Shown: positions 1 to 64,000 of the stretch, one piece after another
Layout of the letters: every line of letters starts with the position of its first letter
Position numbering within the stretch: position 1 is the first letter of the stretch
Assembly (NCBI GenBank): GCA_016869215.1
Contig: VGEP01000009.1
Coordinates: 62,001 to 126,000 of the forward strand
DNA length: 64,000 nt
Direction of reading: 5' to 3'
Source: Alphaproteobacteria bacterium
GTDB lineage: Bacteria > Pseudomonadota > Alphaproteobacteria > Rhizobiales > Xanthobacteraceae
The notes under the pieces: generated by a model
Database searches by the model: none
What the model was told of the DNA's origin: nothing
The model's input: only the letters and a program-made list of their open reading frames with translations
Translations under genes and position numbers: made by a program

Positions 1-15
1 GCTGAAGAGAATGCG

Positions 16-723
16 TCAGTCCTTCGGCGGCACGAACATGTAGCCGACGCCGCGGACGGTGCGGATCGCCTCCGGGTGCGCGGGATCGGCCTCGATCTTG
101 CGACGCAGCCTGGTGATCCGCAGATCGATGGCGCGATCGAAGGCCTCCATCTCGCGATGGGCTGTGACTTCGAGCAGCCAGTCGCGGGTTAATGGGCGGT
201 TGGGGTTTTCGGCGAAAACCTTGAGCAGGTCGAATTCGCTGGACGTCAGCGTCTCCTCGTCGCCATTGCCCGGATCGACCAGCACGCGTTTCTCCAGGTC
301 CAGCACGCGGCGGCCCATGCGGGTGCGCGGTCCGGCGGACGCCTGCGCGCCGGTGACGCGCCGGAGCACGCTCTTGATCCGCGCGAGCAGTTCGCGCGGT
401 TCGTAGGGCTTGCCGATGTAATCGTCGGCGCCGGTCTCGAGCCCGACCACGCGATCGACGGTGTCGGAGGCCGCCGTCACCATGATGATCCCGACGCGCC
501 CGCTTCGCTCGCGCAGCCAGCGCGCCAGCGCAAAGCCGTCCTCGCCCGGCAAGCCGACGTCGAGCAACACCAGTTCGGGAAGCTCGCGCTCGACGATTCG
601 CCGCAGTGCGCCGCCGCCGTCGGCGCCGCTGACGCGAAAGCTCTGCTTGTCGAGGTAGTCGACGAGCAGTTGGCGCTGCGTCGGCTCGTCTTCGACCACG
701 ACGATGTGCGGCCGCTGGTCCAT
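16..723 (-). CDS. OmpR/PhoB-family response regulator
   Basis: A 235-residue two-component transcription regulator. The N-terminal receiver domain (about 5-120) has the acidic pair ED at 11-12, the phospho-acceptor Asp55 in LLDVGLPG, the switch Thr83 and Lys105 in the IGKPYEP motif. The C-terminal winged-helix DNA-binding domain (about 135-232) carries the usual TSSEFDLL start and ends with the [10 protein letters not shown] wing. Length and domain order are typical of the family. No histidine kinase is visible beside it; the partner may lie left of the window, where the strand continues. The signal sensed cannot be inferred. Confidence 0.93.
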
Positions 724-747
724 GCCCCGATCCGAATTGCCGCAGCG

Positions 748-1236
748 CTACTTCATGGCCTCGGCGCCGGCCTGCGCAACCTGCGCGTTGTTCGACGACC
801 GCATGCCCGACACGCCGATGGCACCGACGATCTTGCCGTCGGCTACGAGCGGCAGGCCGCCGTCCAGCGGTACGATGTCCCGGAGCGCGAGGAAGCGCAG
901 GCCTGCGCCGCCGCCGGAGATCGCCTCGTCGAGCAGCTTGGATGGAATCTTGAAGTAGAGCGCCGAGCGCGCCTTTCCGGTGGACAGCTCGACCGAGGAC
1001 AGTTGCGTGTTGTCCATGCGGTGCAGCATCACCAGATGGCCGCCGCTGTCGATGATCGCGATTGCCATCGGCCAGTTGTTCTTCGCCGCTTCCGCCTCGG
1101 CGGCAGCCATGGCCTTTTTCGCGGCTTCCAGTGTGATTGGGGGGCCATATGGCGGCTGCGTGTTCTGCGATTGTGCGGGCAGCACCGCCAGCAGCGCAAA
1201 AACGCAGGCGCCGGCAAGGGTTCTCAGCATCGTCAT
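748..1236 (-). CDS. GlcG/HbpS-family (DUF336) secreted protein
   Basis: About 162 residues. A signal peptide ([17 protein letters not shown], then cleavage near AQSQ) precedes a GlcG/HbpS fold marked by [15 protein letters not shown], the [17 protein letters not shown] strand-loop, STGKARSAL and the C-terminal GAIGVSGM. Some members of this family bind haem or cobalamin-like ligands or sit in the glycolate locus; nothing here points to a specific ligand. An upstream in-frame start exists at 1272, but the ATG ending at 1236 has GGAGG four bases before it and gives a clean signal peptide, so I prefer it. Confidence 0.82.
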
Positions 1237-1431
1237 GGGGCCTCCACACACAATCCGGTTTGGCCGCAGCATAAGTGCCCTGAGCGATTAGGGAAACAGG
1301 GCCGCTCGCGACGCCGTGAAGCATTCGAGGGTCCCGATGGCTGGAATTTGACGACCCGGACGGTGCCTAATGCGCGCGTTCGGCCTATATTTGCGTCACC
1401 GATCGCAATCAGACCTGCAGGAGAACCGGCC

Positions 1432-2094
1432 ATGTTCCTGTTCAAGAAGTCGCCCGATATGCCGGCCAAGGACCAGGCGCTGCCCGGCCGGCCGCAGGCG
1501 ATCCCGACTGCGCGGAACCATTTCGTCAACCGCAATCCGCTGAAGGGGCCGTACCCGCCGGGGCACGAGACCGCCATTTTCGGCATGGGCTGCTTTTGGG
1601 GCGCGGAGCGCAAGTTCTGGGAGTTGGGCGACGGGATTTTCGTTACCGCCGTCGGCTACGCCGCCGGCGAGACGCCCAATCCAACCTACGAGGAGGTGTG
1701 CTCCGGCCGCACCGGCCATAACGAGGTCGTGCTGGTGGTCTTCGATCCGAAGACGGTGTCCTACGAGGCGCTGCTCAGGACGTTCTGGGAGAATCACGAT
1801 CCGACCCAGGGCATGCGCCAGGGCAACGACGTCGGCACGCAGTACCGCTCCGGCATCTACACAACCTCGCCGGACCAGAAGGCGTCCGCCGAGCGGTCGA
1901 AGACGATGTTCGGGCAGGCGCTGAAGGCCAAGGGCTACAGCGCGATCACGACCGAGATTCTCGACGCGCCGCCGTTCTACTTTGCCGAGGACTATCACCA
2001 GCAGTATCTGGCGAAAAACCCGTTCGGCTACTGCGGGCTCGGCGGCACCGGCGTGTCCTGCCCGATCGGCACCGGGGCGGTGGCCGCCGAGTGA
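1432..2094 (+). CDS. msrA: peptide-methionine (S)-S-oxide reductase MsrA
   Basis: A 220-residue MsrA that reduces the S-epimer of methionine sulfoxide in proteins. The catalytic Cys54 lies in the signature GCFWG; also present are the conserved [18 protein letters not shown] block, [19 protein letters not shown] and the EDYHQQYL motif, with Cys residues near the C-terminus ([12 protein letters not shown]) that could act as resolving cysteines. The reading frame is open far upstream, but the ATG at 1432 follows AGGAGA and starts the homologous region; the upstream extension lies antisense to the neighbouring gene and is rejected. Confidence 0.95.
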
Positions 2095-2119
2095 GCCGCT
2101 GGCCTATCGGAGACAGGCG

Positions 2120-2145
2120 AAGGGCTGCGTTCGCGGCCCTTTTCG
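2120..2145 (+). terminator. Rho-independent terminator after msrA
   Basis: AAGGGC (2120-2125) and GCCCTT (2136-2141) form the base of a hairpin whose inner GCG/CGC pairs close a TTC-type loop. It is followed by TTTCGTTT, 26 bases downstream of the msrA stop. Confidence 0.6.
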
Positions 2146-2241
2146 TTTGCCGGGACCGCGACTGCGCGTATGCCTAAGCCTTCATTAACCATACCTGGGC
2201 GTTAATCCGGCTTAACCTTTGCTTTGCGGGCCCGGATTCGC

Positions 2242-2919
2242 ATGCGGCTGCGCCGCCTTCTCGTGCTTTGCCTCGCCGCTCTCGCGCTCACGGCCTGCGC
2301 GCGGGAGGCGCCGCGCTACGCCATGGCCCCGCAGGCACAGCCGCGCTCCGACCTCGACATGATGATGTATGGCGCGCCCGCCGCAGCCTCCCGCACCGTG
2401 CGTCACGCCCAGCGCGCGGTGCCGGTGCAAAGCGGCCCCGCTCCCATCGTCGAAGACGCCGGCACCTATACGCTCGACTCAGGCGACAAGCTCCGCATCG
2501 TCGTGTTCGGCCAGGACGCGCTCAGCAACACCTATGCGGTGAGCGCGGCGGGCCAGGTGACCATGCCGCTGATCGGGGCGGTCAATGCGCGAGGCATGAC
2601 CACGCAGCAACTGTCGCAGTCCATCGCAGGGCGATTGAAACAAAGCTTCATCCGCGATCCGAGCGTGGCCGTTGAAGTGGAAACCTACCGGCCGTTCTTC
2701 GTGCTCGGCGAGGTGACCTATCCCGGCCAGTATCCTTACGTGCCCGGCATGACGGTGCAGAACGCCGTCGCCATCGCCGGCGGCTTCACCCCGCGGGCCA
2801 GCAAGAGCCGCGTCACGCTGACCCGCACCTACAACGGCGTGCCCGCGCGCTACGCCCTGCCGATGCATTATCCGGTGCGGCCCGGCGATACGCTCACCGT
2901 CGGGGAACGGTGGTTCTGA
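2242..2919 (+). CDS. polysaccharide biosynthesis/export lipoprotein (Wza-like)
   Basis: About 225 residues. A lipoprotein signal peptide ends in the lipobox LTAC (MRLRRLLVLCLAALALTAC). The Poly_export domain follows (about 75-150: TYTLDSGDKLRIVVFGQD...SAAGQVTMPLIG), then an SLBB-like segment (FFVLGEVTYPGQYPY...AVAIAGGFTPRA). It resembles the short outer-membrane exporters of rhizobia rather than full-length Wza. A TTG start at 2224 is possible; the ATG at 2242 gives a better signal peptide. No glycosyltransferase or Wzc partner is adjacent, so it appears to be an orphan exporter gene. Confidence 0.85.
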   Translation: MRLRRLLVLCLAALALTACAREAPRYAMAPQAQPRSDLDMMMYGAPAAASRTVRHAQRAVPVQSGPAPIVEDAGTYTLDSGDKLRIVVFGQDALSNTYAVSAAGQVTMPLIGAVNARGMTTQQLSQSIAGRLKQSFIRDPSVAVEVETYRPFFVLGEVTYPGQYPYVPGMTVQNAVAIAGGFTPRASKSRVTLTRTYNGVPARYALPMHYPVRPGDTLTVGERWF

Positions 2920-2938
2920 GTATGGAGCGCGTGCGCGC

Positions 2939-3613
2939 TCACTTCCCGGACAGGGCCGCTAAGAAAAGCGGCACGCCCACCATCCCCATGAGAAGCAGGA
3001 CCATCGCCGCGAGTGCGAACTGGAGTTCTGGCGATTTTTTCGCCGCACCGCGAACGCCCACAACGATGACCGGCACCACGAAGATCAGGAACATGATCGT
3101 GCCGTAGAACGCCGGAATGATCTCAAAGCCGTCGCCTGTCCGTCTCACCGTATGCTTGATCGCCGGGATGAAGGCGAAGAACCAGAACATCGTCGCGAAG
3201 CCCGCGGCAAGCAGCAGCACGAAGCGCGGCATGACGTCGTCCCAGGTCGGCGCCGGCGCGCTCTCCTGTTTCGGCGGGCCTGAGTTCCACAACTTGGCGC
3301 AGCCCAGCACGAGCGCAGCGAGCAGGATCGCCAGCCAGAAAATCGGGCCGGTGGCCTTGGCGCCAAGCGCGAACGGGGCATAGGCGTAAATCGGCAGGGC
3401 AATCCCGGCGAGGATCGCGGCCCGGTCGTTGCGCCAGTTGCAGATGACAAGAACCAGCGCCGGCAGCGTCAGGCCGGCAAAAGCCACCGTGAGAACGAGC
3501 GCCGTGACGCCGCCGCTTCTGCCGGCGAAGGCTTCGGCAGCGGCAGCACCGGCGAACGGCGCCCAGACAGTGGCTTCAATCGCCGCAATGGCCGCAGCGA
3601 TCGACCGCAGCAT
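2939..3613 (-). CDS. hypothetical multi-pass membrane protein
   Basis: 224 residues with about five or six hydrophobic segments (near 1-30, 38-60, 68-82, 90-105, 130-152, 165-190 and 200-222). The middle loop, about residues 110-130, is Pro/Glu-rich. I do not recognise a family and see no catalytic motif. It faces the polysaccharide-export gene tail to tail, with 19 bases between the stops. Confidence 0.6.
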   Translation of the reverse strand: MLRSIAAAIAAIEATVWAPFAGAAAAEAFAGRSGGVTALVLTVAFAGLTLPALVLVICNWRNDRAAILAGIALPIYAYAPFALGAKATGPIFWLAILLAALVLGCAKLWNSGPPKQESAPAPTWDDVMPRFVLLLAAGFATMFWFFAFIPAIKHTVRRTGDGFEIIPAFYGTIMFLIFVVPVIVVGVRGAAKKSPELQFALAAMVLLLMGMVGVPLFLAALSGK

Positions 3614-3738
3614 TGATCACCCCCGGGGCGAACGTTACGCCCGTGCGCAGGGATACGGAAGTGCATCCGCAACGCAAACGGCCGCGCGATGTCGCCACCG
3701 CGCGGCCGAAGAATCGGAAGCCAGAACGGCGCGAGCCG

Positions 3739-4440
3739 TTACTTCATGTGCTTTGCCAGGAACGCCGTGGTGCGCGACCATGCCAGGTCGCGGCTCGGCG
3801 CATGGAAGCTGCCGCGCTCGTCGCAATGGAAGCCGTGGCCGCCCTCCGGATAGACGTAGATCTCGCTATCGCCGCCGCGCTTCTGCTTGATGGTCTCGAC
3901 GTCGGTCATCGGGATGCTGGCGTCCTTCTCGCCGAAGTGCAGCTGCACCGGGCACCTCGGCTTCTCGTCGGCGAAGGCTGCGATGCGGCCGCCGTAATAG
4001 CCGACCGCCGCGCTCAGGCCGGACAGGCGCGTCGCGGCCAGGAACGCGATCGTGCCGCCCATGCAGAAGCCGATGATGCCGACCGGGCCGACGCCCTTGA
4101 GGTCTTTGATCGCCGCGTCGGTGTCGCGCATCATCGCGTCCCAGTCGGGCTTGGCGACGAAGGTGCGCGACTTCTCGATCTCGGGCGGCGTGTAGCCCGA
4201 CTGGTAGTCCTTCTGCGTGCGGTCGAACAGCGCTGGCGCCACTGCGACATAGCCCTCGCTCGCGAATTTGTCGCACACCGCGCGGATGTGCTGGTTGACG
4301 CCGAAAATCTCCTGAATGACGACCATGCCGCCCTTCGGCTTTCCGGCAGGATCGGCGCGATAGGCGCCGAGCTGATGGCTGTCGGACGCGGTGAGCGTGA
4401 AGTGTTTACCCAAGTGAACCTCCCGATATTCGAACTGCAT
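3739..4440 (-). CDS. dienelactone hydrolase family protein
   Basis: A 233-residue alpha/beta hydrolase of the dienelactone hydrolase family. The characteristic Cys-Asp-His triad is visible: Cys126 in GFCMGG, Asp173 in GEKDASIP and His202 in GGHGFHC. Glu44 in QEIFG matches the residue that holds the Cys in dienelactone hydrolases. The class hydrolyses 4-carboxymethylenebutenolide in chlorocatechol pathways, but many members act on other esters. With no modified ortho-cleavage genes nearby, the substrate is unknown. The start at 4440 gives the usual short beta-strand lead-in. Confidence 0.9.
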   Translation of the reverse strand: MQFEYREVHLGKHFTLTASDSHQLGAYRADPAGKPKGGMVVIQEIFGVNQHIRAVCDKFASEGYVAVAPALFDRTQKDYQSGYTPPEIEKSRTFVAKPDWDAMMRDTDAAIKDLKGVGPVGIIGFCMGGTIAFLAATRLSGLSAAVGYYGGRIAAFADEKPRCPVQLHFGEKDASIPMTDVETIKQKRGGDSEIYVYPEGGHGFHCDERGSFHAPSRDLAWSRTTAFLAKHMK

Positions 4441-4627
4441 TGAACCATTCGGTACCGGCTTGCGACGTGGCTCGCCGCAGGCTGGCTGAACGTCTGTTTA
4501 TCATTGTTTTCTCGAAATTAAACCGCGTTCCACAGAGCCGCCGTGGTGAACCTTTGTGACACGCGGCGACACGAATGCCCCGGATAGGCGATCAAACGGT
4601 CCCGCAGGGATCACCAAGGAGAGTTCG

Positions 4628-5251
4628 ATGTTCCGCAAGTCTACCCTTATGGCCATCGCCGCGTCCGCCGCGCTCGGTGTCGCCATGTTCACGTCCGTAT
4701 CGGTGCAAGCCAACCCCGGCAAGGTCAACATGGGCAACTTCCATCTCAACAAGCCCAACCTCAACGTCGGCAAGATCAACGTTCAAAAGAAGTCGACCGT
4801 TGACTTGAGCAACCTCAACCTCAACAAGCCGAACCTCAACATTCCCATCGGCGTCAAGAAGAAGCCGTCGGTGGACCTGAGCAACCTTCACTTCAACAAG
4901 CCGAACCTCAACATTCCCATCAACATCAAGAAGCCGGGCAAGCCGATCAAGCCGAACTGGCCGGTCGCGAAGCCGAAGTGGCCGAAGCCCGGCATCCACG
5001 TCGTCCACGTTGGCCACCCCGTGGTCTATGCCGCGCCCGCCGTGTACGCGGTGGCGCGCCCCGCGGTGGCCGGCCCGTGCACCTGCCTGAGCAAGGAATA
5101 CACGCAGGAAGGCGCGGTGCTGTTCAAGGATCGCTGCACCAACGAGATGGCGATGAACCCGCCAGCTCAGCCGCAGCAGGTCGGGATGGTCGAGCAGCCG
5201 TCGCAGACCGCGTATGTGCAGCAGCCGCAGGCCCAGGCCGCGCAGCAGTAA
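4628..5251 (+). CDS. secreted repeat protein, upstream duplicate
   Basis: 207 residues: a signal peptide (MFRKSTLMAIAASAALGVAM..., cleaved near VQA), then a low-complexity region with repeated blocks of the type LNLNKPNLNIPI and VDLSNLNLNKP (about 32-105), a Lys/Pro/Trp-rich linker (KPKWPKPG), and a conserved C-terminal module with CTCLSKEYTQEGAVLFKDRC followed by a Gln-rich tail. The start at 4628 follows AAGGAGAG. The gene at 5787 is a close paralogue: leader, signal peptide and C-terminal module match almost base for base, while the Asn/Leu repeats occur only here. Similar secreted proteins are common hypothetical proteins in Bradyrhizobium relatives; no function is known to me. The three Cys of the module suggest a disulfide or metal site. 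Confidence 0.8.
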   Translation: MFRKSTLMAIAASAALGVAMFTSVSVQANPGKVNMGNFHLNKPNLNVGKINVQKKSTVDLSNLNLNKPNLNIPIGVKKKPSVDLSNLHFNKPNLNIPINIKKPGKPIKPNWPVAKPKWPKPGIHVVHVGHPVVYAAPAVYAVARPAVAGPCTCLSKEYTQEGAVLFKDRCTNEMAMNPPAQPQQVGMVEQPSQTAYVQQPQAQAAQQ

Positions 5252-5272
5252 GCGTCGCGTGACGTCAGAGAG

Positions 5273-5292
5273 CCCCGGCGTTCGCGCCGGGG
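5273..5292 (+). terminator. hairpin terminator after the first duplicate
   Basis: CCCCGGCG (5273-5280), loop TTCG, CGCCGGGG (5285-5292), then TTCTTATTCTTT. The identical hairpin occurs at 6285-6304 after the second copy, so it belongs to the duplicated unit. It could act on both strands because a cupin 3' end faces it in each copy. Confidence 0.75.
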
Positions 5293-5295
5293 TTC

Positions 5296-5403
5296 TTATT
5301 CTTTGTAGTGCACCGCGAGCCAGACCGTCGGTTCGGTTGCGTCGGTCCATTCGACGCGATGGCGCACATGTGCGGGGATCGCGAGACGGTCGCCGTGGCT
5401 CAG
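5296..5403 (-). pseudogene. truncated cupin 3' fragment (duplication scar)
   Basis: Read on the minus strand, this stretch is 36 codons ending in a TAA stop (5296-5298). It matches the C-terminus of the intact cupin at 6308-6640: the 20 residues from HRVEWTDATEPT onward to the stop are identical, and 29 of 35 residues agree overall. Homology stops abruptly near 5401, with no start codon or N-terminal part. It is therefore a broken copy left when a block made of the secreted-protein gene plus the end of its convergent cupin neighbour was duplicated. Confidence 0.82.
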
Positions 5404-5786
5404 ACCGAGGCGCAATCGTCGCAGGTGAGCTACGCGCCCGCACTGCAGACCGTGCAGGCTCCGCAGAACACGATGCAGCAGAACGCAGCGTCATTACAAA
5501 TGACATGCGAATGGTCGAGCGGACCCCGGCTTATAGTCAGGCCCCTTGCTTTTTGTGTGCACCGAAACCGGATCAGCGGCGACGCGCGCAGACGGCGCGA
5601 TCGGGGGCCGTCGGCCGGACGCTGCGGAGTCGCCGGTCCGGAATCCTGAACATCCATTTATCGTTATTTTTTCGAGCGTTAGAGCGCCGGCCGCGGCCAA
5701 GGACATTGAACCTTTGCGGACGGCGGCCACACCAATGGCCCGGATAGGCGATCTAAAGGTCCCACAGGGATCACGAGGAGAGTTCG
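5404..5786. other. intergenic duplication junction and leader of second copy
   Basis: This stretch has no convincing gene. From 5404 to about 5510 it is CAG/GCA-rich; read on the plus strand it gives a Gln/Ala-rich stretch (QTVQAPQNTMQQNAA) reminiscent of the Gln-rich tail of the secreted paralogues, perhaps a decayed third remnant. From about 5655 to 5786 it matches the leader of the first copy (about 4495-4627): shared blocks include ATTGAACCTTTG-like and GGATAGGCGATC sequences and the GGAGAGTTCGATGTTCC start region. Confidence 0.5.
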
Positions 5787-6263
5787 ATGTTCCACAAGAC
5801 CGCCCTGATGGCCATCGCCGCGACCGCCGCGCTCGGTGTTGCCATGTTGACTTCCATCACGGCGCACGCCGGCCCGGGTCCTGGTAAGGTCCAAATCCTG
5901 AAACCCGGCATCGTCGGCCAGCTCAAGCCGATCGGCGTGAAGCCGATCAAGCCGATCAAGCCGAAGTGGCCCCCGATCGTCGTGAAGCCGAAGTGGCCGA
6001 AGCCGATCCACGTCGTTCACGTTCACCGCCGCGTCATCTACGCCGCGCCCGCCGTCTACGCGGTGGCGCGCCCCGCGGTGGCCGGCCCGTGCACCTGCCT
6101 GAGCAAGGAGTACACCCAGGAGGGCGCGGTGCTGTTCAAGGATCGCTGCACCAACGAGATGGCGATGAACCCGCCGGCTCAGCCGCAGCAGGTCGGGATG
6201 GTCGAGCAGCAGTCGCAGACCGCGTACGTGCAGCAGCCGCAGGCTCAGGCCGCGCAGCAGTAA
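5787..6263 (+). CDS. secreted protein, downstream duplicate
   Basis: A 158-residue paralogue of the gene at 4628-5251. It has a near-identical signal peptide (MFHKTALMAIAATAALGVAM), a short Lys/Pro-rich middle (GVKPIKPIKPKWPP) in place of the Asn/Leu repeats, and the same C-terminal module CTCLSKEYTQEGAVLFKDRC with the Gln-rich tail ending QAQAAQQ. Start chosen at the ATG after GAGGAGAG. The third positions of the C-terminal module are almost unchanged between copies, which points to recent duplication or gene conversion. Role unknown; predicted to be exported. Confidence 0.8.
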   Translation: MFHKTALMAIAATAALGVAMLTSITAHAGPGPGKVQILKPGIVGQLKPIGVKPIKPIKPKWPPIVVKPKWPKPIHVVHVHRRVIYAAPAVYAVARPAVAGPCTCLSKEYTQEGAVLFKDRCTNEMAMNPPAQPQQVGMVEQQSQTAYVQQPQAQAAQQ

Positions 6264-6284
6264 GCGTCGCTTGACGTCAGAGAG

Positions 6285-6304
6285 CCCCGGCGTTCGCGCC
6301 GGGG
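6285..6304 (+). terminator. hairpin terminator after the second duplicate
   Basis: CCCCGGCG, loop TTCG, CGCCGGGG, then TTCTCATTCTTT. It sits between convergent stop codons (6263 and 6308) and probably serves both genes. Confidence 0.75.
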
Positions 6305-6307
6305 TTC

Positions 6308-6640
6308 TCATTCTTTGTAGTGCACCGCGAGCCAGACCGTCGGCTCGGTTGCGTCGGTCCATTCGACGCGGTGCTTGGCGTGCGCCGGGATGTGCAGATG
6401 GTCGCCACGCCGCAGAACGTGCGGCGACGCTTCGCCTTCGAACAGGACAGCGGCCGAGCCCGACAGAACGAGCACCCATTCGGCCTGCGGCTGGTCGTAC
6501 CAGAAGCCCGGCGGGCTTGCGTGGCCTCGCGAGACGATGCGCTCGACGCGAACGTTCGGCACGTCGACGAGAGTGGTGAACAGCTCCTCGGGCAATTGCT
6601 CCGGAATTCCGCCGAAGATATTGCCGATCGCCTTGCTCAT
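6308..6640 (-). CDS. cupin domain-containing protein
   Basis: A 110-residue single-domain cupin. The barrel motifs are SPPGFWYDQPQAEWVLVLSG (motif 1 region, with Gln/Glu in place of the usual His pair) and GDHLHIPAHAKHRVEWTD (motif 2). Proteins of this size are often small sensors, isomerases or of unknown function; the partial loss of motif 1 histidines makes metal binding uncertain. Its last 35 codons are duplicated, with changes, at 5296-5403. Convergent with the secreted-protein gene. Confidence 0.85.
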   Translation of the reverse strand: MSKAIGNIFGGIPEQLPEELFTTLVDVPNVRVERIVSRGHASPPGFWYDQPQAEWVLVLSGSAAVLFEGEASPHVLRRGDHLHIPAHAKHRVEWTDATEPTVWLAVHYKE

Positions 6641-6675
6641 GCCCGCGCGTCTCCGTTCACGGCTTCGGCATTGTC

Positions 6676-6730
6676 TTTGACGCGGTTACTTCATGCGAAC
6701 CGGCATTCAATTCGCTCGAAAACGCTATAG
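6676..6730. repeat. dispersed intergenic repeat, copy 1
   Basis: TTTGACGCGGTTACTTCATG..., then GCGAACCGG and TTCGCTCGAAAACGCTATAG. It matches, with a few substitutions, the element at 61506-61561 in the same orientation. I recall this sequence class as very abundant between genes in Bradyrhizobium-like genomes. The CTATAG end supplies the last Leu codon and the TAG stop of the monooxygenase gene on the minus strand. Confidence 0.75.
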
Positions 6731-7732
6731 CCCGAACGCCTCCGCCAGCAGTTCGTAGCAGTGCTTGCGCGCCTCGTGGTCGTAGATCATCGAAGTCACC
6801 ATCACCTCGTCGGCCTGCGTCGCCTCGATCAGCGGCGCCATGTGCGCCATCACTCTGTCCTTGCCGCCGACCACCAGCCGCGCACGGTTGCGCGCGACCC
6901 AGGCGCGGTCGGTAGCCGTGTACTCGTGCGCCGCCGCCTCTTCCGGGCTCGGGATCGGCTGGAACACGCCCTGCCGCCGCCGCGCGAAATTGAGGTCGAC
7001 CGAACTGGCCAACCGCTCGGCTTCGTCGTCGGTGTCGGCGCAGACGACGTGCAGCGCCAGGATCGCGAGCGGCGTCGGCCGCTGCGGCGACGGCCGGAAC
7101 TGGGCGCGATACATCGTCATCGGCGCAACCGGATCGAAATCGGAGAAGTGATGTGCGAACGAAAAGCCCGCGCCGACATGGGCCGCGAGCTGCGCGCTGT
7201 AGTCGCTCGAACCGAGCAGGTAGATCGGCGGCAGCGCCACGTCCTGCGGCATCGCCTGCACCTTCCGGAACGGATGGCTTTCGGGAAAGCCGCGCTGTTC
7301 GAACAGCAGCAGCTCCTGGAAGCGTTCGAGGAAATCGTCGCTTGCCGGATCGTCCTGGCGCCGCCGCAGGGCGTACGACGTTACCGGGTCGGTGCCGGGT
7401 GCGCGGCCTAGTCCGAGATCGATACGGCCGGGGAACAGGCCCTCCAGCACCTTGTAGCGTTCCGCGACCTGCAGCGGAGCGTGATTGGGCAGCATCACGC
7501 CGCCGGAGCCGACGCGCATGCGCTCCGTCACGGCGGCGATCTGGCCGATCATGATGTCGGGCGCCGAGCTTGCGATGTTGGGCAGGTTGTGATGCTCGGC
7601 CACCCAGTAGCGCGCGAAGCCGAGGCGGTCGGCGAGCCTGGCAAGATCGAGGCTGTTGCGCAGCGCCTGCGCTCCGGAGATTCCGGTGGTCACGGGCGAC
7701 AGATCGAGGACGGACAGGGGACGCATGCGCAC
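6725..7732 (-). CDS. LLM-class (luciferase-like) flavin-dependent oxidoreductase
   Basis: 335 residues, the size of single-component bacterial-luciferase-like monooxygenases of the YhbW/LuxA-like group. Recognisable blocks are [12 protein letters not shown] at the start, the RYWVAEHHN motif, the [16 protein letters not shown] strand-loop, [31 protein letters not shown] and the final [14 protein letters not shown]. These place FMN/F420-type flavin at the barrel mouth; substrate unknown. The last codon and stop come from the dispersed repeat, so the C-terminus may have been redefined by that insertion. Confidence 0.9.
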
Positions 7733-7792
7733 AGTTAGAGCATGTCCGCGCGATTTGGGAACAGGTCTTCCGGGCGCGGAGCGCCGCGGCGG

Positions 7793-8656
7793 TCAGTTGG
7801 AGAACGGAAAGCCGAACGGATCCTGCGCCGCCCGCTGCACGGGGCGGGCGCGCTTCTTCTTTGGCGCCGGCTCGGCCACCCGCGGTCTTGGCGTGGGCAC
7901 GGTAGCTGCCACGGGCTGCTGATTGTCGTTCGCGACGGCGGAACCGTCGGTCGCGGGCGCGGCCTCCGGCGTTGCGGCTGCGGGAACCGGCGCCGGATCG
8001 GACGCAGCCGCGGCGTCTGGTGCGGCAGGAACGGCCGGGGGCTGCGTCACGCTGCCGGTGACGATGGCCGGCGCGGCCTCGGCTGCCGCTGGCTCGCCAT
8101 CGGCGGCCGGCTTGGGCTTGGTAGCGGGAACCGCGGGCGGCGCTGCGGGCTCGGTCGCCGTCGCGGGCACGACGTCGGACTCGAGCGCGCCGGCGGTCGG
8201 CGGTTCCGCCGCGGAATCGTCGAGTCGGTCAGGTTGCGCCTCTGGCTCCGGCGGTGGGTCGTCCGGCGTGGCGCGGGTTGTCACGTCGGGATCGATGGCG
8301 GCCACCGCCGGTGGCGGGGCCTGCTGCTCCGCGAGTGGCAGCGGGTGGGGCAGGGCGGCGTCGATGCTGCCTGGGCTCTGCGAGTCGATGCCGGCTGCGG
8401 GCGGTGTCAGGCTGACCGGCAGCGGGGCGAGTGCGCTGTTGCCGCCCACGAACCGCAGATCGTACACGATGGGCGACGCCAGACGTAGTCCCGGCGGCTC
8501 GGCGAGCGCGCCGGCGGGCAGCGCTGCCGCGTGCGCGGAGGCGATCGGCATCGACGCATGGACGTGATGCAGGGTCGCGGCCAGCCGCAAGCCCGCAAAC
8601 ACCACCACAAAACCGCACAGGAACGCCGCAACGATAAGCCGGAAACTCGGAAGCAT
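7793..8656 (-). CDS. Pro/Ala-rich single-pass membrane protein
   Basis: 287 residues. One N-terminal transmembrane segment (about 3-27, MLPSFRLIVAAFLCGFVVVF) leads into a long periplasmic, low-complexity Pro/Ala/Glu-rich region and a short basic C-terminus (KKKRARPVQ...FGFPF). I do not recognise a domain; the layout resembles linker-type cell-envelope proteins. The ATG at 8656 follows GAGGTGAG at good spacing; a frame extension to 8941 overlaps the divergent gene and is rejected. Composition alone could make this a fast-evolving protein. Confidence 0.65.
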   Translation of the reverse strand: MLPSFRLIVAAFLCGFVVVFAGLRLAATLHHVHASMPIASAHAAALPAGALAEPPGLRLASPIVYDLRFVGGNSALAPLPVSLTPPAAGIDSQSPGSIDAALPHPLPLAEQQAPPPAVAAIDPDVTTRATPDDPPPEPEAQPDRLDDSAAEPPTAGALESDVVPATATEPAAPPAVPATKPKPAADGEPAAAEAAPAIVTGSVTQPPAVPAAPDAAAASDPAPVPAAATPEAAPATDGSAVANDNQQPVAATVPTPRPRVAEPAPKKKRARPVQRAAQDPFGFPFSN

Positions 8657-8901
8657 GACGCTCACCTCGATTCCAGAGCTGTTGTCCGGTGGCGGCCTGC
8701 ATATCTGAGTCGGCTGTGGAGAAAAATGAAAATTGAAAGCAAACTCCGCCGGTTGCGGCGGGATCGCGATGCAGGCGGTGCGAGTCTGCACGCTGCATCT
8801 GGACGAGACGCTAAGTCTTTTGGATATTTGTTGCCGGACGCCGCCCCGGACATGATGCGCAGAGGCGGCGGACGACGCGACTGCGGACAGGGAGTTGCGA
8901 A

Positions 8902-9879
8902 ATGGCGTCGTTGAGCGATTGGAAGGTGCCGGCGTCGGCACAGCCCAAGCCGGAAGACTACGCCTACGATCTCGAAGCGGCGCTCAGCGCCGTGGTCGGG
9001 GTCCGCGCCGTCATTCCGCCGGATGCGTTTACCGCCGACACGCTGGGAACCGAGCGCGCGGGAAACGGCGTGCTGATCCGAGCCGACGGCCTGGTGCTGA
9101 CCATCGGCTATCTGGTGACCGAGGCGGAAACCATCTGGCTGACGCTGATCGACGGCCGCGCTGTTCCGGGAACGGTATTGGCTTACGACCAGGCCACCGG
9201 CTTCGGGCTGATCCAGGCTCTGGCGCGGCTCGACCTTCCGGCGCTGCCGATCGGGAACTCGGGCGCCGCGCCGGTCGGCGAGCGCGTGGTGGTTGCGGAT
9301 GCCGGCGGGCGGCAGAAATCGGTCGCGGCGCGCATCATCGCCAAGCAGGAATTCGCGGGCTACTGGGAATACGTCGTCGACGAGGCGATCTTCACCGCAC
9401 CGTCGCACCCGAACTGGGGCGGCACCGCCTTGATCGGTCCGGCCGGCGACCTGCTCGGCATCGGCTCGCTGCAATTGCAGGAAGGCCGCGAGCAGGGCCC
9501 GCCCGGCGACATCAACATGATCGTGCCGATCGACCTGCTCAAGCCGATCTTCGACGATCTTCTGACGCTCGGACGGCCCAAAGCTCCGCCGCGGCCGTGG
9601 CTCGGCCTCTATGCGACCGAAATCGAGGACAAGGTGGTGGTCGTGGGTCTTGCCAAGGACGGCCCGGCGCAGCGCGCCGACATCCGCACCCGAGACGTGC
9701 TGCTGTCGGCCGCGGGTGGCGAGGTGAGCGGGTTGTCGGGATTGTACAAGCGGGTGTGGTCGCTGGGCGCGGCCGGCGTCGAAGTGCCGTTCTCGATTTA
9801 CCGCGACGGCAAGACCATGGAGATGCGGATCAAGACCGGCGATCGCAGCCGGTTCCTGAAAGCGCCCAAGCTGCATTGA
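8902..9879 (+). CDS. HtrA/DegP-like pseudoprotease with PDZ domain
   Basis: 325 residues, a trypsin-like (S1C) domain (about 25-215) followed by a PDZ domain (about 228-318: RPWLGLYATE...GPAQRADIRTRDVLLSAAGG). Against the HtrA motifs all three catalytic positions are changed. The His of TNNHVV is Tyr70 (LTIGYLVTEA), the Asp of TDLALL is Gly100 (ATGFGLIQA), and the Ser of GNSGGP is Trp172 (HPNWGGTAL). No signal peptide is visible, so it is probably cytoplasmic. It is likely a non-proteolytic, peptide- or partner-binding member of the family. Automatic annotation would probably call it a serine protease. Confidence 0.8.
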   Translation: MASLSDWKVPASAQPKPEDYAYDLEAALSAVVGVRAVIPPDAFTADTLGTERAGNGVLIRADGLVLTIGYLVTEAETIWLTLIDGRAVPGTVLAYDQATGFGLIQALARLDLPALPIGNSGAAPVGERVVVADAGGRQKSVAARIIAKQEFAGYWEYVVDEAIFTAPSHPNWGGTALIGPAGDLLGIGSLQLQEGREQGPPGDINMIVPIDLLKPIFDDLLTLGRPKAPPRPWLGLYATEIEDKVVVVGLAKDGPAQRADIRTRDVLLSAAGGEVSGLSGLYKRVWSLGAAGVEVPFSIYRDGKTMEMRIKTGDRSRFLKAPKLH

Positions 9880-10038
9880 GCTTCGGCCGGGCCGGCCACC
9901 ACCGGTCATCGCATCCGTTGATGGCTCGCTCGACTTGAATTCATCGGCGCATCGCTGGATTGCGCTATCGCGCCGGGACTGCTCCGGGCGTTGATGCTAG
10001 GAATTGTCCGAAATCTGCCGGGATCCGTCATCGTGACC

Positions 10039-11268
10039 ATGCACTCTGCCGCCGGGGCCTCTCCCGCGAGCGACATCGACTCCGCCCGCGCCTGGACGCG
10101 GCTCGGCGTTGCGCTTGCGCTCGGCACGGTCGGCAGCGTCGGCATGTGGTCGTTCGTGGTGGCGCTGCCGGCGGTGCAGGCGGACTTCGGTGTGGCACGC
10201 GGCGACGCGTCGCTGCCGTTCACGCTGACCATGATCGGCTTCGGCGCCGGCGGCATCGTGATGGGACGTCTCGCCGACCGCTACGGGATCGTCATTCCGG
10301 TCATTGCAGGCGCGCTGATGCTCGGCGCGGGCTATATCCTGTCGGGCATCGCCGGCAATCTCTGGCAGTTCGCACTGGCGCAGGGCCTGATCGGCTTCGG
10401 CAGCTCTGGCACGTTCGGCCCGCTGATGACCGACATCTCGCACTGGTTCGTGCGCCGGCGCGGCATCGCGGTGGCGCTGGTCTCCTGCGGCAACTATCTC
10501 GCCGGCACGATCTGGCCGCCGATCATCCAGCATTTCATCTCCACGGAAGGTTGGCGTTTCGCGCAGATCGGCATCGGCGTGGTCTGCCTCGTCACGATTC
10601 TGCCGCTGGCGTTCGGCATGCGCCGCAAGCCGCCGTCGCAGCTCGCAGCGCACGGCGTCGCCGCCGCGGCCGGCATGCGCGAGTCGCTCGGCATGTCGTC
10701 GAACGCGCTGATGATGCTGCTGTTCGTCGCGGGCATTGCCTGCTGCGTCGCCATGGCGATGCCGCAGGTCCATATCGTCGCCTACTGCGGCGACCTCGGA
10801 TATGGCCCCGCGCGCGGCGCCGAGATGCTGTCGATGATGCTCGGCTTCGGGCTGATCAGTCGCATCGCGGGCGGCTTTATCGCCGACCGCATCGGCGGCG
10901 TCGCGACGCTGCTGATCAGTTCTGCGCTGCAAGGCGTCGCGCTGTTTCTCTACATGCTGTTCGACAGCCTGGTTTCGCTCTACGTGATCTCGGCGCTGTT
11001 CGGGCTGTTCCAGGGATCGATCGTGCCGATGTACGCCATCATCGTGCGCGAGTATTTCCCGCCGAAGGAAGCCGGCGTGCGGCTCGGCATCGTGCTGATG
11101 GCGACGCTCGGCGGCATGGCGCTCGGCGGCTGGATGTCGGGCGTCATCTTCGACCTGACCGGCTCGTACCAGGCCGCCTTCCTCAACGGGCTGGCGTGGA
11201 ACTTGGTGAACGTTTCGATAATGACCTGGCTGCTGCTGCGGCCGGGACGCCGCTTGGCACCCGCCTGA
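10039..11268 (+). CDS. MFS transporter
   Basis: About 409 residues with twelve predicted transmembrane segments. The family signature lies between helices 2 and 3 (GRLADRYGIVIP), with the repeat after helix 8 (GGFIADRIGGVATL). The closest feel is the oxalate/formate or monocarboxylate-type MFS group: long second-half loops and the VREYFPPKEAGVRLG block near helix 10-11. Substrate not assignable. Alternative starts lie at 9994 (ATG) and 9991 (TTG); I chose 10039 because the topology begins cleanly there, but no start has a strong ribosome site. Confidence 0.85.
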   Translation: MHSAAGASPASDIDSARAWTRLGVALALGTVGSVGMWSFVVALPAVQADFGVARGDASLPFTLTMIGFGAGGIVMGRLADRYGIVIPVIAGALMLGAGYILSGIAGNLWQFALAQGLIGFGSSGTFGPLMTDISHWFVRRRGIAVALVSCGNYLAGTIWPPIIQHFISTEGWRFAQIGIGVVCLVTILPLAFGMRRKPPSQLAAHGVAAAAGMRESLGMSSNALMMLLFVAGIACCVAMAMPQVHIVAYCGDLGYGPARGAEMLSMMLGFGLISRIAGGFIADRIGGVATLLISSALQGVALFLYMLFDSLVSLYVISALFGLFQGSIVPMYAIIVREYFPPKEAGVRLGIVLMATLGGMALGGWMSGVIFDLTGSYQAAFLNGLAWNLVNVSIMTWLLLRPGRRLAPA

Positions 11269-11364
11269 CCTCCGATCGCTAAAATTGCACACAAGCGCTT
11301 AGCGGAATGACAGCGCGCGCTTGCTATGGCTAGCGAGTGTCCAAAGGCGGGTCTTGAATTCCGA

Positions 11365-11919
11365 ATGGCGACCCAGAAGGTCGAAAAAGCGATCGAAGGC
11401 CTGGTGATCCTCGTCGCCGACAGCAACGCCTATATGCGCAAGCTGACGCGGATGATGCTGGTCAACATCGGCGCCAAATCGATCTACGAGGCGGCCGACG
11501 GTGTGGCCGCGCTCGACGCCATTCGCGCCATCAATCCGGACGTTATGATCCTGGACTGGGACATGCCGGTGCTGGACGGCCGCGAGGTGATGCGCATCGT
11601 GCGCTCGCCCGGCGCGTTCCCCAAGCCGAACCTGCCGGTCATCATGGTTACCGATATCGGAATCAGCACCCGTGTCAGCACGGCCATGCGGCTCGGCGTC
11701 AACGAGTTTCTGGTCAAGCCGATCTCGCCCAAGACGCTGCAACAGCGATTGCTCGGCATCGTGCTCAAGCCGCGGCCGATGGTGCGCGCCGGCAAGTACT
11801 ATATCCCGATGCCGCGCCGGCGGATCGACATGAAGGAATTCATCGACGCCACCAGCGACACGCCCGACGGCGAAGCGGCGGTCGTGGGCGCGGAGCCGGA
11901 AGAGGCCGCGACCGCCTAG
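11365..11919 (+). CDS. CheY-like single-domain response regulator
   Basis: 184 residues from the chosen ATG. The receiver domain (about 12-130) has Asp19 in the acidic pocket, phospho-acceptor Asp64 in MILDWDMPVLDG, Thr in MVTD and Lys in FLVKPISP. A 50-residue tail without a known output domain follows, basic at first (MPRRRIDMKEF) and acidic at the end. This suggests a stand-alone protein that works by contact, as in phosphorelay or motility circuits. An in-frame ATG at 11326 would add 13 residues; neither start has a strong ribosome site. Confidence 0.85.
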   Translation: MATQKVEKAIEGLVILVADSNAYMRKLTRMMLVNIGAKSIYEAADGVAALDAIRAINPDVMILDWDMPVLDGREVMRIVRSPGAFPKPNLPVIMVTDIGISTRVSTAMRLGVNEFLVKPISPKTLQQRLLGIVLKPRPMVRAGKYYIPMPRRRIDMKEFIDATSDTPDGEAAVVGAEPEEAATA

Positions 11920-11928
11920 CGGGTCGCG
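11907..11928. terminator. possible terminator hairpin at a receiver gene stop
   Basis: CGCGACC (11907-11913) and GGTCGCG (11922-11928) flank a loop containing the TAG stop. It lies between the convergent receiver and GGDEF genes but has no T-tract, so function is uncertain. Confidence 0.3.
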
Positions 11929-11973
11929 CGTCCGGGGCATTCGTTTCCAAGCACTGCAGACGATCGTGCGGCT

Positions 11974-13203
11974 TCAGGCTGCGGCGCTGCGCCGTCCGGC
12001 GGTCTGCCGCCGCTCGGCCTGCGCCTCGATGGCGCCGGCCACGGCCTCGGGCGCCGCGACGGCAACCCGGTTGCGGCCGTCCGCCTTGGCGCGGTAGAGC
12101 GCTTGGTCGGCCTGTAGCAGCAGGACCGGAAGCTCGTAGGCGCCCTTGGCGCTGAACACCATGCCGGTGCTCACCGTCGCCTTCACCGGATGGTTTGCGA
12201 TCTCGGCCGCAGCGTTCTCGAAGGCGCATTGGATGCGCTCGGCCAGCGCGGCCGCGCCGTCGCGCTCGGCATCGCGGATGACGGCCACGAATTCGTCGCC
12301 GCCCCAACGGCTGATGATGCCGGCCGCACCGATGTTGGCCTTGGCGACGTCGGCGAAGGTCTGCAGCACGCGGTCGCCGACTGCGTGCCCATAGCGGTCG
12401 TTGATGGCCTTGAAGTGATCGAGGTCGAACAGCAGCACCGCCACGGTCTTGGCTTCGCCGCCCAGGCGGCGGCTTGTCACCGCCTGCTCCAGGAACCCGC
12501 GCCGGTTGGCGATGCCGGTCAGCGGATCGGTGCGCGCAGCGGCGCGGTGGCGGTATTCGGTGCGCTCCTTGGCCATCGCGAGGAGGATGAACGCGATCGA
12601 GATGGTGAACAGCAGCGCTTCGAGGCTCAGCACGTCGAGCCAGCCGCTGAGCGCGACGTTGCTGCCGGGCGATGCCTGCGGGGTAACGCCGAGCGGCGTG
12701 CGCAGAAGAAACAGCGCACCGTGCGCCGTCAGCATGAAGATTGCCGGCCAGCGCGACACCAGCGCCTCGGCGCGGCCGCGCCAGAACTCGTAGGCCGTGA
12801 GCCAGGTGTATCCGGCGACGATGCCTGAGCCGACCAGCGCCAGGGTCTCCGGCGAACCGGACCATGGCGACATCCGGCAGACGGCGATCCACACCGCCAA
12901 TCCGACCAGCGACAGCGCCAGCTCCGGCTTGCGGCGGTCGAACACGCGCGCGCCGCACCAGGTGACCGCGAAGGAGGCGAACAGGATCGCGTTGGCGAGG
13001 TCGATCGACACGGCCTGCGGCACCGTGCCGTGCCAGCCGAACAGCATGATCGAGACTGCGCGCAGCAGGTGCGCCGAGCCCCACCAGGCCAGCGCCCGCT
13101 TCGAAAAGCCCTGCGACCACGCCACGAACAGCAACAGGCCGAGAATGATCTCGACGTACATCGTGACCAGGAACAGCGTCTTGACGTCGAGACTGAGCGC
13201 CAT
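11974..13203 (-). CDS. membrane-bound diguanylate cyclase (GGDEF)
   Basis: 409 residues. Six or seven transmembrane segments (about 8-225) precede a GGDEF domain (about 238-390) that makes cyclic di-GMP from two GTP. Visible are DPLTGIANRRGFLE, the FDLDHFKAINDRYGH metal and base-contact block, and an intact active site RWGGDEF. The allosteric inhibition site (RxxD five residues before the motif) is absent; the equivalent residues are GAAG, so product inhibition is probably weak. No EAL domain. The start at 13203 is chosen because the upstream extension has no membrane-protein character. Confidence 0.88.
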   Translation of the reverse strand: MALSLDVKTLFLVTMYVEIILGLLLFVAWSQGFSKRALAWWGSAHLLRAVSIMLFGWHGTVPQAVSIDLANAILFASFAVTWCGARVFDRRKPELALSLVGLAVWIAVCRMSPWSGSPETLALVGSGIVAGYTWLTAYEFWRGRAEALVSRWPAIFMLTAHGALFLLRTPLGVTPQASPGSNVALSGWLDVLSLEALLFTISIAFILLAMAKERTEYRHRAAARTDPLTGIANRRGFLEQAVTSRRLGGEAKTVAVLLFDLDHFKAINDRYGHAVGDRVLQTFADVAKANIGAAGIISRWGGDEFVAVIRDAERDGAAALAERIQCAFENAAAEIANHPVKATVSTGMVFSAKGAYELPVLLLQADQALYRAKADGRNRVAVAAPEAVAGAIEAQAERRQTAGRRSAAA

Positions 13204-13427
13204 CGGTGCGGGGCCCGCGCGGCTGCGGATGGGAAAAGAAGAACAACGAAGCAATGCTGCGTTGCGGTTTATCGCCGGTCCGCGGTTAGCAAGAGCTTCG
13301 GGCGATTCGGACAATTTGCCGGATTGCCCAATTCGGAGCGGGCGCCGCGATCGGGGCGTTGGCCATGCCACGCCGCGTGCTAGAACGGCACAACTGCAAT
13401 GCATTCGAACGAACGGGGTAAGACACA

Positions 13428-14291
13428 ATGAACTGGACCGAGCGCCGCGAACGCCTGCGAGCCACGATCAGCGGCGACCGATGCATCTATCCGGCCTCGG
13501 TGTACGATGGAATCGCGGCGCGGATCGCGGGCGATCTCGGTTTCGAGGCGATGATGCTGGCAGGCTCGGTCGGCTCGTTCAGTGTGCTGGCCGCGCCCGA
13601 CATCTGCGTGCTGACGCTGACCGAGTTCGCCGAACAGGCCTACCGCATCAATCGCGCGGGCTCGCTGCCGCTCTTGGTCGACGCCGATCACGGCTACGGC
13701 AACGCCATGAGCGTCAAACGCACGGTGGAGGAGTTGGAGACCGCAGGCGTATCGGGCATGACCATCGAGGACACGCTGCTGCCGACGCCCTATGGCGGTG
13801 GTGACGCGACGCTCATTCCGATCGCCGAGGGCGTGGGCAAGATGAAGGCGGCGCTCGCGGGCCGGCAGGACCCGCGCCTCGTCATCGTCGGCCGCACCAG
13901 TGCCATGGCCATCACCGGCGTCGAGGACACCATTGCGCGGCTGCAGACTTACGAGGCGGCAGGCGTCGACATGCTGTTCATGGCGGGGGTGAAGAACCGC
14001 GCCCAGCTCGACGCGGTATCAGCGGCGACCAAACTGCCGATCTTCCTCGGCGGCGTGCCGGAGGACATGCTGGATGCGGACTATCTGGCCGCGCGCCGGG
14101 TCCGCATCTGCCTGCAGGGCCACCACTCGTTCTGGGCGTCGGTGCAGGGCGTTTACGACACGCTGAAGGCGCTGCGCGAGGGTACGAGGCCGTCGCAGCT
14201 CAAGAACATTGCCGCCGCGGACCTGCAGAAGCGCGTGCTGCGCCAGGCCGATTACGACCGCTGGACCGGCGAGTTTTTGGGCGAAAAGTAA
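13428..14291 (+). CDS. isocitrate lyase/PEP mutase superfamily, oxaloacetate-decarboxylase-like
   Basis: 287 residues, the same length as the Pseudomonas oxaloacetate decarboxylase described from PA4872 (as I recall it). Shared blocks are YPASVYDGIAARIAGDLGFE, AGSVGSFSVLAAPD, the Mg-binding LLVDADHGYGNA, TIEDTLLP and, near the C-terminus, GHHSFWASVQ. These argue for a carboxylyase acting on a 2-oxo-dicarboxylic acid, not for isocitrate lyase, which carries KKCGH. The ATG at 13428 has weak upstream spacing but begins the conserved fold. The next gene follows 26 bases later on the same strand and is probably co-transcribed. Confidence 0.85.
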   Translation: MNWTERRERLRATISGDRCIYPASVYDGIAARIAGDLGFEAMMLAGSVGSFSVLAAPDICVLTLTEFAEQAYRINRAGSLPLLVDADHGYGNAMSVKRTVEELETAGVSGMTIEDTLLPTPYGGGDATLIPIAEGVGKMKAALAGRQDPRLVIVGRTSAMAITGVEDTIARLQTYEAAGVDMLFMAGVKNRAQLDAVSAATKLPIFLGGVPEDMLDADYLAARRVRICLQGHHSFWASVQGVYDTLKALREGTRPSQLKNIAAADLQKRVLRQADYDRWTGEFLGEK

Positions 14292-14317
14292 ACAACCTAA
14301 CTTCGAGGGGGTCTGTC

Positions 14318-15334
14318 ATGCGCGCCTATCAAATCGCGAAAGCCGGTTGCGGCATCGAGGGGGTGACCAAGGTCGAGCGGCCGATGCCGAAACCGTCGCA
14401 CCGGCAGGTGCTGGTCAAGGTCCAGGCCTGCTCGCTCAACTTCCGCGACCTCGGCATCGTGCGCGGCACCTACCGCCAGGCGGTGCGCGAGAACATCGTG
14501 CCGCTGTCGGACGGCGCGGGCGAGGTGGTGGAGGCCGGCGCCGGCGTGACGCGCGTCAAGGCCGGCGACAAAGTTGCGGGCAATTTCTTCCAGCGCTGGG
14601 TCGCGGGCGAGCCCCCGGCCGACGTGCAGGCCGGCGCGCTCGGCGGCGGCTGCGACGGCATGCTCGCGGAATACGTTGTGCTCGAAGAAGAAGGCGTCGT
14701 GAAAGTCCCCGCGCACCTGTCAATCGAGGAGGGCGCGGCGCTGCCCTGCGCCGCCGTGACCGCGTGGCACGCCATGGTCGAGCACGCCGGACTGATCGCG
14801 GGTCAGGCCGTGCTGCTGCAAGGCACCGGCGGCGTGTCGGTGTTCGGACTGCAGTTCGCGAAGGCGATGGGCGTGCGCGCGATCGTCACCTCGTCGAGCG
14901 ACGACAAGCTCGCGCGCGCCAGGGCGCTCGGCGCGGCTCACACCGTCAATTACAAGTCGACGTCCGACTGGGAAAAGGCTGCGATGGAGTTCACCGGCGG
15001 GCGCGGCGTCGATCAGGTGGTCGAAGTCGGCGGCTCGGACACGCTGACGCGCTCGTTCGGCGCGATCCGCGTCGGAGGCAAGATCAGCATGATCGGCGGC
15101 CTGAGCGGGGCCGCGACGCAGCTCGACCCGCGGCTCATTCTTGCGCGGCGCGCCAACGTGCAGGGCATCTCGGTCGGCTCGACGCAGATGTTCGAGGCGA
15201 TGAACCGCGCGATTGCGGCGAATGGCATCAAGCCGGTGATCGATAAGGTATTTGGCTTCGACGACGTGCAGGCGGCGTACCAGCACCTCGCCTCGGGCGC
15301 GCATTTCGGCAAGGTGGTGATCCGCGTCGGGTGA
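14318..15334 (+). CDS. MDR-family NAD(P)-dependent alcohol dehydrogenase/quinone reductase
   Basis: 338 residues, medium-chain dehydrogenase/reductase fold. The N-terminal GroES-like domain has NFRDLGIVRGTY and VPLSDGAGEVVEAG but not the Cys/His zinc ligands of true zinc alcohol dehydrogenases. The Rossmann domain has LQGTGGVSVFGLQFAKAMG. That places it with the zinc-independent quinone-reductase-like branch often labelled zinc-dependent in databases. It ends FGKVVIRVG, as family members do. Probably co-transcribed with the decarboxylase-like gene. Confidence 0.88.
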   Translation: MRAYQIAKAGCGIEGVTKVERPMPKPSHRQVLVKVQACSLNFRDLGIVRGTYRQAVRENIVPLSDGAGEVVEAGAGVTRVKAGDKVAGNFFQRWVAGEPPADVQAGALGGGCDGMLAEYVVLEEEGVVKVPAHLSIEEGAALPCAAVTAWHAMVEHAGLIAGQAVLLQGTGGVSVFGLQFAKAMGVRAIVTSSSDDKLARARALGAAHTVNYKSTSDWEKAAMEFTGGRGVDQVVEVGGSDTLTRSFGAIRVGGKISMIGGLSGAATQLDPRLILARRANVQGISVGSTQMFEAMNRAIAANGIKPVIDKVFGFDDVQAAYQHLASGAHFGKVVIRVG

Positions 15335-15340
15335 GCGGCA

Positions 15341-15838
15341 TCAGCCGCCGCGGCGGTCGAAGAACTTGCGAACCGTGCCGACGGTGAGCGCGATCACGTA
15401 GATCCAGACGATAACCGCGCCGAGCCCGAACACGGAGCGGCCGATCAACTCGCCCGTGGTCCGCGTCTCGAACAGCGGACCGGAGACGTTGAAGGAGCGC
15501 GGGCCGCTGCCGATTGCGATCCAGGTGCCGACGATGGCGAGCGAGCCAACGATTGCGATGCCGAACACGCGATAGGACAGCTTGGTCCAAAGCGGCGCGC
15601 TTTCGGGTACCTCGTCCTGCTTGTCGTTCATCCCGGCTTTGGATCGGACGATGCAGGTGCAGCCCGCGAAGAAGAAGGCCAGGCCGGCGCAAAACAGGAT
15701 CGGCCATGGAGCGTTCGCGCCGCCGTCCGGCATGGGCAGCACGCCAAGCGCAACGAGGCAGAAATAGGCGCCGCCGGCCATGAAAGCGATGCCGATACCG
15801 ACGACGTCCTGAGGTTTGGACTGGTCCTGAGCACTCAT
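15341..15838 (-). CDS. hypothetical four-helix membrane protein
   Basis: 165 residues with four hydrophobic segments (about 15-40, 48-66, 88-110 and 132-155) and a polar central loop (KAGMNDKQDEVPES). It vaguely recalls the small TctB subunit of tripartite tricarboxylate transporters in size, but I see no convincing signature and no TctA next to it. An upstream in-frame start at 15868 exists; the ATG at 15838 fits the topology better. Confidence 0.55.
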   Translation of the reverse strand: MSAQDQSKPQDVVGIGIAFMAGGAYFCLVALGVLPMPDGGANAPWPILFCAGLAFFFAGCTCIVRSKAGMNDKQDEVPESAPLWTKLSYRVFGIAIVGSLAIVGTWIAIGSGPRSFNVSGPLFETRTTGELIGRSVFGLGAVIVWIYVIALTVGTVRKFFDRRGG

Positions 15839-15900
15839 GCACGGCCTCACGCAGCGCGAGGCCGTCATTGTGGACCGTCAAGGTTGCCAATCCGTTGCGG

Positions 15901-16749
15901 TCAGTCCCAGCCGCCGGCGATGCGCTCCACCGGATTGGCGATCCGGCCGTCGGGGCGCCTGAGCGCCGAAATGCGCTGCATCTCGTCGCCCGTGAGCGCA
16001 AAGTCGAACACATTCAGATTGGCGGCAATGCGCTCCGGCCGCGACGAGCGCGGGATCGGAACGACATTCTGCTGCACCAGCCAGCGCAGCGCGACTTGCG
16101 CGACGCTGCGCCCGCGCGCCTTGGCGATGTCGGCGAGCACCGGATCGGAGAACAGCCGGCCGCGCCCGAGCGGGCAATAGGCGACGAACGCCATGCCGCG
16201 CCTGCGGACGGCGCCGAGCAGCTTCGTCTGGTCGAGATAGGGATGATACTCGGCCTGCAGCGCGGCGAGCGGCTCGGGGCAGAGCGCGGCCGCCTCGTCG
16301 AGCAGCCGCGTGGTGAAGTTCGCAACGCCGATATGCCGCGCGACGCCGTTGCGCCTGGCCTTCGCCAGCGCCGGCATGGTGTCGGACAGCGGGATGGCGG
16401 GGTTCGGCCAGTGCACCATCAGGAGATCGAAGTAGTCGACGCGCAGCGCCTTGAGGCTCTGGTCCACCGAGCGTGCGAAATCGGCGGCCCGCAGGTTCTC
16501 GTGCGAGACTTTCGTAACCAGGAAGATTTCGGAACGCGGCACGCCGGAGGCGCGGATCGCCTCGCCGACCGCGCCTTCCGAGCCGTACTTGCGTGCGGTG
16601 TCGATGTGGCGGTAGCCGGCGCGCAATGCGGTCACGATCTCCTCGGTGGCGACCGAGCCGGTCTGCGGCGAGGTGCCATAGCCGAGCGCAGGAATTGCCG
16701 CGCCGTGGGCGGCGACGGTCGGGATGGCGGCGGGCGTCGTGATGTTCAC
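15901..16749 (-). CDS. aldo/keto reductase
   Basis: 282 residues, (beta/alpha)8 NADPH-dependent reductase of the 2,5-diketo-gluconate-reductase type. The catalytic tetrad is visible: Asp and Tyr in HIDTARKYG, Lys in LVTKVS and His in MVHWP. The C-terminal cofactor segment [16 protein letters not shown] is typical. It reduces carbonyls to alcohols; physiological substrate unknown. Confidence 0.92.
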
Positions 16750-16766
16750 GTCGACTCTTGAATACG

Positions 16767-16843
<77 letters not shown>

Positions 16844-16889
16844 GTTGCGCCCTAGATAGCCCACCCCCCCGGAATCGGCAACGGCGCGC

Positions 16890-16917
16890 CGCCGCCTCCC
16901 GAACGCGGGAGGCGGCG
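16890..16917. terminator. strong GC-rich hairpin
   Basis: CGCCGCCTCCCG (16890-16901), loop AACG, CGGGAGGCGGCG (16906-16917): a perfect 12-bp stem. It lies 39 bases past the stop of the 50-residue-repeat gene and just upstream of the tRNA, so it probably ends transcription of the former. No long T-tract on either strand. Confidence 0.55.
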
Positions 16918-16956
16918 GCGATTATTTGCCGAAGCGCCGGCTCAGATCGGTCCGCG

Positions 16957-17760
16957 TCAGTTCCGGATCGGCTTGGGCGGTTGAAAATAGCCGTCGCCAG
17001 ACTGACTCAGCGTCGGAGTCCAACTGTCGGCCGTCGTCATGGGCTGACCCTTGTCGAGATAGTCCTTGAGCTTCTCGGAGCGGTCGGTGAACGTCGGCTT
17101 GGGTGTGCCGCCCGAATTGCGCAGCGGCGGCGGGAAGCGATGCTTGACCGGCGCAACACCGAAACCGGTCGAACCGTCGGTGCGGGTCATCGTCTGGCCC
17201 TTGCCCAGATGCGTGTCGAGCTTCTTGCCGGCATCCGACAACGTCTGGCCGGGGTTCCGCGGCGGCCGCTTGGGGTCCTTGGGATAGTGGTACTTCGGCG
17301 GCGCCTTCATAATGCCGGACGAATTGTCGGCCTGGCTCAGCGGTTGAGACTGGCCGAGATAGTCCTTCAACTTTCCGGACTTTTCGGAGAACGATTGCGG
17401 GTCGTGCGGACCATTCGGCCGCGGACGGCGTTCCGGCCAAGGACTAGGATTCCTCCAGGACACGCCGGATTTGCCATCGGTTTTCGTGAGCGGCTGACCT
17501 CTGTCCACGTAGCCTTTGAGGCCGGCGGATTTTTCCTGGAACGACGGCTGCCAGCCGGGCGGCTTCGTCACCGGACCGCCCGGTCCGCGGCCCATGTCGC
17601 GCACCTGAATGGTCGGCCCCCAGTTGCCGGTCTGCATCGTCGGCTGCCCGCGGTTGAGCGAGTTGCCGAGCTTGCCGAGCGACTGGGCCGAAGCTGAATT
17701 TGCAGTGGTGAAAGCCACGCCGAGCGCGGCAATGACCAGGGGAATTGACTTGCAGATCAC
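16957..17760 (-). CDS. secreted protein with five exact 50-residue repeats
   Basis: 267 residues. A signal peptide (cleavage near SASAQ, 22-26) is followed by five repeats whose key residues recur at an exact spacing of 50: the GQP-like core at 38-40, 88-90, 138-140, 188-190 and 238-240; a preceding Leu at 31, 81, 131, 181 and 231; and an Asp at 95, 145, 195 and 245. The consensus is about SxKLKDYLxKGQPMTxTDxxSG, followed by a Pro-rich spacer that varies freely. It is rich in Pro, Gly, Lys and Ser, so probably extended, with short ordered knots. The GTG start at 17760 follows AAGGAG. I do not recognise the family. Confidence 0.78.
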   Translation of the reverse strand: MICKSIPLVIAALGVAFTTANSASAQSLGKLGNSLNRGQPTMQTGNWGPTIQVRDMGRGPGGPVTKPPGWQPSFQEKSAGLKGYVDRGQPLTKTDGKSGVSWRNPSPWPERRPRPNGPHDPQSFSEKSGKLKDYLGQSQPLSQADNSSGIMKAPPKYHYPKDPKRPPRNPGQTLSDAGKKLDTHLGKGQTMTRTDGSTGFGVAPVKHRFPPPLRNSGGTPKPTFTDRSEKLKDYLDKGQPMTTADSWTPTLSQSGDGYFQPPKPIRN

Positions 17761-17899
17761 GAGACACTCCTTGGATTGCCCCGCCTTCGGGCTTTAGTCG
17801 CCATTCCCGGAACCCAGTTCAAAGCCAGATCAGGCAATTTGTATCGCGCGTGTCGCAGGCGGCCCTGTGCCGCCCGCCGACGGCGGTTTGGCCGATTGA

Positions 17900-17920
17900 C
17901 GACACGGCGCGGCCGTGTCG
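17900..17920. promoter_or_regulatory. perfect inverted repeat in front of gcdH
   Basis: CGACACGGC-GCG-GCCGTGTCG, a 9-bp perfect palindrome 40 bases before the gcdH ATG, overlapping a TTGAC element (17896-17900). Its position suits a repressor operator or leader hairpin. Which of the two cannot be told from one copy. Confidence 0.4.
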
Positions 17921-17960
17921 ATAGAATGACCCTCAAGATCGTACCCAGCCGGAGTCCGCC

Positions 17961-19187
17961 ATGTCGCGCGCCGCCTCGCACGAACCCAAGTCCCCGAAGC
18001 CCGCTCCCGTCCTCAAGGACGCCGACTTCAACTGGGAGGACCCGCTCGGCATCGAGGGCGAGCTGACCGAGGACGAGCGCATGGTGCGCGACAGCGTCCG
18101 CGCCTTTGCGCAGGAGCGGCTGATGCCGCGCGTGCAGCTCGCCTGGCGCGAGGAGCGCGTCGACAAGGAACTGCTGCCGGAGATGGGCGCGCAGGGCATG
18201 CTCGGCCCGACGATCCCCGAGGAATACGGCGGCGCGGGGCTCGGCTACGTCGCCTACGGCCTCATCGCGCGCGAACTCGAACGCGTCGATTCCGGCTACC
18301 GCTCCACGCTGTCCGTGCAGTCGTCGCTGGTGATGCATCCGATCTACGCCTACGGCACCGAGGCGCAGAAGAAGAAGTATCTGCCCAAGCTCGCCACCGC
18401 CGAGCTGGTCGGCTGCTTCGGGCTGACCGAGCCGGACTTCGGCTCCGATCCGGGCTCGATGATCACGCGCGCCGAGAAGGTTCCGAACGGCTTCAAGCTG
18501 AACGGCGCGAAGATGTGGATCTCGAATGCGCCGATTGCCGACCTCGCCGTCGTGTGGGCGAAGCTCGAAGGAAAAATCCGCGGCTTTATCGTCGAGCGCG
18601 GCGCCAAAGGCTTCTCGACGCCGAAGGTCGAGGGCAAGCTCAGCCTGCGCACGTCGGTGACCGGCGAGATCGTGTTGGAGGACGCGTTCGTGCCAGAAGA
18701 GAATCTGCTGCCAAACGTCTCGGGCCTTGCGGGCCCGTTCGGCTGCCTCAACATGGCGCGCTATGGCATCTGCTGGGGCGCGATGGGCGCGGCCGAGTTC
18801 TGCTGGCAGCGCGCGCGGCAATACGTCCTCGACCGCAAGCAGTTCAACCGGCCGCTGGCCGCGAACCAGCTGATCCAGAAGAAGCTCGCCGACATGCAGA
18901 CCGAAATCGCGCTGGGGCTCTCGGGCGCGCTGCGGCTCGGCCGCATGCTCGAAGCGGGTAAGGCCGCGCCGCCGTCAATCTCGCTGATGAAGCGCAACAA
19001 CTGCGGCAAGGCGCTCGACATCGCGCGCATGTCCCGCGATATGCACGGCGGCAACGGCATCTCCGACGAGTTCCATGTGATGCGCGTGCTGTGCAACCTC
19101 GAAACCGTGAACACCTACGAGGGTACGCACGACATCCACGCGCTGATTCTCGGCCGCGCGCAGACCGGTATCCAGGCGTTCATGTAA
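17961..19187 (+). CDS. gcdH: glutaryl-CoA dehydrogenase
   Basis: A 408-residue FAD-dependent acyl-CoA dehydrogenase that oxidises and decarboxylates glutaryl-CoA to crotonyl-CoA in lysine, tryptophan and aromatic breakdown. It follows the human enzyme closely: FNWEDPL-type start, [66 protein letters not shown] and [12 protein letters not shown]. The catalytic base is Glu387 in [12 protein letters not shown]. No electron-transfer flavoprotein or acyl-CoA genes adjoin it. A 9-bp inverted repeat lies in its promoter region. Confidence 0.95.
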
Positions 19188-19233
19188 TGCTGACTAACGA
19201 GGCAGCCGTGCCGCCGTTGCGGCCGAATGCGCA

Positions 19234-20010
19234 ATGATGGACGTCACGTCGGTCCTGATGCTGTTCTTCGCCGGTGTGATCGGCGGGTCGCTGTCGGGCA
19301 TCGTCGGCGGGGCGTCGCTGGTGACGTTCCCGACGCTGTTGTGGGTGGGTCTTTCGCCGATCGCGGCGGCGGCTTCGAACGTCTGCTCCATGTTGTTCGC
19401 CAACATCGCGGCGGCGCTGGCGGATCGCTCTAAGCTGCCGGCGCCGGACCGCTCGTTTGCCGGCTTGGTCGCGGCCTCGATCGTCGGCGCAATCGCCGGC
19501 GCTGCGCTCCTGATGGTGACGCCGGCGCGCCTGTTCGAAGTCCTGGTGCCGGTGCTGATCGGGTTTGCGACGGCGCTGTTCTGGCTGTCGCCGCGGGTCA
19601 GCGCGTGGCTGCGGGCCCGCGCCGAGGCGGCGGGCCGGGCGGCGCCGCGGGTCGGTGCGGGGACGGTTCCGCTGATGCTGCCGGTGTCCGTCTACGGCGG
19701 TTATTTCGGCGCGGGCGTCGGCGTGCTCGCGCTCGCCGTCACCTCGATCGGCACCGGCGGCGAGTACCGCTCCGCCAACGTCACCAAGAACGTGGTGATT
19801 GCGCTGAACACCGTTGCGGCGGCGGCGATGCTGGGCGTGTACGGCGCCGTCAATTGGCCGCCGACCTTGGTGATGATGGTGGGCGGCGCCTTCGGCGGTA
19901 TGCTCGGAGGCACGATCGGCCGCTTCGTTCCGCAGGACATCATGCGGATCGGGATCATTGTCTTTGGCGTGCTGCTGACCGCGATCTACGCGTGGCGGTA
20001 TTGGTTGTAG
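19234..20010 (+). CDS. sulfite exporter TauE/SafE family membrane protein
   Basis: 258 residues, about eight transmembrane segments in two similar halves. The halves are marked by GVIGGSLSGIVGGASLVTFP near the start and PVSVYGGYFGAGVGVLALA near 145-165, the glycine-rich repeats of the TauE/SafE (DUF81) family. Members move small anions such as sulfite or sulfoacetate; here the substrate is unknown. An ABC importer of sulfonate type lies 20 kb away, not adjacent. Two ATG codons (19234, 19237) compete; both fit. Confidence 0.85.
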   Translation: MMDVTSVLMLFFAGVIGGSLSGIVGGASLVTFPTLLWVGLSPIAAAASNVCSMLFANIAAALADRSKLPAPDRSFAGLVAASIVGAIAGAALLMVTPARLFEVLVPVLIGFATALFWLSPRVSAWLRARAEAAGRAAPRVGAGTVPLMLPVSVYGGYFGAGVGVLALAVTSIGTGGEYRSANVTKNVVIALNTVAAAAMLGVYGAVNWPPTLVMMVGGAFGGMLGGTIGRFVPQDIMRIGIIVFGVLLTAIYAWRYWL

Positions 20011-20039
20011 GGCCGCGAGCGAGACCCGTGTTCACACCT

Positions 20040-20972
20040 CTATGGTTTGGACGGTCGTTTTGCCGTCCAGATGCCCTGGGCAATCAATCGATTTGCCGTT
20101 TCCGCGATCAAGTTGGCGACCATGTGTTGTGCTCGCGTCTTCGGGCGGCGCGATAATGAGGCCATCGCTGCGTGGCGCGTGATCGTGGGCCGGACAATGC
20201 GCCGGGCGATCAGAAGACCTTCCGAGATCTCCTTTTGAATGGTGGCGGTCGGCAAAACCGTGTTCCCAAGACCGTCAATCACCATCTGCTTGATAGTCGA
20301 CACGGAATCGATCTCCGCTCTGACGCGCAATCCACGCTTGGTGGCGAGGAATACGGCATCCTCTAGGGTTTTCCGCAGATCGTGCGAACGGCTGGCCAGA
20401 AGCAGGTCGTGTTCGTGGAGCTGTGCAAGGCTGACTGTCTGCTTTACGGCTGCCTTGGCGGGAGAGCTCACAAGATGCAGTGTCTCGACAACAAGAGGTC
20501 TTAAATCCAACCCGTCAGCGTCAGCGACGTTGAACAGCAGTGCAAGGTCGAGCCGCGAAGTATCGAGCCACTCACGAAGGAACCCCGAGTGGCTTTCGAC
20601 AAGATGGAGAGTTACGCCCGGCAGCGATGCTAGGGCCGCTTCCAACAAAGGCTTTGCCAGAACCGGCGCTACCGTGGTCGGTAAGCCGACCGCAACCCGC
20701 CCCACAACCTCGTTGTCTGTTGGCGCGATCGCCTCGCGAGCGCGTTCAAGATCGCGCAGGACAATACGCGCATGCTCGAGAAAATCTGCGCCTACAGCGG
20801 TCGTTCGCACCCCTCGAGCCTCGCGCTCAAGAAGTTTGGCACCCAACTCTCTTTCCAGGGAGATAACGTGGTGACTGAGTGCCGGTTGAGCGATGCGGAG
20901 GCGATGCGACGCGGCAGTGAAGCTGCCAGCCTCGACGACGCCGATGAAGTAACGCAATTGCCGAAAATCCAT
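20040..20972 (-). CDS. LysR-family transcriptional regulator
   Basis: About 310 residues. An N-terminal winged helix-turn-helix (1-60: MDFRQLRYFIGVVEAGSFTA...QPALSHHVISLEREL) precedes a two-lobed effector domain (about 90-295). The NVADADGLDLRPLV-type segment and the C-terminal extension are those of the NAC/Cbl-like LysR branch. It is divergent from the flavoprotein gene at 21090, with a palindromic site between them, the classic arrangement for a LysR protein controlling its neighbour. Both genes seem less GC-rich in third positions than their surroundings, which may mean acquisition. Confidence 0.92.
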   Translation of the reverse strand: MDFRQLRYFIGVVEAGSFTAASHRLRIAQPALSHHVISLERELGAKLLEREARGVRTTAVGADFLEHARIVLRDLERAREAIAPTDNEVVGRVAVGLPTTVAPVLAKPLLEAALASLPGVTLHLVESHSGFLREWLDTSRLDLALLFNVADADGLDLRPLVVETLHLVSSPAKAAVKQTVSLAQLHEHDLLLASRSHDLRKTLEDAVFLATKRGLRVRAEIDSVSTIKQMVIDGLGNTVLPTATIQKEISEGLLIARRIVRPTITRHAAMASLSRRPKTRAQHMVANLIAETANRLIAQGIWTAKRPSKP

Positions 20973-20997
20973 AGTCCCCAATCCCATAACGTTTCCC

Positions 20998-21014
20998 TAT
21001 AGAAGGTAGCTATA
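20998..21014. promoter_or_regulatory. LysR-type operator (TATAG-N7-CTATA)
   Basis: A perfect inverted repeat TATAG AAGGTAG CTATA in the divergent region. It contains the T-N11-A core expected of LysR boxes (T21000 to A21012). It lies 26 bases upstream of the regulator start and 76 before the flavoprotein ATG. Confidence 0.55.
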
Positions 21015-21089
21015 TTACCTATTTGTCGTCTAGGTCGCGACCTTGCACAGTTGGCAACGGCTACTGTTCCTGCTCAGAGGAAAACGATC

Positions 21090-21707
21090 ATGGATGCGAC
21101 TCCACTCATCTGTAGCGAGGCGGATCTCGGAGCCCTGTATGGAACCGGCAGCGAAGCGTCGCTTGTGAAAGAGGTGGGCTATGTCCACCCTCACTATCGC
21201 AAGTTCATCGACGCATCGCCGTATTTCATCATCGCCAGTGTTGGGCCGGGCGGCATGGATGCGTCCCCGCGCGGCGATCCTGCCGGCTTCGTCATTGTCG
21301 AGGACGAGCGAACGTTGCTGATACCGGACCGCAGGGGAAACAACCGGGTCGACACGCTGCGCAATCTTGTTGCGGACCCGCGCATCGGCTTGTTGTTTCT
21401 CATTCCCGGTATTTCCGAGTGTCTGCGCGTAAACGGGAAAGCGGCAATATCGGTTGCTCCTTCTCTGCTGTCCCGGTTTGCCATGAACGGCAAACCGCCA
21501 CGTTCGGTGCTCGTGGTTGCCGTCAAAGCGGTGTACTTCCAATGTCCGCGTGCGTCCGTGCGTGCCGATCTTTGGAACCCGGCAAAATTCGTGGACCGAT
21601 CGTCGCTACCAAGCAATGGTACGATTCTGGCCGATCTTAGCGGCGACAAGCAGTATCGAGCCCGGGATGCAACACGAGATGTGGTCGTGCGGACGACCCT
21701 CTACTAG
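21090..21707 (+). CDS. pyridoxamine 5'-phosphate oxidase family flavoprotein
   Basis: 205 residues from the ATG that follows GAGGAAAA. The split-barrel FMN-binding fold of the PNPOx-like family is recognisable: YFIIASVGPGGMDASPRGD, then LLIPDRRGNNRVDTLRNLV and LFLIPGISECLRVNGKAAIS. This matches the MSMEG_1061-type group. Members are usually FMN or F420 reductases or haem-degrading proteins of uncertain substrate, not vitamin B6 enzymes. Its control by the divergent LysR protein is inferred from layout. Its stop overlaps that of the convergent hydrolase. Confidence 0.85.
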   Translation: MDATPLICSEADLGALYGTGSEASLVKEVGYVHPHYRKFIDASPYFIIASVGPGGMDASPRGDPAGFVIVEDERTLLIPDRRGNNRVDTLRNLVADPRIGLLFLIPGISECLRVNGKAAISVAPSLLSRFAMNGKPPRSVLVVAVKAVYFQCPRASVRADLWNPAKFVDRSSLPSNGTILADLSGDKQYRARDATRDVVVRTTLY

Positions 21708-22537
21708 ACTCGGCCGGCTAGCTCGACCAGCCGTTTGGTCATCGCGCTGTCCGGATCGGCCATCGCATCGCAGACGGTGAAGTGATTCATGCCGGGCACG
21801 GCCTCGTAGCGCGTCGCGTTGTCCTTCGCCCATGCGTCAGCGATGATCTTGCTCTGCCGCAGGAACTCCGATGACTCGATGCCGCCGACCACAGAGTCGA
21901 ACACCTTGCCCTTCGGTGCGGGCCAGAACAGCGGCGAAATTTCCCTCGCGCTCGCCTCCGTCAGCTTGAACTCGGCATTGCCGGAGAGATGGGTGAGGAC
22001 GGTCAGGTCGTACAGGCCGGAGATCGCGTAGGCGGCCGGCACGAGATCGGCGGGCGCGCCGTGCTTCTTCCAGTCGGTCGCGACCATGCAGGCGGCGAGC
22101 TGTCCGCCGGCGGAGTGGCCGCTGACCATGATGCGGCGGCCGAAGCGCTTCCAGAGTTGCAGGCACGCGGCCTGGGTCTGCTCGACGATCTTGCCGATGG
22201 TGACTTGCGGCACCAGGTCGTAGCCGATCACCGCGACCGTGATGCCGTGCGCGTTCATGCCGCGCGCGGTCTGCGAGAACGTCGACGGTTCCAACGAGCG
22301 CCAGTAGCCGCCGTGCACGAACATCGCGAGCGGCGCGTTTGCGCCGCTGCCCGCCGGCATGAACAGGTCGACGGTCTGGCGCACGCTCGGGCCGTATTTG
22401 ATGCCGAGCTCGGCGCGGCCCTGCTTGCCCGTCTCGTCGCGGTAGGCCGCAGCCTCGCGCTGCCAGCGCGCGAAAATCTCCGGGTGCTCGGGCACCCGCG
22501 CGCGGTTGTTGTACTCAACCTCCCAGTCGATGGCCAT
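21704..22537 (-). CDS. alpha/beta hydrolase, kynurenine-formamidase-like
   Basis: 277 residues. HGGYW (oxyanion-hole motif of kynurenine formamidases), the nucleophile elbow GHSAGGQLA and a late NHFTVCDAM segment supplying His. The family includes arylformamidases and related carboxylesterases; no tryptophan-catabolic genes adjoin it, although gcdH (lysine/tryptophan degradation) is 3.4 kb away. The ATG at 22537 follows GGGAG; an extension to 22588 is possible but lacks a ribosome site. The gene overlaps the flavoprotein stop by four bases. Confidence 0.85.
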   Translation of the reverse strand: MAIDWEVEYNNRARVPEHPEIFARWQREAAAYRDETGKQGRAELGIKYGPSVRQTVDLFMPAGSGANAPLAMFVHGGYWRSLEPSTFSQTARGMNAHGITVAVIGYDLVPQVTIGKIVEQTQAACLQLWKRFGRRIMVSGHSAGGQLAACMVATDWKKHGAPADLVPAAYAISGLYDLTVLTHLSGNAEFKLTEASAREISPLFWPAPKGKVFDSVVGGIESSEFLRQSKIIADAWAKDNATRYEAVPGMNHFTVCDAMADPDSAMTKRLVELAGRV

Positions 22538-22597
22538 GCAGAGCTCCCGCCGATTGCATCCGGCGGGAGCTTGGGACATCGGCCTCAAGCACGCAAG

Positions 22598-23707
22598 CTA
22601 CCGGCGGACCTGCGTCTTGAGCGTTTCCGCCACCGCGCGGTCGAACGAGTCGGCGGCATGGGCTGGAGCTTTCTTGCGTTGCTCGGCGGCGTGGGTGTCG
22701 CGCTTCCTGACCAGGTCTGCCATGCGCTCGTTCAGCGCCTTACGCGCTGCCGCCTGTTTTTCGACGTGCGCCTTGCGATCTGCGGGGCTCATGCCGCGCA
22801 CCGCGTCCGGAAGGTCGTCGTCCTTCACTGCTTCGAGCCGTTGGCGCCCGGCTGCGACATCGGCGACGAGATCGCCGCCGCCGGTGAGGGCTGCGCCGGT
22901 GCGCCCCGCGCTCTTGTTCAGGTAGCCGGCCATTTCGGACGCGACGGCCCGCGGCGCCGCAGCAATCTGCCGTGTCTTCTGTTCGACGCTGGAGCGCTGC
23001 GCACGCGGACCGTAGGGGATCACCGTGCCGTTGATTCGGCCCTGCAGCTCGATGATCTCGATGTCGTAGGGCGTCTCGATGACGACGATCTGGCCGCCGT
23101 CCTGCGGGATCGGGATGAAGCGGCCGTCGCCGCGCTGGGCGATCTCGCGCCATACCCGCTCGGTATCGCGCGCCGAGCCGGCCTGCACTGCGTTGACGAC
23201 GATGCCGCGGTCGCGCGCCATGCGCAGCACCGCGGGGTATTTGACGTCCTGGGCGTAGTTCATGTGCGGCGGCGCGTCGCCGACCAGGAACATGATGCGA
23301 TCGACACGGGGACCTTGCGACCACGCGAGTTTGGTCACTGCGGTGTGCAGCGCTTCGTTGACGCTCTCTGGCCAGTCGCCGCCGCCGCTGGCGCGCAATT
23401 CGAGCAATTTGGCGTAGAGGTCTTGCACGTCACCGGTGAGGTCGAAGGTCTTGGTGACGTATTCGTCGCCGATGTCGCGATAGGCGACGAGGCCCATTCG
23501 AACCTCGGCGTCCGGGTTCTCGTCGAGGATCGCGGTCGCGATCGACCAGATCTTGCGCTTGGCGCCCTCGATCAGCCGGCTCATGGAGCCGGTGGTGTCG
23601 AGCACGAACGCGACTTCGACGACCGGCCGCGCCGTTGCCTGGGCTGGCATCCCGAGCGCCGCAACGAACAACGCAATGGCAAACGCCCTCGTCAGCTTGG
23701 CAGTCAT
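22598..23707 (-). CDS. secreted VWA-domain protein
   Basis: 369 residues. A signal peptide (MTAKLTRAFAIALFVAALG, cleaved near QATA) is followed by a von Willebrand factor A domain (about 28-200). The MIDAS metal site begins VAFVLDTTGSMS, and there is a late MFLVGDAPPHMNY strand, typical of the domain. The C-terminal part (about 240-369) is helical and charged, with many Lys/Arg/Ala and no known domain. Probably periplasmic, metal-dependent adhesion or complex assembly; the partner is unknown. Adjacent on the same strand to the formamidase-like gene, 60 bases apart. Confidence 0.85.
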   Translation of the reverse strand: MTAKLTRAFAIALFVAALGMPAQATARPVVEVAFVLDTTGSMSRLIEGAKRKIWSIATAILDENPDAEVRMGLVAYRDIGDEYVTKTFDLTGDVQDLYAKLLELRASGGGDWPESVNEALHTAVTKLAWSQGPRVDRIMFLVGDAPPHMNYAQDVKYPAVLRMARDRGIVVNAVQAGSARDTERVWREIAQRGDGRFIPIPQDGGQIVVIETPYDIEIIELQGRINGTVIPYGPRAQRSSVEQKTRQIAAAPRAVASEMAGYLNKSAGRTGAALTGGGDLVADVAAGRQRLEAVKDDDLPDAVRGMSPADRKAHVEKQAAARKALNERMADLVRKRDTHAAEQRKKAPAHAADSFDRAVAETLKTQVRR

Positions 23708-23756
23708 GTTTCCACCCCTCGAATGAAATGTCCGACGCTACGGACTGTTTTCCGGC

Positions 23757-23780
23757 ATTCCGGCCGGTGCGGGCCGGAAT
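23757..23780. promoter_or_regulatory. inverted repeat between VWA gene and mtnA
   Basis: ATTCCGGCC-GGTGCG-GGCCGGAAT, a perfect 9-bp stem, in the divergent region 50 bases before the VWA start and 131 before mtnA. Operator or leader hairpin; undecided. Confidence 0.3.
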
Positions 23781-23910
23781 TGCGGCTGGGCGCGGGCCGA
23801 TTGTCGGCGCGATTTTTCCCGGGCAGCGCCGGGTCCGGCCGGACCGGAGGCGATTGGGGCGAATTCACGACCGTGTTGTTCTGCCGCAGGTCGAGGTTTA
23901 AGAGTCGGGC

Positions 23911-25032
23911 ATGAAGGTCGGCGGCAGGCACACGCGCACCATCTGGGTCGAGCCGGACGGCTGGTCGGTCGGCGCCATCGACCAGACGATGCTGCCGCAT
24001 CGCTTCGAAACCGTGGTGCTTCGCACCGCCGGCGACATGGCGCGCGCGATCGGAACCATGCAGGTTCGCGGCGCGCCGCTGATCGGGTCCGCGGCGGCCT
24101 ACGGGCTTTGTCTTGCGTTACGCGCGGATGGGTCCGACGAAAGCCTGGATCGTGCCGCCGTTGCATTGCTCGCGACCCGCCCGACTGCGATCAACCTGAA
24201 ATGGGCGCTGGATGAGATGACGGCGGCGGTCCGCGGCCTGCCCCGCGAGCAGCGCGTCGCGGCGGCCTACAGGCGCGCCGCCGAGATCGCCGACGAGGAT
24301 GTTTCGATCAACCGGGCCATCGGCCGCAACGGCCTCGCATTGATCGAGGAAATTGCCGCGCGCAAGAAGGGCCAGCCGGTCAACGTGTTGACACATTGCA
24401 ACGCAGGCTGGCTCGCCACGGTGGACTGGGGCACCGCGACTGCGCCGATCTACATGGCACACGACAAGGGCGTCGCGGTCCATGTCTGGGTCGACGAGAC
24501 GCGGCCGCGCAACCAGGGCGCCTCGCTCACCGCATGGGAGATGGTGCAGCATGGCGTGCCGCACACCGTGATCGCCGACAACACCGGCGGCCATCTGATG
24601 CAGCACGGCATGGTCGACATCGTCCTCACCGGCACCGACCGCGTCACCGCGCAGGGCGACGTGTGCAACAAGATCGGCACGTATCTGAAGGCGCTGGCGG
24701 CGAAGGACAACGGCGTGCCGTTCTACGTGGCGCTGCCGTCGCCGACCATCGACTTCGCGGTGAGCGACGGCGTCGCCGAAGTGCCGATCGAGCAGCGCGG
24801 CGCGGAGGAGCAGGCGACCGTGACCGGCCGCACCGCGGACGGCCGCATCGAAACCGTGCGCGTCGTGCCGGACGGCTCGCCGGTTGCAAACTACGCCTTC
24901 GATGTGACTCCGGCGCGGCTCGTCACCGGGCTGATCACCGAGCGCGGCATCGTGCCGGCGACGCGCGCCGGCCTCGAACGCGCGTTCCCGGAGCGCGTGG
25001 CGGCGGCGCAGAAGCGGGCGGCGGCCGAATGA
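23911..25032 (+). CDS. mtnA: S-methyl-5-thioribose-1-phosphate isomerase
   Basis: A 373-residue enzyme of the methionine salvage pathway that isomerises methylthioribose-1-phosphate to methylthioribulose-1-phosphate. Clear motifs: MQVRGAPLIGSAAAYG, the catalytic Cys in LTHCNAGWLAT, the catalytic Asp in TGTDRVTAQGDVCNKIGT and the final PARLVTGLITERGI. No other mtn genes are near, so the pathway is split, as is common. It overlaps mmcB by ATGA, implying translational coupling. The SAM-II riboswitch at 39.96 kb shows that methionine metabolism is also sensed elsewhere in the window. Confidence 0.96.
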   Translation: MKVGGRHTRTIWVEPDGWSVGAIDQTMLPHRFETVVLRTAGDMARAIGTMQVRGAPLIGSAAAYGLCLALRADGSDESLDRAAVALLATRPTAINLKWALDEMTAAVRGLPREQRVAAAYRRAAEIADEDVSINRAIGRNGLALIEEIAARKKGQPVNVLTHCNAGWLATVDWGTATAPIYMAHDKGVAVHVWVDETRPRNQGASLTAWEMVQHGVPHTVIADNTGGHLMQHGMVDIVLTGTDRVTAQGDVCNKIGTYLKALAAKDNGVPFYVALPSPTIDFAVSDGVAEVPIEQRGAEEQATVTGRTADGRIETVRVVPDGSPVANYAFDVTPARLVTGLITERGIVPATRAGLERAFPERVAAAQKRAAAE

Positions 25033-25517
25033 CTTCGCCCTTCGCGCCGCTGACCGAGCTTCCGCCCGACGGCCGCCAGTCGGAGACCGCGCTCAGAATC
25101 GCCCGCGGCACCGCGCGGCTTCTGCACGCGCACGATTATTGCGTGGTGAGCGAGATGCCGCTCGCCTCGGGCCGGCGCGCCGACCTGGTGGCGCTCGGCC
25201 GCAACGGCGACATCTGGATTGTCGAAATCAAGTCCTCCGTCGCGGACTTCCGCGCCGACCACAAGTGGCAGGAGTACCGCCTGCACTGCGACCGGCTGTT
25301 CTTCGCCACCACCGTCGAGGTGCCGTGCGATATATTCCCCAGGGACACCGGCCTGATCGTCGCGGATTCCTTCGGCGCACAGATTGTCTGCGAAGCGCCG
25401 GAGCACAAGCTGCACGCCTCGACGCGCAAGAGCATGACGCTCGGCATCGCGCGTGCTGCGGCGCTGCGGTTGCAGTCGATGGCCGATCCGGCGGGGCCCT
25501 ACGGGGTCGAGTTCTAG
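25029..25517 (+). CDS. mmcB: MmcB-family DNA repair protein
   Basis: 162 residues with a PD-(D/E)XK nuclease-like core: GRRADLVAL, then IWIVEIKSSVADFRADHKWQEYR, and FFATTVEV. This matches MmcB, a damage-response protein of alphaproteobacteria linked to mitomycin C resistance. The Asp and the Glu-x-Lys of the nuclease site are present. It starts at an ATG overlapping the mtnA stop (ATGA). Coupling of a repair gene to a salvage-pathway enzyme has no obvious functional logic and may be positional. Confidence 0.88.
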   Translation: MTSPFAPLTELPPDGRQSETALRIARGTARLLHAHDYCVVSEMPLASGRRADLVALGRNGDIWIVEIKSSVADFRADHKWQEYRLHCDRLFFATTVEVPCDIFPRDTGLIVADSFGAQIVCEAPEHKLHASTRKSMTLGIARAAALRLQSMADPAGPYGVEF

Positions 25518-25527
25518 GGGGGATGCG

Positions 25528-26553
25528 ATGATGCGGACAACCGCACGCACGGCCGCGATCGCAGCGGCGTTCTTGATGTCAATCGGCGCCCCGCCCGCCG
25601 CTGCGCAATCCGCGGCCGAGCCGTTCGCCGGCAAGCAGGTGTCGATGATCATCGGCTTCGGGCCGGGCGGCGGCTACGATCTGTGGGGCCGCACGGTGGC
25701 GCGCCACATCGGCAAGCACCTGCCGGGCAGGCCTTCGGTGGTGCCGCAGAACATGCCCGGCGCCGGCAGTTACGTCGCGACCAGCCACATCTACAACGCG
25801 GCGCCCAAGGACGGCACCGTCATGGGCATCATCGCGCGCGACGCGGCGCTAGGCCCGCTGAGCGGCGCGCCCGGCGCGCGCTTCGACGCCACGAAGCTGT
25901 CGTGGCTCGGCACGCCCACGAAAGAGCACAACGTCTGCATCGCCTATCGGACCGCGGCGGTGAAGACCGCCGCCGAATTGCGCGACAAGGAGCTGATTCT
26001 CGGCGACACCGGTCCCGGTACCGGCACGCGCTCCTATCCCAAGGTTCTGAGCGATCTGCTCGGCTACAAGTTCAAGCTGGTGTCCGGCTTCCGCTCGTCG
26101 GCCGACGTGTTCCTGGCGATGGAGCGCGGCGAGGTCGAAGGCATCTGCGAAAGTCTCGACAGCGTGCTCAACCGCAAGCCGCAGTGGATCGCCGACGGCA
26201 CCATTCGTGTCCTTCTGCAGGCCGGCGACAAGCCCGACCCGCGCCTGAAGGACGTGCCGTTCGTGCTCGATCTGGCGCGCAACGCCGAGGAACGGCAGGT
26301 GCTGGAGTATCTCTACGCCGGGCAGGGCATCGGCCGGCCGTTCGTCGCGCCGCCGGACCTGCCGGCCGGGCGGCTGAAGTTGCTGCGCGACGCGTTCAAC
26401 GCGACCATGAAGGACGCCGATTTTCTGTCCGACGCGAAAAAATCCAAGCTCGATCTGGAGCCGGAAACCGGCGAGCATCTCGCCGCCTTGATCGCGAAAA
26501 TCTACGCGACGCCGAAACCGATTATCGAGCGCGTGAGCCGGCTGATCAAGTGA
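25528..26553 (+). CDS. Bug/TctC-family periplasmic substrate-binding protein (orphan)
   Basis: 341 residues. A signal peptide (MMRTTARTAAIAAAFLMS, cleaved near AAAQS) then the TctC fold with GFGPGGGYDLWGRTVARHIG, VPQNMPGAGSYVATSHIYNA and PKDGTVMG. Members bind carboxylates for tripartite tricarboxylate transporters. No TctA/TctB membrane genes are in the window. The pocket loop has an unusual GPGGGYD in place of the commoner PAGGxxD, a variant seen in a distinct subgroup. The start at 25528 follows GGGGGG closely. It ends three bases before the convergent regA stop. Confidence 0.88.
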   Translation: MMRTTARTAAIAAAFLMSIGAPPAAAQSAAEPFAGKQVSMIIGFGPGGGYDLWGRTVARHIGKHLPGRPSVVPQNMPGAGSYVATSHIYNAAPKDGTVMGIIARDAALGPLSGAPGARFDATKLSWLGTPTKEHNVCIAYRTAAVKTAAELRDKELILGDTGPGTGTRSYPKVLSDLLGYKFKLVSGFRSSADVFLAMERGEVEGICESLDSVLNRKPQWIADGTIRVLLQAGDKPDPRLKDVPFVLDLARNAEERQVLEYLYAGQGIGRPFVAPPDLPAGRLKLLRDAFNATMKDADFLSDAKKSKLDLEPETGEHLAALIAKIYATPKPIIERVSRLIK

Positions 26554-26556
26554 GTG

Positions 26557-27111
26557 TTACCGCGGCGCGCGCTTGGCCAGGATGCGCTGCAGGGTGCGCC
26601 GGTGCATGTTGAGCCGGCGCGCGGTTTCCGACACGTTGCGGCCGCACAATTCGTAGATGCGCTGGATGTGCTCCCAGCGCACGCGGTCGGCCGACATCGG
26701 ATGCTCGGGCGGCTCGGCCTTGCGGCCTTCGAGCGCGAGCAGCGCCGACACCACATCGTCGGCGTCGGCGGGCTTGGCCAGATAATCGACCGCGCCGATC
26801 TTCACTGCGTTCACCGCGGTGGCGATGTTGCCGTATCCGGTGAGGATGATGGCGCGCGATTCCGGGCGGCGCTGCTTGAGCGCAGAGATCACGTCGAGGC
26901 CGTTGCCGTCGCCGAGCCGCATGTCGACGACCGCAAACGCCGGAGCGGACCGCTCCACTTCGAGCAGTCCATCGGAGACCGACTCGGCCGTGGTCACTGC
27001 GAAGCCGCGCGCCTCCATGGCGCGAGCGAGCCGCTGCAGGAACGACTTGTCGTCCTCCACAATCAGCAACGTTCGCTCGGTCGGAACGACCGCCAGCATG
27101 GCTTCGCTCAT
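26557..27111 (-). CDS. regA: RegA/ActR-family redox response regulator
   Basis: 184 residues. The receiver domain has Asp20-Asp21 in the pocket, phospho-acceptor Asp63 in FAVVDMRLGDGNGLD and Lys in DYLAKPADADD. A short linker (PEHPMSADRV) and a Fis-type helix-turn-helix, CGRNVSETARRLNMHRRTLQ, follow. This is the compact architecture of RegA/PrrA/ActR, global regulators of respiration, nitrogen and carbon fixation in response to redox state. The ATG at 27111 starts the conserved protein; an upstream frame to 27297 overlaps the kinase gene and is rejected. Encoded 52 bases after regB. Confidence 0.94.
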   Translation of the reverse strand: MSEAMLAVVPTERTLLIVEDDKSFLQRLARAMEARGFAVTTAESVSDGLLEVERSAPAFAVVDMRLGDGNGLDVISALKQRRPESRAIILTGYGNIATAVNAVKIGAVDYLAKPADADDVVSALLALEGRKAEPPEHPMSADRVRWEHIQRIYELCGRNVSETARRLNMHRRTLQRILAKRAPR

Positions 27112-27163
27112 CGCAACGCCAATCCCTTTGCAGCACGAAATGTAGACAACGTAGCCGCCACGC

Positions 27164-28486
27164 TCAAGTGGCGAAGCCCGCGGGGCGCTCGAATTCGTCG
27201 CGGCCCCAGCGCACGCGAATGACGGCGCCGCGGTCCGGATAGGCGCGATTCTCGTAGTCGACCGTTGCGCCGGAGCGTTCCAGCAGAGTTTTGGCAATGA
27301 AGAAGCCCAGCCCCAGCCCGGTGGTTTCGCCGTCGCCGCCGAGCCGCCGCCGCTTGCTCGAACGCACGTAGGGTTCCCCGATGCGGTCGAGAATCTCCGG
27401 CGCGAACCCGGGCCCGTCGTCGCTGATGGTGACCGCGACGTTCTCGCCGGTCCAGTCGGCCGTCACTTCGACGCGGTCCTGCGCGAAGTCCACCGCGTTC
27501 TCCAGCAGGTTGCCGAGCCCGTAGAGGACCGCGGGGTTGCGCGCGCCCATCGGCGGCGAGGGGCTGCGCGCGAGCGTGACGTCGATTTCGACCCCGAAGT
27601 TGCGGTGCGGCGCCACGACCTCCTCGATCAGCGCCGGCAACGGCATGCGGTCGAACGGCTCGCCAGTCGACAACTCGGTGAGCTTCGAGAGGATCGCACG
27701 GCAACGCTGCGCCTGCTCGCGCAGAAGGCGGACGTCGTCGGCGTGCGGCGAATTGGCGTCGATGGCGCGCTCGAGTTCGCGCGCGATCACCGAAATCGTC
27801 GACAGCGGCGTTCCAAGCTCGTGCGCGGCCGCCGCGGCCAGTCCGTCGAGCTGCGACAAATGCTGTTCGCGCGCCAGGACCAGTTCGGTCGCGGCCAGCG
27901 CTTCGGAGAGCTGGCGCCCTTCTTCGGTGATCTGCCATGCGTAGATTCCGATGAAGCCGATCGCGAGCAGGATCGAAAGCCACACGCCGAGCAGGTAGAT
28001 CCAAGGCAGTTCGAGCGGGTCCTCGGCATCCCACGGCAACGGATAATGCGCGAACACCAGCACGGTCGCGCACAGCATGGCGAAACCGCCGAGGACCAGC
28101 GTGATGCGCGGCGGCAGCGCGGTGGCAGACAGCAGCACCGGCGCGAGGAACAGGAACGCGAACGGGTTCTGCAGGCCGCCGGTCAGGAACAGCAGCACGG
28201 CGAGTTGCGCGATGTCGAACGCGAGCAGCCATGCGGCGCGCTCCGGCTCGAGCCGCTGCGTCGGCGAGAAGCGCACCCGCAGCGCGACGTTGAGCCATGC
28301 CGACAGCGCGATGACCGCGAGGCAGGCCCAGACCGGCAGCGGGAATTCGAGAACGTATTGGACCACCAGAACGGCGGTGGTCTGGCCGATGATCGCGAAC
28401 CAGCGCAGGCGCAGCAGCGTATCGAGGCGGACGTTGCGGCGCCGCGGCAGGTGCAGTTGGTCGGCGGTGTCGTAGAGCACGGGCAC
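27164..28486 (-). CDS. regB: RegB/ActS-family redox-sensing histidine kinase
   Basis: 440 residues with six transmembrane segments (about 25-180), the quinone-sensing heptapeptide GGLQNPF, an H-box AAAAHELGTPLSTI and the ATP-binding GLGNLLENAVDFA, DDGPGFAPE and TTGLGLGFFIAK boxes. The redox-active cysteine, placed as in Rhodobacter RegB (LREQAQRCRAIL), is present. Partner of the regulator downstream. The GTG start at 28486 is inferred from the family N-terminus. No SenC/PrrC copper protein gene intervenes. Diverges from the ABC exporter with about 88 bases between. Confidence 0.93.
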   Translation of the reverse strand: MPVLYDTADQLHLPRRRNVRLDTLLRLRWFAIIGQTTAVLVVQYVLEFPLPVWACLAVIALSAWLNVALRVRFSPTQRLEPERAAWLLAFDIAQLAVLLFLTGGLQNPFAFLFLAPVLLSATALPPRITLVLGGFAMLCATVLVFAHYPLPWDAEDPLELPWIYLLGVWLSILLAIGFIGIYAWQITEEGRQLSEALAATELVLAREQHLSQLDGLAAAAAHELGTPLSTISVIARELERAIDANSPHADDVRLLREQAQRCRAILSKLTELSTGEPFDRMPLPALIEEVVAPHRNFGVEIDVTLARSPSPPMGARNPAVLYGLGNLLENAVDFAQDRVEVTADWTGENVAVTISDDGPGFAPEILDRIGEPYVRSSKRRRLGGDGETTGLGLGFFIAKTLLERSGATVDYENRAYPDRGAVIRVRWGRDEFERPAGFAT

Positions 28487-28573
28487 AATTTACCCGTTCG
28501 TCCGCCTCCTTCAAAATCGCCGGCGTTGCGGGGGGCTTGCGCCCGGCGAGGCGGCGCGTCACATGTCCCGGGC

Positions 28574-29341
28574 ATGCTCGCCCCCGCTGCCGCAGGCCAC
28601 GCCGTCGTCGTCGATCGGTTGACCAAGGCCTACAAGGCCGTGGTCGCGGTGGATTCGATATCCTTCGCGCTCGATACCGGCGCCTGCACGGCGCTGCTCG
28701 GCGGCAACGGCGCGGGCAAGACCACCACCATTTCGACCATCATGGGCCTCGTGGAGCCGACCGGCGGTCGGGTGACCGTGCTGGGCGCGGAAATGCCGCG
28801 GCAGCGGCATCTCGTGCTGCACCGGATCAACTTCGAGAGCCCCTACGTCAACATGCCGATGCGGCTGACCGTGCGGCAGAACCTCAACGTGTTCGGCATG
28901 CTCTACGGCTGCGGGGACGTCGCGGGGCGCATCCGCAGCCTCGCCGAGGAATTGGAGCTGACGGACTTTCTCGACCGGCCGACCGGCAAGCTGTCGTCGG
29001 GCCAGAAAACCCGGGTCGCGCTGGCGAAGTCGCTGATCAACAATCCCGAGATTCTGCTGCTTGACGAGCCGACCGCTTCGCTCGACCCCGACACCGCCGA
29101 CTGGGTGCGCGGACGGCTGGAGCGCTATCGCCGCGATCGCGGCGCCACTGTCCTGCTCGCATCGCACAACATGGGCGAGGTCGAACGCCTGTGCGACCGC
29201 GTCATCATGATGAAGGCCGGGCGGATCGTGGACGACGACACGCCGGCCAAGCTGGTCGCGCGCTACGGCCGCAGCAATCTGGAGGAGGTGTTCCTCGACA
29301 TCGCCCGCGGGCGCGGCGAGGCCAGGGAGGCGGCACAATGA
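28574..29341 (+). CDS. ABC-2 exporter, ATP-binding subunit
   Basis: 255 residues, a single nucleotide-binding domain. Walker A LLGGNGAGKTTTIST, Q-loop region INFESPYVNM, signature KLSSGQKTRVALAKS, Walker B ILLLDEPTASLD and switch His in LLASHNMGEVERLC. The Nod-I/DrrA-like group pairs with ABC-2 permeases; the permease follows at 29498, separated by the 80-bp tandem repeat. The frame is open upstream to 27605, antisense to regB, which I reject. The ATG at 28574 has no strong ribosome site. The stop overlaps the first repeat ATG (ATGA). Cargo unknown. Confidence 0.93.
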   Translation: MLAPAAAGHAVVVDRLTKAYKAVVAVDSISFALDTGACTALLGGNGAGKTTTISTIMGLVEPTGGRVTVLGAEMPRQRHLVLHRINFESPYVNMPMRLTVRQNLNVFGMLYGCGDVAGRIRSLAEELELTDFLDRPTGKLSSGQKTRVALAKSLINNPEILLLDEPTASLDPDTADWVRGRLERYRRDRGATVLLASHNMGEVERLCDRVIMMKAGRIVDDDTPAKLVARYGRSNLEEVFLDIARGRGEAREAAQ

Positions 29342-29421
29342 GCAATCTGCAGGCCGCCCTTGCGTTTCTCGCGCCGGCCGCTCGCTGCGCTCGCCGGCGC
29401 TTGCTGGAGGCGGCGCAATGA
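29338..29421 (+). CDS. coupled mini-ORF 1 (27 residues)
   Basis: Begins at the ATGA that ends the ATPase gene and ends at the ATGA that begins mini-ORF 2. Peptide MSNLQAALAFLAPAARCARR, then RLLEAAQ: cationic and alpha-helix-prone. A GGAGG lies about nine bases before the ATG. Probably serves to pass ribosomes along rather than to make a useful peptide; translation is inferred only. Confidence 0.35.
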   Translation: MSNLQAALAFLAPAARCARRRLLEAAQ

Positions 29422-29501
29422 GCAAGCCGCAGGCTGCCCTTGCGCTTCTCGCGCCGGCCGCTCGCTGCGCTCGCCGGCGCTCGCTGGAGGCGGCGCAATG
29501 A
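29418..29501 (+). CDS. coupled mini-ORF 2 (27 residues)
   Basis: The second repeat unit. Peptide MSKPQAALALLAPAARCARR, then RSLEAAQ. It ends in the ATGA that starts the permease. Four substitutions from mini-ORF 1, three of them near the N-terminus and in the middle, so the frame is kept through both copies. Confidence 0.35.
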   Translation: MSKPQAALALLAPAARCARRRSLEAAQ

Positions 29502-30319
29502 GCATGCAATCGCCGGCTTATGCCGCGTTCTCGCTGCGCCGGATCGCCGCGCTGGTGCTGCGGCACTGGTACGTCATCAAGTCGTCGTGGCCGCGCGTGT
29601 TCGACCTGATGTACTGGCCGATGGTGCAGATGCTGATGTGGGGCTTCCTGCAGCTCTACGTGGCGGAACACTCCAACTTCTTTGCGCGCGCGGCCGGCAC
29701 GTTCATTGCCGCGGTGATCCTCTGGGACATCCTGTTCCGGGGCCAGCTCGGATTCTCGATTTCGTTCCTGGAAGAGATGTACGCCCGCAACATGGGCAAC
29801 CTGATGATGAGCCCGCTGCGGCCGGTCGAGTTCATCGCCGGATTAATGATCATGAGCATCGTCCGGCTCGCGATCGGCACCATTCCGGTGACGCTGCTCG
29901 CGATCGCGTTCTTCGGCTTCAACCTCTGGGCTATGGGGCTCGCGCTTTTTCTGTTCGTGTTCAACCTGTTCCTGACCGGATGGGCGGTGGGCCTGGTCGT
30001 GGCGGGCCTGCTGCTGCGCAACGGGCTCGGCGCGGAGAACCTCGCCTGGGGCATCATGTTCCTGTTCCTGCCGCTGGTGTGCGTCTACTACCCGGTGTCG
30101 GTGCTGCCAGAATGGCTGCAGCCCGTCGCCTGGGTGCTGCCTCCGACCTACGTGTTCGAAGGCATGCGCGCGCTCCTGATCGAGAAGGTGTTCCGCGGCG
30201 ACCTGATGCTGCAGGCCTTTGCGCTGAACGCGGTCCTGTTCGGGGTCGCCGTGCTGGGATTCCAGTTGCTGCTGCGCAGCGCCCGGCGCGAGGGAACTTT
30301 GCTGCAGGGCGGCGATTGA
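29498..30319 (+). CDS. ABC-2 type exporter permease
   Basis: 273 residues, six transmembrane segments (about 35-60, 68-90, 105-130, 140-160, 165-195 and 240-262). The ABC-2 motif LPEWLQPVAWVLPPTYVFEGMR is present near 205-226. It forms the membrane half of the exporter with the ATPase at 28574. The start at 29498 is the third ATGAGCA of the tandem repeat and follows GGAGG; an in-frame extension to 29360 only reads through the repeat. Confidence 0.92.
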   Translation: MSMQSPAYAAFSLRRIAALVLRHWYVIKSSWPRVFDLMYWPMVQMLMWGFLQLYVAEHSNFFARAAGTFIAAVILWDILFRGQLGFSISFLEEMYARNMGNLMMSPLRPVEFIAGLMIMSIVRLAIGTIPVTLLAIAFFGFNLWAMGLALFLFVFNLFLTGWAVGLVVAGLLLRNGLGAENLAWGIMFLFLPLVCVYYPVSVLPEWLQPVAWVLPPTYVFEGMRALLIEKVFRGDLMLQAFALNAVLFGVAVLGFQLLLRSARREGTLLQGGD

Positions 30320-30407
30320 TGCACGCGGCCCCGACCCGCGATCCCGCGGAATTCCTCAATTCCTGCACCAGGTAACGATTGGCAAGGAACCTTCTTATAT
30401 ATTGACC

Positions 30408-31796
30408 ATGTCATCGGTTCGTCACTATGCTGCGCCGCAGCAAGGGGTCCGGGGGCTCACTGGAATGGCGATTGGCGAATTTGGCGGAGCGCCGGACGCG
30501 CGCGGACCGGCGCACTCGAACGGGCTGTACTGGCTCTATGAAATGGGCCACGCCGCGCTGAATCCGGTGCGCGCCTTTGCCGACGTGACCCGGCTCTATT
30601 TCAAGAATCCGCTCAATCCGCTGACGCACACGACCTACGGCAAGTCGGTTGCGGCCGCCGCCGAACTGTTCGAGCGCTCGACGCGGCGCTACGGCCGGCC
30701 CGACTGGGATATCGATTCCACGCTGGTCGGCGGTGAGCGTGCGCCGCTGCATATCAATACGGTTTGGGAACGGCCGTTCTGCCGGCTGCAGCATTTCGAG
30801 CGCCTGTTCTGCCACATGCCGCGGCGGCCGCAGCCGAAGGTGCTGATCGTCGCGCCGATGTCGGGCCATTACGCGACGCTGCTGCGCGGCACGGTCGAGG
30901 CCTTCCTGCCGAACCACGACGTCTACATCACCGACTGGGTCGACGCGCGCATGGTGCCGCTGGCGGAAGGCCGCTTCGACCTCGACGACTACATCGACTA
31001 CGTCATCGGCATGCTGCATTTCCTCGGCGGCGATGTGCACGTGATCGGGGTGTGCCAGCCGTCGGTCCCGGTGCTGGCCGCGGTCGCTTCCATGGAGGTG
31101 GGCAACGACGCCTACGTGCCGCGCTCGATGACCTTGATGGGCGGCCCGATCGACACGCGGCGCAACCCGACCGCGGTCAATCGGCTCGCGCAAGAGCGCG
31201 GCGTCGACTGGTTCCGCCGCAACGTTATCACCAAGGTGCCGTTCCCGCATCCGGGCGTGATGCGCGACGTCTATCCGGGCTTCCTGCAGCTCAACGGGTT
31301 CGTCAGCATGAACCTGGACCGGCACGTGGACGCCCACCGCAACCTGTTCTTTCATCTGGTCAAGGGCGACGGCGACTCGGCCCAGAAGCACCGCGAGTTC
31401 TATGACGAGTATCTCGCGGTCATGGATCTCACCGCCGAGTTCTATCTGCAAACCGTCGAGGCCGTGTTCGTCGATCACGCCTTGCCGAAAGGCCGGATGA
31501 CCCACCGCGGCCGGCCGGTCGATCCGACCGCGATCCGCAATGTCGCGCTCCTGACCGTCGAAGGCGAGCACGACGACATTTCCGGTGTCGGCCAGACCGA
31601 GGCCGCGCACGACCTGTGCGTCAACATTCCAGCCGACCGCAAGGCGCACTACCTGCAGCCGGGCGTCGGCCACTATGGCGTGTTCAACGGTTCGCGTTTC
31701 CGCACCGAATGCGCCCCGCGGATCGCGGATTTCATCCTGACCCACGAAATGCGCCCGCAGGCCTCGCGGCCGCGGTCGCTGAAGGTCGCCGTCTAG
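30408..31796 (+). CDS. phaZ: intracellular polyhydroxyalkanoate depolymerase
   Basis: About 462 residues. The nucleophile is the Cys of the VIGVCQPSVPVLAAV box, as in intracellular PhaZ depolymerases of Cupriavidus. The Asp is probably in VEGEHDDISG and the His in GVGHYGVFNG. The conserved LYWLYEMGHAALNPVRAFAD block matches the usual N-terminus of the family, so the first 30-40 residues are an extension and the true start could be later (for example 30465). It mobilises PHA granules. No phaC or phasin gene is in the window. Confidence 0.9.
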   Translation: MSSVRHYAAPQQGVRGLTGMAIGEFGGAPDARGPAHSNGLYWLYEMGHAALNPVRAFADVTRLYFKNPLNPLTHTTYGKSVAAAAELFERSTRRYGRPDWDIDSTLVGGERAPLHINTVWERPFCRLQHFERLFCHMPRRPQPKVLIVAPMSGHYATLLRGTVEAFLPNHDVYITDWVDARMVPLAEGRFDLDDYIDYVIGMLHFLGGDVHVIGVCQPSVPVLAAVASMEVGNDAYVPRSMTLMGGPIDTRRNPTAVNRLAQERGVDWFRRNVITKVPFPHPGVMRDVYPGFLQLNGFVSMNLDRHVDAHRNLFFHLVKGDGDSAQKHREFYDEYLAVMDLTAEFYLQTVEAVFVDHALPKGRMTHRGRPVDPTAIRNVALLTVEGEHDDISGVGQTEAAHDLCVNIPADRKAHYLQPGVGHYGVFNGSRFRTECAPRIADFILTHEMRPQASRPRSLKVAV

Positions 31797-31856
31797 GCTG
31801 TTAGCCTGAGCGCGCGCGCCGCGATGCCGGTGCCGTTGCGGCGCGGATATGCCACA

Positions 31857-32669
31857 ATGCCTGTCGAGAATCGGGCTGGACCCACCGGCATGTCCTTGCG
31901 CGCGCTGCTCTATCGCCGTCCGAGCGAACCGCAGACGATCCAGGTCGCGTTCGAAGGCGCGATCTATCTCGTGCGCATCCGCCGCCACAGGCAGGCCCGC
32001 CGCTACACCCTGCGCATCCACGCCGCCACCCGCGAGGTCGTCCTCACCATGCCGCCGCGCGGCAGTCTGCGCGAGGCGAAGGAATTTGCGGAGAAGCATG
32101 GCGGATGGATCGCGGCGCGGCTCGACCGGCTGCCGGTGTCGCTGCCGTTTGAGCATGGCGCCGTGATCCCGCTGCGCGGCGTCGGTCATCGCATCGAGCA
32201 TCGCGCGGGCCGGCGCGGGACGGTCTGGCAGGAAGCCGGCGACGGCGGCGAGACGCTGCTTTGCGTTGCCGGGGAGGCGCCGCATGTCGAGCGACGCATC
32301 GGCGATTTCCTGCAGCGCGAGGCCAAGCGCGATCTTGAAGCCGCCAGCCGCAGCGCCGCCGAGCGCCTGGGCGTCCGGATCAAGCGCATCTCGGTGCGCG
32401 ACCAGTCGAGCCGCTGGGGTTCATGCTCGACCACCGGCGTGCTGTCCTACTCATGGCGGCTGATCCTCGCGCCGCCGTTCGTGTTGGAATACCTTACAGT
32501 GCACGAGGTGGCGCATCTGATCGAAATGAACCATTCGATGCGCTTCTGGCGCCTGGTGCACTCGATTTGTCCCGACGCGCAGCGCGCCAAGCACTGGCTC
32601 GATGCCAACGGCACCGAACTGCATCGCTACGGGCTGCCCGACCGCGGCGTCGGCCCGCGCGCGCAATAG
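31857..32669 (+). CDS. YgjP/DUF45-type metallopeptidase
   Basis: About 270 residues. The zinc-peptidase signature HEVAHLIEMNHSMRFW (HExxH and the later His) is intact near residue 220, preceded by SSRWGSCSTTGVLSYSWRLI, the family block. It belongs with the SprT-like YgjP domain proteins (M48-like, DUF45). The preceding Arg-rich beta region (VRIRRHRQARRYTLRIH) is characteristic of the family. Function in vivo unknown. Start uncertain among 31824, 31857 and 31890. Confidence 0.85.
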   Translation: MPVENRAGPTGMSLRALLYRRPSEPQTIQVAFEGAIYLVRIRRHRQARRYTLRIHAATREVVLTMPPRGSLREAKEFAEKHGGWIAARLDRLPVSLPFEHGAVIPLRGVGHRIEHRAGRRGTVWQEAGDGGETLLCVAGEAPHVERRIGDFLQREAKRDLEAASRSAAERLGVRIKRISVRDQSSRWGSCSTTGVLSYSWRLILAPPFVLEYLTVHEVAHLIEMNHSMRFWRLVHSICPDAQRAKHWLDANGTELHRYGLPDRGVGPRAQ

Positions 32670-32685
32670 GCGGCCGCAGTCCCGC

Positions 32686-33873
32686 ATGCTTCGTCCAGAC
32701 ACGACGGCGATGACCATTCTGCTGGCCGTGCTGACGGGCCTCGGCCCGTTGACGGTCGACATGTATCTCGCCTCGATGCCGGACATCGGGCGAGCGCTCG
32801 CGGCGAGCCCCGCGCAGGTCCAGCTCACGATCTCGTCCTATCTGATCGGCTACGCCATCGGGCAGGTGTTCTACGGCCCGCTGTCGGACCGGCACGGCCG
32901 CCGTCCGGTGATGCTCGCAGCGCTCACGGTCTATGTGCTCGCAAGCTTTGCCTGCGCCGTTGCGCCGACGATCGAGCTGCTGATTGCGGCGCGGTTCGTT
33001 CAGGCCGTCGGCGGCGCTGGCGCTGTGGTGCTGGCGCGCGCCGTGGTGCGAGACGTGTACGAGGGCGTGCGCCTCGGCCGCGAGCTCGCTGTCATGGCGA
33101 CGATCGTGGCGCTGGCGCCGATTGCGGCCCCCTTGCTCGGCGGCGTGCTGCAGACGCTGTTCGGCTGGCGCTCCAACTTCGTGCTGCTGCTGTTGTTCGG
33201 AATCGGCGCGGTCGGGTCGGTCTGGATGCTGATGCCGGAGACGCTGCGGACGCGCGCGCCGGAGCCGGTTTCGCCGGTCTCCATTCTGCGCTCGTATCGT
33301 AGCTTTCTCGGCCACCGGGCCTTCGTGGCGCATCTTGCGATCGCGACCGCTGCGTTTCTCGGACTGTTCGGCTGGATTTCCGTGTCCGCCTTTGTGCTGC
33401 AGGACATCTACGGTCAGTCGCCGCTCGCGTTCGGATTGGTGTTCGCAGCCTGCTCGTCGGGCTACATGGGGGGTACCGCCATCGCAGCCCGGGTCGTGAT
33501 GCACTGGGGATCGGACCGGACCATGGGCGTGGGTTGCGCCGCGATGGCGGCGGGCGGGCTCGCCATGTCGCTTGCGCTGACGGTCGGCTGGCAATTGCCG
33601 GCGACGCTGGTGCTCGGCATGGCGTTGTTCCTCGGCGGCATGGGCATGGTGTGGCCGCAGGCCCAGGCCGGTGCGCTGATGCCATTTCCGGATCGCGCGG
33701 GCGCAGCGTCGTCGCTGATGGGCGTCGTGCAGCAGACCTCGTCGGCGGCGATCGGTGCACTGCTCGGCCACCTGATCGGCGCAACCGCCTGGCCGCTGGC
33801 GCTCGGCGTCGGGGGCGCAGGCGTTCTGGCCCTCGCGATCTGGGCTGCGACCCGGACCATCCGCCGCGTGTAA
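32686..33873 (+). CDS. Bcr/CflA-family multidrug efflux MFS transporter
   Basis: 395 residues, twelve transmembrane segments. The opening helix ends GPLTVDMYLASMPDIGRALA and the helix 2-3 loop carries GQVFYGPLSDRHGRRPV, both typical of the Bcr/CflA drug-resistance group. The second motif, ARFVQAVGGAGAVVLARAVVRD, is the family helix 4-5 segment. Likely exports small toxic molecules. It starts 17 bases after the metallopeptidase stop, and its own stop abuts the PBP stop with no gap. Confidence 0.92.
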   Translation: MLRPDTTAMTILLAVLTGLGPLTVDMYLASMPDIGRALAASPAQVQLTISSYLIGYAIGQVFYGPLSDRHGRRPVMLAALTVYVLASFACAVAPTIELLIAARFVQAVGGAGAVVLARAVVRDVYEGVRLGRELAVMATIVALAPIAAPLLGGVLQTLFGWRSNFVLLLLFGIGAVGSVWMLMPETLRTRAPEPVSPVSILRSYRSFLGHRAFVAHLAIATAAFLGLFGWISVSAFVLQDIYGQSPLAFGLVFAACSSGYMGGTAIAARVVMHWGSDRTMGVGCAAMAAGGLAMSLALTVGWQLPATLVLGMALFLGGMGMVWPQAQAGALMPFPDRAGAASSLMGVVQQTSSAAIGALLGHLIGATAWPLALGVGGAGVLALAIWAATRTIRRV

Positions 33874-36000
33874 TCACCGCCGGCCGAACAGTCGGTCCAT
33901 CAGCCAGGTGTCGATGCCGCTCGCGGGCTCGGGGCGGGCGGCGGCGTCACGGTTCGGGACCGGCGCGGGCGGCGCTCCGAAGGGCGTGCGGAACGGCGGC
34001 AGGAGGCTCGCGCTCGACGTGCCACGCGGAAGTCCCGGCAGGCCCGCGACTGGCACGCTCTGGTGCGCCTGCCGCATGAAGCGGCTCCAGATTTCCGCCG
34101 GTAATCCGCCGCCGGTGGTCTTCTTCATCGGCGCGCCGTCGTCGTTGCCGAGCCAGACGCCGGCGACGAGATGGCCGGTGTAGCCGACGAACCAGGCGTC
34201 GCGGAACTCCTGCGACGTGCCGGTCTTGCCGGCGGCGGGCCAGCCCGGCAGTTCGGCCTTGCGCGCGGTGCCCGTGAGCAGGGTTTCGCGCATCATCTCG
34301 TTCATCATCGCGACGGCATGCGGCTCGACGATGCTGCCGAGACTCTGCCGCGCGCGGACGTAGAGCAACTTGCCGCCCGCGGTGCGCACGCGGTCCACGA
34401 CGTGCGGCTGCACCGAATGGCCGCCGTTCGCGAACGGCGCGTAGGCGGAAACCAGTTCGAGCACCGAGACTTCCGACGTGCCGAGTGCGATCGAGGCGTT
34501 GGATTCGAGTTTCGATGCGATGCCAAGCCGGTGCGCCGTGCGGATCACGGCGGGCGGGCCGAATTCGAGCGTCAGCCGCACCGACACCGTGTTCAGCGAC
34601 ATGGCGAGCGCCTGCTTCAGCGTCACCGGGCCGAAATACTCGCGGCCGTAGTTCTCCGGCCGCCAGCCCTTGACCGCGACCGGCTTGTCGTCGCGCAGCG
34701 TGTCGGGAGTGAGCCCGCGCTCGATTGCGGTCAGATAGACGAACGGCTTGAACGCGGAGCCGGGCTGACGCCGCGCTGCCGCAGCACGATTGAACTGGCT
34801 CTCGGCGTAATTGCGTCCGCCGACCATGGCGCGAAGCTCGCCGCTCGGCGACATCGCGACGATGGCGCCCTGGCCGACACCGGCCTTCTCGCCGTGCCGC
34901 GCCAGCTCGTCGACCAGCGCAGCCTCGGCCGCGGCCTGGATCGCCGGGTCGACGGTCGTGTCGACAACGATGTCCTGCTCGACGCGGCCGATCAACGCGT
35001 CGACCACGTCCATCACCCAGTCCGCAACGTAGCCCGTCGATCCGGCGCCGGCGGACTTCACGGCCTGCGCCGGTTGCATCAGCGCGGCCTTGGCGGCGTT
35101 GTCGCCGATGAACTTCATGTCGACCATCGCCGACAGCACGACCTGGGCGCGGCGTTCGGCGCCGTCGGGATTGCGGCTCGGCGCAAGCCGCGACGGCGAG
35201 CGCACCAGCCCCGCGAGCATCGCGGACTCGGCCACGTTCAGCTTCTGCGCCGGCTTGCCGAAGTAGCGCTGCGCGGCGGCCTCGATGCCGTAGGCGCCGG
35301 CGCCGAAGTAGACGCGGTTGAGATAGAGCTCCAGGATCTGCCGCTTGCTGAACTTCTGTTCGAGCCATAGCGCCAGTCCGACTTCCTGCACCTTGCGCGT
35401 CAGCGTCCGCTCCTGGGTCAGGAACAGGTTCTTGGCGAGCTGCTGGGTGATGGTCGATCCGCCCTGTGCGACGCCGCGGCGCATGACGTTGGCGACGGCG
35501 GCGCGCGCGACGCCGAGCGGATCGATACCGTAATGCGAATAGAAGCGGCGGTCCTCGATGGCGAGAAAGGCCTGCGGCACGTGGCGCGGCAACTCCGCAA
35601 GCGGCACGGCCGCGCCGCCCATATCGCCGCGCGTGGCGAGCAGCCGCCCGTGCAGGTCGAGGATCTTGATCGAAGGCGGGCGCTTGGGGATTTCCAGGGA
35701 TTGGATCGGCGGCATCGACGCCATGACAAGGGCCGCGCCGCCCACCGTCGCGATCGCGAGCCAAAGGCCGGTGACGGCGCCCCAGTAGGCGACCCGGCCG
35801 AGGCCGGTCCGTTTTGCGCCGCGCCGCCCGCCAAACAATTTCCGGAGGCCGCCGCGCTGGGGCCTGCGCTCCGGTCCGCCCTCGGCGCGTTTGGTCGCCT
35901 TGGGCCGGGGCGGCGACTCCGGAGACGGCGTCGCATCGAAAACGGGCTCGCGGCGTTCGCCGGCCCTGCGCCGTCCTGCCATGTCCCGTCCCGCTTGCAT
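33874..36000 (-). CDS. class A penicillin-binding protein (PBP1-like)
   Basis: 708 residues. A cytoplasmic basic N-terminus, one transmembrane segment (about 72-95), then the GT51 glycosyltransferase with its catalytic Glu in LAIEDRRFYSHYGID and the QGGSTITQQLAKNLFL motif. The transpeptidase follows with SxxK in PGSAFKPFVYLT, SxN in MSLNTVSVRL and KTGT in AGKTGTSQEFRDAW. It polymerises and cross-links peptidoglycan. The C-terminal tail (about 640-708) is Pro-rich. Its stop codon directly abuts the MFS stop. Confidence 0.95.
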   Translation of the reverse strand: MQAGRDMAGRRRAGERREPVFDATPSPESPPRPKATKRAEGGPERRPQRGGLRKLFGGRRGAKRTGLGRVAYWGAVTGLWLAIATVGGAALVMASMPPIQSLEIPKRPPSIKILDLHGRLLATRGDMGGAAVPLAELPRHVPQAFLAIEDRRFYSHYGIDPLGVARAAVANVMRRGVAQGGSTITQQLAKNLFLTQERTLTRKVQEVGLALWLEQKFSKRQILELYLNRVYFGAGAYGIEAAAQRYFGKPAQKLNVAESAMLAGLVRSPSRLAPSRNPDGAERRAQVVLSAMVDMKFIGDNAAKAALMQPAQAVKSAGAGSTGYVADWVMDVVDALIGRVEQDIVVDTTVDPAIQAAAEAALVDELARHGEKAGVGQGAIVAMSPSGELRAMVGGRNYAESQFNRAAAARRQPGSAFKPFVYLTAIERGLTPDTLRDDKPVAVKGWRPENYGREYFGPVTLKQALAMSLNTVSVRLTLEFGPPAVIRTAHRLGIASKLESNASIALGTSEVSVLELVSAYAPFANGGHSVQPHVVDRVRTAGGKLLYVRARQSLGSIVEPHAVAMMNEMMRETLLTGTARKAELPGWPAAGKTGTSQEFRDAWFVGYTGHLVAGVWLGNDDGAPMKKTTGGGLPAEIWSRFMRQAHQSVPVAGLPGLPRGTSSASLLPPFRTPFGAPPAPVPNRDAAARPEPASGIDTWLMDRLFGRR

Positions 36001-36225
36001 CGCCCGGCGCCTTGGCCGCCGGGTGCCGCCGGAGGCTAGAAGGGCGGCTTTAAGGGGGCGTTAAGCCGGTGGGCCGGTCCCCGCGATGCCAGGCGGCGCG
36101 GGGGTTTTGCGGGGCAGGAGAGGTGTCGAGATTGACCCCTGGGCGTATTTTCAATTGGGACAATTGTGTGCATGATGTCCGGGCACCGGGGGTTCCGGTG
36201 TTCAAAAAAGCCTGGGGATATCAAA

Positions 36226-36468
36226 ATGCGTAAGGGTGCACTCCTGTTGGCGGCGCTGCTGGCGGCTGCCTTCGTGACGACTGCCGATGCCGCAAAGAAG
36301 AAGAAGGCGGCGCCAAAGGCCGATCCGGCCGCGTCGGCTCAGATGCAGACTGGCAACTTCGTGCGTGACGCGCTGAGCGGCGGCACGACGGCGGCTCCGG
36401 CCAAGAAGGCTCCCGCCAAGAAAGCGAAGAAGGCCAAGAAGGCAAAGAAGGCCGCCAAGAAGAAGTAG
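36226..36468 (+). CDS. small exported lysine-rich protein A
   Basis: 80 residues. Signal peptide MRKGALLLAALLAAAFVTTA (cleavage near ADA), a short middle QMQTGNFVRDALSGG and a C-terminal run of Ala/Lys blocks (KKAKKAKKAKKAAKKK) like histone H1 tails. The ATG at 36226 follows GGGGA; a longer frame upstream has no ribosome site. It shares layout with the gene at 36666 but little middle sequence. Such proteins may bind polyanions; function unknown. Confidence 0.75.
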   Translation: MRKGALLLAALLAAAFVTTADAAKKKKAAPKADPAASAQMQTGNFVRDALSGGTTAAPAKKAPAKKAKKAKKAKKAAKKK

Positions 36469-36487
36469 GTCCGGCCTGGGTCTTGTT

Positions 36488-36523
36488 GGCGGGCGATCGG
36501 ACCGCTTCCGGTCCGGGCCCGCC
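36488..36523 (+). terminator. two-tier hairpin after lysine-rich protein A
   Basis: Outer stem GGCGGGC (36488-36494) with GCCCGCC (36517-36523), inner stem CGGACCG (36498-36504), loop CTTC, CGGTCCG (36509-36515). It lies 19 bases past the stop. It lacks a T-tract, so termination may be weak. Confidence 0.45.
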
Positions 36524-36531
36524 GGCTGCAT

Positions 36532-36582
36532 CAAACGGAAATGGCATCTGATGCCTGTGCATTCAGATGTCGTTTCCGTTTG
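36532..36582. repeat. imperfect inverted repeat (23/24-bp arms)
   Basis: Arm 1 CAAACGGAAATGGCATCTGA (36532-36551, then TGC) and arm 2 (36559-36582), whose reverse complement begins CAAACGGAAACGACATCTGA. The loop is four bases (CTGT). The arms differ at three or four places. It lies between the two lysine-rich genes, right after the hairpin at 36488. A REP-like or binding element is possible. Confidence 0.5.
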
Positions 36583-36665
36583 CTCTTTGGGAGCTCCCGC
36601 GTGCTATGGTTAATGCGTACAACTGACAGCGCCATCATGGAGATGGGCGCAAACGGGGGAGCATA

Positions 36666-36914
36666 ATGAAAAAGATCGCATTGATGGCCGCGCTTGCGGC
36701 ACTCGTCGCAATCCCGGCGGAAGCCGCGACGAAGAAAAAGGCCAAGGCTGCGAAGAAGGCGGCCACCGCGCAGGTCAGCCCGAACGATGCCGGACGCCGC
36801 TTGGTGATGGACTCGCTGCCGAGCCTCTATCCGGCGCCGATCAAGTTCGTCATGTACCACGGCCAGAAGCAGGCAGCGGCGAAGCCGGCGAAGAAGGCCA
36901 AGAAGAAGAAGTAA
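36666..36914 (+). CDS. small exported lysine-rich protein B
   Basis: 82 residues. Signal peptide MKKIALMAALAALVAIPAEA, a Lys/Ala block (TKKKAKAAKKA), a unique middle VSPNDAGRRLVMDSLPSLYP and IKFVMYHGQ, and a Lys-rich end (AKKAKKKK). The ribosome site GGGGGAG precedes the ATG. The middle block is the best handle for homologue searches. Convergent with glnD. Confidence 0.8.
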   Translation: MKKIALMAALAALVAIPAEAATKKKAKAAKKAATAQVSPNDAGRRLVMDSLPSLYPAPIKFVMYHGQKQAAAKPAKKAKKKK

Positions 36915-36944
36915 CCGGTTCCCGGCCTTTTTCTGCGGACAAGC

Positions 36945-36978
36945 GATCCTGGCCGGCGGCACCGGCCGGGATCGTTTT
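36945..36978. terminator. bidirectional Rho-independent terminator
   Basis: GATCC-T-GGCCGG, loop CGGCA, CCGGCC-G-GGATC, then GTTTTGCTTTG. It sits between the convergent stops of the lysine-rich gene B and glnD. Confidence 0.75.
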
Positions 36979-36989
36979 GCTTTGATCGG

Positions 36990-39788
36990 TCAACTTGCCG
37001 CCGCGCCCTTCGCGCCCGCGGGCTGTTCGGATCGCGCGAACAATTGCAGCAGCGCGCGCTTGATCGCCGTCTCGCGGGTCGGCGAGGCGATCTTGGCGCC
37101 CAGAAGATCGGTGACGTAGAACACGTCGACCACGCGCTCGCCGAACGTCGCCACATGCGCCGATGTGATGTTGAGGCTGAGCTTCGACAGCGTCGCGGTC
37201 AGTTCGTACAGCAGGCCCGGCCGGTCGAGCCCTGTCACCTCGATCACCGTGTAGCGGTTCGACCATTGATTGTTGATCGTGACGTCCGGCTCGACCGCGA
37301 ATGCGCGCAACCGGCCCTTGGCCGCCGAGCGCCGCGCCACCACTTCCGGTAATTTCAGCGTCCCGCCCAGCGCCTTCTCGATGGTCTCGGCGATGCGCGC
37401 GGCGCGCCGGCTCTCGTCCTCGACGCTCTCGAACTCGCGCGACACCGCCACGGTGTCGAGCGCACGGCCGTCGGTGGTGGTGAAAATCTGCGCGTCGACG
37501 ATGTTGGCACCGGTCGCGGCGCAGGCGCCGGCGAGCGTCGACAGCAGCCACGGGTGGTCGGGCGCCAGCACCGTGATCTCCGTGACGCCGCGCGCGGCGT
37601 CGAGGGCGTAGGTGGTGGCGAGCGTCTTGCCTGCGTCCTCCGCCGACCGTACGAAGCGGGCGTGCTGCACGCGGTGCGGCAGATCGACCTTGAGCCAATA
37701 TGCCGGATAGTGCCGTGCGATATAGGCGTCGATGCGTTCCGGCGGCCAGTCCTTGAGTTCGGCCTTGAGCTCGCCTTGCGCCATCGCCACGCGCTGGGCG
37801 CGGTTGACCTCCGAGAAGCCGCCGGTCAGCACCGGCTCGGTCTCGTAGTACAGCGTGCGCAGGAGCTGCGCCTTCCAGCCGTTCCAGACGCCGGGGCCCA
37901 CGGCTCGGATGTCGACGGTGGTCAGGATCGTCAACAGCTTCATCCGTTCCAGCGACTGCACGACGGCGGCGAAGTTTTCGATGGTCTTGCGGTCCGACAG
38001 GTCGCGCGATTGCGCGACGGTCGACATCACGAGGTGCTGCTCCACCAGCCAGGCGACGGTTTCGGTCTCGGCGGGCGACAGTCCGATTCGCGGGCAGAAC
38101 CGCCGCGCCACGCGCGCGCCGGCGATCGAATGATCCTCGATCCGGCCCTTGGCGATGTCGTGCAGGAACAGCGCGACGTACAGCAGTGTGCGGTGCTCCG
38201 GCTGGATCTTCTTCATCAGATCGTTGGCGAGAACGAATTCGCCGTTGCTACCGCGCTCGATCTCCGCCAGCACGCCGATGCAGCGCAGCAGATGCTCGTC
38301 CACCGTGTAGTGGTGGTACATGTTGAACTGCATCATCGCAACGACCTGGCCGAAGGCGCGCACGAAGCGGCCCAGCACGCCGGTTTCGTTCATGCGCCGC
38401 AGGATGATCTCGGCGTCCTGGGACGTAAGGATTTCCAGGAACAGCCGGTTTGCCTCGGTGTCGGCGCGCAGGTCCGCGTCGATCAGCTTCAGCGACTTGG
38501 TCGCGGCGCGCAGCGCGTCGGGGTGCAGGACGAGATTGTGCTTCTGCGCCAAGCGAAACATGCGGATCAGGTTGACCGGATCGCGCGCGAACACGTCCTT
38601 GCCGGCGATGGTCAGGCGGTTGTTGTCCTCGAGGAAGTCTTCGCTCTCGCGCAGCGGCTGTCGGCCGCGCGGGCGCAGCTTCGCCATCATGCGGCTCAAG
38701 ACCGGCGCGGGCTTTGTCTGCTGGTCCTCCAGCGCCGAACACAGGATCGCGGTCAGGTCCCCGACGTCCTTTGCGATCAGGAAGTAGTGCTTCATGAACC
38801 GCTCGACGTCCTTCATGCCGGCGCGCTGCGTGTAGCCGAGCCGCACCGCGAGGTCGCGCTGGATGTCGAACGACAGCCGCTCTTCGGCGCGTCCGGTGAC
38901 GAAATGCATATTGCAGCGGACCGACCAGAGAAAATCCTCGCAGCGCCGGAACAGCCGCAGCTCCTCCTGGTCGAACACGCCGCGATCGACCAGCGCGCCA
39001 AGGTCGGGCACGCGATAGACGTACTTGGCGATCCAGAACAGGGTGTGCAGGTCGCGCAGGCCTCCCTTGCCGTCCTTGACGTTGGGCTCGACCAGATAGC
39101 GCGACTGTCCGGCGCGGCGGTGGCGCTCCTCGCGCTCGGCGAGCTTGGCGGCGACGAACTCGGGGCCGGTGCCCTGAACGACGGACTTGTCGAAGCGCGC
39201 CAGCAGTTCGTCGAACAGCTTGCGGTCGCCGAGCAGGAAACGCGACTCGAGGATGGCGGTGCGGATCGTCATGTCCGCCTTGGCCTGGCGGATGCATTCG
39301 TCGATCGAGCGCGTGGCATGGCCGACCTTGAGCCCGAGGTCCCACAGGCAATAGAGCACCGCTTCCGCGATCGACTCGCCCCAGGCGGTCTGCTTGTACG
39401 GCAAGAGAAACAGAAGGTCGATGTCGGAGCCCGGCGCGAGCAGGCCGCGGCCGTAGCCGCCGGTCGCGACGATCGCCATGCGCTCGGCCTCGGACGGATT
39501 CTCCGACGGATAGAGATGCCGCGCCGCGAACTCGTAGAGCACGCGGATGATCTCGTCCTGCATCAGGCACAGGCGTTCGGCGCAGCGGCGGCCCTGACGA
39601 TCTTGCAGCAGCGCCTGCTCGGCGGCCGCGCGGCCTTCCGCCAACACTGTCTTCAGACGCTGCGCCACGGCGCGACGCAGCTCCTGCTCGCGGCTGCCGT
39701 ATTCGCCGGCGAGGCGTTCGAGGTCGGCGACCAGCGCGGACTCGTCGAACAGGACGTCCGCGCCGTTCGGCTTGTCAGGTGTGAGCAT
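36990..39788 (-). CDS. glnD: bifunctional [protein-PII] uridylyltransferase/UMP-removing enzyme
   Basis: 932 residues, standard length. The nucleotidyltransferase domain is marked by TGGYGRGLLAPGSDIDLLFL (about 105-130), then the GlnD UR/UMP helper block, an HD phosphohydrolase domain (LFLHDIAKGR near 560) and two ACT domains at the end (LAPDHPWLLSTLAGA and ITGLDRPGLLYELTATLS-like). It senses glutamine and modifies PII, so it governs nitrogen assimilation. The ATG at 39788 follows GGAAG; an in-frame extension to 39860 is possible. As I recall, mutS often adjoins glnD in Rhizobiales; here about 8 kb separates them. Confidence 0.96.
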   Translation of the reverse strand: MLTPDKPNGADVLFDESALVADLERLAGEYGSREQELRRAVAQRLKTVLAEGRAAAEQALLQDRQGRRCAERLCLMQDEIIRVLYEFAARHLYPSENPSEAERMAIVATGGYGRGLLAPGSDIDLLFLLPYKQTAWGESIAEAVLYCLWDLGLKVGHATRSIDECIRQAKADMTIRTAILESRFLLGDRKLFDELLARFDKSVVQGTGPEFVAAKLAEREERHRRAGQSRYLVEPNVKDGKGGLRDLHTLFWIAKYVYRVPDLGALVDRGVFDQEELRLFRRCEDFLWSVRCNMHFVTGRAEERLSFDIQRDLAVRLGYTQRAGMKDVERFMKHYFLIAKDVGDLTAILCSALEDQQTKPAPVLSRMMAKLRPRGRQPLRESEDFLEDNNRLTIAGKDVFARDPVNLIRMFRLAQKHNLVLHPDALRAATKSLKLIDADLRADTEANRLFLEILTSQDAEIILRRMNETGVLGRFVRAFGQVVAMMQFNMYHHYTVDEHLLRCIGVLAEIERGSNGEFVLANDLMKKIQPEHRTLLYVALFLHDIAKGRIEDHSIAGARVARRFCPRIGLSPAETETVAWLVEQHLVMSTVAQSRDLSDRKTIENFAAVVQSLERMKLLTILTTVDIRAVGPGVWNGWKAQLLRTLYYETEPVLTGGFSEVNRAQRVAMAQGELKAELKDWPPERIDAYIARHYPAYWLKVDLPHRVQHARFVRSAEDAGKTLATTYALDAARGVTEITVLAPDHPWLLSTLAGACAATGANIVDAQIFTTTDGRALDTVAVSREFESVEDESRRAARIAETIEKALGGTLKLPEVVARRSAAKGRLRAFAVEPDVTINNQWSNRYTVIEVTGLDRPGLLYELTATLSKLSLNITSAHVATFGERVVDVFYVTDLLGAKIASPTRETAIKRALLQLFARSEQPAGAKGAAAS

Positions 39789-39926
39789 GCGGGCTTCCGG
39801 ATAGCCGAGCGCGGCGGCTGTGTCACCGCCGGCGCAACCATGTGGGAAAAACGGACTCACTCCAAGAGGCTGCGGGCAAGGAACGCCGTTCCAACTTATC
39901 GCGCGCGGACGAACATGATTTTCTCA

Positions 39927-39955
39927 TTGACTTACAATCACTTAGGTCATATCAA
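39927..39955 (+). promoter_or_regulatory. sigma-70 promoter of the riboswitch operon
   Basis: A -35 element TTGACT (39927-39932), a 17-base spacer and a -10 element TATCAA (39950-39955). It predicts a start near 39962, exactly at the 5' end of the aptamer. It lies in an AT-rich island unusual for this window. Confidence 0.7.
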
Positions 39956-39960
39956 GATAT

Positions 39961-40016
39961 CAGCGCCGATTTGAAGCGAGCAGCTTGCGGGCGCTTAACA
40001 AATGCAGCTAAAGCGG
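39961..40016 (+). ncRNA. SAM-II riboswitch aptamer
   Basis: The sequence follows the SAM-II (metA-type) consensus: GCGCCGATTTGA at the 5' end, CTTGCGGGCGC in the middle and AACAAATGCAGCTAAAG at the 3' end. P1 pairs GCGCC (39963-39967) with GGCGC (39990-39994). The pseudoknot pairs TTGC (39985-39988) with GCAG (40004-40007). It binds S-adenosylmethionine and switches off downstream expression in known cases, which are mainly methionine and sulfur genes of alphaproteobacteria. Here the downstream operon is an ABC importer of the sulfonate/nitrate/taurine class. The start lies about 114 bases further on, so the effect may be on transcription. Confidence 0.92.
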
Positions 40017-40021
40017 TCGGG

Positions 40022-40052
40022 GCCCGCCCCGTCGCAAAGCTGACGGGCGGGC
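40022..40052 (+). terminator. hairpin between aptamer and importer (expression platform candidate)
   Basis: GCCCGCCCCGTC (40022-40033) pairs with GACGGGCGGGC (40042-40052), one bulged C, loop GCAAAGCT, followed by AAATTCTTG. It lies six bases after the aptamer. It may be an intrinsic terminator or a pause hairpin; the T-tract is poor. Confidence 0.45.
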
Positions 40053-40129
40053 AAATTCTTGTCCGCCTCCATCAACCGCGGCAACGCGCCCCTTGGGCGC
40101 GAACGTCCGCACTTTGTCTGGAGGTTGCA

Positions 40130-41110
40130 GTGTCCACTCTGTCTCGTCGTGTTCTCATCGCCGGGTTTGCGTTCGGCGCAATGCTGCCGGCCGCGGCGGC
40201 GTTCGCGTCCGAAAAGCCGAAGGAAATCCGCATCGACTGGGCGACCTACAATCCGGTCTCGCTCCTGCTCAAGGACAAGGGGCTGCTGGAAAAGGAGTTC
40301 GCCAAGGACGGCATCGCCGTGCGCTGGGTGCGGACCGTGTCGTCCAGCAACGCGCTGCAGTTCCTCAACGCCGGCTCGATCGACTTCGGCTCGACCGCGG
40401 GCTCTGCGGCGCTGGTCGCCAAGATCAACGGCAATCCGATCAAGTCGATCTACACCTATTCGCGGCCGGAATGGACCGCGCTCGTGGCCGCCAAGAACAG
40501 TAAGATTGCGAAGGTTGCGGACCTCAAGGGCAAGAAGGTCGCGATGGTGCGCGGCACCGATCCGCACATCTTCCTGGTGCGCGCGCTGCTGGGCGCGGGC
40601 CTGACCGACAAGGACATCCAGCCGGTGCTGGTGCAACAGCATGCCGACGGCGGCACCGCACTGCTCCGCGGCGACATCGACGCCTGGGCCGGCCTCGATC
40701 CGATGATGGCGCAGCACGAGGTGCAGGACGGCGTGCGGCTGTTCTTCCGCAAGCCCGAGGCCAACACCTGGGGAATTCTCAACACCCGCGAGGACTTCCT
40801 TCAGAAGCATCCGGACGTCGTGCGCCGCGTGCTCGCGGTCTACGAGGAGGCGCGCAAGCACGCGCTCGCCAACTATCCGGAGCTGAAGAAGGTGTTCATC
40901 GCCGTGACCAATCTGTCCGACGCGGTGGTCGACAAGCAGCTCAAGGAGCGCACCGGCCTGACGTTCAACCGCGTCGGCTCCGAGCAGCGCGAGTCGATCC
41001 TCGAAGCCGGCCTAGCGCTGCAGAAGGGCGGCGTGATCCGGGCCAACGTCGACGTGCGCAAGGCGCTGGACGACCTGATCGACAGCCGCCACGTCGCGGT
41101 CACCAACTGA
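40130..41110 (+). CDS. ABC importer substrate-binding protein (SsuA/TauA/NrtA type)
   Basis: 326 residues. The GTG start at 40130 follows GGAGG with a five-base gap. A signal peptide (MSTLSRRVLIAGFAFGAMLP) is followed by the fold of sulfonate/nitrate/taurine binding proteins: IRIDWATYNPVSLLLKDKGL, VRTVSSSNALQFLNAGSIDF, STAGSAALVAKINGNPIKSI and GILNTREDFLQKHPDVVRRV. The riboswitch upstream makes a sulfur ligand such as an alkanesulfonate or methionine-related compound likely, but the ligand is not shown. First gene of a permease-ATPase operon. Confidence 0.9.
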   Translation: MSTLSRRVLIAGFAFGAMLPAAAAFASEKPKEIRIDWATYNPVSLLLKDKGLLEKEFAKDGIAVRWVRTVSSSNALQFLNAGSIDFGSTAGSAALVAKINGNPIKSIYTYSRPEWTALVAAKNSKIAKVADLKGKKVAMVRGTDPHIFLVRALLGAGLTDKDIQPVLVQQHADGGTALLRGDIDAWAGLDPMMAQHEVQDGVRLFFRKPEANTWGILNTREDFLQKHPDVVRRVLAVYEEARKHALANYPELKKVFIAVTNLSDAVVDKQLKERTGLTFNRVGSEQRESILEAGLALQKGGVIRANVDVRKALDDLIDSRHVAVTN

Positions 41111-41233
41111 CGCGGAGTTGATCCGAATCGGGCCGCCGTCCAGTCGACCCGTCCCCGGTGACCCGGCACTGCGGCGATGTCGGCGGGTGGCGGCCCGAAC
41201 CAAAGATGAAATCGCAAACCGTGAGGCGCGATC

Positions 41234-42067
41234 ATGTCTCTCGTCCTGACGTCCACGCGCAATGAATGGGCCGCCGTCCGCGGCGAAGCCGCACGGGCGG
41301 GACTGGCCCTGCTTCGCCCCGGCCTCGGCCTGATCCTGCCGGTCGGTCTCGCGCTGTTGTGGGAGCTTGCGGTCTATGCCGGCTGGTCGACGGGCCGGCT
41401 CGTTCCGCCGCCCTCGGTCGTGTTCGCGACCTTCGCCGAGCTGTGGAGCGCCGGCGAATTGCAGACGCACGCGCTCGCCACCATGTCGCGCGTCGCGGCC
41501 GGCTTCGTGTGCGGTGTTGCGGCTGGCACGGTTCTCGGGGCGATCACCGGCTATTCCATGCTGTCGCACCGGCTGGTCGATCCGACCTTGCAGGCGCTGC
41601 GGTCGATTCCGTCCATCGCCTGGGTGCCGCTGTTCATCCTGTGGTTCGGCATCTTCGAGGCCTCGAAGATCATCCTGATTGCGGTCGGCGTCTTCTTCCC
41701 GGTCTATCTCGGCGTGATGGGCGCGGTGATTTCCGTGGATCGCAAGATCGTCGAGGTCGGGCGCGCGTTCCGGCTGTCGGGCTTCGCCATGGTCCGGCGA
41801 ATCCTGCTGCCGGCGGTGCTGCCGGCTTACGTGCTGTCGCTGCGCGCGGGGCTCGGGCTCGGCTGGATGTTCGTGGTGGCTGCCGAGTTTCTTGGCGCGT
41901 CCACCGGGTTGGGCTTCCTGCTGATCGACGGCCAGCAGCTCGGCAAGCCCGCGACCATTGTTGCGGCGATCGTCGCGTTCGCGATCCTCGGCAAGGCGAC
42001 CGATGCGCTGCTCGCACTCGCGACCGCGCCGCTGCTGCGCTGGGAAGACCGGCACGGGAGGCGGTGA
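41234..42067 (+). CDS. ABC importer permease (SsuC/TauC type)
   Basis: 277 residues, six transmembrane segments. The coupling motif near 180-200 (GRAFRLSGFAMVRRILLPAV) and RSIPSIAWVPLFILWFGIFE are typical of the SsuC/TauC family. It starts after GAGGCGCGATC, 123 bases past the binding protein, and its TGA stop overlaps the ATPase ATG (TGATG), showing tight coupling. Confidence 0.93.
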   Translation: MSLVLTSTRNEWAAVRGEAARAGLALLRPGLGLILPVGLALLWELAVYAGWSTGRLVPPPSVVFATFAELWSAGELQTHALATMSRVAAGFVCGVAAGTVLGAITGYSMLSHRLVDPTLQALRSIPSIAWVPLFILWFGIFEASKIILIAVGVFFPVYLGVMGAVISVDRKIVEVGRAFRLSGFAMVRRILLPAVLPAYVLSLRAGLGLGWMFVVAAEFLGASTGLGFLLIDGQQLGKPATIVAAIVAFAILGKATDALLALATAPLLRWEDRHGRR

Positions 42068-42858
42068 TGCTGACACTCGACCGCGTCGGCAAGACCTATT
42101 CCGGCGGCCTGCGCGCATTGGACGGCGTTTCGCTCGACATTGCGCCCGGCGAGATCGTCGTTGTGATCGGCGGCTCGGGCTGCGGCAAGTCCACGCTGCT
42201 GCGCGCCATCAGCGGTCTCGATGCGCCGAGCGACGGCAGCGTTCGGCTCGAGGGCGAGCGGATCGTGGCGCCGCACGAAAAGATCGGCATCGTGTTCCAG
42301 GAGCCGCGCCTGCTGCCGTGGCTCAGCGTCGCAGGCAACGTCGGCTTCGGGCTGGAGCACCGGCCGAAACGCGAGCGCGAGGAGCGTGTGGCTGCTGCGC
42401 TTGCGCGCGTGGGACTGGCGGACAAGGCGGGCGTCTGGCCGCGGCAGCTTTCCGGCGGGCAGGCGCAGCGCGTTGCGATCGCGCGCGCGCTGGTGCCGCG
42501 CCCCCAGGTGCTTTTGCTCGACGAGCCGTTCTCCGCGCTCGACGCCTTCACCCGCGCCGACTTGCAGGATCACCTGCTCGACCTGTGGGCGGACGGCAGG
42601 CCGACGCTGGTCGTCGTGACCCACGACGTCGACGAGGCCATCGTATTGGCCGACCGGATTGTGGTGATGCAGCCGCGCCCCGGCCGGATTTCCGAAGAGA
42701 TCGCGGTCGATCTGCCGCGTCCGCGCGATCGCCAGTCGGCGCCGTTCGACGTCGCCAAGCGCCGGGTCTTGGCCGCTCTCGACCGCTCGCTCGACCGTGC
42801 CGCTGAGCCCGCGGATGCCGGCCAGCGCGCGGCGGCGGGCGGGGCGCTGTGGTGGTGA
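42067..42858 (+). CDS. ABC importer ATP-binding protein (SsuB/TauB type)
   Basis: 263 residues. Walker A VVIGGSGCGKSTLLRA, Q-loop GIVFQEPRLLPWLSV, signature QLSGGQAQRVAIARAL, Walker B VLLLDEPFSALD, switch His VVTHDVDEAIVLA. The C-terminal tail (RDRQSAPFDVAKRRVLAALD) is that of the sulfonate/nitrate group. It starts one base inside the permease stop codon. The alcohol dehydrogenase starts 122 bases on; co-transcription is possible. Confidence 0.95.
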   Translation: MLTLDRVGKTYSGGLRALDGVSLDIAPGEIVVVIGGSGCGKSTLLRAISGLDAPSDGSVRLEGERIVAPHEKIGIVFQEPRLLPWLSVAGNVGFGLEHRPKREREERVAAALARVGLADKAGVWPRQLSGGQAQRVAIARALVPRPQVLLLDEPFSALDAFTRADLQDHLLDLWADGRPTLVVVTHDVDEAIVLADRIVVMQPRPGRISEEIAVDLPRPRDRQSAPFDVAKRRVLAALDRSLDRAAEPADAGQRAAAGGALWW

Positions 42859-42980
42859 CATTCGGAGCTTCGTGCCCCTCGGCGGTGTGGCATCCCGTCC
42901 TGCTCGATCCTGGGGTAGAGTTTCCCGGCAGGAAATTTCTGGGCCGCCCGCCTTCGCGGCTGCCCGGGCCGGGAGCGACC

Positions 42981-44036
42981 ATGCGCAGCTTTCAGATTTG
43001 CCAGTGCGGCGAGCCGCTTCAATGCGTCGAATGCTCAACACCGCAACCCAAGGGGACCGAGGTGCTTCTGAGGATGTTGGCCGCCGGCGTTTGCCACAGC
43101 GACCTGCATCTGTCTGACGGCTATTTCGACCTGGGCGGCGGCAAGCGGCTCAGCGTCGTCGAGCGCGGCATGCGGCTGCCGGTGACGCTCGGCCATGAGA
43201 ACGTCGGCGAGGTCGTGGCGCTCGGGCCGCAGGCGAAGGGCGTCAAGCTTGGCGACCGCGTGCTGGTCGACCCGTGGATGGGCTGCGGCGAATGCCGCGT
43301 CTGCCGGCGCGGCGACGAGAACCTCTGCACCAGGCCGTCGAGTCTCGGCGTGTTCCGCGACGGCGGCTACAGCGACCATCTGCTGGTGCCGCATCCTCGC
43401 TATCTGTTCGACATCGGCGATCTGCCGCCGGAGCGCGTTGCGCCGCTCGCCTGTTCCGGCGTCACCACCTACAGCGCGCTCAAGAAGGTCGGGCCAGCGC
43501 TCACGACCGATCCCATCGTGATTGTCGGCGCCGGCGGGCTCGGCCTGATGTGCCTCGCGCTGCACCGCGCGATGGGCGGCCACAGCGCCGTCGTCGTCGA
43601 CATCGATCCAGCCAAGCGCGAAGCGGCGAGGCGCGCGGGCGCCGCTGCGGTGGTCGACGGCGCTGCGCCGGACGCCGCAAAGCAGATAGTCGCTGCGACC
43701 GGCGGCGGGGCATGGGCGGTGATCGATCTCGTGGGCTCGACGGCGTCCGTACGCCTCGGGCTGGACAGCCTGATCAAGGGCGGAAAATTGATCCTCGTCG
43801 GCCTCTACGGCGGTGACATCACCCTGTCGCTGCCGCCGTTCCCGATGAAGGCGATCGCAATCCAGGGCTCTTACACCGGCAGCCTGAGCGAGACCGCGGA
43901 ATTGCTCGATCTGGTCCGCCGCACCGGTCTGCCGCCGGTCCCGGTTGCGACCCGGCCGCTCGGCGACGTGAACGCCGTGCTCGACGAACTGCGTGCCGGC
44001 AAGGTAATCGGACGCGTGGTGCTGACGAACGCTTGA
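42981..44036 (+). CDS. zinc-dependent alcohol dehydrogenase
   Basis: 351 residues, MDR family with both zinc sites. The catalytic site uses Cys and Asp in GVCHSDLH, the His of GHENVGEVV and a later Cys (LACSGVTTYSA). The structural site has four Cys in GCGECRVCRRGDENLC. The cofactor-binding loop is VGAGGLGLMCLALHRAMGG with Asp in VVVDIDPAKRE, favouring NAD. ATG after GGGAGCGACC. Coding upstream to 42849 is rejected. Role in the sulfur operon is unclear. Confidence 0.92.
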   Translation: MRSFQICQCGEPLQCVECSTPQPKGTEVLLRMLAAGVCHSDLHLSDGYFDLGGGKRLSVVERGMRLPVTLGHENVGEVVALGPQAKGVKLGDRVLVDPWMGCGECRVCRRGDENLCTRPSSLGVFRDGGYSDHLLVPHPRYLFDIGDLPPERVAPLACSGVTTYSALKKVGPALTTDPIVIVGAGGLGLMCLALHRAMGGHSAVVVDIDPAKREAARRAGAAAVVDGAAPDAAKQIVAATGGGAWAVIDLVGSTASVRLGLDSLIKGGKLILVGLYGGDITLSLPPFPMKAIAIQGSYTGSLSETAELLDLVRRTGLPPVPVATRPLGDVNAVLDELRAGKVIGRVVLTNA

Positions 44037-44056
44037 GAGCGACAGGGAGAATCGGA

Positions 44057-44566
44057 ATGGATGCCAGCGAACTGCGCGCGATGCAGGCGCCGATCAAGGA
44101 TCGCTACCGCAGCGATCCCGGTACGGCGCTGATCACGCTGAAGGCGCGCGGTGCGCTCGACGACGCCAGCATCGCTTGCAAGGTCGAGACCGGCCGCGCG
44201 CTCGCGGTCGCGGGTCTGCATCCGGCGACCGGCGGTTCGGGCTTGGAGCTCTGCTCCGGCGACATGCTGCTGGAGGCGCTGGTGGCCTGCGCCGGCGTCA
44301 CGCTCAAGGCGGTTTCGACGGCGCTCGGCATTCCACTCAAGTCCGGCGCGGTATCTGCCGAGGGCGACCTCGATTTCCGCGGCACGCTGGGCGTTGCCAA
44401 GGATGCTCCGGTCGGGTTCCGCGAAATCCGGCTGCATTTCGAGGTCGAAACCGACGCACCGCAAGAACAGCTCGATCAGCTGCTGAAACTGACCGAGCGC
44501 TATTGCGTGGTCTATCAGACCATCGCCAAGGGACCGCCGGTGGACATCAAGCTCCGACGCGTGTGA
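44057..44566 (+). CDS. OsmC-family peroxiredoxin-like protein
   Basis: 169 residues. The two Cys of OsmC/Ohr proteins are present: Cys78 in ALVACAGVTLKAV and Cys150 in TERYCVVYQT. They reduce organic hydroperoxides in the family. Start after AGGGAGAATCGGA. It follows the dehydrogenase by 20 bases and is probably co-transcribed. Confidence 0.88.
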   Translation: MDASELRAMQAPIKDRYRSDPGTALITLKARGALDDASIACKVETGRALAVAGLHPATGGSGLELCSGDMLLEALVACAGVTLKAVSTALGIPLKSGAVSAEGDLDFRGTLGVAKDAPVGFREIRLHFEVETDAPQEQLDQLLKLTERYCVVYQTIAKGPPVDIKLRRV

Positions 44567-44644
44567 TATCCGGGGCACGCGCCGGGCTTTCCCGGCCTCA
44601 CGCGGCCCGCGGCCGCCCTTCGGGATGAGGGGCGGAACACATTC

Positions 44645-45451
44645 ATGTCCCCCGATCTCCTGTTCTGGCTCTCGCTCGCGCTGAAGATGGCCGTTACGGC
44701 GGGCTTCGTGATCGTCGCCGCCATGGTGGCCGAGCGCGCAGGGCCGGCCATCGGTGCGCTGGTGGCGACGCTGCCGATCGCCGCTGGGCCCGCGTACTTC
44801 TTCCTCGCGCTCGACTTCGACGCGAATTTCATCTCGCAGAGTGCCATCGGCAGCATTGCGGCGCATGGCGCGACGGCGGTGTTCTCGCTCGCCTACGTGT
44901 TGCTGGCGCAACGCTTCGGCATTGCGGTGAGCGTGCCGGGCGCCGTTGCCGTGTGGTTTGCGGTCGCATACTGGCTGCGCGGCATGGAATGGACGTTCCT
45001 CACCGTCGCCGCCGCCAATCTCGCGCTGTTCGCAGTCTGCATTCCGCTCACCGCGCGCTTCCGGCACGTCGCGATGCCGCCGATCGTGCGCAAATGGTAC
45101 GACGTGCCGTTGCGCGCCGCGATGGTGGCCTGCCTTGTGGCCGCGGTGGTCGGGCTGTCGGGCCGCGTCGGTCCGACGGTGACCGGGTTGCTTGCGGTCT
45201 ATCCGATCGTGATGACCAGCCTGATGCTGATCTTCCAGTCGCGCGTCGGCGGACCCGCGACTGCGGCGTTGATCGCCAACACCATGTGGGGCCTGGTCGG
45301 CTTCAGCGCCTGCCTGTTCACGGTGCATCTGGCGACCGTGCCGTTCGGCGTGGCGGCGGGACTTGTACTGTCGCTAGCCGTGTCGGTCGGATGGAACCTG
45401 ATGCTGTGGACTTTGCGCGGGCGTGCGCCGTTCCGCACACGCCCGCGCTGA
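44645..45451 (+). CDS. hypothetical multi-pass membrane protein
   Basis: 268 residues with eight or nine hydrophobic segments and few charged residues. The N-terminal half contains GPAIGALVATLPIAAGPAYF and the C-terminal half GLLAVYPIVMTSLMLIF, which look like two similar halves (each with Gly-Ala-Leu-x-A-x-x-P-type helices). No motif identifies a transporter family for certain. Last gene of the riboswitch-side run, convergent with the Bug pair. Confidence 0.6.
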   Translation: MSPDLLFWLSLALKMAVTAGFVIVAAMVAERAGPAIGALVATLPIAAGPAYFFLALDFDANFISQSAIGSIAAHGATAVFSLAYVLLAQRFGIAVSVPGAVAVWFAVAYWLRGMEWTFLTVAAANLALFAVCIPLTARFRHVAMPPIVRKWYDVPLRAAMVACLVAAVVGLSGRVGPTVTGLLAVYPIVMTSLMLIFQSRVGGPATAALIANTMWGLVGFSACLFTVHLATVPFGVAAGLVLSLAVSVGWNLMLWTLRGRAPFRTRPR

Positions 45452-45466
45452 AGATATCCGGACGCG

Positions 45467-46450
45467 TCAGTGCGCGATGGAGAGATTCTGCTCGCGGATC
45501 ACCTTGGCCCAGTTTTGCGTTTCTGTCCGCAGAAAGGCCTGGAACTCCTCCGGTGAGCTGTCCATCGCCTCGGCGTACTGCCGCTCCATGAACCGCTTCT
45601 TGAACGCATCTTCCGCCATGACCGCGCGTACGTCCTTGTTGATCTTGTCGACGATGGGCCGCGGTGTGCCGCCGGTCACGGCCATGCCGAACCACGTGCC
45701 CGCGACATAGCCCGGCAGCTTGCCGGACTCCGCGGTGGTGGGGAATTCCGGCAGTTGCGGAAGACGCTTGCTGCTGCCGATGCTGAGCATCTTGAGCTTT
45801 CCATCGCGGTGCACCGGCAGGGCGAGGCCGACGCTGACCATCATCATGTTGGTGTGGCCGCCGATGATGTCGTTGATGGCCGGGTTGGCGCCGCGATAGT
45901 GGATCGGGATCAGCTTGACTTTGGCTACGTTTTCGAACCGCGAGACGTTGACATGCGGGCCGGAGCCGATTCCGGCGGTGCCGTAAGTGATCTCGCCGGG
46001 CTTCTTTTTCGCCAGGTCGATCAGTTCGGAGACGTTGTTCACGCCGAGCTTGTTCGACACCATCACCGAGTGGTGAATGCGGATCAGGCCGGTGATCGGG
46101 ATGAAGTCCTTCACCATGTCGAAGGGCAGCTTGTCCTTCGGATAGAGGTTGGGATTGATGACGTAGGTGCCGGCCTCGGCGAACATGATTGTGTGCCCGT
46201 CAGGCGAGGCCTTGGCGACCTGCTGCGCGCCGACGATGTGCGCGCCGCCGCCCTTGTTCTCGATGACGACCTGCTGGCCCCACATCTCCGAAAGCCGCGC
46301 GCCGATGGCGCGGGCGAGCACGTCGGTCACGCCGCCGGCCGCGGCGGTGACGACGATGGTGACCGTCCGCGACGGGTAGGTCTGCGCTTGCGCCGGTGCC
46401 GCCAGCGCGAGCAGCGCGGCCGAGGTCAGAAGGCTGAGCCACTTGGTCAT
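45467..46450 (-). CDS. Bug/TctC-family substrate-binding protein 1 of tandem pair
   Basis: 327 residues. Signal peptide MTKWLSLLTSAALLALAA then the TctC fold: VTAAAGGVTDVLARAIGARL, VIENKGGGAHIVGAQQVA, SPDGHTIMFAE, YGTAGIGSGPHVNV and GTWFGMAVTGGTPRPIVDKI. Binds a carboxylate in known relatives. ATG at 46450 follows AGGGGGA; the long upstream frame overlaps the partner gene and is rejected. No TctA/TctB nearby. Confidence 0.92.
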   Translation of the reverse strand: MTKWLSLLTSAALLALAAPAQAQTYPSRTVTIVVTAAAGGVTDVLARAIGARLSEMWGQQVVIENKGGGAHIVGAQQVAKASPDGHTIMFAEAGTYVINPNLYPKDKLPFDMVKDFIPITGLIRIHHSVMVSNKLGVNNVSELIDLAKKKPGEITYGTAGIGSGPHVNVSRFENVAKVKLIPIHYRGANPAINDIIGGHTNMMMVSVGLALPVHRDGKLKMLSIGSSKRLPQLPEFPTTAESGKLPGYVAGTWFGMAVTGGTPRPIVDKINKDVRAVMAEDAFKKRFMERQYAEAMDSSPEEFQAFLRTETQNWAKVIREQNLSIAH

Positions 46451-46566
46451 GACGTTTCCCCCTTTCAGCGTTCCGCTTGGCGCGGACCTGTCCTGGATCA
46501 GTCTATTGCGGCGGAGCGCGCCGGGCCACCGGCGCGCTGGCGCATATTGCCGCGTCCAATCGGATT

Positions 46567-47538
46567 TCAGTCGATCTTCAGGTTGGCTTCCTTGATCACT
46601 CTGGCCCATTTCGCGGAGTCCTTGTTCAGATACTCGGCGAAGCCCTCGAGCGAACCCGGGATCGGCTGCACCACCATCGGCTCGAGGAACTTCTTGTGAA
46701 ACTCGGGCTCCTTGATGACGTCCTGAACGTCGGCATTGACCTTTGCCAGCACGCTGCGCGGCGTGCGCGCCAGCGCGAACATGCCGAACGAAACGCTGGC
46801 GTCGTAGCCCGGAACGGTTTCCGCAACGGTCGGCACCTCGGGCATCTGCGCGACGCGCTTGAGGCCGCCGAAGGCGAGCAAATTGACCTTGCCCGCGCGG
46901 ACCGCGGGCAGCGCTACCGACGGGCCCATGATCACGACGTTGATGTGCCCCGCGATCAGGTCGTTGAGCGCCGGCGCCGCGCCGCGGTAGTGCACGGCGG
47001 TGAGCTTGATGCCCGCGAGGCTTTGCAGCAGGAGCGCAGCGGTGTGCAGCGCGGTGCCGGGACCCGCGGTGCCGAAGTTCAACGAGCCCGGCTTCTCCCT
47101 GGCGCGCGCCAGCAGCTCCGGCAGCGACTTCGCGACCGACGGATGCACCAAAACACCGACCGGGATGCTGGCGTAGCCGGCGACCGGCACGAAATCGTTG
47201 TGGATGTCGACCGGCGCCTTGCCCTTGGCGTAGAGATGCGGCTGGCTCGACCACAAGCCGGTCTCCGACGACAGCAGCGTGTGTCCGTCCAGACCGGCAT
47301 TCATCACCACGCCGGCCGCGAGATAGTGGCCGCCTCCGCCACGGTTTTCGACCACGACGTTCTGGCCCCACTTCTGCGTCAGGCGTTGCGACACCGCGCG
47401 CGTCAGCACGTCGGTTGCGGCGCCGGCGGCGGAGGTCACGACGACGTTGACGGTGCGGTTTGGAAAAGTCTGGGCCTGCGCGCCGGTGGTGGCGACGGCG
47501 AGGCCGAGCAGAATCGCGCTGCCGAATGATGTCTTCAT
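46567..47538 (-). CDS. Bug/TctC-family substrate-binding protein 2 of tandem pair
   Basis: 323 residues, a paralogue of the neighbour 116 bases away. Signal peptide MKTSFGSAILLGLAVATTGA, pocket VTSAAGAATDVLTRAVSQRL, NRGGGGHYLAAGVVMNAG, NFGTAGPGTALHT and SFGMFALARTPRSVLAKV. The GGxxD pocket has Ala in place of one Gly, so the ligand may differ from that of protein 1. ATG at 47538 follows GGGAGG at a short gap. Confidence 0.92.
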   Translation of the reverse strand: MKTSFGSAILLGLAVATTGAQAQTFPNRTVNVVVTSAAGAATDVLTRAVSQRLTQKWGQNVVVENRGGGGHYLAAGVVMNAGLDGHTLLSSETGLWSSQPHLYAKGKAPVDIHNDFVPVAGYASIPVGVLVHPSVAKSLPELLARAREKPGSLNFGTAGPGTALHTAALLLQSLAGIKLTAVHYRGAAPALNDLIAGHINVVIMGPSVALPAVRAGKVNLLAFGGLKRVAQMPEVPTVAETVPGYDASVSFGMFALARTPRSVLAKVNADVQDVIKEPEFHKKFLEPMVVQPIPGSLEGFAEYLNKDSAKWARVIKEANLKID

Positions 47539-47638
47539 GACCTCCCTCATGTGCTGTCGCGCTTGTGTCGCGCGCATGTCGTGTTGGCGTGCCGCTGCGG
47601 CCGCGCGAAAAGCATAGCACAGGCCGCGGCGGGCGAAC

Positions 47639-50383
47639 CTACGGCAGACCTGCGGCCTTTTGCTTGAGGGCGTAGAGCGCCTCCATCGCCTCGCGTGGCG
47701 ACATCTCGTCCGGGTCGACGGCGGCGAGCGCGGCGACCAGAGCCTCGAAGGCGGCCTGGCGCGGATCGGGCGTGGCGGGCCGGTTCGGGGCCGCGAACAG
47801 CGGCAGGTCCTCGAAGCCGCGCGGCGCCGAACGGTCGTCGGCTTCCAGCATCGCCAGTACGACCTTCGCGCGCTCGATCACGCTCGCCGGCAGGCCCGCG
47901 AGCTTGGCGACCTGGATGCCGTAGGAGCGGTCGGCTGCACCGGGCACCACCTCGTGCAGGAACACCACCTCGCCTTGCCATTCCTTCACCCGCACGGTGG
48001 CGTTGTGCAGGCGCGGGAGCTTGGTCGCGAGCGCGGTGAGTTCGTGGAAGTGGGTGGCGAACAGCGCGCGGCAACGGTTCTGCTCGTGCAGGTGCTCGAT
48101 GGTCGCCCAGGCGATGGACAGGCCGTCGAAGGTGGCGGTGCCGCGGCCGATCTCGTCGAGCACGACCAGGGACCGTTCGGTGGCCTGGTTGAGGATCGCG
48201 GCGGTCTCGACCATCTCCACCATGAAGGTCGAGCGGCCGCGCGCCAGATCGTCCGCTGCGCCGACACGCGAGAACAGCCGGTCGACCGCGCCGATTCTTG
48301 CATGGCGCGCGGGCACGTAGGAGCCCATCTGCGCCAGCACTGCGATCAGTGCGTTCTGCCGCAGGAACGTCGACTTGCCGCCCATGTTGGGCCCGGTGAG
48401 AAGCCAGATGCGGCCGGAGCCGATATTGCCCGCGCCGGCGTCGGTGCCCGCGCCGCCCGGCGGCGACAGATCGCAGTCGTTGGCGATGAACGGCGTGCTC
48501 AAGGCCTGTTCGACAACGGCGTGGCGGCCGCCCTGGATCGCGAAGCCGACGCTGCGGTCGACCTCCGGCCGCACGTACGCGCGCTCGACCGCAAGCGCGG
48601 CCAGCGCCGAGGCGACGTCGAGCGCGGCCAGCGACTGCGCCGCCGCCATGATGGCGTCGCCCTGCGCGACGACGGCCGTGCACAGGCGCTCGAACGCCTC
48701 CAGCTCCAGCGAGAGCGCGCGGTCGGCCGCGCCCGCGATCCTGGCCTCCAGCTCGCCGAGTTCCGCGGTGGTGAAGCGCACCTGGCCCGCGAGCGTCTGG
48801 CGGTGGATGTAGGTCGCGTTGAGCGGCGCCGAGAACAATTTGTCGCCGTGCTGCGCGGTGACTTCGACGAAGTAGCCGAGCACATTGTTGTGCTTGATCT
48901 TGAGCCCGCGCACGCCGGTCTCTTCGGCGTAGCGCGCCTGAAGCTGCGCCACCACGCGCCGCGACTCGTCGCGCAGGCTGCGCGCCTCGTCGAGCGCTCC
49001 GACGTAGCCCTCATGGATAAATCCGCCGTCGCGCTTGAGCAGCGGCAATTCTTCAGCCAGCGCCGCGGCCAACTCCCGCGCCAGCGCCGGGTCCGGTGCG
49101 TGCAGCGCCTCGGCGGCCTCGGCAATCTCGGATGGTCTTTTCGCCATAGCCTCGATGCGGCGCGCGAGCGCGGCCGCGGCGCCGATGCCGTCGCGGATGG
49201 CCGCAAGGTCGCGGGGGCCGCCGCGCCCGACCGTGAGCCGCGACAGCGCGCGGGCGAGATCGGGTGCGATGTTGAGATGCTCGCGAGTCTCCTGGCGCGC
49301 GAGCGCATCGGCCACATAGGCCTCGACCGCGTCGAGCCGCCGCGCGATGGCTTCGGGCTCGGTGAGCGGCGCCGCGAGCCGCTGCGCCAGCAGGCGCGCG
49401 CCCGCCGCGGTTACCGTGCGGTCGATGGCCGACAGCAGCGAGCCGCGCCGCTCGCCCCCAAGCGTCCGCATCAGTTCGAGATTCGCGCGCGTCGCCTGGT
49501 CGATGGCGAGCGTTGCGCCCTGCGCTTCGCGCACCGGCGGCGACAGCGGGGGCCGCTTGCCGAGCTGCGTTCGCTCCACATAGGTCACGCAAGCCGCGGC
49601 CGCCGTCAGCTCCAGCCTCGTCAGCGCGCCGAAGGCTTCCGTGGTGGCGACGGCGAAATAGTCGGAGAGGCGCCGCTCGGCGGTCGCGCCGTCGAAGGCG
49701 TCGCGCGTCAGCGGCGTGACCGCGGGGAGGGTGCGCAGATATGGCGTCAGCTCGGGATCGGCGTAGAGCGCGTCGGACACCACGATCTCGCCGGGCTCAA
49801 GCCGTGCGATCTCGGCCGCAAATCCCAGGCGGTCGCATTCGGCGACGCGAAACTCGCCGGTCGATATGTCGATCCAGGCCAGCGCGAAGCGGGCGGTATC
49901 GCGTTCGGTCGAGGCGCGCGCGCGGGCGACGGCGAGGAGATAGTTGTTGCGCCGCGCGTCGAGCAGCGTGTCCTCGGTCAGCGTGCCGGGCGTGACGAGG
50001 CGGATGACGTCACGCTTCACGACGCTTTTGGCGCCGCGCTTCTTCGCTTCCGCCGGGTCCTCCATCTGCTCGCAGACCGCGACGCGATGGCCGAGCGCGA
50101 TCAGCCGGTGCAGATATTCGTCGGCGCGATGCACCGGCACGCCGCACATCGGGATGTCCTGGCCGAGATGCTTGCCCCGCTTGGTGAGCACGATGCCGAG
50201 CGCACGCGAGGCGACCTCGGCGTCCTCGAAGAACAGCTCGTAGAAGTCGCCCATCCGGTAGAACAGCAGGCTGTCCGGATTGGCGGCCTTGATCTCGATG
50301 TATTGCTCCATGACCGGAGTGGCGCGCGGAGCGGGCTCCGGCGGCGCTGCGTCATCGGGCGGAATCGAGCGGGCGGCGTCCAT
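47639..50383 (-). CDS. mutS: DNA mismatch repair protein MutS
   Basis: 914 residues, usual length. The mismatch-reading Phe-x-Glu is in [11 protein letters not shown] near the N-terminus, followed by connector, lever and clamp domains, and the ATPase: Walker [17 protein letters not shown], Walker [16 protein letters not shown], and [10 protein letters not shown]. The C-terminal helix-turn-helix ([17 protein letters not shown]) is typical. Start at 50383 gives the family N-terminus with a 24-residue lead; a frame to 50590 lacks support. The C-terminal linker ([13 protein letters not shown]) is Pro-rich. Confidence 0.96.
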
Positions 50384-50613
50384 AAATGGGACGCTAGCAG
50401 ATGGCGGCTCGTGAATCAGGCGCGGATGCCGCAAAAACCCACAAACAATCGCCGTCCCGGCGGGATCGAAGGTTAACGGAAATTCTCCGCTGAACCTGTC
50501 CCGCCGTTCATCCGACCAACGCGCGAAGGCAACCGGATCGTCTGCAAGCGAAGCGGCACACTCGCTGCCGTGTGGGCTCGGGCGATTCACAAAACAATAG
50601 ACGGAGGGCTTCC

Positions 50614-51597
50614 ATGCTGCGCCTCAAATCGACGCTGAGATTTGCATTGCCGCTCGCCCTGCTGCTGGCCACCACGGCGGTCTCTACGGTACTCGTGCCG
50701 ACATCCGCAAAGGCCTGGGAGAACACGTGGACGTCGGGCGACGGTTCGGTGAAGCTCTGGTATCAGGTCGGATCGGACGGCCAGACCAAGTTCGCCGTCA
50801 CCATCGAAAAGGACGGCAAGTTCGGCGTCTATTTGGAGCCGGGCGTCATCGACGCCGTGTTCGACAAGATGGGCGGAAGCAATCCCGACCCGAACGATCC
50901 AAACAACGGGGCTGGCACCTTCAAGCCGGATGTCGAGGAACTGCTCAGGAAGGTGAAGGACGCGTCCGCGGTCTTCCACAACGAGATTCTGGATTCCCCG
51001 CTTGGCGCCTATCTGGAGCGCGGCGGGGACGGCAAGGGACCGAAATGGAATCCCGGCCCCGATGGCGACGACAGCGGTCCCAACAATCCGCCGAGCAGCA
51101 AGGAGCCCAAGGGCGGCTTGACCGCCGAGCAGCAGAAAAATCTGGACAAGATGGCCAACGCCGCGATGAGGCATGCGAAGGCGATCAAGGGCGGCATGTA
51201 CGACGGTTCGGAAGGCGGCACCGAAGGCCCGCCGACCCTGGACATGAAGGGCAGCCCCAAGAACAACAACAGCACGGGAGGCAACGACAAGGATGGCGAC
51301 GGCAAGAACGACTACGAGCCGACGATTCCCGGCAACGATCTCGGCCCGAAGCCCGAACTGGTCAACCCGCCGGTTCTGAACGATGCCAAGAAGCAGACCG
51401 CCAAGCGCGGCACCTCGGCCCGCAAGCAGGTCGTCGTGGCCTCCGAGAGGAACGGCAAGACCGCCAAGACGTCGAATTTGATGTCGCGCGGCCTGCTCGA
51501 CGGTTCGGGCGGGTTCAACTCGACCGGTCCGGCCGGCACCGGCGCCGTGGGTGGCGCAGGCGCCATGACGGCTCCGGTCGCCGCCCGGCTTCGCTGA
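50614..51597 (+). CDS. secreted low-complexity protein of unknown function
   Basis: 327 residues. Signal peptide of 30-35 residues ([20 protein letters not shown], cleaved near SAKAW), an ordered N-terminal part (about 35-95: [37 protein letters not shown]), then a Gly/Asn/Pro/Asp/Lys-rich region (95-270) with motifs such as [12 protein letters not shown] that resemble calcium-binding acidic loops, and a Gly/Ala-rich end. ATG after GGAGGGCTTCC. I do not recognise a domain. Confidence 0.72.
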
Positions 51598-51612
51598 TCC
51601 GAATGCGACCGG

Positions 51613-51636
51613 CGGCCGCGCCTGACAGCGCGGCCG
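51613..51636. terminator. terminator hairpin between convergent genes
   Basis: CGGCCGCGC, loop CTGACA, GCGCGGCCG, then TCGGATTTCATTCGTTTG. It lies 15 bases past the stop of the secreted protein and faces the DUF6481 gene. Confidence 0.55.
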
Positions 51637-51669
51637 TCGGATTTCATTCGTTTGTCACGCGCAGCGCGA

Positions 51670-52059
51670 TCAATATCCGCGCCGGCGAACCTTCTTCGCG
51701 GCCTTGCGCGCCGCATAGCGCGCGTCGCGTGCGGCCTTCTGTTCCGCAGCAAGCTGTAACTCACGCTCCGCCTCTTCGGCGGCGGCGATCGCAGCGATCC
51801 GCTCGGCTTCGAGCCGCGCCTGTTCGGCGAGCTCCGCCTCGCGTGCGGCTTGCGCGGCCAGTTCGGCTTCGCGCGCGAGCCTTTGCTTCTCGCGCTCGGC
51901 CATGCGCTCCTGGCGTGCCTGATGAATGGCCGCACGCGCGGCCTGCTTTTCCGCCACCGAGGGGTCGTTCGCGGCGGCCTTGAACTTTTCCAGCGCAGAC
52001 TTCCTGGCCGTTGCGGCGGCCTGCTGTCGTTCGTGCAAGTCGGGAGTACGGAAGCTCAT
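51670..52059 (-). CDS. DUF6481-type coiled-coil protein
   Basis: 129 residues, nearly all helix: FRTPDLHERQQAAATARKSA, then Glu/Ala/Arg heptads (REAELAEQARLEAERIAAI) and a basic end (KAAKKVRRRGY). The N-terminal block with ERxxAAxxAKxALLEKFKAA layout matches DUF6481 of Rhizobiales. ATG at 52059 follows AAGGAA; the frame to 52125 is rejected. Highly charged coiled coil of unknown role. Confidence 0.8.
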   Translation of the reverse strand: MSFRTPDLHERQQAAATARKSALEKFKAAANDPSVAEKQAARAAIHQARQERMAEREKQRLAREAELAAQAAREAELAEQARLEAERIAAIAAAEEAERELQLAAEQKAARDARYAARKAAKKVRRRGY

Positions 52060-52194
52060 CGGGTTCCTTCGTTCGAGAGATGGGAGCCGCCCATGGTGCA
52101 CCGCGCGTGAGGCGCTGTCGCACAAGGGCCGGAGGATAATGTCGTTAGCTATCCGCGCGCCGCGCGGATTTCAAGTCTTACGCGGGCAGAGCCG

Positions 52195-52965
52195 TCATGC
52201 GGCGCGATGGCGCTGCCTGACTGCGGCGCCAAACGCCTGGAACAACGTCTTGTTAACCGGGTTGCGCTGCGGGTCGTATTCCGCGTGCCACTGCACGCCG
52301 AGCGCGAAGCCTGGCGCGTCGGCCACGCGCACCGCCTCGACGGTGCTGTCGTCGGCCACCCCTTCGACCACAATTCGGCGGCCGGGGGTTTCGATGCCCT
52401 GGCCGTGCAGCGAGTTGACGCGGATGGTCTCGCGGCCGAGGAGGCGGGCGAATTCGCCGCCCGGCGTGAGCCGCACGTCGTGGCGCTCGCCGAAGATCAC
52501 CTCGAGATCGGGGTGGATTTCGCCGTTCTCCAGCCGCGGCATGCGGTGGTTGATGCGGCCGGGGATTTCGCGGATTTCCGGATGCAGCGTGCCGCCGAAG
52601 GCGACGTTCATCTCCTGCATACCGCGGCAGATGCCGAACAGCGGCACGCCGCGCGCGACGCAGGCCTCGACCAGAGACAGCGCGATGGCGTCGCGCCGCT
52701 CGTCGTAGGGTTCGTACCTCGCTCCGGGTTCGGCCCCGAACCGCGCCGGATGGACGTTGGCGCGACCGCCGGTCAGCAGGATGCCGTCGACCGAATCGAG
52801 CAGGTCGCCAATTTCGGTGATCTTCGGGCAGCCCGCGAACATCATCGGTAGCGCGCCCGCGACCTCGGCGACCGCGCGCAGGCTCGGCTCGCCGACCAGC
52901 TGCGCGGTGAAGCGGTCCTCGATCAGGCGCGTATTGGCGATGACGCCGATCACGGGCCGCTTCAT
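52195..52965 (-). CDS. gamma-glutamyl-gamma-aminobutyrate hydrolase-family (class I GATase-like)
   Basis: 256 residues with a glutamine-amidotransferase fold: nucleophile Cys in PLFGICRGMQEMN, and the late His of GVQWHAEYDP with nearby Glu. The family PuuD hydrolyses gamma-glutamyl-GABA; many members have other amide substrates. The RGMQEMN loop is diagnostic. It lies 57 bases downstream of the amidohydrolase on the same strand, so perhaps the third gene of one operon with the ThDP enzyme. Confidence 0.88.
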   Translation of the reverse strand: MKRPVIGVIANTRLIEDRFTAQLVGEPSLRAVAEVAGALPMMFAGCPKITEIGDLLDSVDGILLTGGRANVHPARFGAEPGARYEPYDERRDAIALSLVEACVARGVPLFGICRGMQEMNVAFGGTLHPEIREIPGRINHRMPRLENGEIHPDLEVIFGERHDVRLTPGGEFARLLGRETIRVNSLHGQGIETPGRRIVVEGVADDSTVEAVRVADAPGFALGVQWHAEYDPQRNPVNKTLFQAFGAAVRQRHRAA

Positions 52966-53022
52966 GGTCAGTTTCTCATTCCCACCGGCAATTTCCGCGG
53001 GTCCGAGCTGCGGGAGAACGAG

Positions 53023-54042
53023 CTACACCAGCTTCCGGCCAGTGAGCTTCTCAAGGTTGCCGTGCATGATCGCCTTGTACTTCGCCTTCGACAGGCCGAG
53101 CCCGTCGAGAATCTTCAGCGTCTCGCGGATGTAGTAGGTGCCCTTCTCGGGATCGAACGGGCAGTCGGAGGCGAACACGATCTTGTCCGCGTCGTAGAAG
53201 GCGAGCCCGCACTCGGTCGCGGGCTTGCCGCCGAACACGGCGGTGTCGCAGTAGAAGTTGTGCTTGAAATAGTCGAGCGGGCGCTTCTTCAGCTTGTTCT
53301 TCACCTTCTGCAGATCTTCGTCGGAGGTGCGCGCGCCGATTTGGTCCCAGCCCGGTCCGAGGCGGCCCTCCAGCATCGGCACGATGCCGCCGAAGTGGTG
53401 GGTGATGATCTTGAGCTTCGGGTAGCGGTCCATCATCCCGGTGATCACCAGCCGCGACATGGCGGCGGCGGTCTCGTAGGACCAGCCGAGCGTCCACCAG
53501 ATTTCGTATTTCGATTTGGTCTCGGTCTGATAGTCGGCGAAGCTCGCGGTGCGCGACGGATGCAGCCAGATCGGCGTGCCTGACTTGTTCATCGCCTTCC
53601 AGAACGGCTCGAAGTCGGGATGGTCGAGCGGCTTGCCGGCGACGTTGGTGTAGATCTGCACGCCGAGCGCGCCGTTCTTCATGGCCCGCGCGGCCTCGCG
53701 CACGCCGACGTCGGGCGCCGACATCGGCGCTTGCGCCACCCAGCCGGGGAAGTGGTCGGGGTACTTCTTGCAGAGCTCGACGAAGCCGTCGTTGACGATC
53801 TTGGCGTATTCCTCGGCCTTCTTGCCGTCCTTGGTCATCAGTTCGAAGGGCGGCATCGGGTACGACAGGATCTGGCAATAGTCCTTGAACTTGTCGACCA
53901 CCTTGAGGCGCACGTTCACGTCATAGATCGACGGCACGCCCATCATGCGCTTGCCGATGTCGGCATAGGCGCCGACCGACATCACCTCCTTGTAGAAGCG
54001 CGTCGGTATGAAGTGGGTGTAGGCGTCAACTCGCATGGTCAT
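53023..54042 (-). CDS. amidohydrolase-2-family protein (ACMSD-like)
   Basis: 339 residues, metal-dependent TIM-barrel of the ACMSD/gamma-resorcylate decarboxylase group. Metal-ligand positions are PIWLHPSRTASF (His), KIITHHFGG (His) and VFASDCPFDPEKGTYYI (Asp). The usual N-terminal HxH is altered: VDAYTHFIPT has Tyr8 where the first His normally stands, with His10 kept. Decarboxylases and hydrolases both occur in the family. Sits between the ThDP enzyme and the GATase-like gene. Start after GGGAG. Confidence 0.87.
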   Translation of the reverse strand: MTMRVDAYTHFIPTRFYKEVMSVGAYADIGKRMMGVPSIYDVNVRLKVVDKFKDYCQILSYPMPPFELMTKDGKKAEEYAKIVNDGFVELCKKYPDHFPGWVAQAPMSAPDVGVREAARAMKNGALGVQIYTNVAGKPLDHPDFEPFWKAMNKSGTPIWLHPSRTASFADYQTETKSKYEIWWTLGWSYETAAAMSRLVITGMMDRYPKLKIITHHFGGIVPMLEGRLGPGWDQIGARTSDEDLQKVKNKLKKRPLDYFKHNFYCDTAVFGGKPATECGLAFYDADKIVFASDCPFDPEKGTYYIRETLKILDGLGLSKAKYKAIMHGNLEKLTGRKLV

Positions 54043-54108
54043 CGTCAGGGTCTCCCGGATGTCGCGGCTTGTTTATAGCGGCGGTGCGATTTGTCGAGGG
54101 GGTGTGCG

Positions 54109-55833
54109 TCAAGTCGGACAAATCACATTCACCAGCGCCTGGCGGCCTTCCTTGACCACGACATCGCGGGCGCGGGCGAGCGCGGCCGGCAATTCCGAGG
54201 CCTTCTCCACCCGCACGCCGTGGCCGCCCTGGGCCTGCACCGCAAGCTCGAACGCCGGGCTCGGGCTGAGGTCGGCCATGAAGCGGCCGCCGTCCTGCCC
54301 GGCCACGCCGTCCTTGAACATCGACATGGTCGCGCCGCGCACGGCCGCGTAGAGGCTGTTGTTGAAGATAATGGTGAGGATCGGCAACTTGTGGATGTCC
54401 GCCGTCCAATGGCTGACCATCGGATTGGAGAACATGTGGGCGCCGTCGCCCAATGTCGCGACGATGAGCTTGTCGGGCGCGGCGAGCTTGGCGCCCAGCG
54501 CCGCGCCGAAGCCCCAGCCGAGGCCCGCCGCCGCGGAGTTGCCGTAGAACGTGTTCGGCTTGGTGCGCTCGATGTGCTCCTGCATCAGCGAATACTCGTT
54601 GAACACGATGGCGTCCTCGCCGATGCATTCGCCGACCAGACGCGAGAGATAAGCGAAGTTGATCTTGTCGTTGGCCGGGACGGCGGACGCTTTTGCCAAG
54701 GCTTCCTTGCGCTTGCGGTTGAACTCGGCGGCGCGGGTGCGGCGCGCGGCGATACGCGCTTCGGGTATCGAGAGCTTGGACAGCGCCTGTTCCAGCGCCG
54801 CCAGCCCTGCCGCGGTATTCGACATGATGGAAAGGTCGTTCGGAAAGCTCCGCATCGGATAGCGGCGGAAGTTCGGGTCCTCGCCCAGCGACGCGAAGCG
54901 CGCGTTGGGGTTCGGCTGCTGGTCGTTCGGAACCCACGGCACGTCGGCGTCGAGGATGACGATGAGGTCGGCATCCGGGATCAACGCATGCGAGTCATAG
55001 CCCATGTGCATCGGATGGTTCGACGGCAGGCACACCTCGCGCTGGCGCTGCGTCACGACCGGCAGCGCGTATTTCTCGGCGATGCGGCCGAGCGGGCCGA
55101 TGGCTGCAGCCCCGCTCGCGGTGGCGATGAAAAGCGGCTTCTCGGAGGCCGCGATCCATTCGGCCAGCGTCGCAATCTGCGCCGGATCGGGATGCGGCGG
55201 TGCCGGCACCGCGCGCGGCTTCACCGGGCCGATCGGTTCGGGCAGCGGTGCGGACAGCGGCTCGCGCGGCAAAGAGAGATAAACGGGTCCGCGTGGACTC
55301 GTCATGGTGATCTCGCAGGCGCGCGACACCACGTCGGCGGTTTGCTCCGGAAGGCGCAGTTCGTAGTCCCACTTCACGATCTCGCGCAGCATCGCGGCCT
55401 GGTCGAACATTTCCTGGCCCCAGTGGATGTAGCGATTGCGCCCGCCGAACTTGCCTTTCTCGGTGATCGGGGTGCGGCCGGCGCAAAGCAGGACCGGGAC
55501 GTAGTCGCGGCTCATGTTGATGAGGTTGCTGATGGCGTTGGCGGTGCCGACGTTGACATGCAGCATCACAGCCGCGGGCTTGCCCGTCATGGCGTAGCTG
55601 CCGTGCGCCATCGCCATCGCAAGATTCTCGTGGGGGATTACGAGCGGCGTGGGAACCTTGTGGTTGGAAATCTTGGCGCGGCTGTAAGCCTCGACCACCG
55701 GCGGGAAGTCGGTGCCGGGGTTGGCGAAGAGGTACTCGACCCCGTGATCGGCAAGGGCGCGCAGGAAGGCCTCTCCGGCGATCGGCGCGCGTTCCTTGGA
55801 GTCGGACCGCTGTGCGGTCGGCTGTGCAACCAT
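54109..55833 (-). CDS. thiamine-diphosphate-dependent enzyme (acetolactate-synthase-like)
   Basis: 574 residues. The three ThDP domains are recognisable: VEYLFANPGTDFPPVVEAY at the Pyr end with the catalytic Glu in VIPHENLAMAMAHG, a central domain, and the PP domain with the GDG...NN motif (ATLGDGAHMFSNPM...IIFNN). It resembles the acetolactate synthase/benzoylformate decarboxylase group; substrate open. Upstream of the amidohydrolase by 66 bases, so they probably form one pathway acting on a 2-oxo acid or its product. Confidence 0.9.
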   Translation of the reverse strand: MVAQPTAQRSDSKERAPIAGEAFLRALADHGVEYLFANPGTDFPPVVEAYSRAKISNHKVPTPLVIPHENLAMAMAHGSYAMTGKPAAVMLHVNVGTANAISNLINMSRDYVPVLLCAGRTPITEKGKFGGRNRYIHWGQEMFDQAAMLREIVKWDYELRLPEQTADVVSRACEITMTSPRGPVYLSLPREPLSAPLPEPIGPVKPRAVPAPPHPDPAQIATLAEWIAASEKPLFIATASGAAAIGPLGRIAEKYALPVVTQRQREVCLPSNHPMHMGYDSHALIPDADLIVILDADVPWVPNDQQPNPNARFASLGEDPNFRRYPMRSFPNDLSIMSNTAAGLAALEQALSKLSIPEARIAARRTRAAEFNRKRKEALAKASAVPANDKINFAYLSRLVGECIGEDAIVFNEYSLMQEHIERTKPNTFYGNSAAAGLGWGFGAALGAKLAAPDKLIVATLGDGAHMFSNPMVSHWTADIHKLPILTIIFNNSLYAAVRGATMSMFKDGVAGQDGGRFMADLSPSPAFELAVQAQGGHGVRVEKASELPAALARARDVVVKEGRQALVNVICPT

Positions 55834-56068
55834 GTCGATTCAGGCTCCGGTTGGTTTCGGCTTCGGCGTGCCGCGATCATAGCGGTCCGGGACGCTGCTG
55901 TGCCACCGCGGAAGCGATGGCACCCATGCGCCGGGGCGGCGGCGTGACGCTGCCCGCCGATTACCCGTGGAAACGTCGTCGGGATGCCGCATTGCGGTGG
56001 ACTATGGCGCCGCGGCCCGCGCAGCATGACGGGCCGCCGATTCGGCGCGGTTCCATTCGGAGCGACAG

Positions 56069-57115
56069 GTGAAGGTCGAAAGCGTCAAACCGCCCAAAGC
56101 GCCCGCGGATCAGGGCACGCTGCACAAGAAGATGATGCAGCTTCTCAGCAACCTGTGGGTGTCGCATGCCATCGGCAGCTTCGCGCGGCTTGGCCTCGCC
56201 GATGCGATGGCCAAAGGTGCGGCCGACGCTCACGCGATCGCAGCGCCGCTCGGCCTCGATGGGGACCGTGTTTACCGGCTGCTGCGCGCGCTTTCGACCG
56301 TAGGCGTCGTGACGGAAGGCGTGCGCGGAACGTTCGCGCTTGCGCCGCTCGGCCGGTTGCTGTGCTCGGACGCGCCGCTGTCGATGCACACCGCCGCTGC
56401 GCTGATGACCGAGTATCACGCCGACATCTGGCGCTATCTCGACACGGCGCTGAAGGGTGGCGTGGCGTTCGAGACGCTGCACGGCCGGCCGCTGTTCGAC
56501 TGGCTCGGCGATCGCCCGGACGAAGGCGCGCGCTTCCAGCGCATGATGCTCGAAGTGCACGGGCCTGAAACGCCGGCGATCGTGGCGGCTTACGACTTTT
56601 CGCGCTTCAAGCACGTTATCGACGTGGCCGGCGGCAACGGCTCGCTGCTGTCGGCCATCGTCGCGGCCCATCCTGCGCTTCAAGCCACGCTGTACGATCT
56701 GCCGGGAGGCATTGCCGCCGCGCGGCGCGGCGACGGCGGCCCGTTGCCGGGCGTCGCGCTGGCCGAGGGCAATATGTTTGACGGCGTGCCGGCGGGTGGC
56801 GATCTGTATTTGTTGCGCCACGTGCTGCACGACTACGACGACGCCGAGGCGCTCATGGTTCTCGCCAATGTGCGCCGTGCCATGCCGCCCGGCGCGCGCT
56901 TGCTGGTCCTGGAGAAGACCGTGCCGGCCGACGACACGCCGGGACCGGGCCGCTGGCTCGACCTGCACGTCATGCTGCTGGTCGGCGGCCGCGAGCGCAC
57001 CGAGGCCGAGTACGGGGCGCTGCTTGCAAAGGCGGACCTGCGCATTGAGCGGGTCCTGCCCACTGCGCATCCGGCGATCGAGATCGTCGAGGCGGTCCAG
57101 GCGACGCCGGGCTGA
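56069..57115 (+). CDS. SAM-dependent O-methyltransferase (hydroxyneurosporene/ASMT-type)
   Basis: 348 residues. A dimerisation winged helix (about 15-100: LWVSHAIGSFARLGLADAMA... PLGLDGDRVYRLLRALSTVG) then the class I Rossmann domain with SAM motif HVIDVAGGNGSLLSAIV and the acidic-loop LRHVLHDYDDAEALMVL. This is the architecture of acetylserotonin and carotenoid hydroxyneurosporene methyltransferases. GTG start at 56069 after GGAG. No carotenoid genes are near. Confidence 0.9.
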   Translation: MKVESVKPPKAPADQGTLHKKMMQLLSNLWVSHAIGSFARLGLADAMAKGAADAHAIAAPLGLDGDRVYRLLRALSTVGVVTEGVRGTFALAPLGRLLCSDAPLSMHTAAALMTEYHADIWRYLDTALKGGVAFETLHGRPLFDWLGDRPDEGARFQRMMLEVHGPETPAIVAAYDFSRFKHVIDVAGGNGSLLSAIVAAHPALQATLYDLPGGIAAARRGDGGPLPGVALAEGNMFDGVPAGGDLYLLRHVLHDYDDAEALMVLANVRRAMPPGARLLVLEKTVPADDTPGPGRWLDLHVMLLVGGRERTEAEYGALLAKADLRIERVLPTAHPAIEIVEAVQATPG

Positions 57116-57453
57116 CCGCGCGTCGGGCACCTTCCTGCGCGTCGGGCGCCTTCCTGTCGGTGGCTGAACGACGCTTCCGGTAGCCGCCGGAGCCGGCCAG
57201 CCATGCCGGCAGCGGGCGGTGCACAGGAGAAAGGCATTCTCCGTTTGCCGCCACGCGGGAGCTCCGACGGCCGTTCATCGTTGCGTTGCTGCGATGCTGT
57301 CGCGACACACCTCCGCGGGAAATCGTATGCCCACGGTGGACGAAATCGCCGCCCATTCGCTAAGGTGTTCTCGGCGCTCGGCCTTTGGGGGGCCTGCCGC
57401 CATCCAAGTCGCAGTCCGGGTGCGGGATTGCCGCCTTCAGGTCGAGTTGCAGT
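57116..57453. other. 338-bp intergenic region
   Basis: No gene of its own that I can support. It opens with a 19-bp direct repeat (57118-57155), then GC-rich sequence without clear promoter. It separates the methyltransferase from the CoA ligase. Confidence 0.5.
57118..57155 (+). repeat. 19-bp tandem direct repeat
   Basis: GCGCGTCGGGCACCTTCCT followed directly by GCGCGTCGGGCGCCTTCCT (one difference), just after the methyltransferase stop. Confidence 0.7.
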
Positions 57454-59010
57454 ATGAATGTCGTTGAGTGCTGCTTGCTGCACGGCCTCAAGACCGCCGG
57501 CGCGGATCGCGCGGCGGTTATGAGTGTCGATGAGACGCTGTCCTATGGGCAACTTGCCGCCCGCGTCAGCCAGTTCGCAGCCGGTCTGACGGCCAGCGGG
57601 CTGCGCCCCGGCGACCGCGTCGCCATGCTGATGTTCGACACCCCGGACTTGGTCGCGATGCATCTTGCGACCATGGCGGCCGGCGGCATCGCGGTCGCGG
57701 TCTCGACCCGCGCCAGCGCCGACGAACTGGCGCAGACCCTTGCCATCGCGAAGCCCTACGCCGTCGTGGTCGACGCCGAGTTCGATGTGGCGGCGGCGAC
57801 GGCCATGGCGCAGGTGGCGCCGCAGGCGCAACTCATCCGCCGCGACCGCGAATTGCGTTTGTGGAAAGGCCGCGACGCCGGTCCGCTGCGGCCCGTGAAC
57901 CGGGCGCCGGTAGATCCCGCATTCTGGGTGATGACTTCGGGCACCACGGGCCAGCCGAAGGCGGTCGAGCACCACCACGGCACGGTATCCGTGTGCGGTG
58001 CGTTCCCCGAGCAGGTTCTCAAGGTGACGCCCGCCGACCGTGCCTTCACCACCTCGTGTTTGCACTTCGCCTACGCGCTGTCGACGCTGTTCGGCATGAT
58101 GCGGGCCGGCGCCACCAGCGTCCTGCTGGAACGCTGGGCGACGTCGCCGTCGGTCGCGGCGACGGTGGAGCGGTTCGAGCCCACGATCGTGCTGAGCGTG
58201 CCGTCGGTCTATCACCGTCTGATCGAAGATGGCCTGCCCAAGCTGCCCGCGTTCGGCGCGGTGCGTTGCTATGTGTCGGCCGGCGAGCGCCTGCCGCCGC
58301 GCATCTGGAACGCCTGGCACGAGGCGAGCGGCCGGCCGATCCTGGATTGTCTGGGCTGCTCCGAGTCCATGTACATGATCGTCGCCAACCGGCCGGATGC
58401 GTGCCGGCCCGGCTCTTCGGGGCTTTCGGTGCCCGGCGTCGAGGTGCGAATCGTGGACGAGTTCGGCAAGACTGTAACCGAGCCGGCGCAGAGCGGCCGG
58501 CTCGAAGTGCGCACGCCGTCGATCTGTTCCGGATATCGCGATGTGGAAACCGGCCCGGCCGGCCCGCTGCTTCGCCCGGCGGAGCGGTTCCGCGGCGACG
58601 ATTGGTTCGCGACCGGCGACGAATACATGCTCGACGACGAGGGCTACCTGCATCATCGCGGTCGTACCGGCGACATGCTGCGCGTGTCGGGCATGTGGAT
58701 CTCGCCGAGCGAAATCGAGGATGCGCTGGCCGGGGTACCGTCGATCGCGGATGCCGCGGCAGTGCTCGGCGAAGGCCCGCTCGGTCTCGCCGAGATCGTG
58801 CTTTACGTCGTTCCCGCGCCCGGCGTCGTGCCGTCGCAGGCCGTCAACGGCCATTCGGTGACCGCCACGGCGCGCGAGCGGCTGGAGAAGGTGCTGCCGT
58901 CCTACAAGCTGCCGAGGCGTTTCGAGGCGGTGGACGACCTGCCGCGCACGGCGAGCGGCAAGGTGCAGCGCCACAAGCTGCGCGACCTCCTGCGCCGCGA
59001 AGCGCCGTAA
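57454..59010 (+). CDS. AMP-dependent CoA ligase (benzoate-CoA-ligase-like)
   Basis: 518 residues, ANL superfamily. Phosphate loop MTSGTTGQPKAVEHHHGT, A5-like LGCSESMYMI, the hinge TGDEYMLDDEGYLHHRGRTGD, and the catalytic Lys region near the end, LPRTASGKVQRHKLR. Features group it with benzoate and related aryl-CoA ligases. It activates a carboxylic acid with ATP and CoA. ATG at 57454; a frame to 57385 is weaker. The substrate is unknown, but the CoA catabolic genes to the right suit an aromatic acid. Confidence 0.9.
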   Translation: MNVVECCLLHGLKTAGADRAAVMSVDETLSYGQLAARVSQFAAGLTASGLRPGDRVAMLMFDTPDLVAMHLATMAAGGIAVAVSTRASADELAQTLAIAKPYAVVVDAEFDVAAATAMAQVAPQAQLIRRDRELRLWKGRDAGPLRPVNRAPVDPAFWVMTSGTTGQPKAVEHHHGTVSVCGAFPEQVLKVTPADRAFTTSCLHFAYALSTLFGMMRAGATSVLLERWATSPSVAATVERFEPTIVLSVPSVYHRLIEDGLPKLPAFGAVRCYVSAGERLPPRIWNAWHEASGRPILDCLGCSESMYMIVANRPDACRPGSSGLSVPGVEVRIVDEFGKTVTEPAQSGRLEVRTPSICSGYRDVETGPAGPLLRPAERFRGDDWFATGDEYMLDDEGYLHHRGRTGDMLRVSGMWISPSEIEDALAGVPSIADAAAVLGEGPLGLAEIVLYVVPAPGVVPSQAVNGHSVTATARERLEKVLPSYKLPRRFEAVDDLPRTASGKVQRHKLRDLLRREAP

Positions 59011-59061
59011 TGCGCTGCCTGTGAACCGCGGCGTCCTGAGCCTTCAATCGGTGAGGTTGCG

Positions 59062-60282
59062 GTGATCCGGCGGCGGCACGTCATCTACGTCGAGGGCTAC
59101 GACCCGCAGGGCGCGGAAGGTTACTACGACCTGTTCCAGCGCTCCTTCGTCCGCTTCCAGAAGCTGTGGCGCTTCGGCGGTGCGCTCGGCCCGCTGCAGA
59201 TCGACTCCGAGGACTTCGCCCATTGGGACGTCGCGGCCGAAGGGCCGAACTGGCGCACGGAAACGCGCTACGAGTTCCTGCGCCAGGAGCAGATGATCCG
59301 CGCCAACATGGCCGAGCCGCTGCCGAAGCTGGTGTTCCGAGCCTTGCGCTGGACGGCTTGCTTCATGGTCGACGGCTCGAATTATCGCATCATTCGCGCC
59401 GGGTGGCGGTACGGCGTATCGCTGGTGCACTTCCAGATGATGATGGTGCTTTGGGTCGGGCTGGCCGCATTGGGCGGCGCCCTCGCCGGCTGGGCGATCG
59501 TGCGCTATCTGGGCCGCATCGAGTCGGTCGGCGTGATGGGCGGCCTGATTGCGGCGGCGCTGCTGTTTTTCGCGATGAAACCCCTCGCGCACCGCTGGTT
59601 TGTCATCCAGATCAACAGCCATTGGCCACATCTTGTCGAATACGTGCGCGGCGAGAAGTCCTGCTTCGAGCATCCGGTTGAAGTCTGCGCGCAGCGCCTC
59701 GTGGAGGCTGCGCGCGCCAACGCCGCCGACGAAATCGTCATCGTCGGCCACAGCGGCGGCGGAATTCTGCTTCCAGTGATCGTCGCGCGCGCACTCGAAC
59801 TCGATTCCGATCTGGGCCGCCACGGGCCCAGGATCGTCATGTTCACGACCGGCTCGATCATGCCGTCGGTCGGCGTGCAGCCGTGGGCAACGGTGCTGCG
59901 CCGCGCGATCGAACGCGTTGCAATCGAGCCGTCGATCGTGTGGATCGACGCGCAGTCGCGCAAGGACGTGTTGAATTTCTGGGGCCTCGATCCGGTCGCA
60001 GGTCTTGGCATCGACGTCGGCGAGCGGCGGCGCAATCCGCTGGTCTGGGATGTCCGCTTCCGCGACATGCTTTCGGAAGAGCGCTACAGCCGCGTGCGCC
60101 TCAACCTGTTCGTGATGCACTACCAGTTCCTGATGGCGAACGACAAAAGCGCGCCGTACGACTATTGCATGTTGGCCGCGGGGCCGGTCGCGGTCGAGGA
60201 CTGGGCTTGTCGCGGCGCCGACATCGTGCCGGCGTTCGCCGCGGACGGATCGTTCGCGGGGGTGCCTGCGGCCTCGTCGTAG
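59062..60282 (+). CDS. membrane-anchored serine-hydrolase-like protein, paralogue 1
   Basis: 406 residues. Conserved start RRRHVIYVEGYDPQGAEGYY, a helical pair in the middle (about 120-175, two transmembrane segments), and the nucleophile elbow VGHSGGGILLP (Ser in GxSxG) in the C-terminal alpha/beta part, followed by SRKDVLNFWGLDP, VRFRDMLSEERYS and YDYCMLAAGP. A close paralogue faces it at 60162-61472. GTG start after GGTGAGG. I do not recognise a named family; a membrane lipase/esterase is plausible. Confidence 0.78.
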   Translation: MIRRRHVIYVEGYDPQGAEGYYDLFQRSFVRFQKLWRFGGALGPLQIDSEDFAHWDVAAEGPNWRTETRYEFLRQEQMIRANMAEPLPKLVFRALRWTACFMVDGSNYRIIRAGWRYGVSLVHFQMMMVLWVGLAALGGALAGWAIVRYLGRIESVGVMGGLIAAALLFFAMKPLAHRWFVIQINSHWPHLVEYVRGEKSCFEHPVEVCAQRLVEAARANAADEIVIVGHSGGGILLPVIVARALELDSDLGRHGPRIVMFTTGSIMPSVGVQPWATVLRRAIERVAIEPSIVWIDAQSRKDVLNFWGLDPVAGLGIDVGERRRNPLVWDVRFRDMLSEERYSRVRLNLFVMHYQFLMANDKSAPYDYCMLAAGPVAVEDWACRGADIVPAFAADGSFAGVPAASS

Positions 60283-61472
60283 CCGCCGTCATCGCGGAAG
60301 GATTGGACGATCTCCCAGCCGCGTTCGCGCCACACCGGCGCCGGAACCGGGCCGCAGGTCAGCATGCAATAGTCGTACGGCGCGCGCAGCTCGTTGCCCA
60401 TGATGAACTGGTAGTGCTTGCGGAACAGGTTCCATTGCAGGCGCGCGACGGATTCTTCAGTCAGCATATCGCGGAAACGGACTTGCCAGATGGCGGGATT
60501 GCAGCGCGGCGCCTTGGGCCTGATCCCGACGCCTTCGATCGGGTCGAGGCCATAGAAGTTGAGCCAGTCGGTGCGCGACTGGCAATCGATCCATTGGATC
60601 GACGGCTCGACCGCGACGCGCTCGACTTCCATCCGCAAAGCATCGGCCTTCGGATGCAGCGCCGCCGCCGGCATGATCGAGCCGAGCGTCATCAGTATGA
60701 CGGGCGGTCCGCGCCGGCCGAGCTCTGGATCGATCTTCAGAGCGCGCGCCATCACGCAGGGTGCGAACACGCCGCCGCCGCTGTGGCCGACCACGAGAAT
60801 TTCGTCGGCTTCGCCGGCACGCGCCGCCGCGACGAGGCGCTCGGCAAATGCGTCGAGCGGCGCATTGAGCGTCGACGGCGCGCCGCCGGCGAAGTCGCGC
60901 ACATACGGCCAGCAGTTGTTGATCTGGACGACGAAGAAGCGGTCGGCGAGCGGGCGCAGCAGAACGAACGCCGCCAGCGCGGCGGCGACGGCGATCGCGA
61001 GGCCCGCCGCAAACGGCAGGCTCAGATATCTGGCCGACAGCCAGCCCGCGAGCGCGCCGATGCCGGCGGACAGGGCGAGCCACGCCAGCAACATGAACTG
61101 GAAGTAGAGCAGATGAAGCGCAAACCGCGGCCCGGCGCGAAAGATGCGGATCGTCGCGCCGCCAAAATGATCGCCCAGAGCCCAGCGCCACGCGCGCCAT
61201 ATCTGTCGCAAGAGCGGCTGCGCCATGTTTGCGCGCAGGGGGCCCTCCAGCCGCAGGAACTCGTAGCGCGTGTCGGTCTGCCAGCCTTCGCCGGAGGTGC
61301 GCACATCCCAGTGCGCGGTCAATTCGTCGTCGAGCCACAACGGGCTCGAGTCCAGGCGCACCGGCCAGACGTTGCGGAACCGCTTGGCGGCGTACTGAAA
61401 GATGCCGTAGTAGCCCTCCGCGCCCTGCGGATCGTAGCCCTCGACATAGAAGACGTGACGCCGCCGGATCAC
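60162..61472 (-). CDS. membrane-anchored serine-hydrolase-like protein, paralogue 2
   Basis: 436 residues, a convergent paralogue of the gene at 59062: RRRHVFYVEGYDPQGAEGYY, two central membrane segments, VGHSGGGVFAPC, SRTDWLNFYGLDP, VRFRDMLTEESVA and YDYCMLTCGP. The family domain ends near DDGGY (position 60279). The last 38 residues (DEAAGTPANDPSAANAG...) are read entirely from the strand opposite the paralogue's C-terminus, so this gene's stop lies 121 bases inside its neighbour. GTG start at 61472 matches the paralogue exactly, after GGAG. Confidence 0.78.
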   Translation of the reverse strand: MIRRRHVFYVEGYDPQGAEGYYGIFQYAAKRFRNVWPVRLDSSPLWLDDELTAHWDVRTSGEGWQTDTRYEFLRLEGPLRANMAQPLLRQIWRAWRWALGDHFGGATIRIFRAGPRFALHLLYFQFMLLAWLALSAGIGALAGWLSARYLSLPFAAGLAIAVAAALAAFVLLRPLADRFFVVQINNCWPYVRDFAGGAPSTLNAPLDAFAERLVAAARAGEADEILVVGHSGGGVFAPCVMARALKIDPELGRRGPPVILMTLGSIMPAAALHPKADALRMEVERVAVEPSIQWIDCQSRTDWLNFYGLDPIEGVGIRPKAPRCNPAIWQVRFRDMLTEESVARLQWNLFRKHYQFIMGNELRAPYDYCMLTCGPVPAPVWRERGWEIVQSFRDDGGYDEAAGTPANDPSAANAGTMSAPRQAQSSTATGPAANMQ

Positions 61473-61505
61473 TCGCCGCTCCACACTTGCGCGGGGCCAG
61501 CTTTA

Positions 61506-61561
61506 TTTTGACGCGCTTTCGTCACGCGAACCGGTGGCCACTTCGCTCGAAAACGCTATAG
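61506..61561. repeat. dispersed intergenic repeat, copy 2
   Basis: TTTTGACGCGCTTTCGTCAC, then GCGAACCGGTGGCCACTTCG and CTCGAAAACGCTATAG. Same element as 6676-6730; this copy is closer to what I recall as the usual form. It lies between two minus-strand genes and touches no coding sequence. Confidence 0.8.
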
Positions 61562-61603
61562 CACCTCGAATTCGCCGCGGCCATGGCGCGCCAGCGGAGC
61601 GCT

Positions 61604-62386
61604 TCAGCCTTCGCGCAGCCGCAAGCGCATGATCCACAAAATCATGCCGCGCGGCAGAAGGCGCGGCAGCAGCGCGGTCACCCGGTTGTCGGTGCCGGGA
61701 ATGACGATGCGCCGTCCGCGCATCAGGCCGTCGTAGCCTTCGCGCGCGACGCGATCGGCCGAGCGCGAGAAGCTGCGGGGAAAGTAGCCGTCCGGCATTC
61801 CGGCGCGGGCCTGGAACTCGGTGTCGACCGGCCCCGGGCACAGCGCGGTGACGCGCACGCCCCTGGGCTTGAGCTCGCGATGGAGTGCCTCGCTGAACGA
61901 CACCACGTAGGCTTTGGTCGCGTGATAGGCCGCCATCCCCGGCCCCGGCATGAAGCCCGCGACCGACGCGACGTTGAGAATGCCGCCCTTGTGCTCGGCG
62001 AGGCTCGGCACGAAACGCAGCGACAGGTCGGTGAGCACGCGTGCGTTCAAGTCGATCATCGCAAGCTGCTCGCCGCGGTCGAGCGTCGCGGCATGGCCGA
62101 CCATTCCGAACCCAGCGTTGTTGACCACGAACTGCGGTGCAAGCCCGCGCGCCCTCAACTCGGCCTCGATGCGGGCGGGCGCGTCCGGCTGTGCGAGATC
62201 GAGCGCCAGCACCTGCGGCTGCGGGCGTCCGCGCGCCTCGATCGCGCTGGCCACCGCCTTGAGCTGCGCCGCGCGGCGCGCAACCAGAAGCAGGCTGTGA
62301 CCGCGGTCGGCAAATACATCCGCCAGCGCCACGCCGATGCCCGCCGATGCGCCGGTGATGATGGTGACGAGCTTGGGATCGGCCAT
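61604..62386 (-). CDS. SDR-family oxidoreductase (DltE-like)
   Basis: 260 residues, classical short-chain dehydrogenase: cofactor loop TIITGASAGIGVALADVF, NNAGFG, catalytic Ser in NVASVAGFMPG and YHATK. Arg-rich after beta2 (LLLVARRAAQL) suggests NADP. Likely same operon as the thioesterase and SDR upstream (29 and 25 base gaps). Substrate unknown. Confidence 0.92.
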   Translation of the reverse strand: MADPKLVTIITGASAGIGVALADVFADRGHSLLLVARRAAQLKAVASAIEARGRPQPQVLALDLAQPDAPARIEAELRARGLAPQFVVNNAGFGMVGHAATLDRGEQLAMIDLNARVLTDLSLRFVPSLAEHKGGILNVASVAGFMPGPGMAAYHATKAYVVSFSEALHRELKPRGVRVTALCPGPVDTEFQARAGMPDGYFPRSFSRSADRVAREGYDGLMRGRRIVIPGTDNRVTALLPRLLPRGMILWIMRLRLREG

Positions 62387-62414
62387 GGTTCGGACTCGCG
62401 GCGCGGCCCGCGTC

Positions 62415-62837
62415 TCAGGCGGCGGACAGCTTTGCGATCACCTCCTGCGGGATCGGAGCGGACTTGATGTCCTGCGGGTCGGCGGACATCTGCTTCACCC
62501 AGACACGCGTGTCGTTGCACTCGACGCAGAGTTCGCCGCCGAGCATCAGCCGGTGCTGGACATCGAAGCTGGAGCGGCGGAACGCCGTCACCTGGGTGTG
62601 GATCGCGACGTCGTCGCCGTACTTGCACGGCTTCAGGAACCGCGCGCGGGTGTCGACCAGCGGATAGCCGTTGAACGCGTGGTGACGGAGGAACTGGTAC
62701 TTGCTCATGCCGAGCGCCTGCGAGAACAGCGCCGTGGTGCAACTGTCGAACATCGCAAAGTAGCGCGGGAAGAACACGATCCCGGCCGGGTCGCAGTCGC
62801 CCCACTCGATGCGCGCATTCCTCGTATAGACCATCAT
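62415..62837 (-). CDS. 4-hydroxybenzoyl-CoA-thioesterase-like hotdog enzyme
   Basis: 140 residues. The motif EWGDCDPAGIVFFPRYF matches the 4-HBT active site, with the catalytic Asp16 where the Pseudomonas enzyme has Asp17. It hydrolyses aryl-CoA or acyl-CoA thioesters; the context of an aryl-CoA ligase and feruloyl-CoA-synthetase-like gene fits an aromatic substrate. Confidence 0.9.
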   Translation of the reverse strand: MMVYTRNARIEWGDCDPAGIVFFPRYFAMFDSCTTALFSQALGMSKYQFLRHHAFNGYPLVDTRARFLKPCKYGDDVAIHTQVTAFRRSSFDVQHRLMLGGELCVECNDTRVWVKQMSADPQDIKSAPIPQEVIAKLSAA

Positions 62838-62862
62838 TCCAGACGCCCCCCGTTCCGTCCGG

Positions 62863-63624
62863 TCAGCGCGGCGCCATGCGGAGCGCGCCGTCGAGCCGGA
62901 TCGTTTCGCCGTTGAGATAACCGTTGCGCACGATCGTCAGCACGAGATCGGCGAATTCCCGCGGGTCGCCGAGCCGCTTCGGGAACGGCACCGACGCGCC
63001 GAGCGAGTCCTGCGCCGCCTGCGGCAGCGCGCGCAGCATCGGCGTGGCGAAAATGCCCGGGGCAATCGCCATGACGCGGATACCGAACTGCGACAGCTCG
63101 CGCGCGGCGGGCACCGTCAGCGCCGCCACGCCGCCCTTGGAGGCGGCATAGGCGGCCTGGCCGATCTGGCCTTCGTACGCGGCGACCGACGCTGTCGACA
63201 CGATGACGCCGCGCGCGCCGTCGTCGAGCGGGCCGAGACTCTGCATGTCGGCGGCAACAAGCCGCATCATGTTGAACGTTCCGATCAGGTTGATCGCGAT
63301 CACGCGCTCGAAGTCGGGGAGGGGCATCGCACCGTCGCGGCCGACGATGCGTTTGGCGGGTCCTATGCCCGCGCAATTGACCAGAATCCGCGCCGGACCG
63401 TTCTTGGCCTTGGCGTCCGCGATCGCGCGTGCGGCGTCGTCGGCGCTGGTGACGTCGCAGCGGATGGCGTGGCCGCCGATCGTCGCCGCGTGCTCGCGTG
63501 CGCCGTCGAGGTTGACGTCGAGCAGTGCCACCCTGGCGCCGGCGGCCGAGAGCGCCTCGGCCGTTGCGGCGCCGAGGCCGGAGGCCGCGCCGGTGACGAT
63601 GGCGGCGTGTCCCTGGGGGTTCAT
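62863..63624 (-). CDS. SDR, 3-hydroxyacyl-CoA dehydrogenase (HSD17B10-like)
   Basis: 253 residues. Cofactor motif AIVTGAASGLGAATAEAL, Asp in VALLDVN favouring NAD, NCAGIGPAKRIVGRDGAM and the active site VSTASVAAYEGQIGQAAYAA with YAASKGG. The long LPDFERVIAINLIGTFNMMR segment and APGIFATPMLRALPQ are typical of type-2 3-hydroxyacyl-CoA dehydrogenase (HSD17B10) relatives. Oxidises a 3-hydroxyacyl-CoA in beta-oxidation. Confidence 0.9.
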   Translation of the reverse strand: MNPQGHAAIVTGAASGLGAATAEALSAAGARVALLDVNLDGAREHAATIGGHAIRCDVTSADDAARAIADAKAKNGPARILVNCAGIGPAKRIVGRDGAMPLPDFERVIAINLIGTFNMMRLVAADMQSLGPLDDGARGVIVSTASVAAYEGQIGQAAYAASKGGVAALTVPAARELSQFGIRVMAIAPGIFATPMLRALPQAAQDSLGASVPFPKRLGDPREFADLVLTIVRNGYLNGETIRLDGALRMAPR

Positions 63625-63629
63625 CGCTG

Positions 63630-64000
63630 TCAGGTCCGCGTTTCGATGGCGATCACGTCGGGCGGAGCGAGTGTGGCATAAAGCCGTTCGACCAGGTCCT
63701 TGCGCCGGGCCAGCACCGCACGCTGGTTGATCGAGCCCTTGTCGGTCATTTCGCCGGCGTCGAGCGACGGCGGCTCGGCCAAAAGGATCGCACGGCAGAC
63801 GCGGGTGGAGCCGCCCGTGCTCTGCTTCGCGAGCGAATTCATCCGCCGGCGGAACTCCTCGCGCACAGCTTTTGCACCGAGCACGTCGGCGACCGGGGCG
63901 TCGGCCGCAAATCCCGCGAGCTTTCGGCAGGCTTCGACGTCCGGGAACACCAGCACGGCGATGTCGTCCCGATCCGCGCCCGCGATCACCGCGTCGCGAA
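63630..64000 (-). CDS. feruloyl-CoA-synthetase-like acyl-CoA ligase, C-terminal part
   Basis: Open to the right edge; at least 123 codons are visible. The end GEMTDKGSINQRAVLARRKD followed by LVERLY is the hallmark C-terminus of feruloyl-CoA synthetase type AMP-forming ligases (the catalytic Lys lies in TDKGSINQR). It should activate a hydroxycinnamic or aromatic acid as CoA thioester. First gene of the leftward operon, six bases before the SDR start. Confidence 0.85.
   Translation of the reverse strand, partial: RDAVIAGADRDDIAVLVFPDVEACRKLAGFAADAPVADVLGAKAVREEFRRRMNSLAKQSTGGSTRVCRAILLAEPPSLDAGEMTDKGSINQRAVLARRKDLVERLYATLAPPDVIAIETRT

Follow-up and report, generated by a model that had tools for sequence, protein, structure and literature searches.

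The window, that is, the whole stretch of 64,000 nucleotides analysed here, contains a SAM-II riboswitch in front of the three genes of an ABC importer, and these are followed by a dehydrogenase gene and an OsmC-like gene (Table 1). SAM-II switches, which bind SAM and reject SAH, are known to shut off methionine-making genes when S-adenosylmethionine (SAM) is plentiful; the gene that follows this copy belongs to an ABC importer and not to methionine or SAM biosynthesis, which is the usual context. Genes reported to follow SAM-II are metY, metA, metX, metW, metC, and hom (PMC4239095).

Table 1. Features of the leader and of the genes that follow it (positions in the window)
Feature	Positions	Strand	Basis or remark
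Promoter-like boxes TTGACT-17-TATCAA	39927..39955	+	Read from sequence
SAM-II riboswitch (RF00521)	39953..40032	+	41.9 bits; P1 starts at 39962, GCUAAAGCG ends at 40015
Anti-aptamer hairpin, P4 around P3	40005..40042	+	CAGCU (40005-40009) with AGCUG (40038-40042)
Competing hairpin T	40022..40052	+	Arms GCCCGCCCCGUC/GACGGGCGGGC; weak U-rich stretch 3' of T
Hairpin D3 (GGCGGGC...GUCCGCC)	40046..40067	+	Overlaps T and the anti-SD
Anti-SD CCUCCAU	40066..40072	+	Pairs with the SD
SD UGGAGG	40119..40124	+	Read from sequence
Substrate-binding protein, SsuA family, 326 aa	40130..41110	+	TIGR01728, PF09084
ABC permease, SsuC-like	41234..42067	+	PF00528
ABC ATPase, SsuB-like	42067..42858	+	PF00005
Zinc alcohol dehydrogenase-like gene	42981..44036	+	PF08240, PF00107
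OsmC-like gene	44057..44566	+	PF02566

An earlier note on this DNA had described a near-consensus SAM-II with P1 and pseudoknot pairing and had named positions 39950-40060 as the place to search with RF00521. A cmscan of the window indeed gave the match there, above the gathering score of 36 (E 4.6e-6, or 8.7e-8 for the same match in a search of the whole genome), the only further Rfam match above a cut-off in the window being a tRNA. P1 is formed by AGCGCC (39962-39967) with GGCGCU, the P2b bases (UUGC and GC(U)AA) are present, and the elements of the SAM pocket, GAUUUG, UUGC, and GCUAAA, are all found. In SAM-II, the pocket bases are U10-12, U20, U21, G22, C23, and G42-A47 (PMC3764141), and the window aptamer may be inferred from its sequence to bind SAM.

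The pairing was examined in 21 importer-type and 9 met-gene aptamers over 10 base pairs, which were formed in 99.7% of cells (99.4% for P1 alone), as against at most 54.0% for slid versions. The P2b pairs are unchanged in all 30 aligned rows, and both-sided changes between the two types occur at three of the six P1 pairs. The covariation score and the count of cells changed on both sides exceeded those of all 500 shuffles; the number of pairs with a both-sided change was equalled in 480 of the 500 shuffles, and the number of further pair types in all 500. The P1 of the importer type has thus diverged from that of the met genes through compensatory changes, which amount to one inherited difference between two aptamer groups. 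A model made from the met-gene aptamers only (R1), for which RNAalifold did not return the SAM-II fold, was left unused. The switches before metA, metX, and metY/metZ (SAM_alpha, RF00521) have the same P1, P2b, and SAM-contact bases as the importer variant, except that the latter has its P1 exchanged pair by pair, an apparently shorter P2a, an anti-aptamer hairpin, and an importer in place of a biosynthetic gene. The RF00521 match before the importer is confirmed, and extended, as a real SAM-II, one of only two found in the genome; the other precedes MetZ.

Comparison of homologous operons, which the earlier note had proposed, showed SAM-II above the cut-off before all seven importer orthologs found in the host's genus (window copy included) and kept before the importer in 16 of the 47 family genera sampled. 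The host itself is a soil bacterium related to Rhodoplanes. A pattern specific to the variant, searched in 391 genomes of the host's family, matched in 62 places, and the reversed pattern, used as a control, in none; on the basis of these counts and of the genus orthologs, the position of SAM-II before the importer is beyond chance. Of the 62 places, 46 lie before importers, 13 before metallophosphoesterase-like genes, and one before SfnG; one place is cut and one is a false match, the latter lying in coding-like sequence without GCUAAA (G576, L241). At the cut place (G245, L188), the aptamer is interrupted by an inverted repeat rich in GC and by the contig end, and Rfam found nothing at E 0.1.

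Counted by importer locus, the switch is present in 24 of 86 and its distribution takes four changes on the tree. The pattern found no switch at the other 62, which include all loci with Bradyrhizobium, Afipia, or Rhodopseudomonas in their titles, and Rfam found nothing at the nine of these 62 that were searched (two at E 0.1, seven at the gathering score). When Rfam was run on 24 further importer loci chosen by the core motif seen in their leaders (about 22 distinct ones, since two pairs are probably duplicate records), all 24 matched at the same place, 15 of them scoring above the RF00521 cut-off and the remaining 9 falling short of it, with E values up to 0.031. The Rfam cut-off hence overlooks part of a conserved SAM-II subgroup. 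Rfam gave no SAM-II at four plasmid loci of relatives of the binding protein or at L164, the loose pattern matches in L144, L145, L146, and L164 were rejected on the same ground, and the pattern yielded no convincing core in the other loci that were scanned.

The promoter attributed to the switch by the earlier note is promoter-like by sequence. Its boxes are present, with TTGACT at 39927, TATCAA at 39950, and P1 beginning at 39962, and a TTGAC box lies 34-38 bases 5' of P1 in 22 of 23 leaders, the exception (L039) having TTTAC. A generic promoter scan, whose rule needs a second hexamer ending in T, has no entry at 39927. In met-gene SAM-II leaders too, the promoter lies a few bases upstream (PMC1273637).

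Several GC hairpins, some of them mutually exclusive, lie 3' of the aptamer. The claim of a GC hairpin directly after the aptamer holds as far as the hairpins are concerned, but the one terminator-like site of the generic scan (0.4 expected by chance) lies elsewhere, at 40094-40109. The SAM-contacting GCUAA strand is able to pair instead with a downstream AGCUG, and the resulting P4/P3 hairpin encloses GCG/CGC and CGGGG/CCCCG. P4 was drawn for 22 of the 23 leaders when the excised segment was folded; in the ensemble of the whole leader it reaches at least 0.5 in 12 of 23, and 0.03 in the window. In arm-swap tests (those for D3, T, and SD used 22 of the 23 leaders, L065 having no D3), the arms of D3 paired better with their own partners than with swapped ones (only 3 of 5000 permutations were as low), as did SD and anti-SD (18 of 5000); own arms did no better than swapped ones for P4 (774 of 5000), P3 (655), and T (1063).

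These elements can be assembled into a mechanism in which a SAM-II variant with its own promoter represses an organosulfur ABC importer at plentiful SAM, and we consider this the probable explanation. Without SAM, the anti-aptamer P4 (with D3) would form during transcription and the importer would be expressed. With SAM, the P2 pseudoknot would hold GCUAAAGC and block P4, the 3' arm of which would be taken by hairpin T, and expression would drop via termination at T and/or via the freed CCUCCA covering the SD. The imported compound would be desulfurated in the cell, and its sulfur would pass to methionine via MetZ. It is rated slightly lower on account of the leader in the window itself, which shows no switch in equilibrium folding: the fold favours the rival hairpin T (0.96 without the SAM mimic) and gives no clear SD switch. 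Nor did leader folding uphold simple equilibrium masking of the SD by SAM, since mean SD accessibility over the 23 leaders was barely moved by the mimic (0.19 to 0.17; down in nine, up in four).

The relative weight of the two routes is another matter. Barrick and Breaker found SAM-II mostly with terminators in alpha- and betaproteobacteria, and attenuation is reported for many SAM-II leaders (PMC2258182), so that regulation here could be mainly transcription attenuation at T, with the SD/anti-SD helix incidental. This alternative, which is compatible with the mechanism above, has in our estimate slightly less than an even chance. In silico blocking of the P2 strands raised T in 12 of the 23 leaders (and lowered it in two), and the leader of the sfnG gene described below has a hairpin and seven T, as attenuation would have it; yet the U tract after T is uneven, with A runs in L064, L071, and L127, T is missing from the list of the generic terminator scan, and the SD/anti-SD pairing has support of its own.

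What the importer carries must be approached through its proteins and their relatives. The binding protein, for which the analyst chose a GTG start, scores 210.5 bits with TIGR01728 (cut-off 163.5); the best NCBIfam matches of the permease (176.8 with PRK11365, whose cut-off is 347) and of the ATPase (PRK11247) are under their cut-offs. The AlphaFold2 model of the binding protein has a mean pLDDT of 60.5, which is insufficient for a fold search. With SsuABC (SsuA of X. citri and E. coli), the window importer shares the SsuA-family score and SsuB/SsuC-like partners; it differs in that the residue coordinating the sulfonate, Gln36 in X. citri SsuA, is replaced by Ala (Ala38 in the window's protein, and Ala in its clade as well), that no SsuD was found among the examined neighbouring genes, and that the host genome has no full SsuD (best 100.6 against a cut-off of 518.2). 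Full SfnG was not found in this genome either (best 183 against 383). A link to selenoprotein (Sao) importers, considered through OsmC and NCBIfam, was rejected on scores far below the cut-offs.

The binding protein has relatives on plasmids (43-68% identity), and these are found in clusters of organosulfur genes: this is the case for 8 of 11 regions, two more having general neighbours, and ssuD is annotated next to the relative in L146, L176, and L178. Moreover, elsewhere in the family, one genome has this aptamer variant before sfnG (32.8 bits, short of the cut-off), the product of which scores 621 bits against 383. The earlier note's view that the ligand is a sulfur source or methionine precursor, and not nitrate or a thiamine precursor, is the better reading on account of these clusters and of this aptamer, and the ligand is probably an organic sulfur compound. 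The substrate class that the note had assigned is narrowed by this but not assigned, given the Ala in place of Gln and the lack of full SsuD and SfnG in the genome.

The importer might instead take up methionine or a close derivative (the sulfoxide or S-methylmethionine), replacing a missing MetNIQ under end-product control. No MetQ/NlpA match (PF03180) was found in the host genome, as against one in each of 7 of 14 control genomes; in another family genome, a MetN-like gene is preceded by a weak SAM-II match (27.7 bits); and the lack of full SsuD and SfnG is in keeping with this reading. We nevertheless think it unlikely: the binding protein is of the SsuA and not the NlpA family, PF03180 being absent from its four Pfam matches, and three plasmid relatives have MetQ-family genes in their own clusters, two of them along with ssuD, sfnB, tauA, or cysE. 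That the SAM-II is a degraded or fortuitous remnant of a rearrangement, and the importer no longer regulated, is very improbable, for although its 41.9 bits are roughly half the 78.1 bits of the met-gene switch, several lineages are without SAM-II, and the window leader does not switch in the equilibrium fold, the aptamer core, D3, the SD/anti-SD helix, and the spacing of the promoter are seen again across 23 leaders, and the family has 46 importer-linked copies.

The two genes downstream would, by inference, belong to the switched operon. With the start chosen by the analyst, the dehydrogenase gene follows the ATPase gene after a gap of 122 bases. It is found in 13 of the 24 switch-bearing loci as against 4 of the 62 switchless ones; the OsmC gene is found in 69 of the 86 importer loci and holds its place in 57 of the 62 where no switch was found.

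No earlier report of SAM-II before such an importer was found in the text of the open-access literature. The organosulfur importer under SAM-II control could be part of something larger: SAM-II may have been recruited in this family, by way of a separate line of aptamers that has an anti-aptamer platform of its own, into an organosulfur-scavenging regulon comprising the importer, SfnG (in one genome), perhaps OsmC, and the metallophosphoesterase (in a genus with large genomes, taken as Bradyrhizobium), with OsmC as a scavenging enzyme that acquired its SAM control separately in this family and in SAR11. This proposal is tentative, and we would sooner bet against it than for it. Control of the importer by SAM-II would in any case add organic sulfur uptake to a regulon centred on methionine synthesis, and this uptake would perhaps be under the same SAM control as the methionine genes; the ambiguous clade of SsuA-type importers would gain a regulatory handle, and OsmC and the metallophosphoesterase would be connected to sulfur physiology.

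The parallel with Pelagibacter lies in a SAM switch ahead of osmC in both cases, the membership of OsmC in the window's unit being putative. In Pelagibacter, bhmT and osmC are controlled by SAM-II/SAM-V, and the text on that unit mentions no importer, whereas the window's unit has one (PMC5069961). When sulfur is limiting, the Pelagibacter osmC behind the SAM switch shows strong induction in the exponential phase (PMC5069961).

The earlier note had placed a SAM-II riboswitch ahead of an importer, and an Rfam scan of the whole window (RF00521) bore this out with a score of 41.9 bits against a cut-off of 36; a tRNA was the other of the two matches above cut-offs. The SAM-pocket bases, as listed in the accessible text of PMC3764141, are present, and the RNA belongs to SAM-II. 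The promoter boxes described in that note also exist in the sequence where it had put them; they are absent from the output of a generic promoter scan, but 22 of 23 homologous leaders have a TTGAC box 34–38 bases 5' of the aptamer stem, P1. The genome (5.15 Mb, 123 contigs) yielded one further SAM-II, at 78.1 bits, in front of the gene for the O-succinylhomoserine sulfhydrylase MetZ (709 bits against a cut-off of 675).

Coordinates of the features discussed
Location	Feature	Coordinates	Strand
Window	SAM-II aptamer	39953-40032	+
Window	P4, anti-aptamer hairpin	40005-40042	
Window	T, rival hairpin	40022-40052	
Window	D3, hairpin	40046-40067	
Window	anti-SD	40066-40072	
Window	SD	40119-40124	
Window	SsuA-type binding protein	40130-41110	+
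Window	permease	41234-42067	+
Window	ATPase	42067-42858	+
Window	OsmC	44057-44566	
Window	268-aa frame	44645-45451	
Locus L233	sfnG	6819-7925	reverse
Locus L135	CI27 match	7919-8001	
Locus L037	CI27 match	463-545	

The importer-type aptamers carry a P1 that reads AGCGCC/GGCGCU, and the aptamers before methionine genes of the same family one that reads CGUGGU/GCCACG, so that 3 of the 6 pairs are changed on both sides; this difference is a single inherited step separating the two groups. In the aptamer cells tested, 99.7% are pairing; two of four shuffle measures failed to discriminate this pairing, with 480 and 500 of 500 shuffles scoring as high. SAM-II is described before methionine-pathway genes in the available text of Corbino et al. 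(PMC1273637) and of Leyn et al. (PMC4239095), and a literature search of open-access main text found no earlier report of it before an organosulfur importer or sfnG. What looks new here is that the aptamer forms a distinct lineage with a platform and a target of its own.

Close orthologs of the binding protein (70–100% identity, the window's included) were found in 7 of 11 genomes of the genus, and all seven are preceded by the aptamer above the Rfam cut-off. Among the 80 best loci retained from a scan of genome contigs, 18 have the aptamer core at most 400 bases upstream (by a pattern that tolerates up to 3 substitutions). Of 24 importer loci picked for the motif and submitted to Rfam, the window not counted and two pairs (L034/L063 and L037/L135) probably being the same records twice, 15 reach the cut-off and nine score 27.7–34.3 bits (E up to 0.031), all in the same place. 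Overall, the switch is found in 24 of 86 importer loci. On a quick binding-protein tree, midpoint-rooted for drawing only, its presence or absence changes four times, and 58 rows without it form one group (Bradyrhizobium, Afipia, Rhodopseudomonas and others); the simplest reading of these sequences is that an old switch may have been lost a few times. In nine loci taken to lack the switch, Rfam likewise found no SAM-II: not at E 0.1 in L068 and L073, nor at the gathering score in L134, L087, L081, L130, L091, L126 and L067. In L068, L073 and L134, promoter-like boxes are retained, the aptamer is absent, and a short leader reaches directly to the Shine-Dalgarno-type sequence (SD).

A family-wide sample of 391 genomes from 47 genera was searched with the variant pattern GCGCCGATTTGAN{4,9}GCTTGCGGG, which occurs at 62 places in 61 genomes and 17 genera; the reversed pattern occurs at none in the same genomes. 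The downstream stretch was read at all 62 places, and 46, in 16 genera, lie ahead of the importer. Thirteen others (L189-L201, L235; all in one genus, g24) lie directly 5' of a gene of ~245–260 aa called metallophosphoesterase-like by eye, one representative giving weak matches to phosphodiesterase models; Rfam finds SAM-II in nine of them (27.6–42.3 bits, three above cut-off) and none at E 0.1 in L195, L197, L198 and L199. One further place, in L233, precedes the gene for SfnG, a dimethylsulfone monooxygenase (SAM-II at 32.8 bits, below cut-off), and its leader has a plain terminator shape, a GC hairpin followed by seven T. The match in L241 is false, lying within coding-like sequence. At the remaining, broken place (L188, G245:C61), which a contig end cuts, the 3' half of the aptamer is interrupted by a GC-rich inverted repeat resembling a small riboswitch insertion. 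A broader Rfam scan, of 20 selected genomes, added weak SAM-II matches: one of 27.7 bits (L294, G037:C27) before a permease-like frame and a MetN-like ATPase (387 bits, below the MetN cut-off of 499.7), and others (L291, L293, L295) before genes without an assigned name.

The binding protein belongs to the SsuA family (TIGR01728, 210.5 against a cut-off of 163.5), with the permease and ATPase genes downstream. Relatives occur in 36 plasmid records, from which 11 regions (43–68% identity) were read, a non-random choice made for their annotation, and sulfur-specific neighbours occur in 8 of the 11. The neighbours include ssuD (L146, L176, L178), sfnB (L176, L178, L180), tauA, cysE and metQ (L143), tauD and a choline sulfatase (L177), an arylsulfatase (L179), and an NtaA/DmoA monooxygenase together with a TauD-like dioxygenase (L181). 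Two further regions have LLM oxidoreductases (L182, and L144, which also has metQ); none of these sulfur-type or LLM neighbours was seen in the region read of L145. These neighbourhoods favour organic sulfur as the substrate class. In SsuA and TauA, according to the available text of PMC3839906 and PMC6906117, a Gln holds the sulfonate, whereas the window protein has Ala38, invariant in 23 aligned orthologs and in 11/11 plasmid relatives, the ssuD-linked ones included, a point against a plain SsuA. The clade thus has an altered pocket and still sits among organosulfur genes. Another possibility is that the importer brings in methionine. This explanation is a live one, because no MetQ was found in the genome and none of its 37 LLM monooxygenase-family matches exceeds the SsuD or SfnG cut-off; set against it are the plasmid neighbourhoods. 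The genome also has one TauD-family dioxygenase.

How the leader might act is less simple. In P4, the (C)AGCU of the aptamer's 3', SAM-binding strand base-pairs with an AGCUG further downstream, enclosing the GC-rich stem P3, so that P4 and the P2 pseudoknot are mutually exclusive. Distinct leaders share P4: folding of excised segments draws it in 22 of 23, and in the exception, L074, where the segment was cut short, it reaches 0.98 in the whole-leader ensemble. T overlaps the 3' arm of P4 with similar stability (in the window, -20.4 kcal/mol for P4 vs -22.2 for T), and the bases after it are U-rich in some leaders, whereas others (L064, L071, L127) have A runs there. Further 3' lies D3, whose 3' arm extends into CCUCCA, the complement of the SD (UGGAGG). 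When arms were exchanged among 22 leaders, in permutations that ignore kinship, own partners were better for D3 (as low in 3 of 5000) and for SD/anti-SD (in 18 of 5000), and no better for P4, P3 and T (774, 655 and 1063 of 5000).

In whole-leader equilibrium ensembles computed with no SAM mimic, P4 reaches at least 0.5 in 12 of 23 leaders; the window's own leader already stands at T 0.96 and P4 0.03, so any switch there would have to work during transcription. Blocking the P2 strands as a SAM mimic raises T in 12 of 23 leaders and lowers it in two, and mean SD accessibility barely shifts, from 0.19 to 0.17 (down in nine, up in four). The available text of Barrick and Breaker (PMC2258182) gives terminators as the common SAM-II mechanism in this bacterial class. 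On this modelling, control by termination and control by SD masking both stand as candidate readings. The promoter-like boxes, aptamer, exclusive hairpins, SD/anti-SD pairing and gene order can be read from the sequence itself; the aptamer would bind SAM, high SAM would repress the importer, and the imported compound would supply sulfur to MetZ.

Loci share one gene order whether or not they carry the switch: a reversed glnD, the importer, in many cases a dehydrogenase, OsmC, the 268-aa frame and a reversed mutS. OsmC follows in at least 12 of 24 loci with the switch and at least 57 of 62 without, and the dehydrogenase in at least 13 of 24 and at least 4 of 62, these being lower bounds as many loci stop at contig edges. 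The dehydrogenase and OsmC genes may belong to the switched unit. In Candidatus Pelagibacter, according to the available text of PMC5069961, osmC lies behind a SAM-V switch and bhmT behind both SAM-II and SAM-V; when sulfur is limiting, no transcript is more strongly induced in exponential phase than osmC, a parallel to the OsmC gene behind the window's SAM-II importer. At 69 of the 86 loci OsmC comes after the importer, including some where no switch was found, and the 268-aa frame, which has no Pfam match at E 0.001, is conserved in 65 of 86. Behind the importer genes of L135 and L037, there is an Rfam match to the Brucella sRNA CI27 (30.4 bits, below the cut-off of 59.8).
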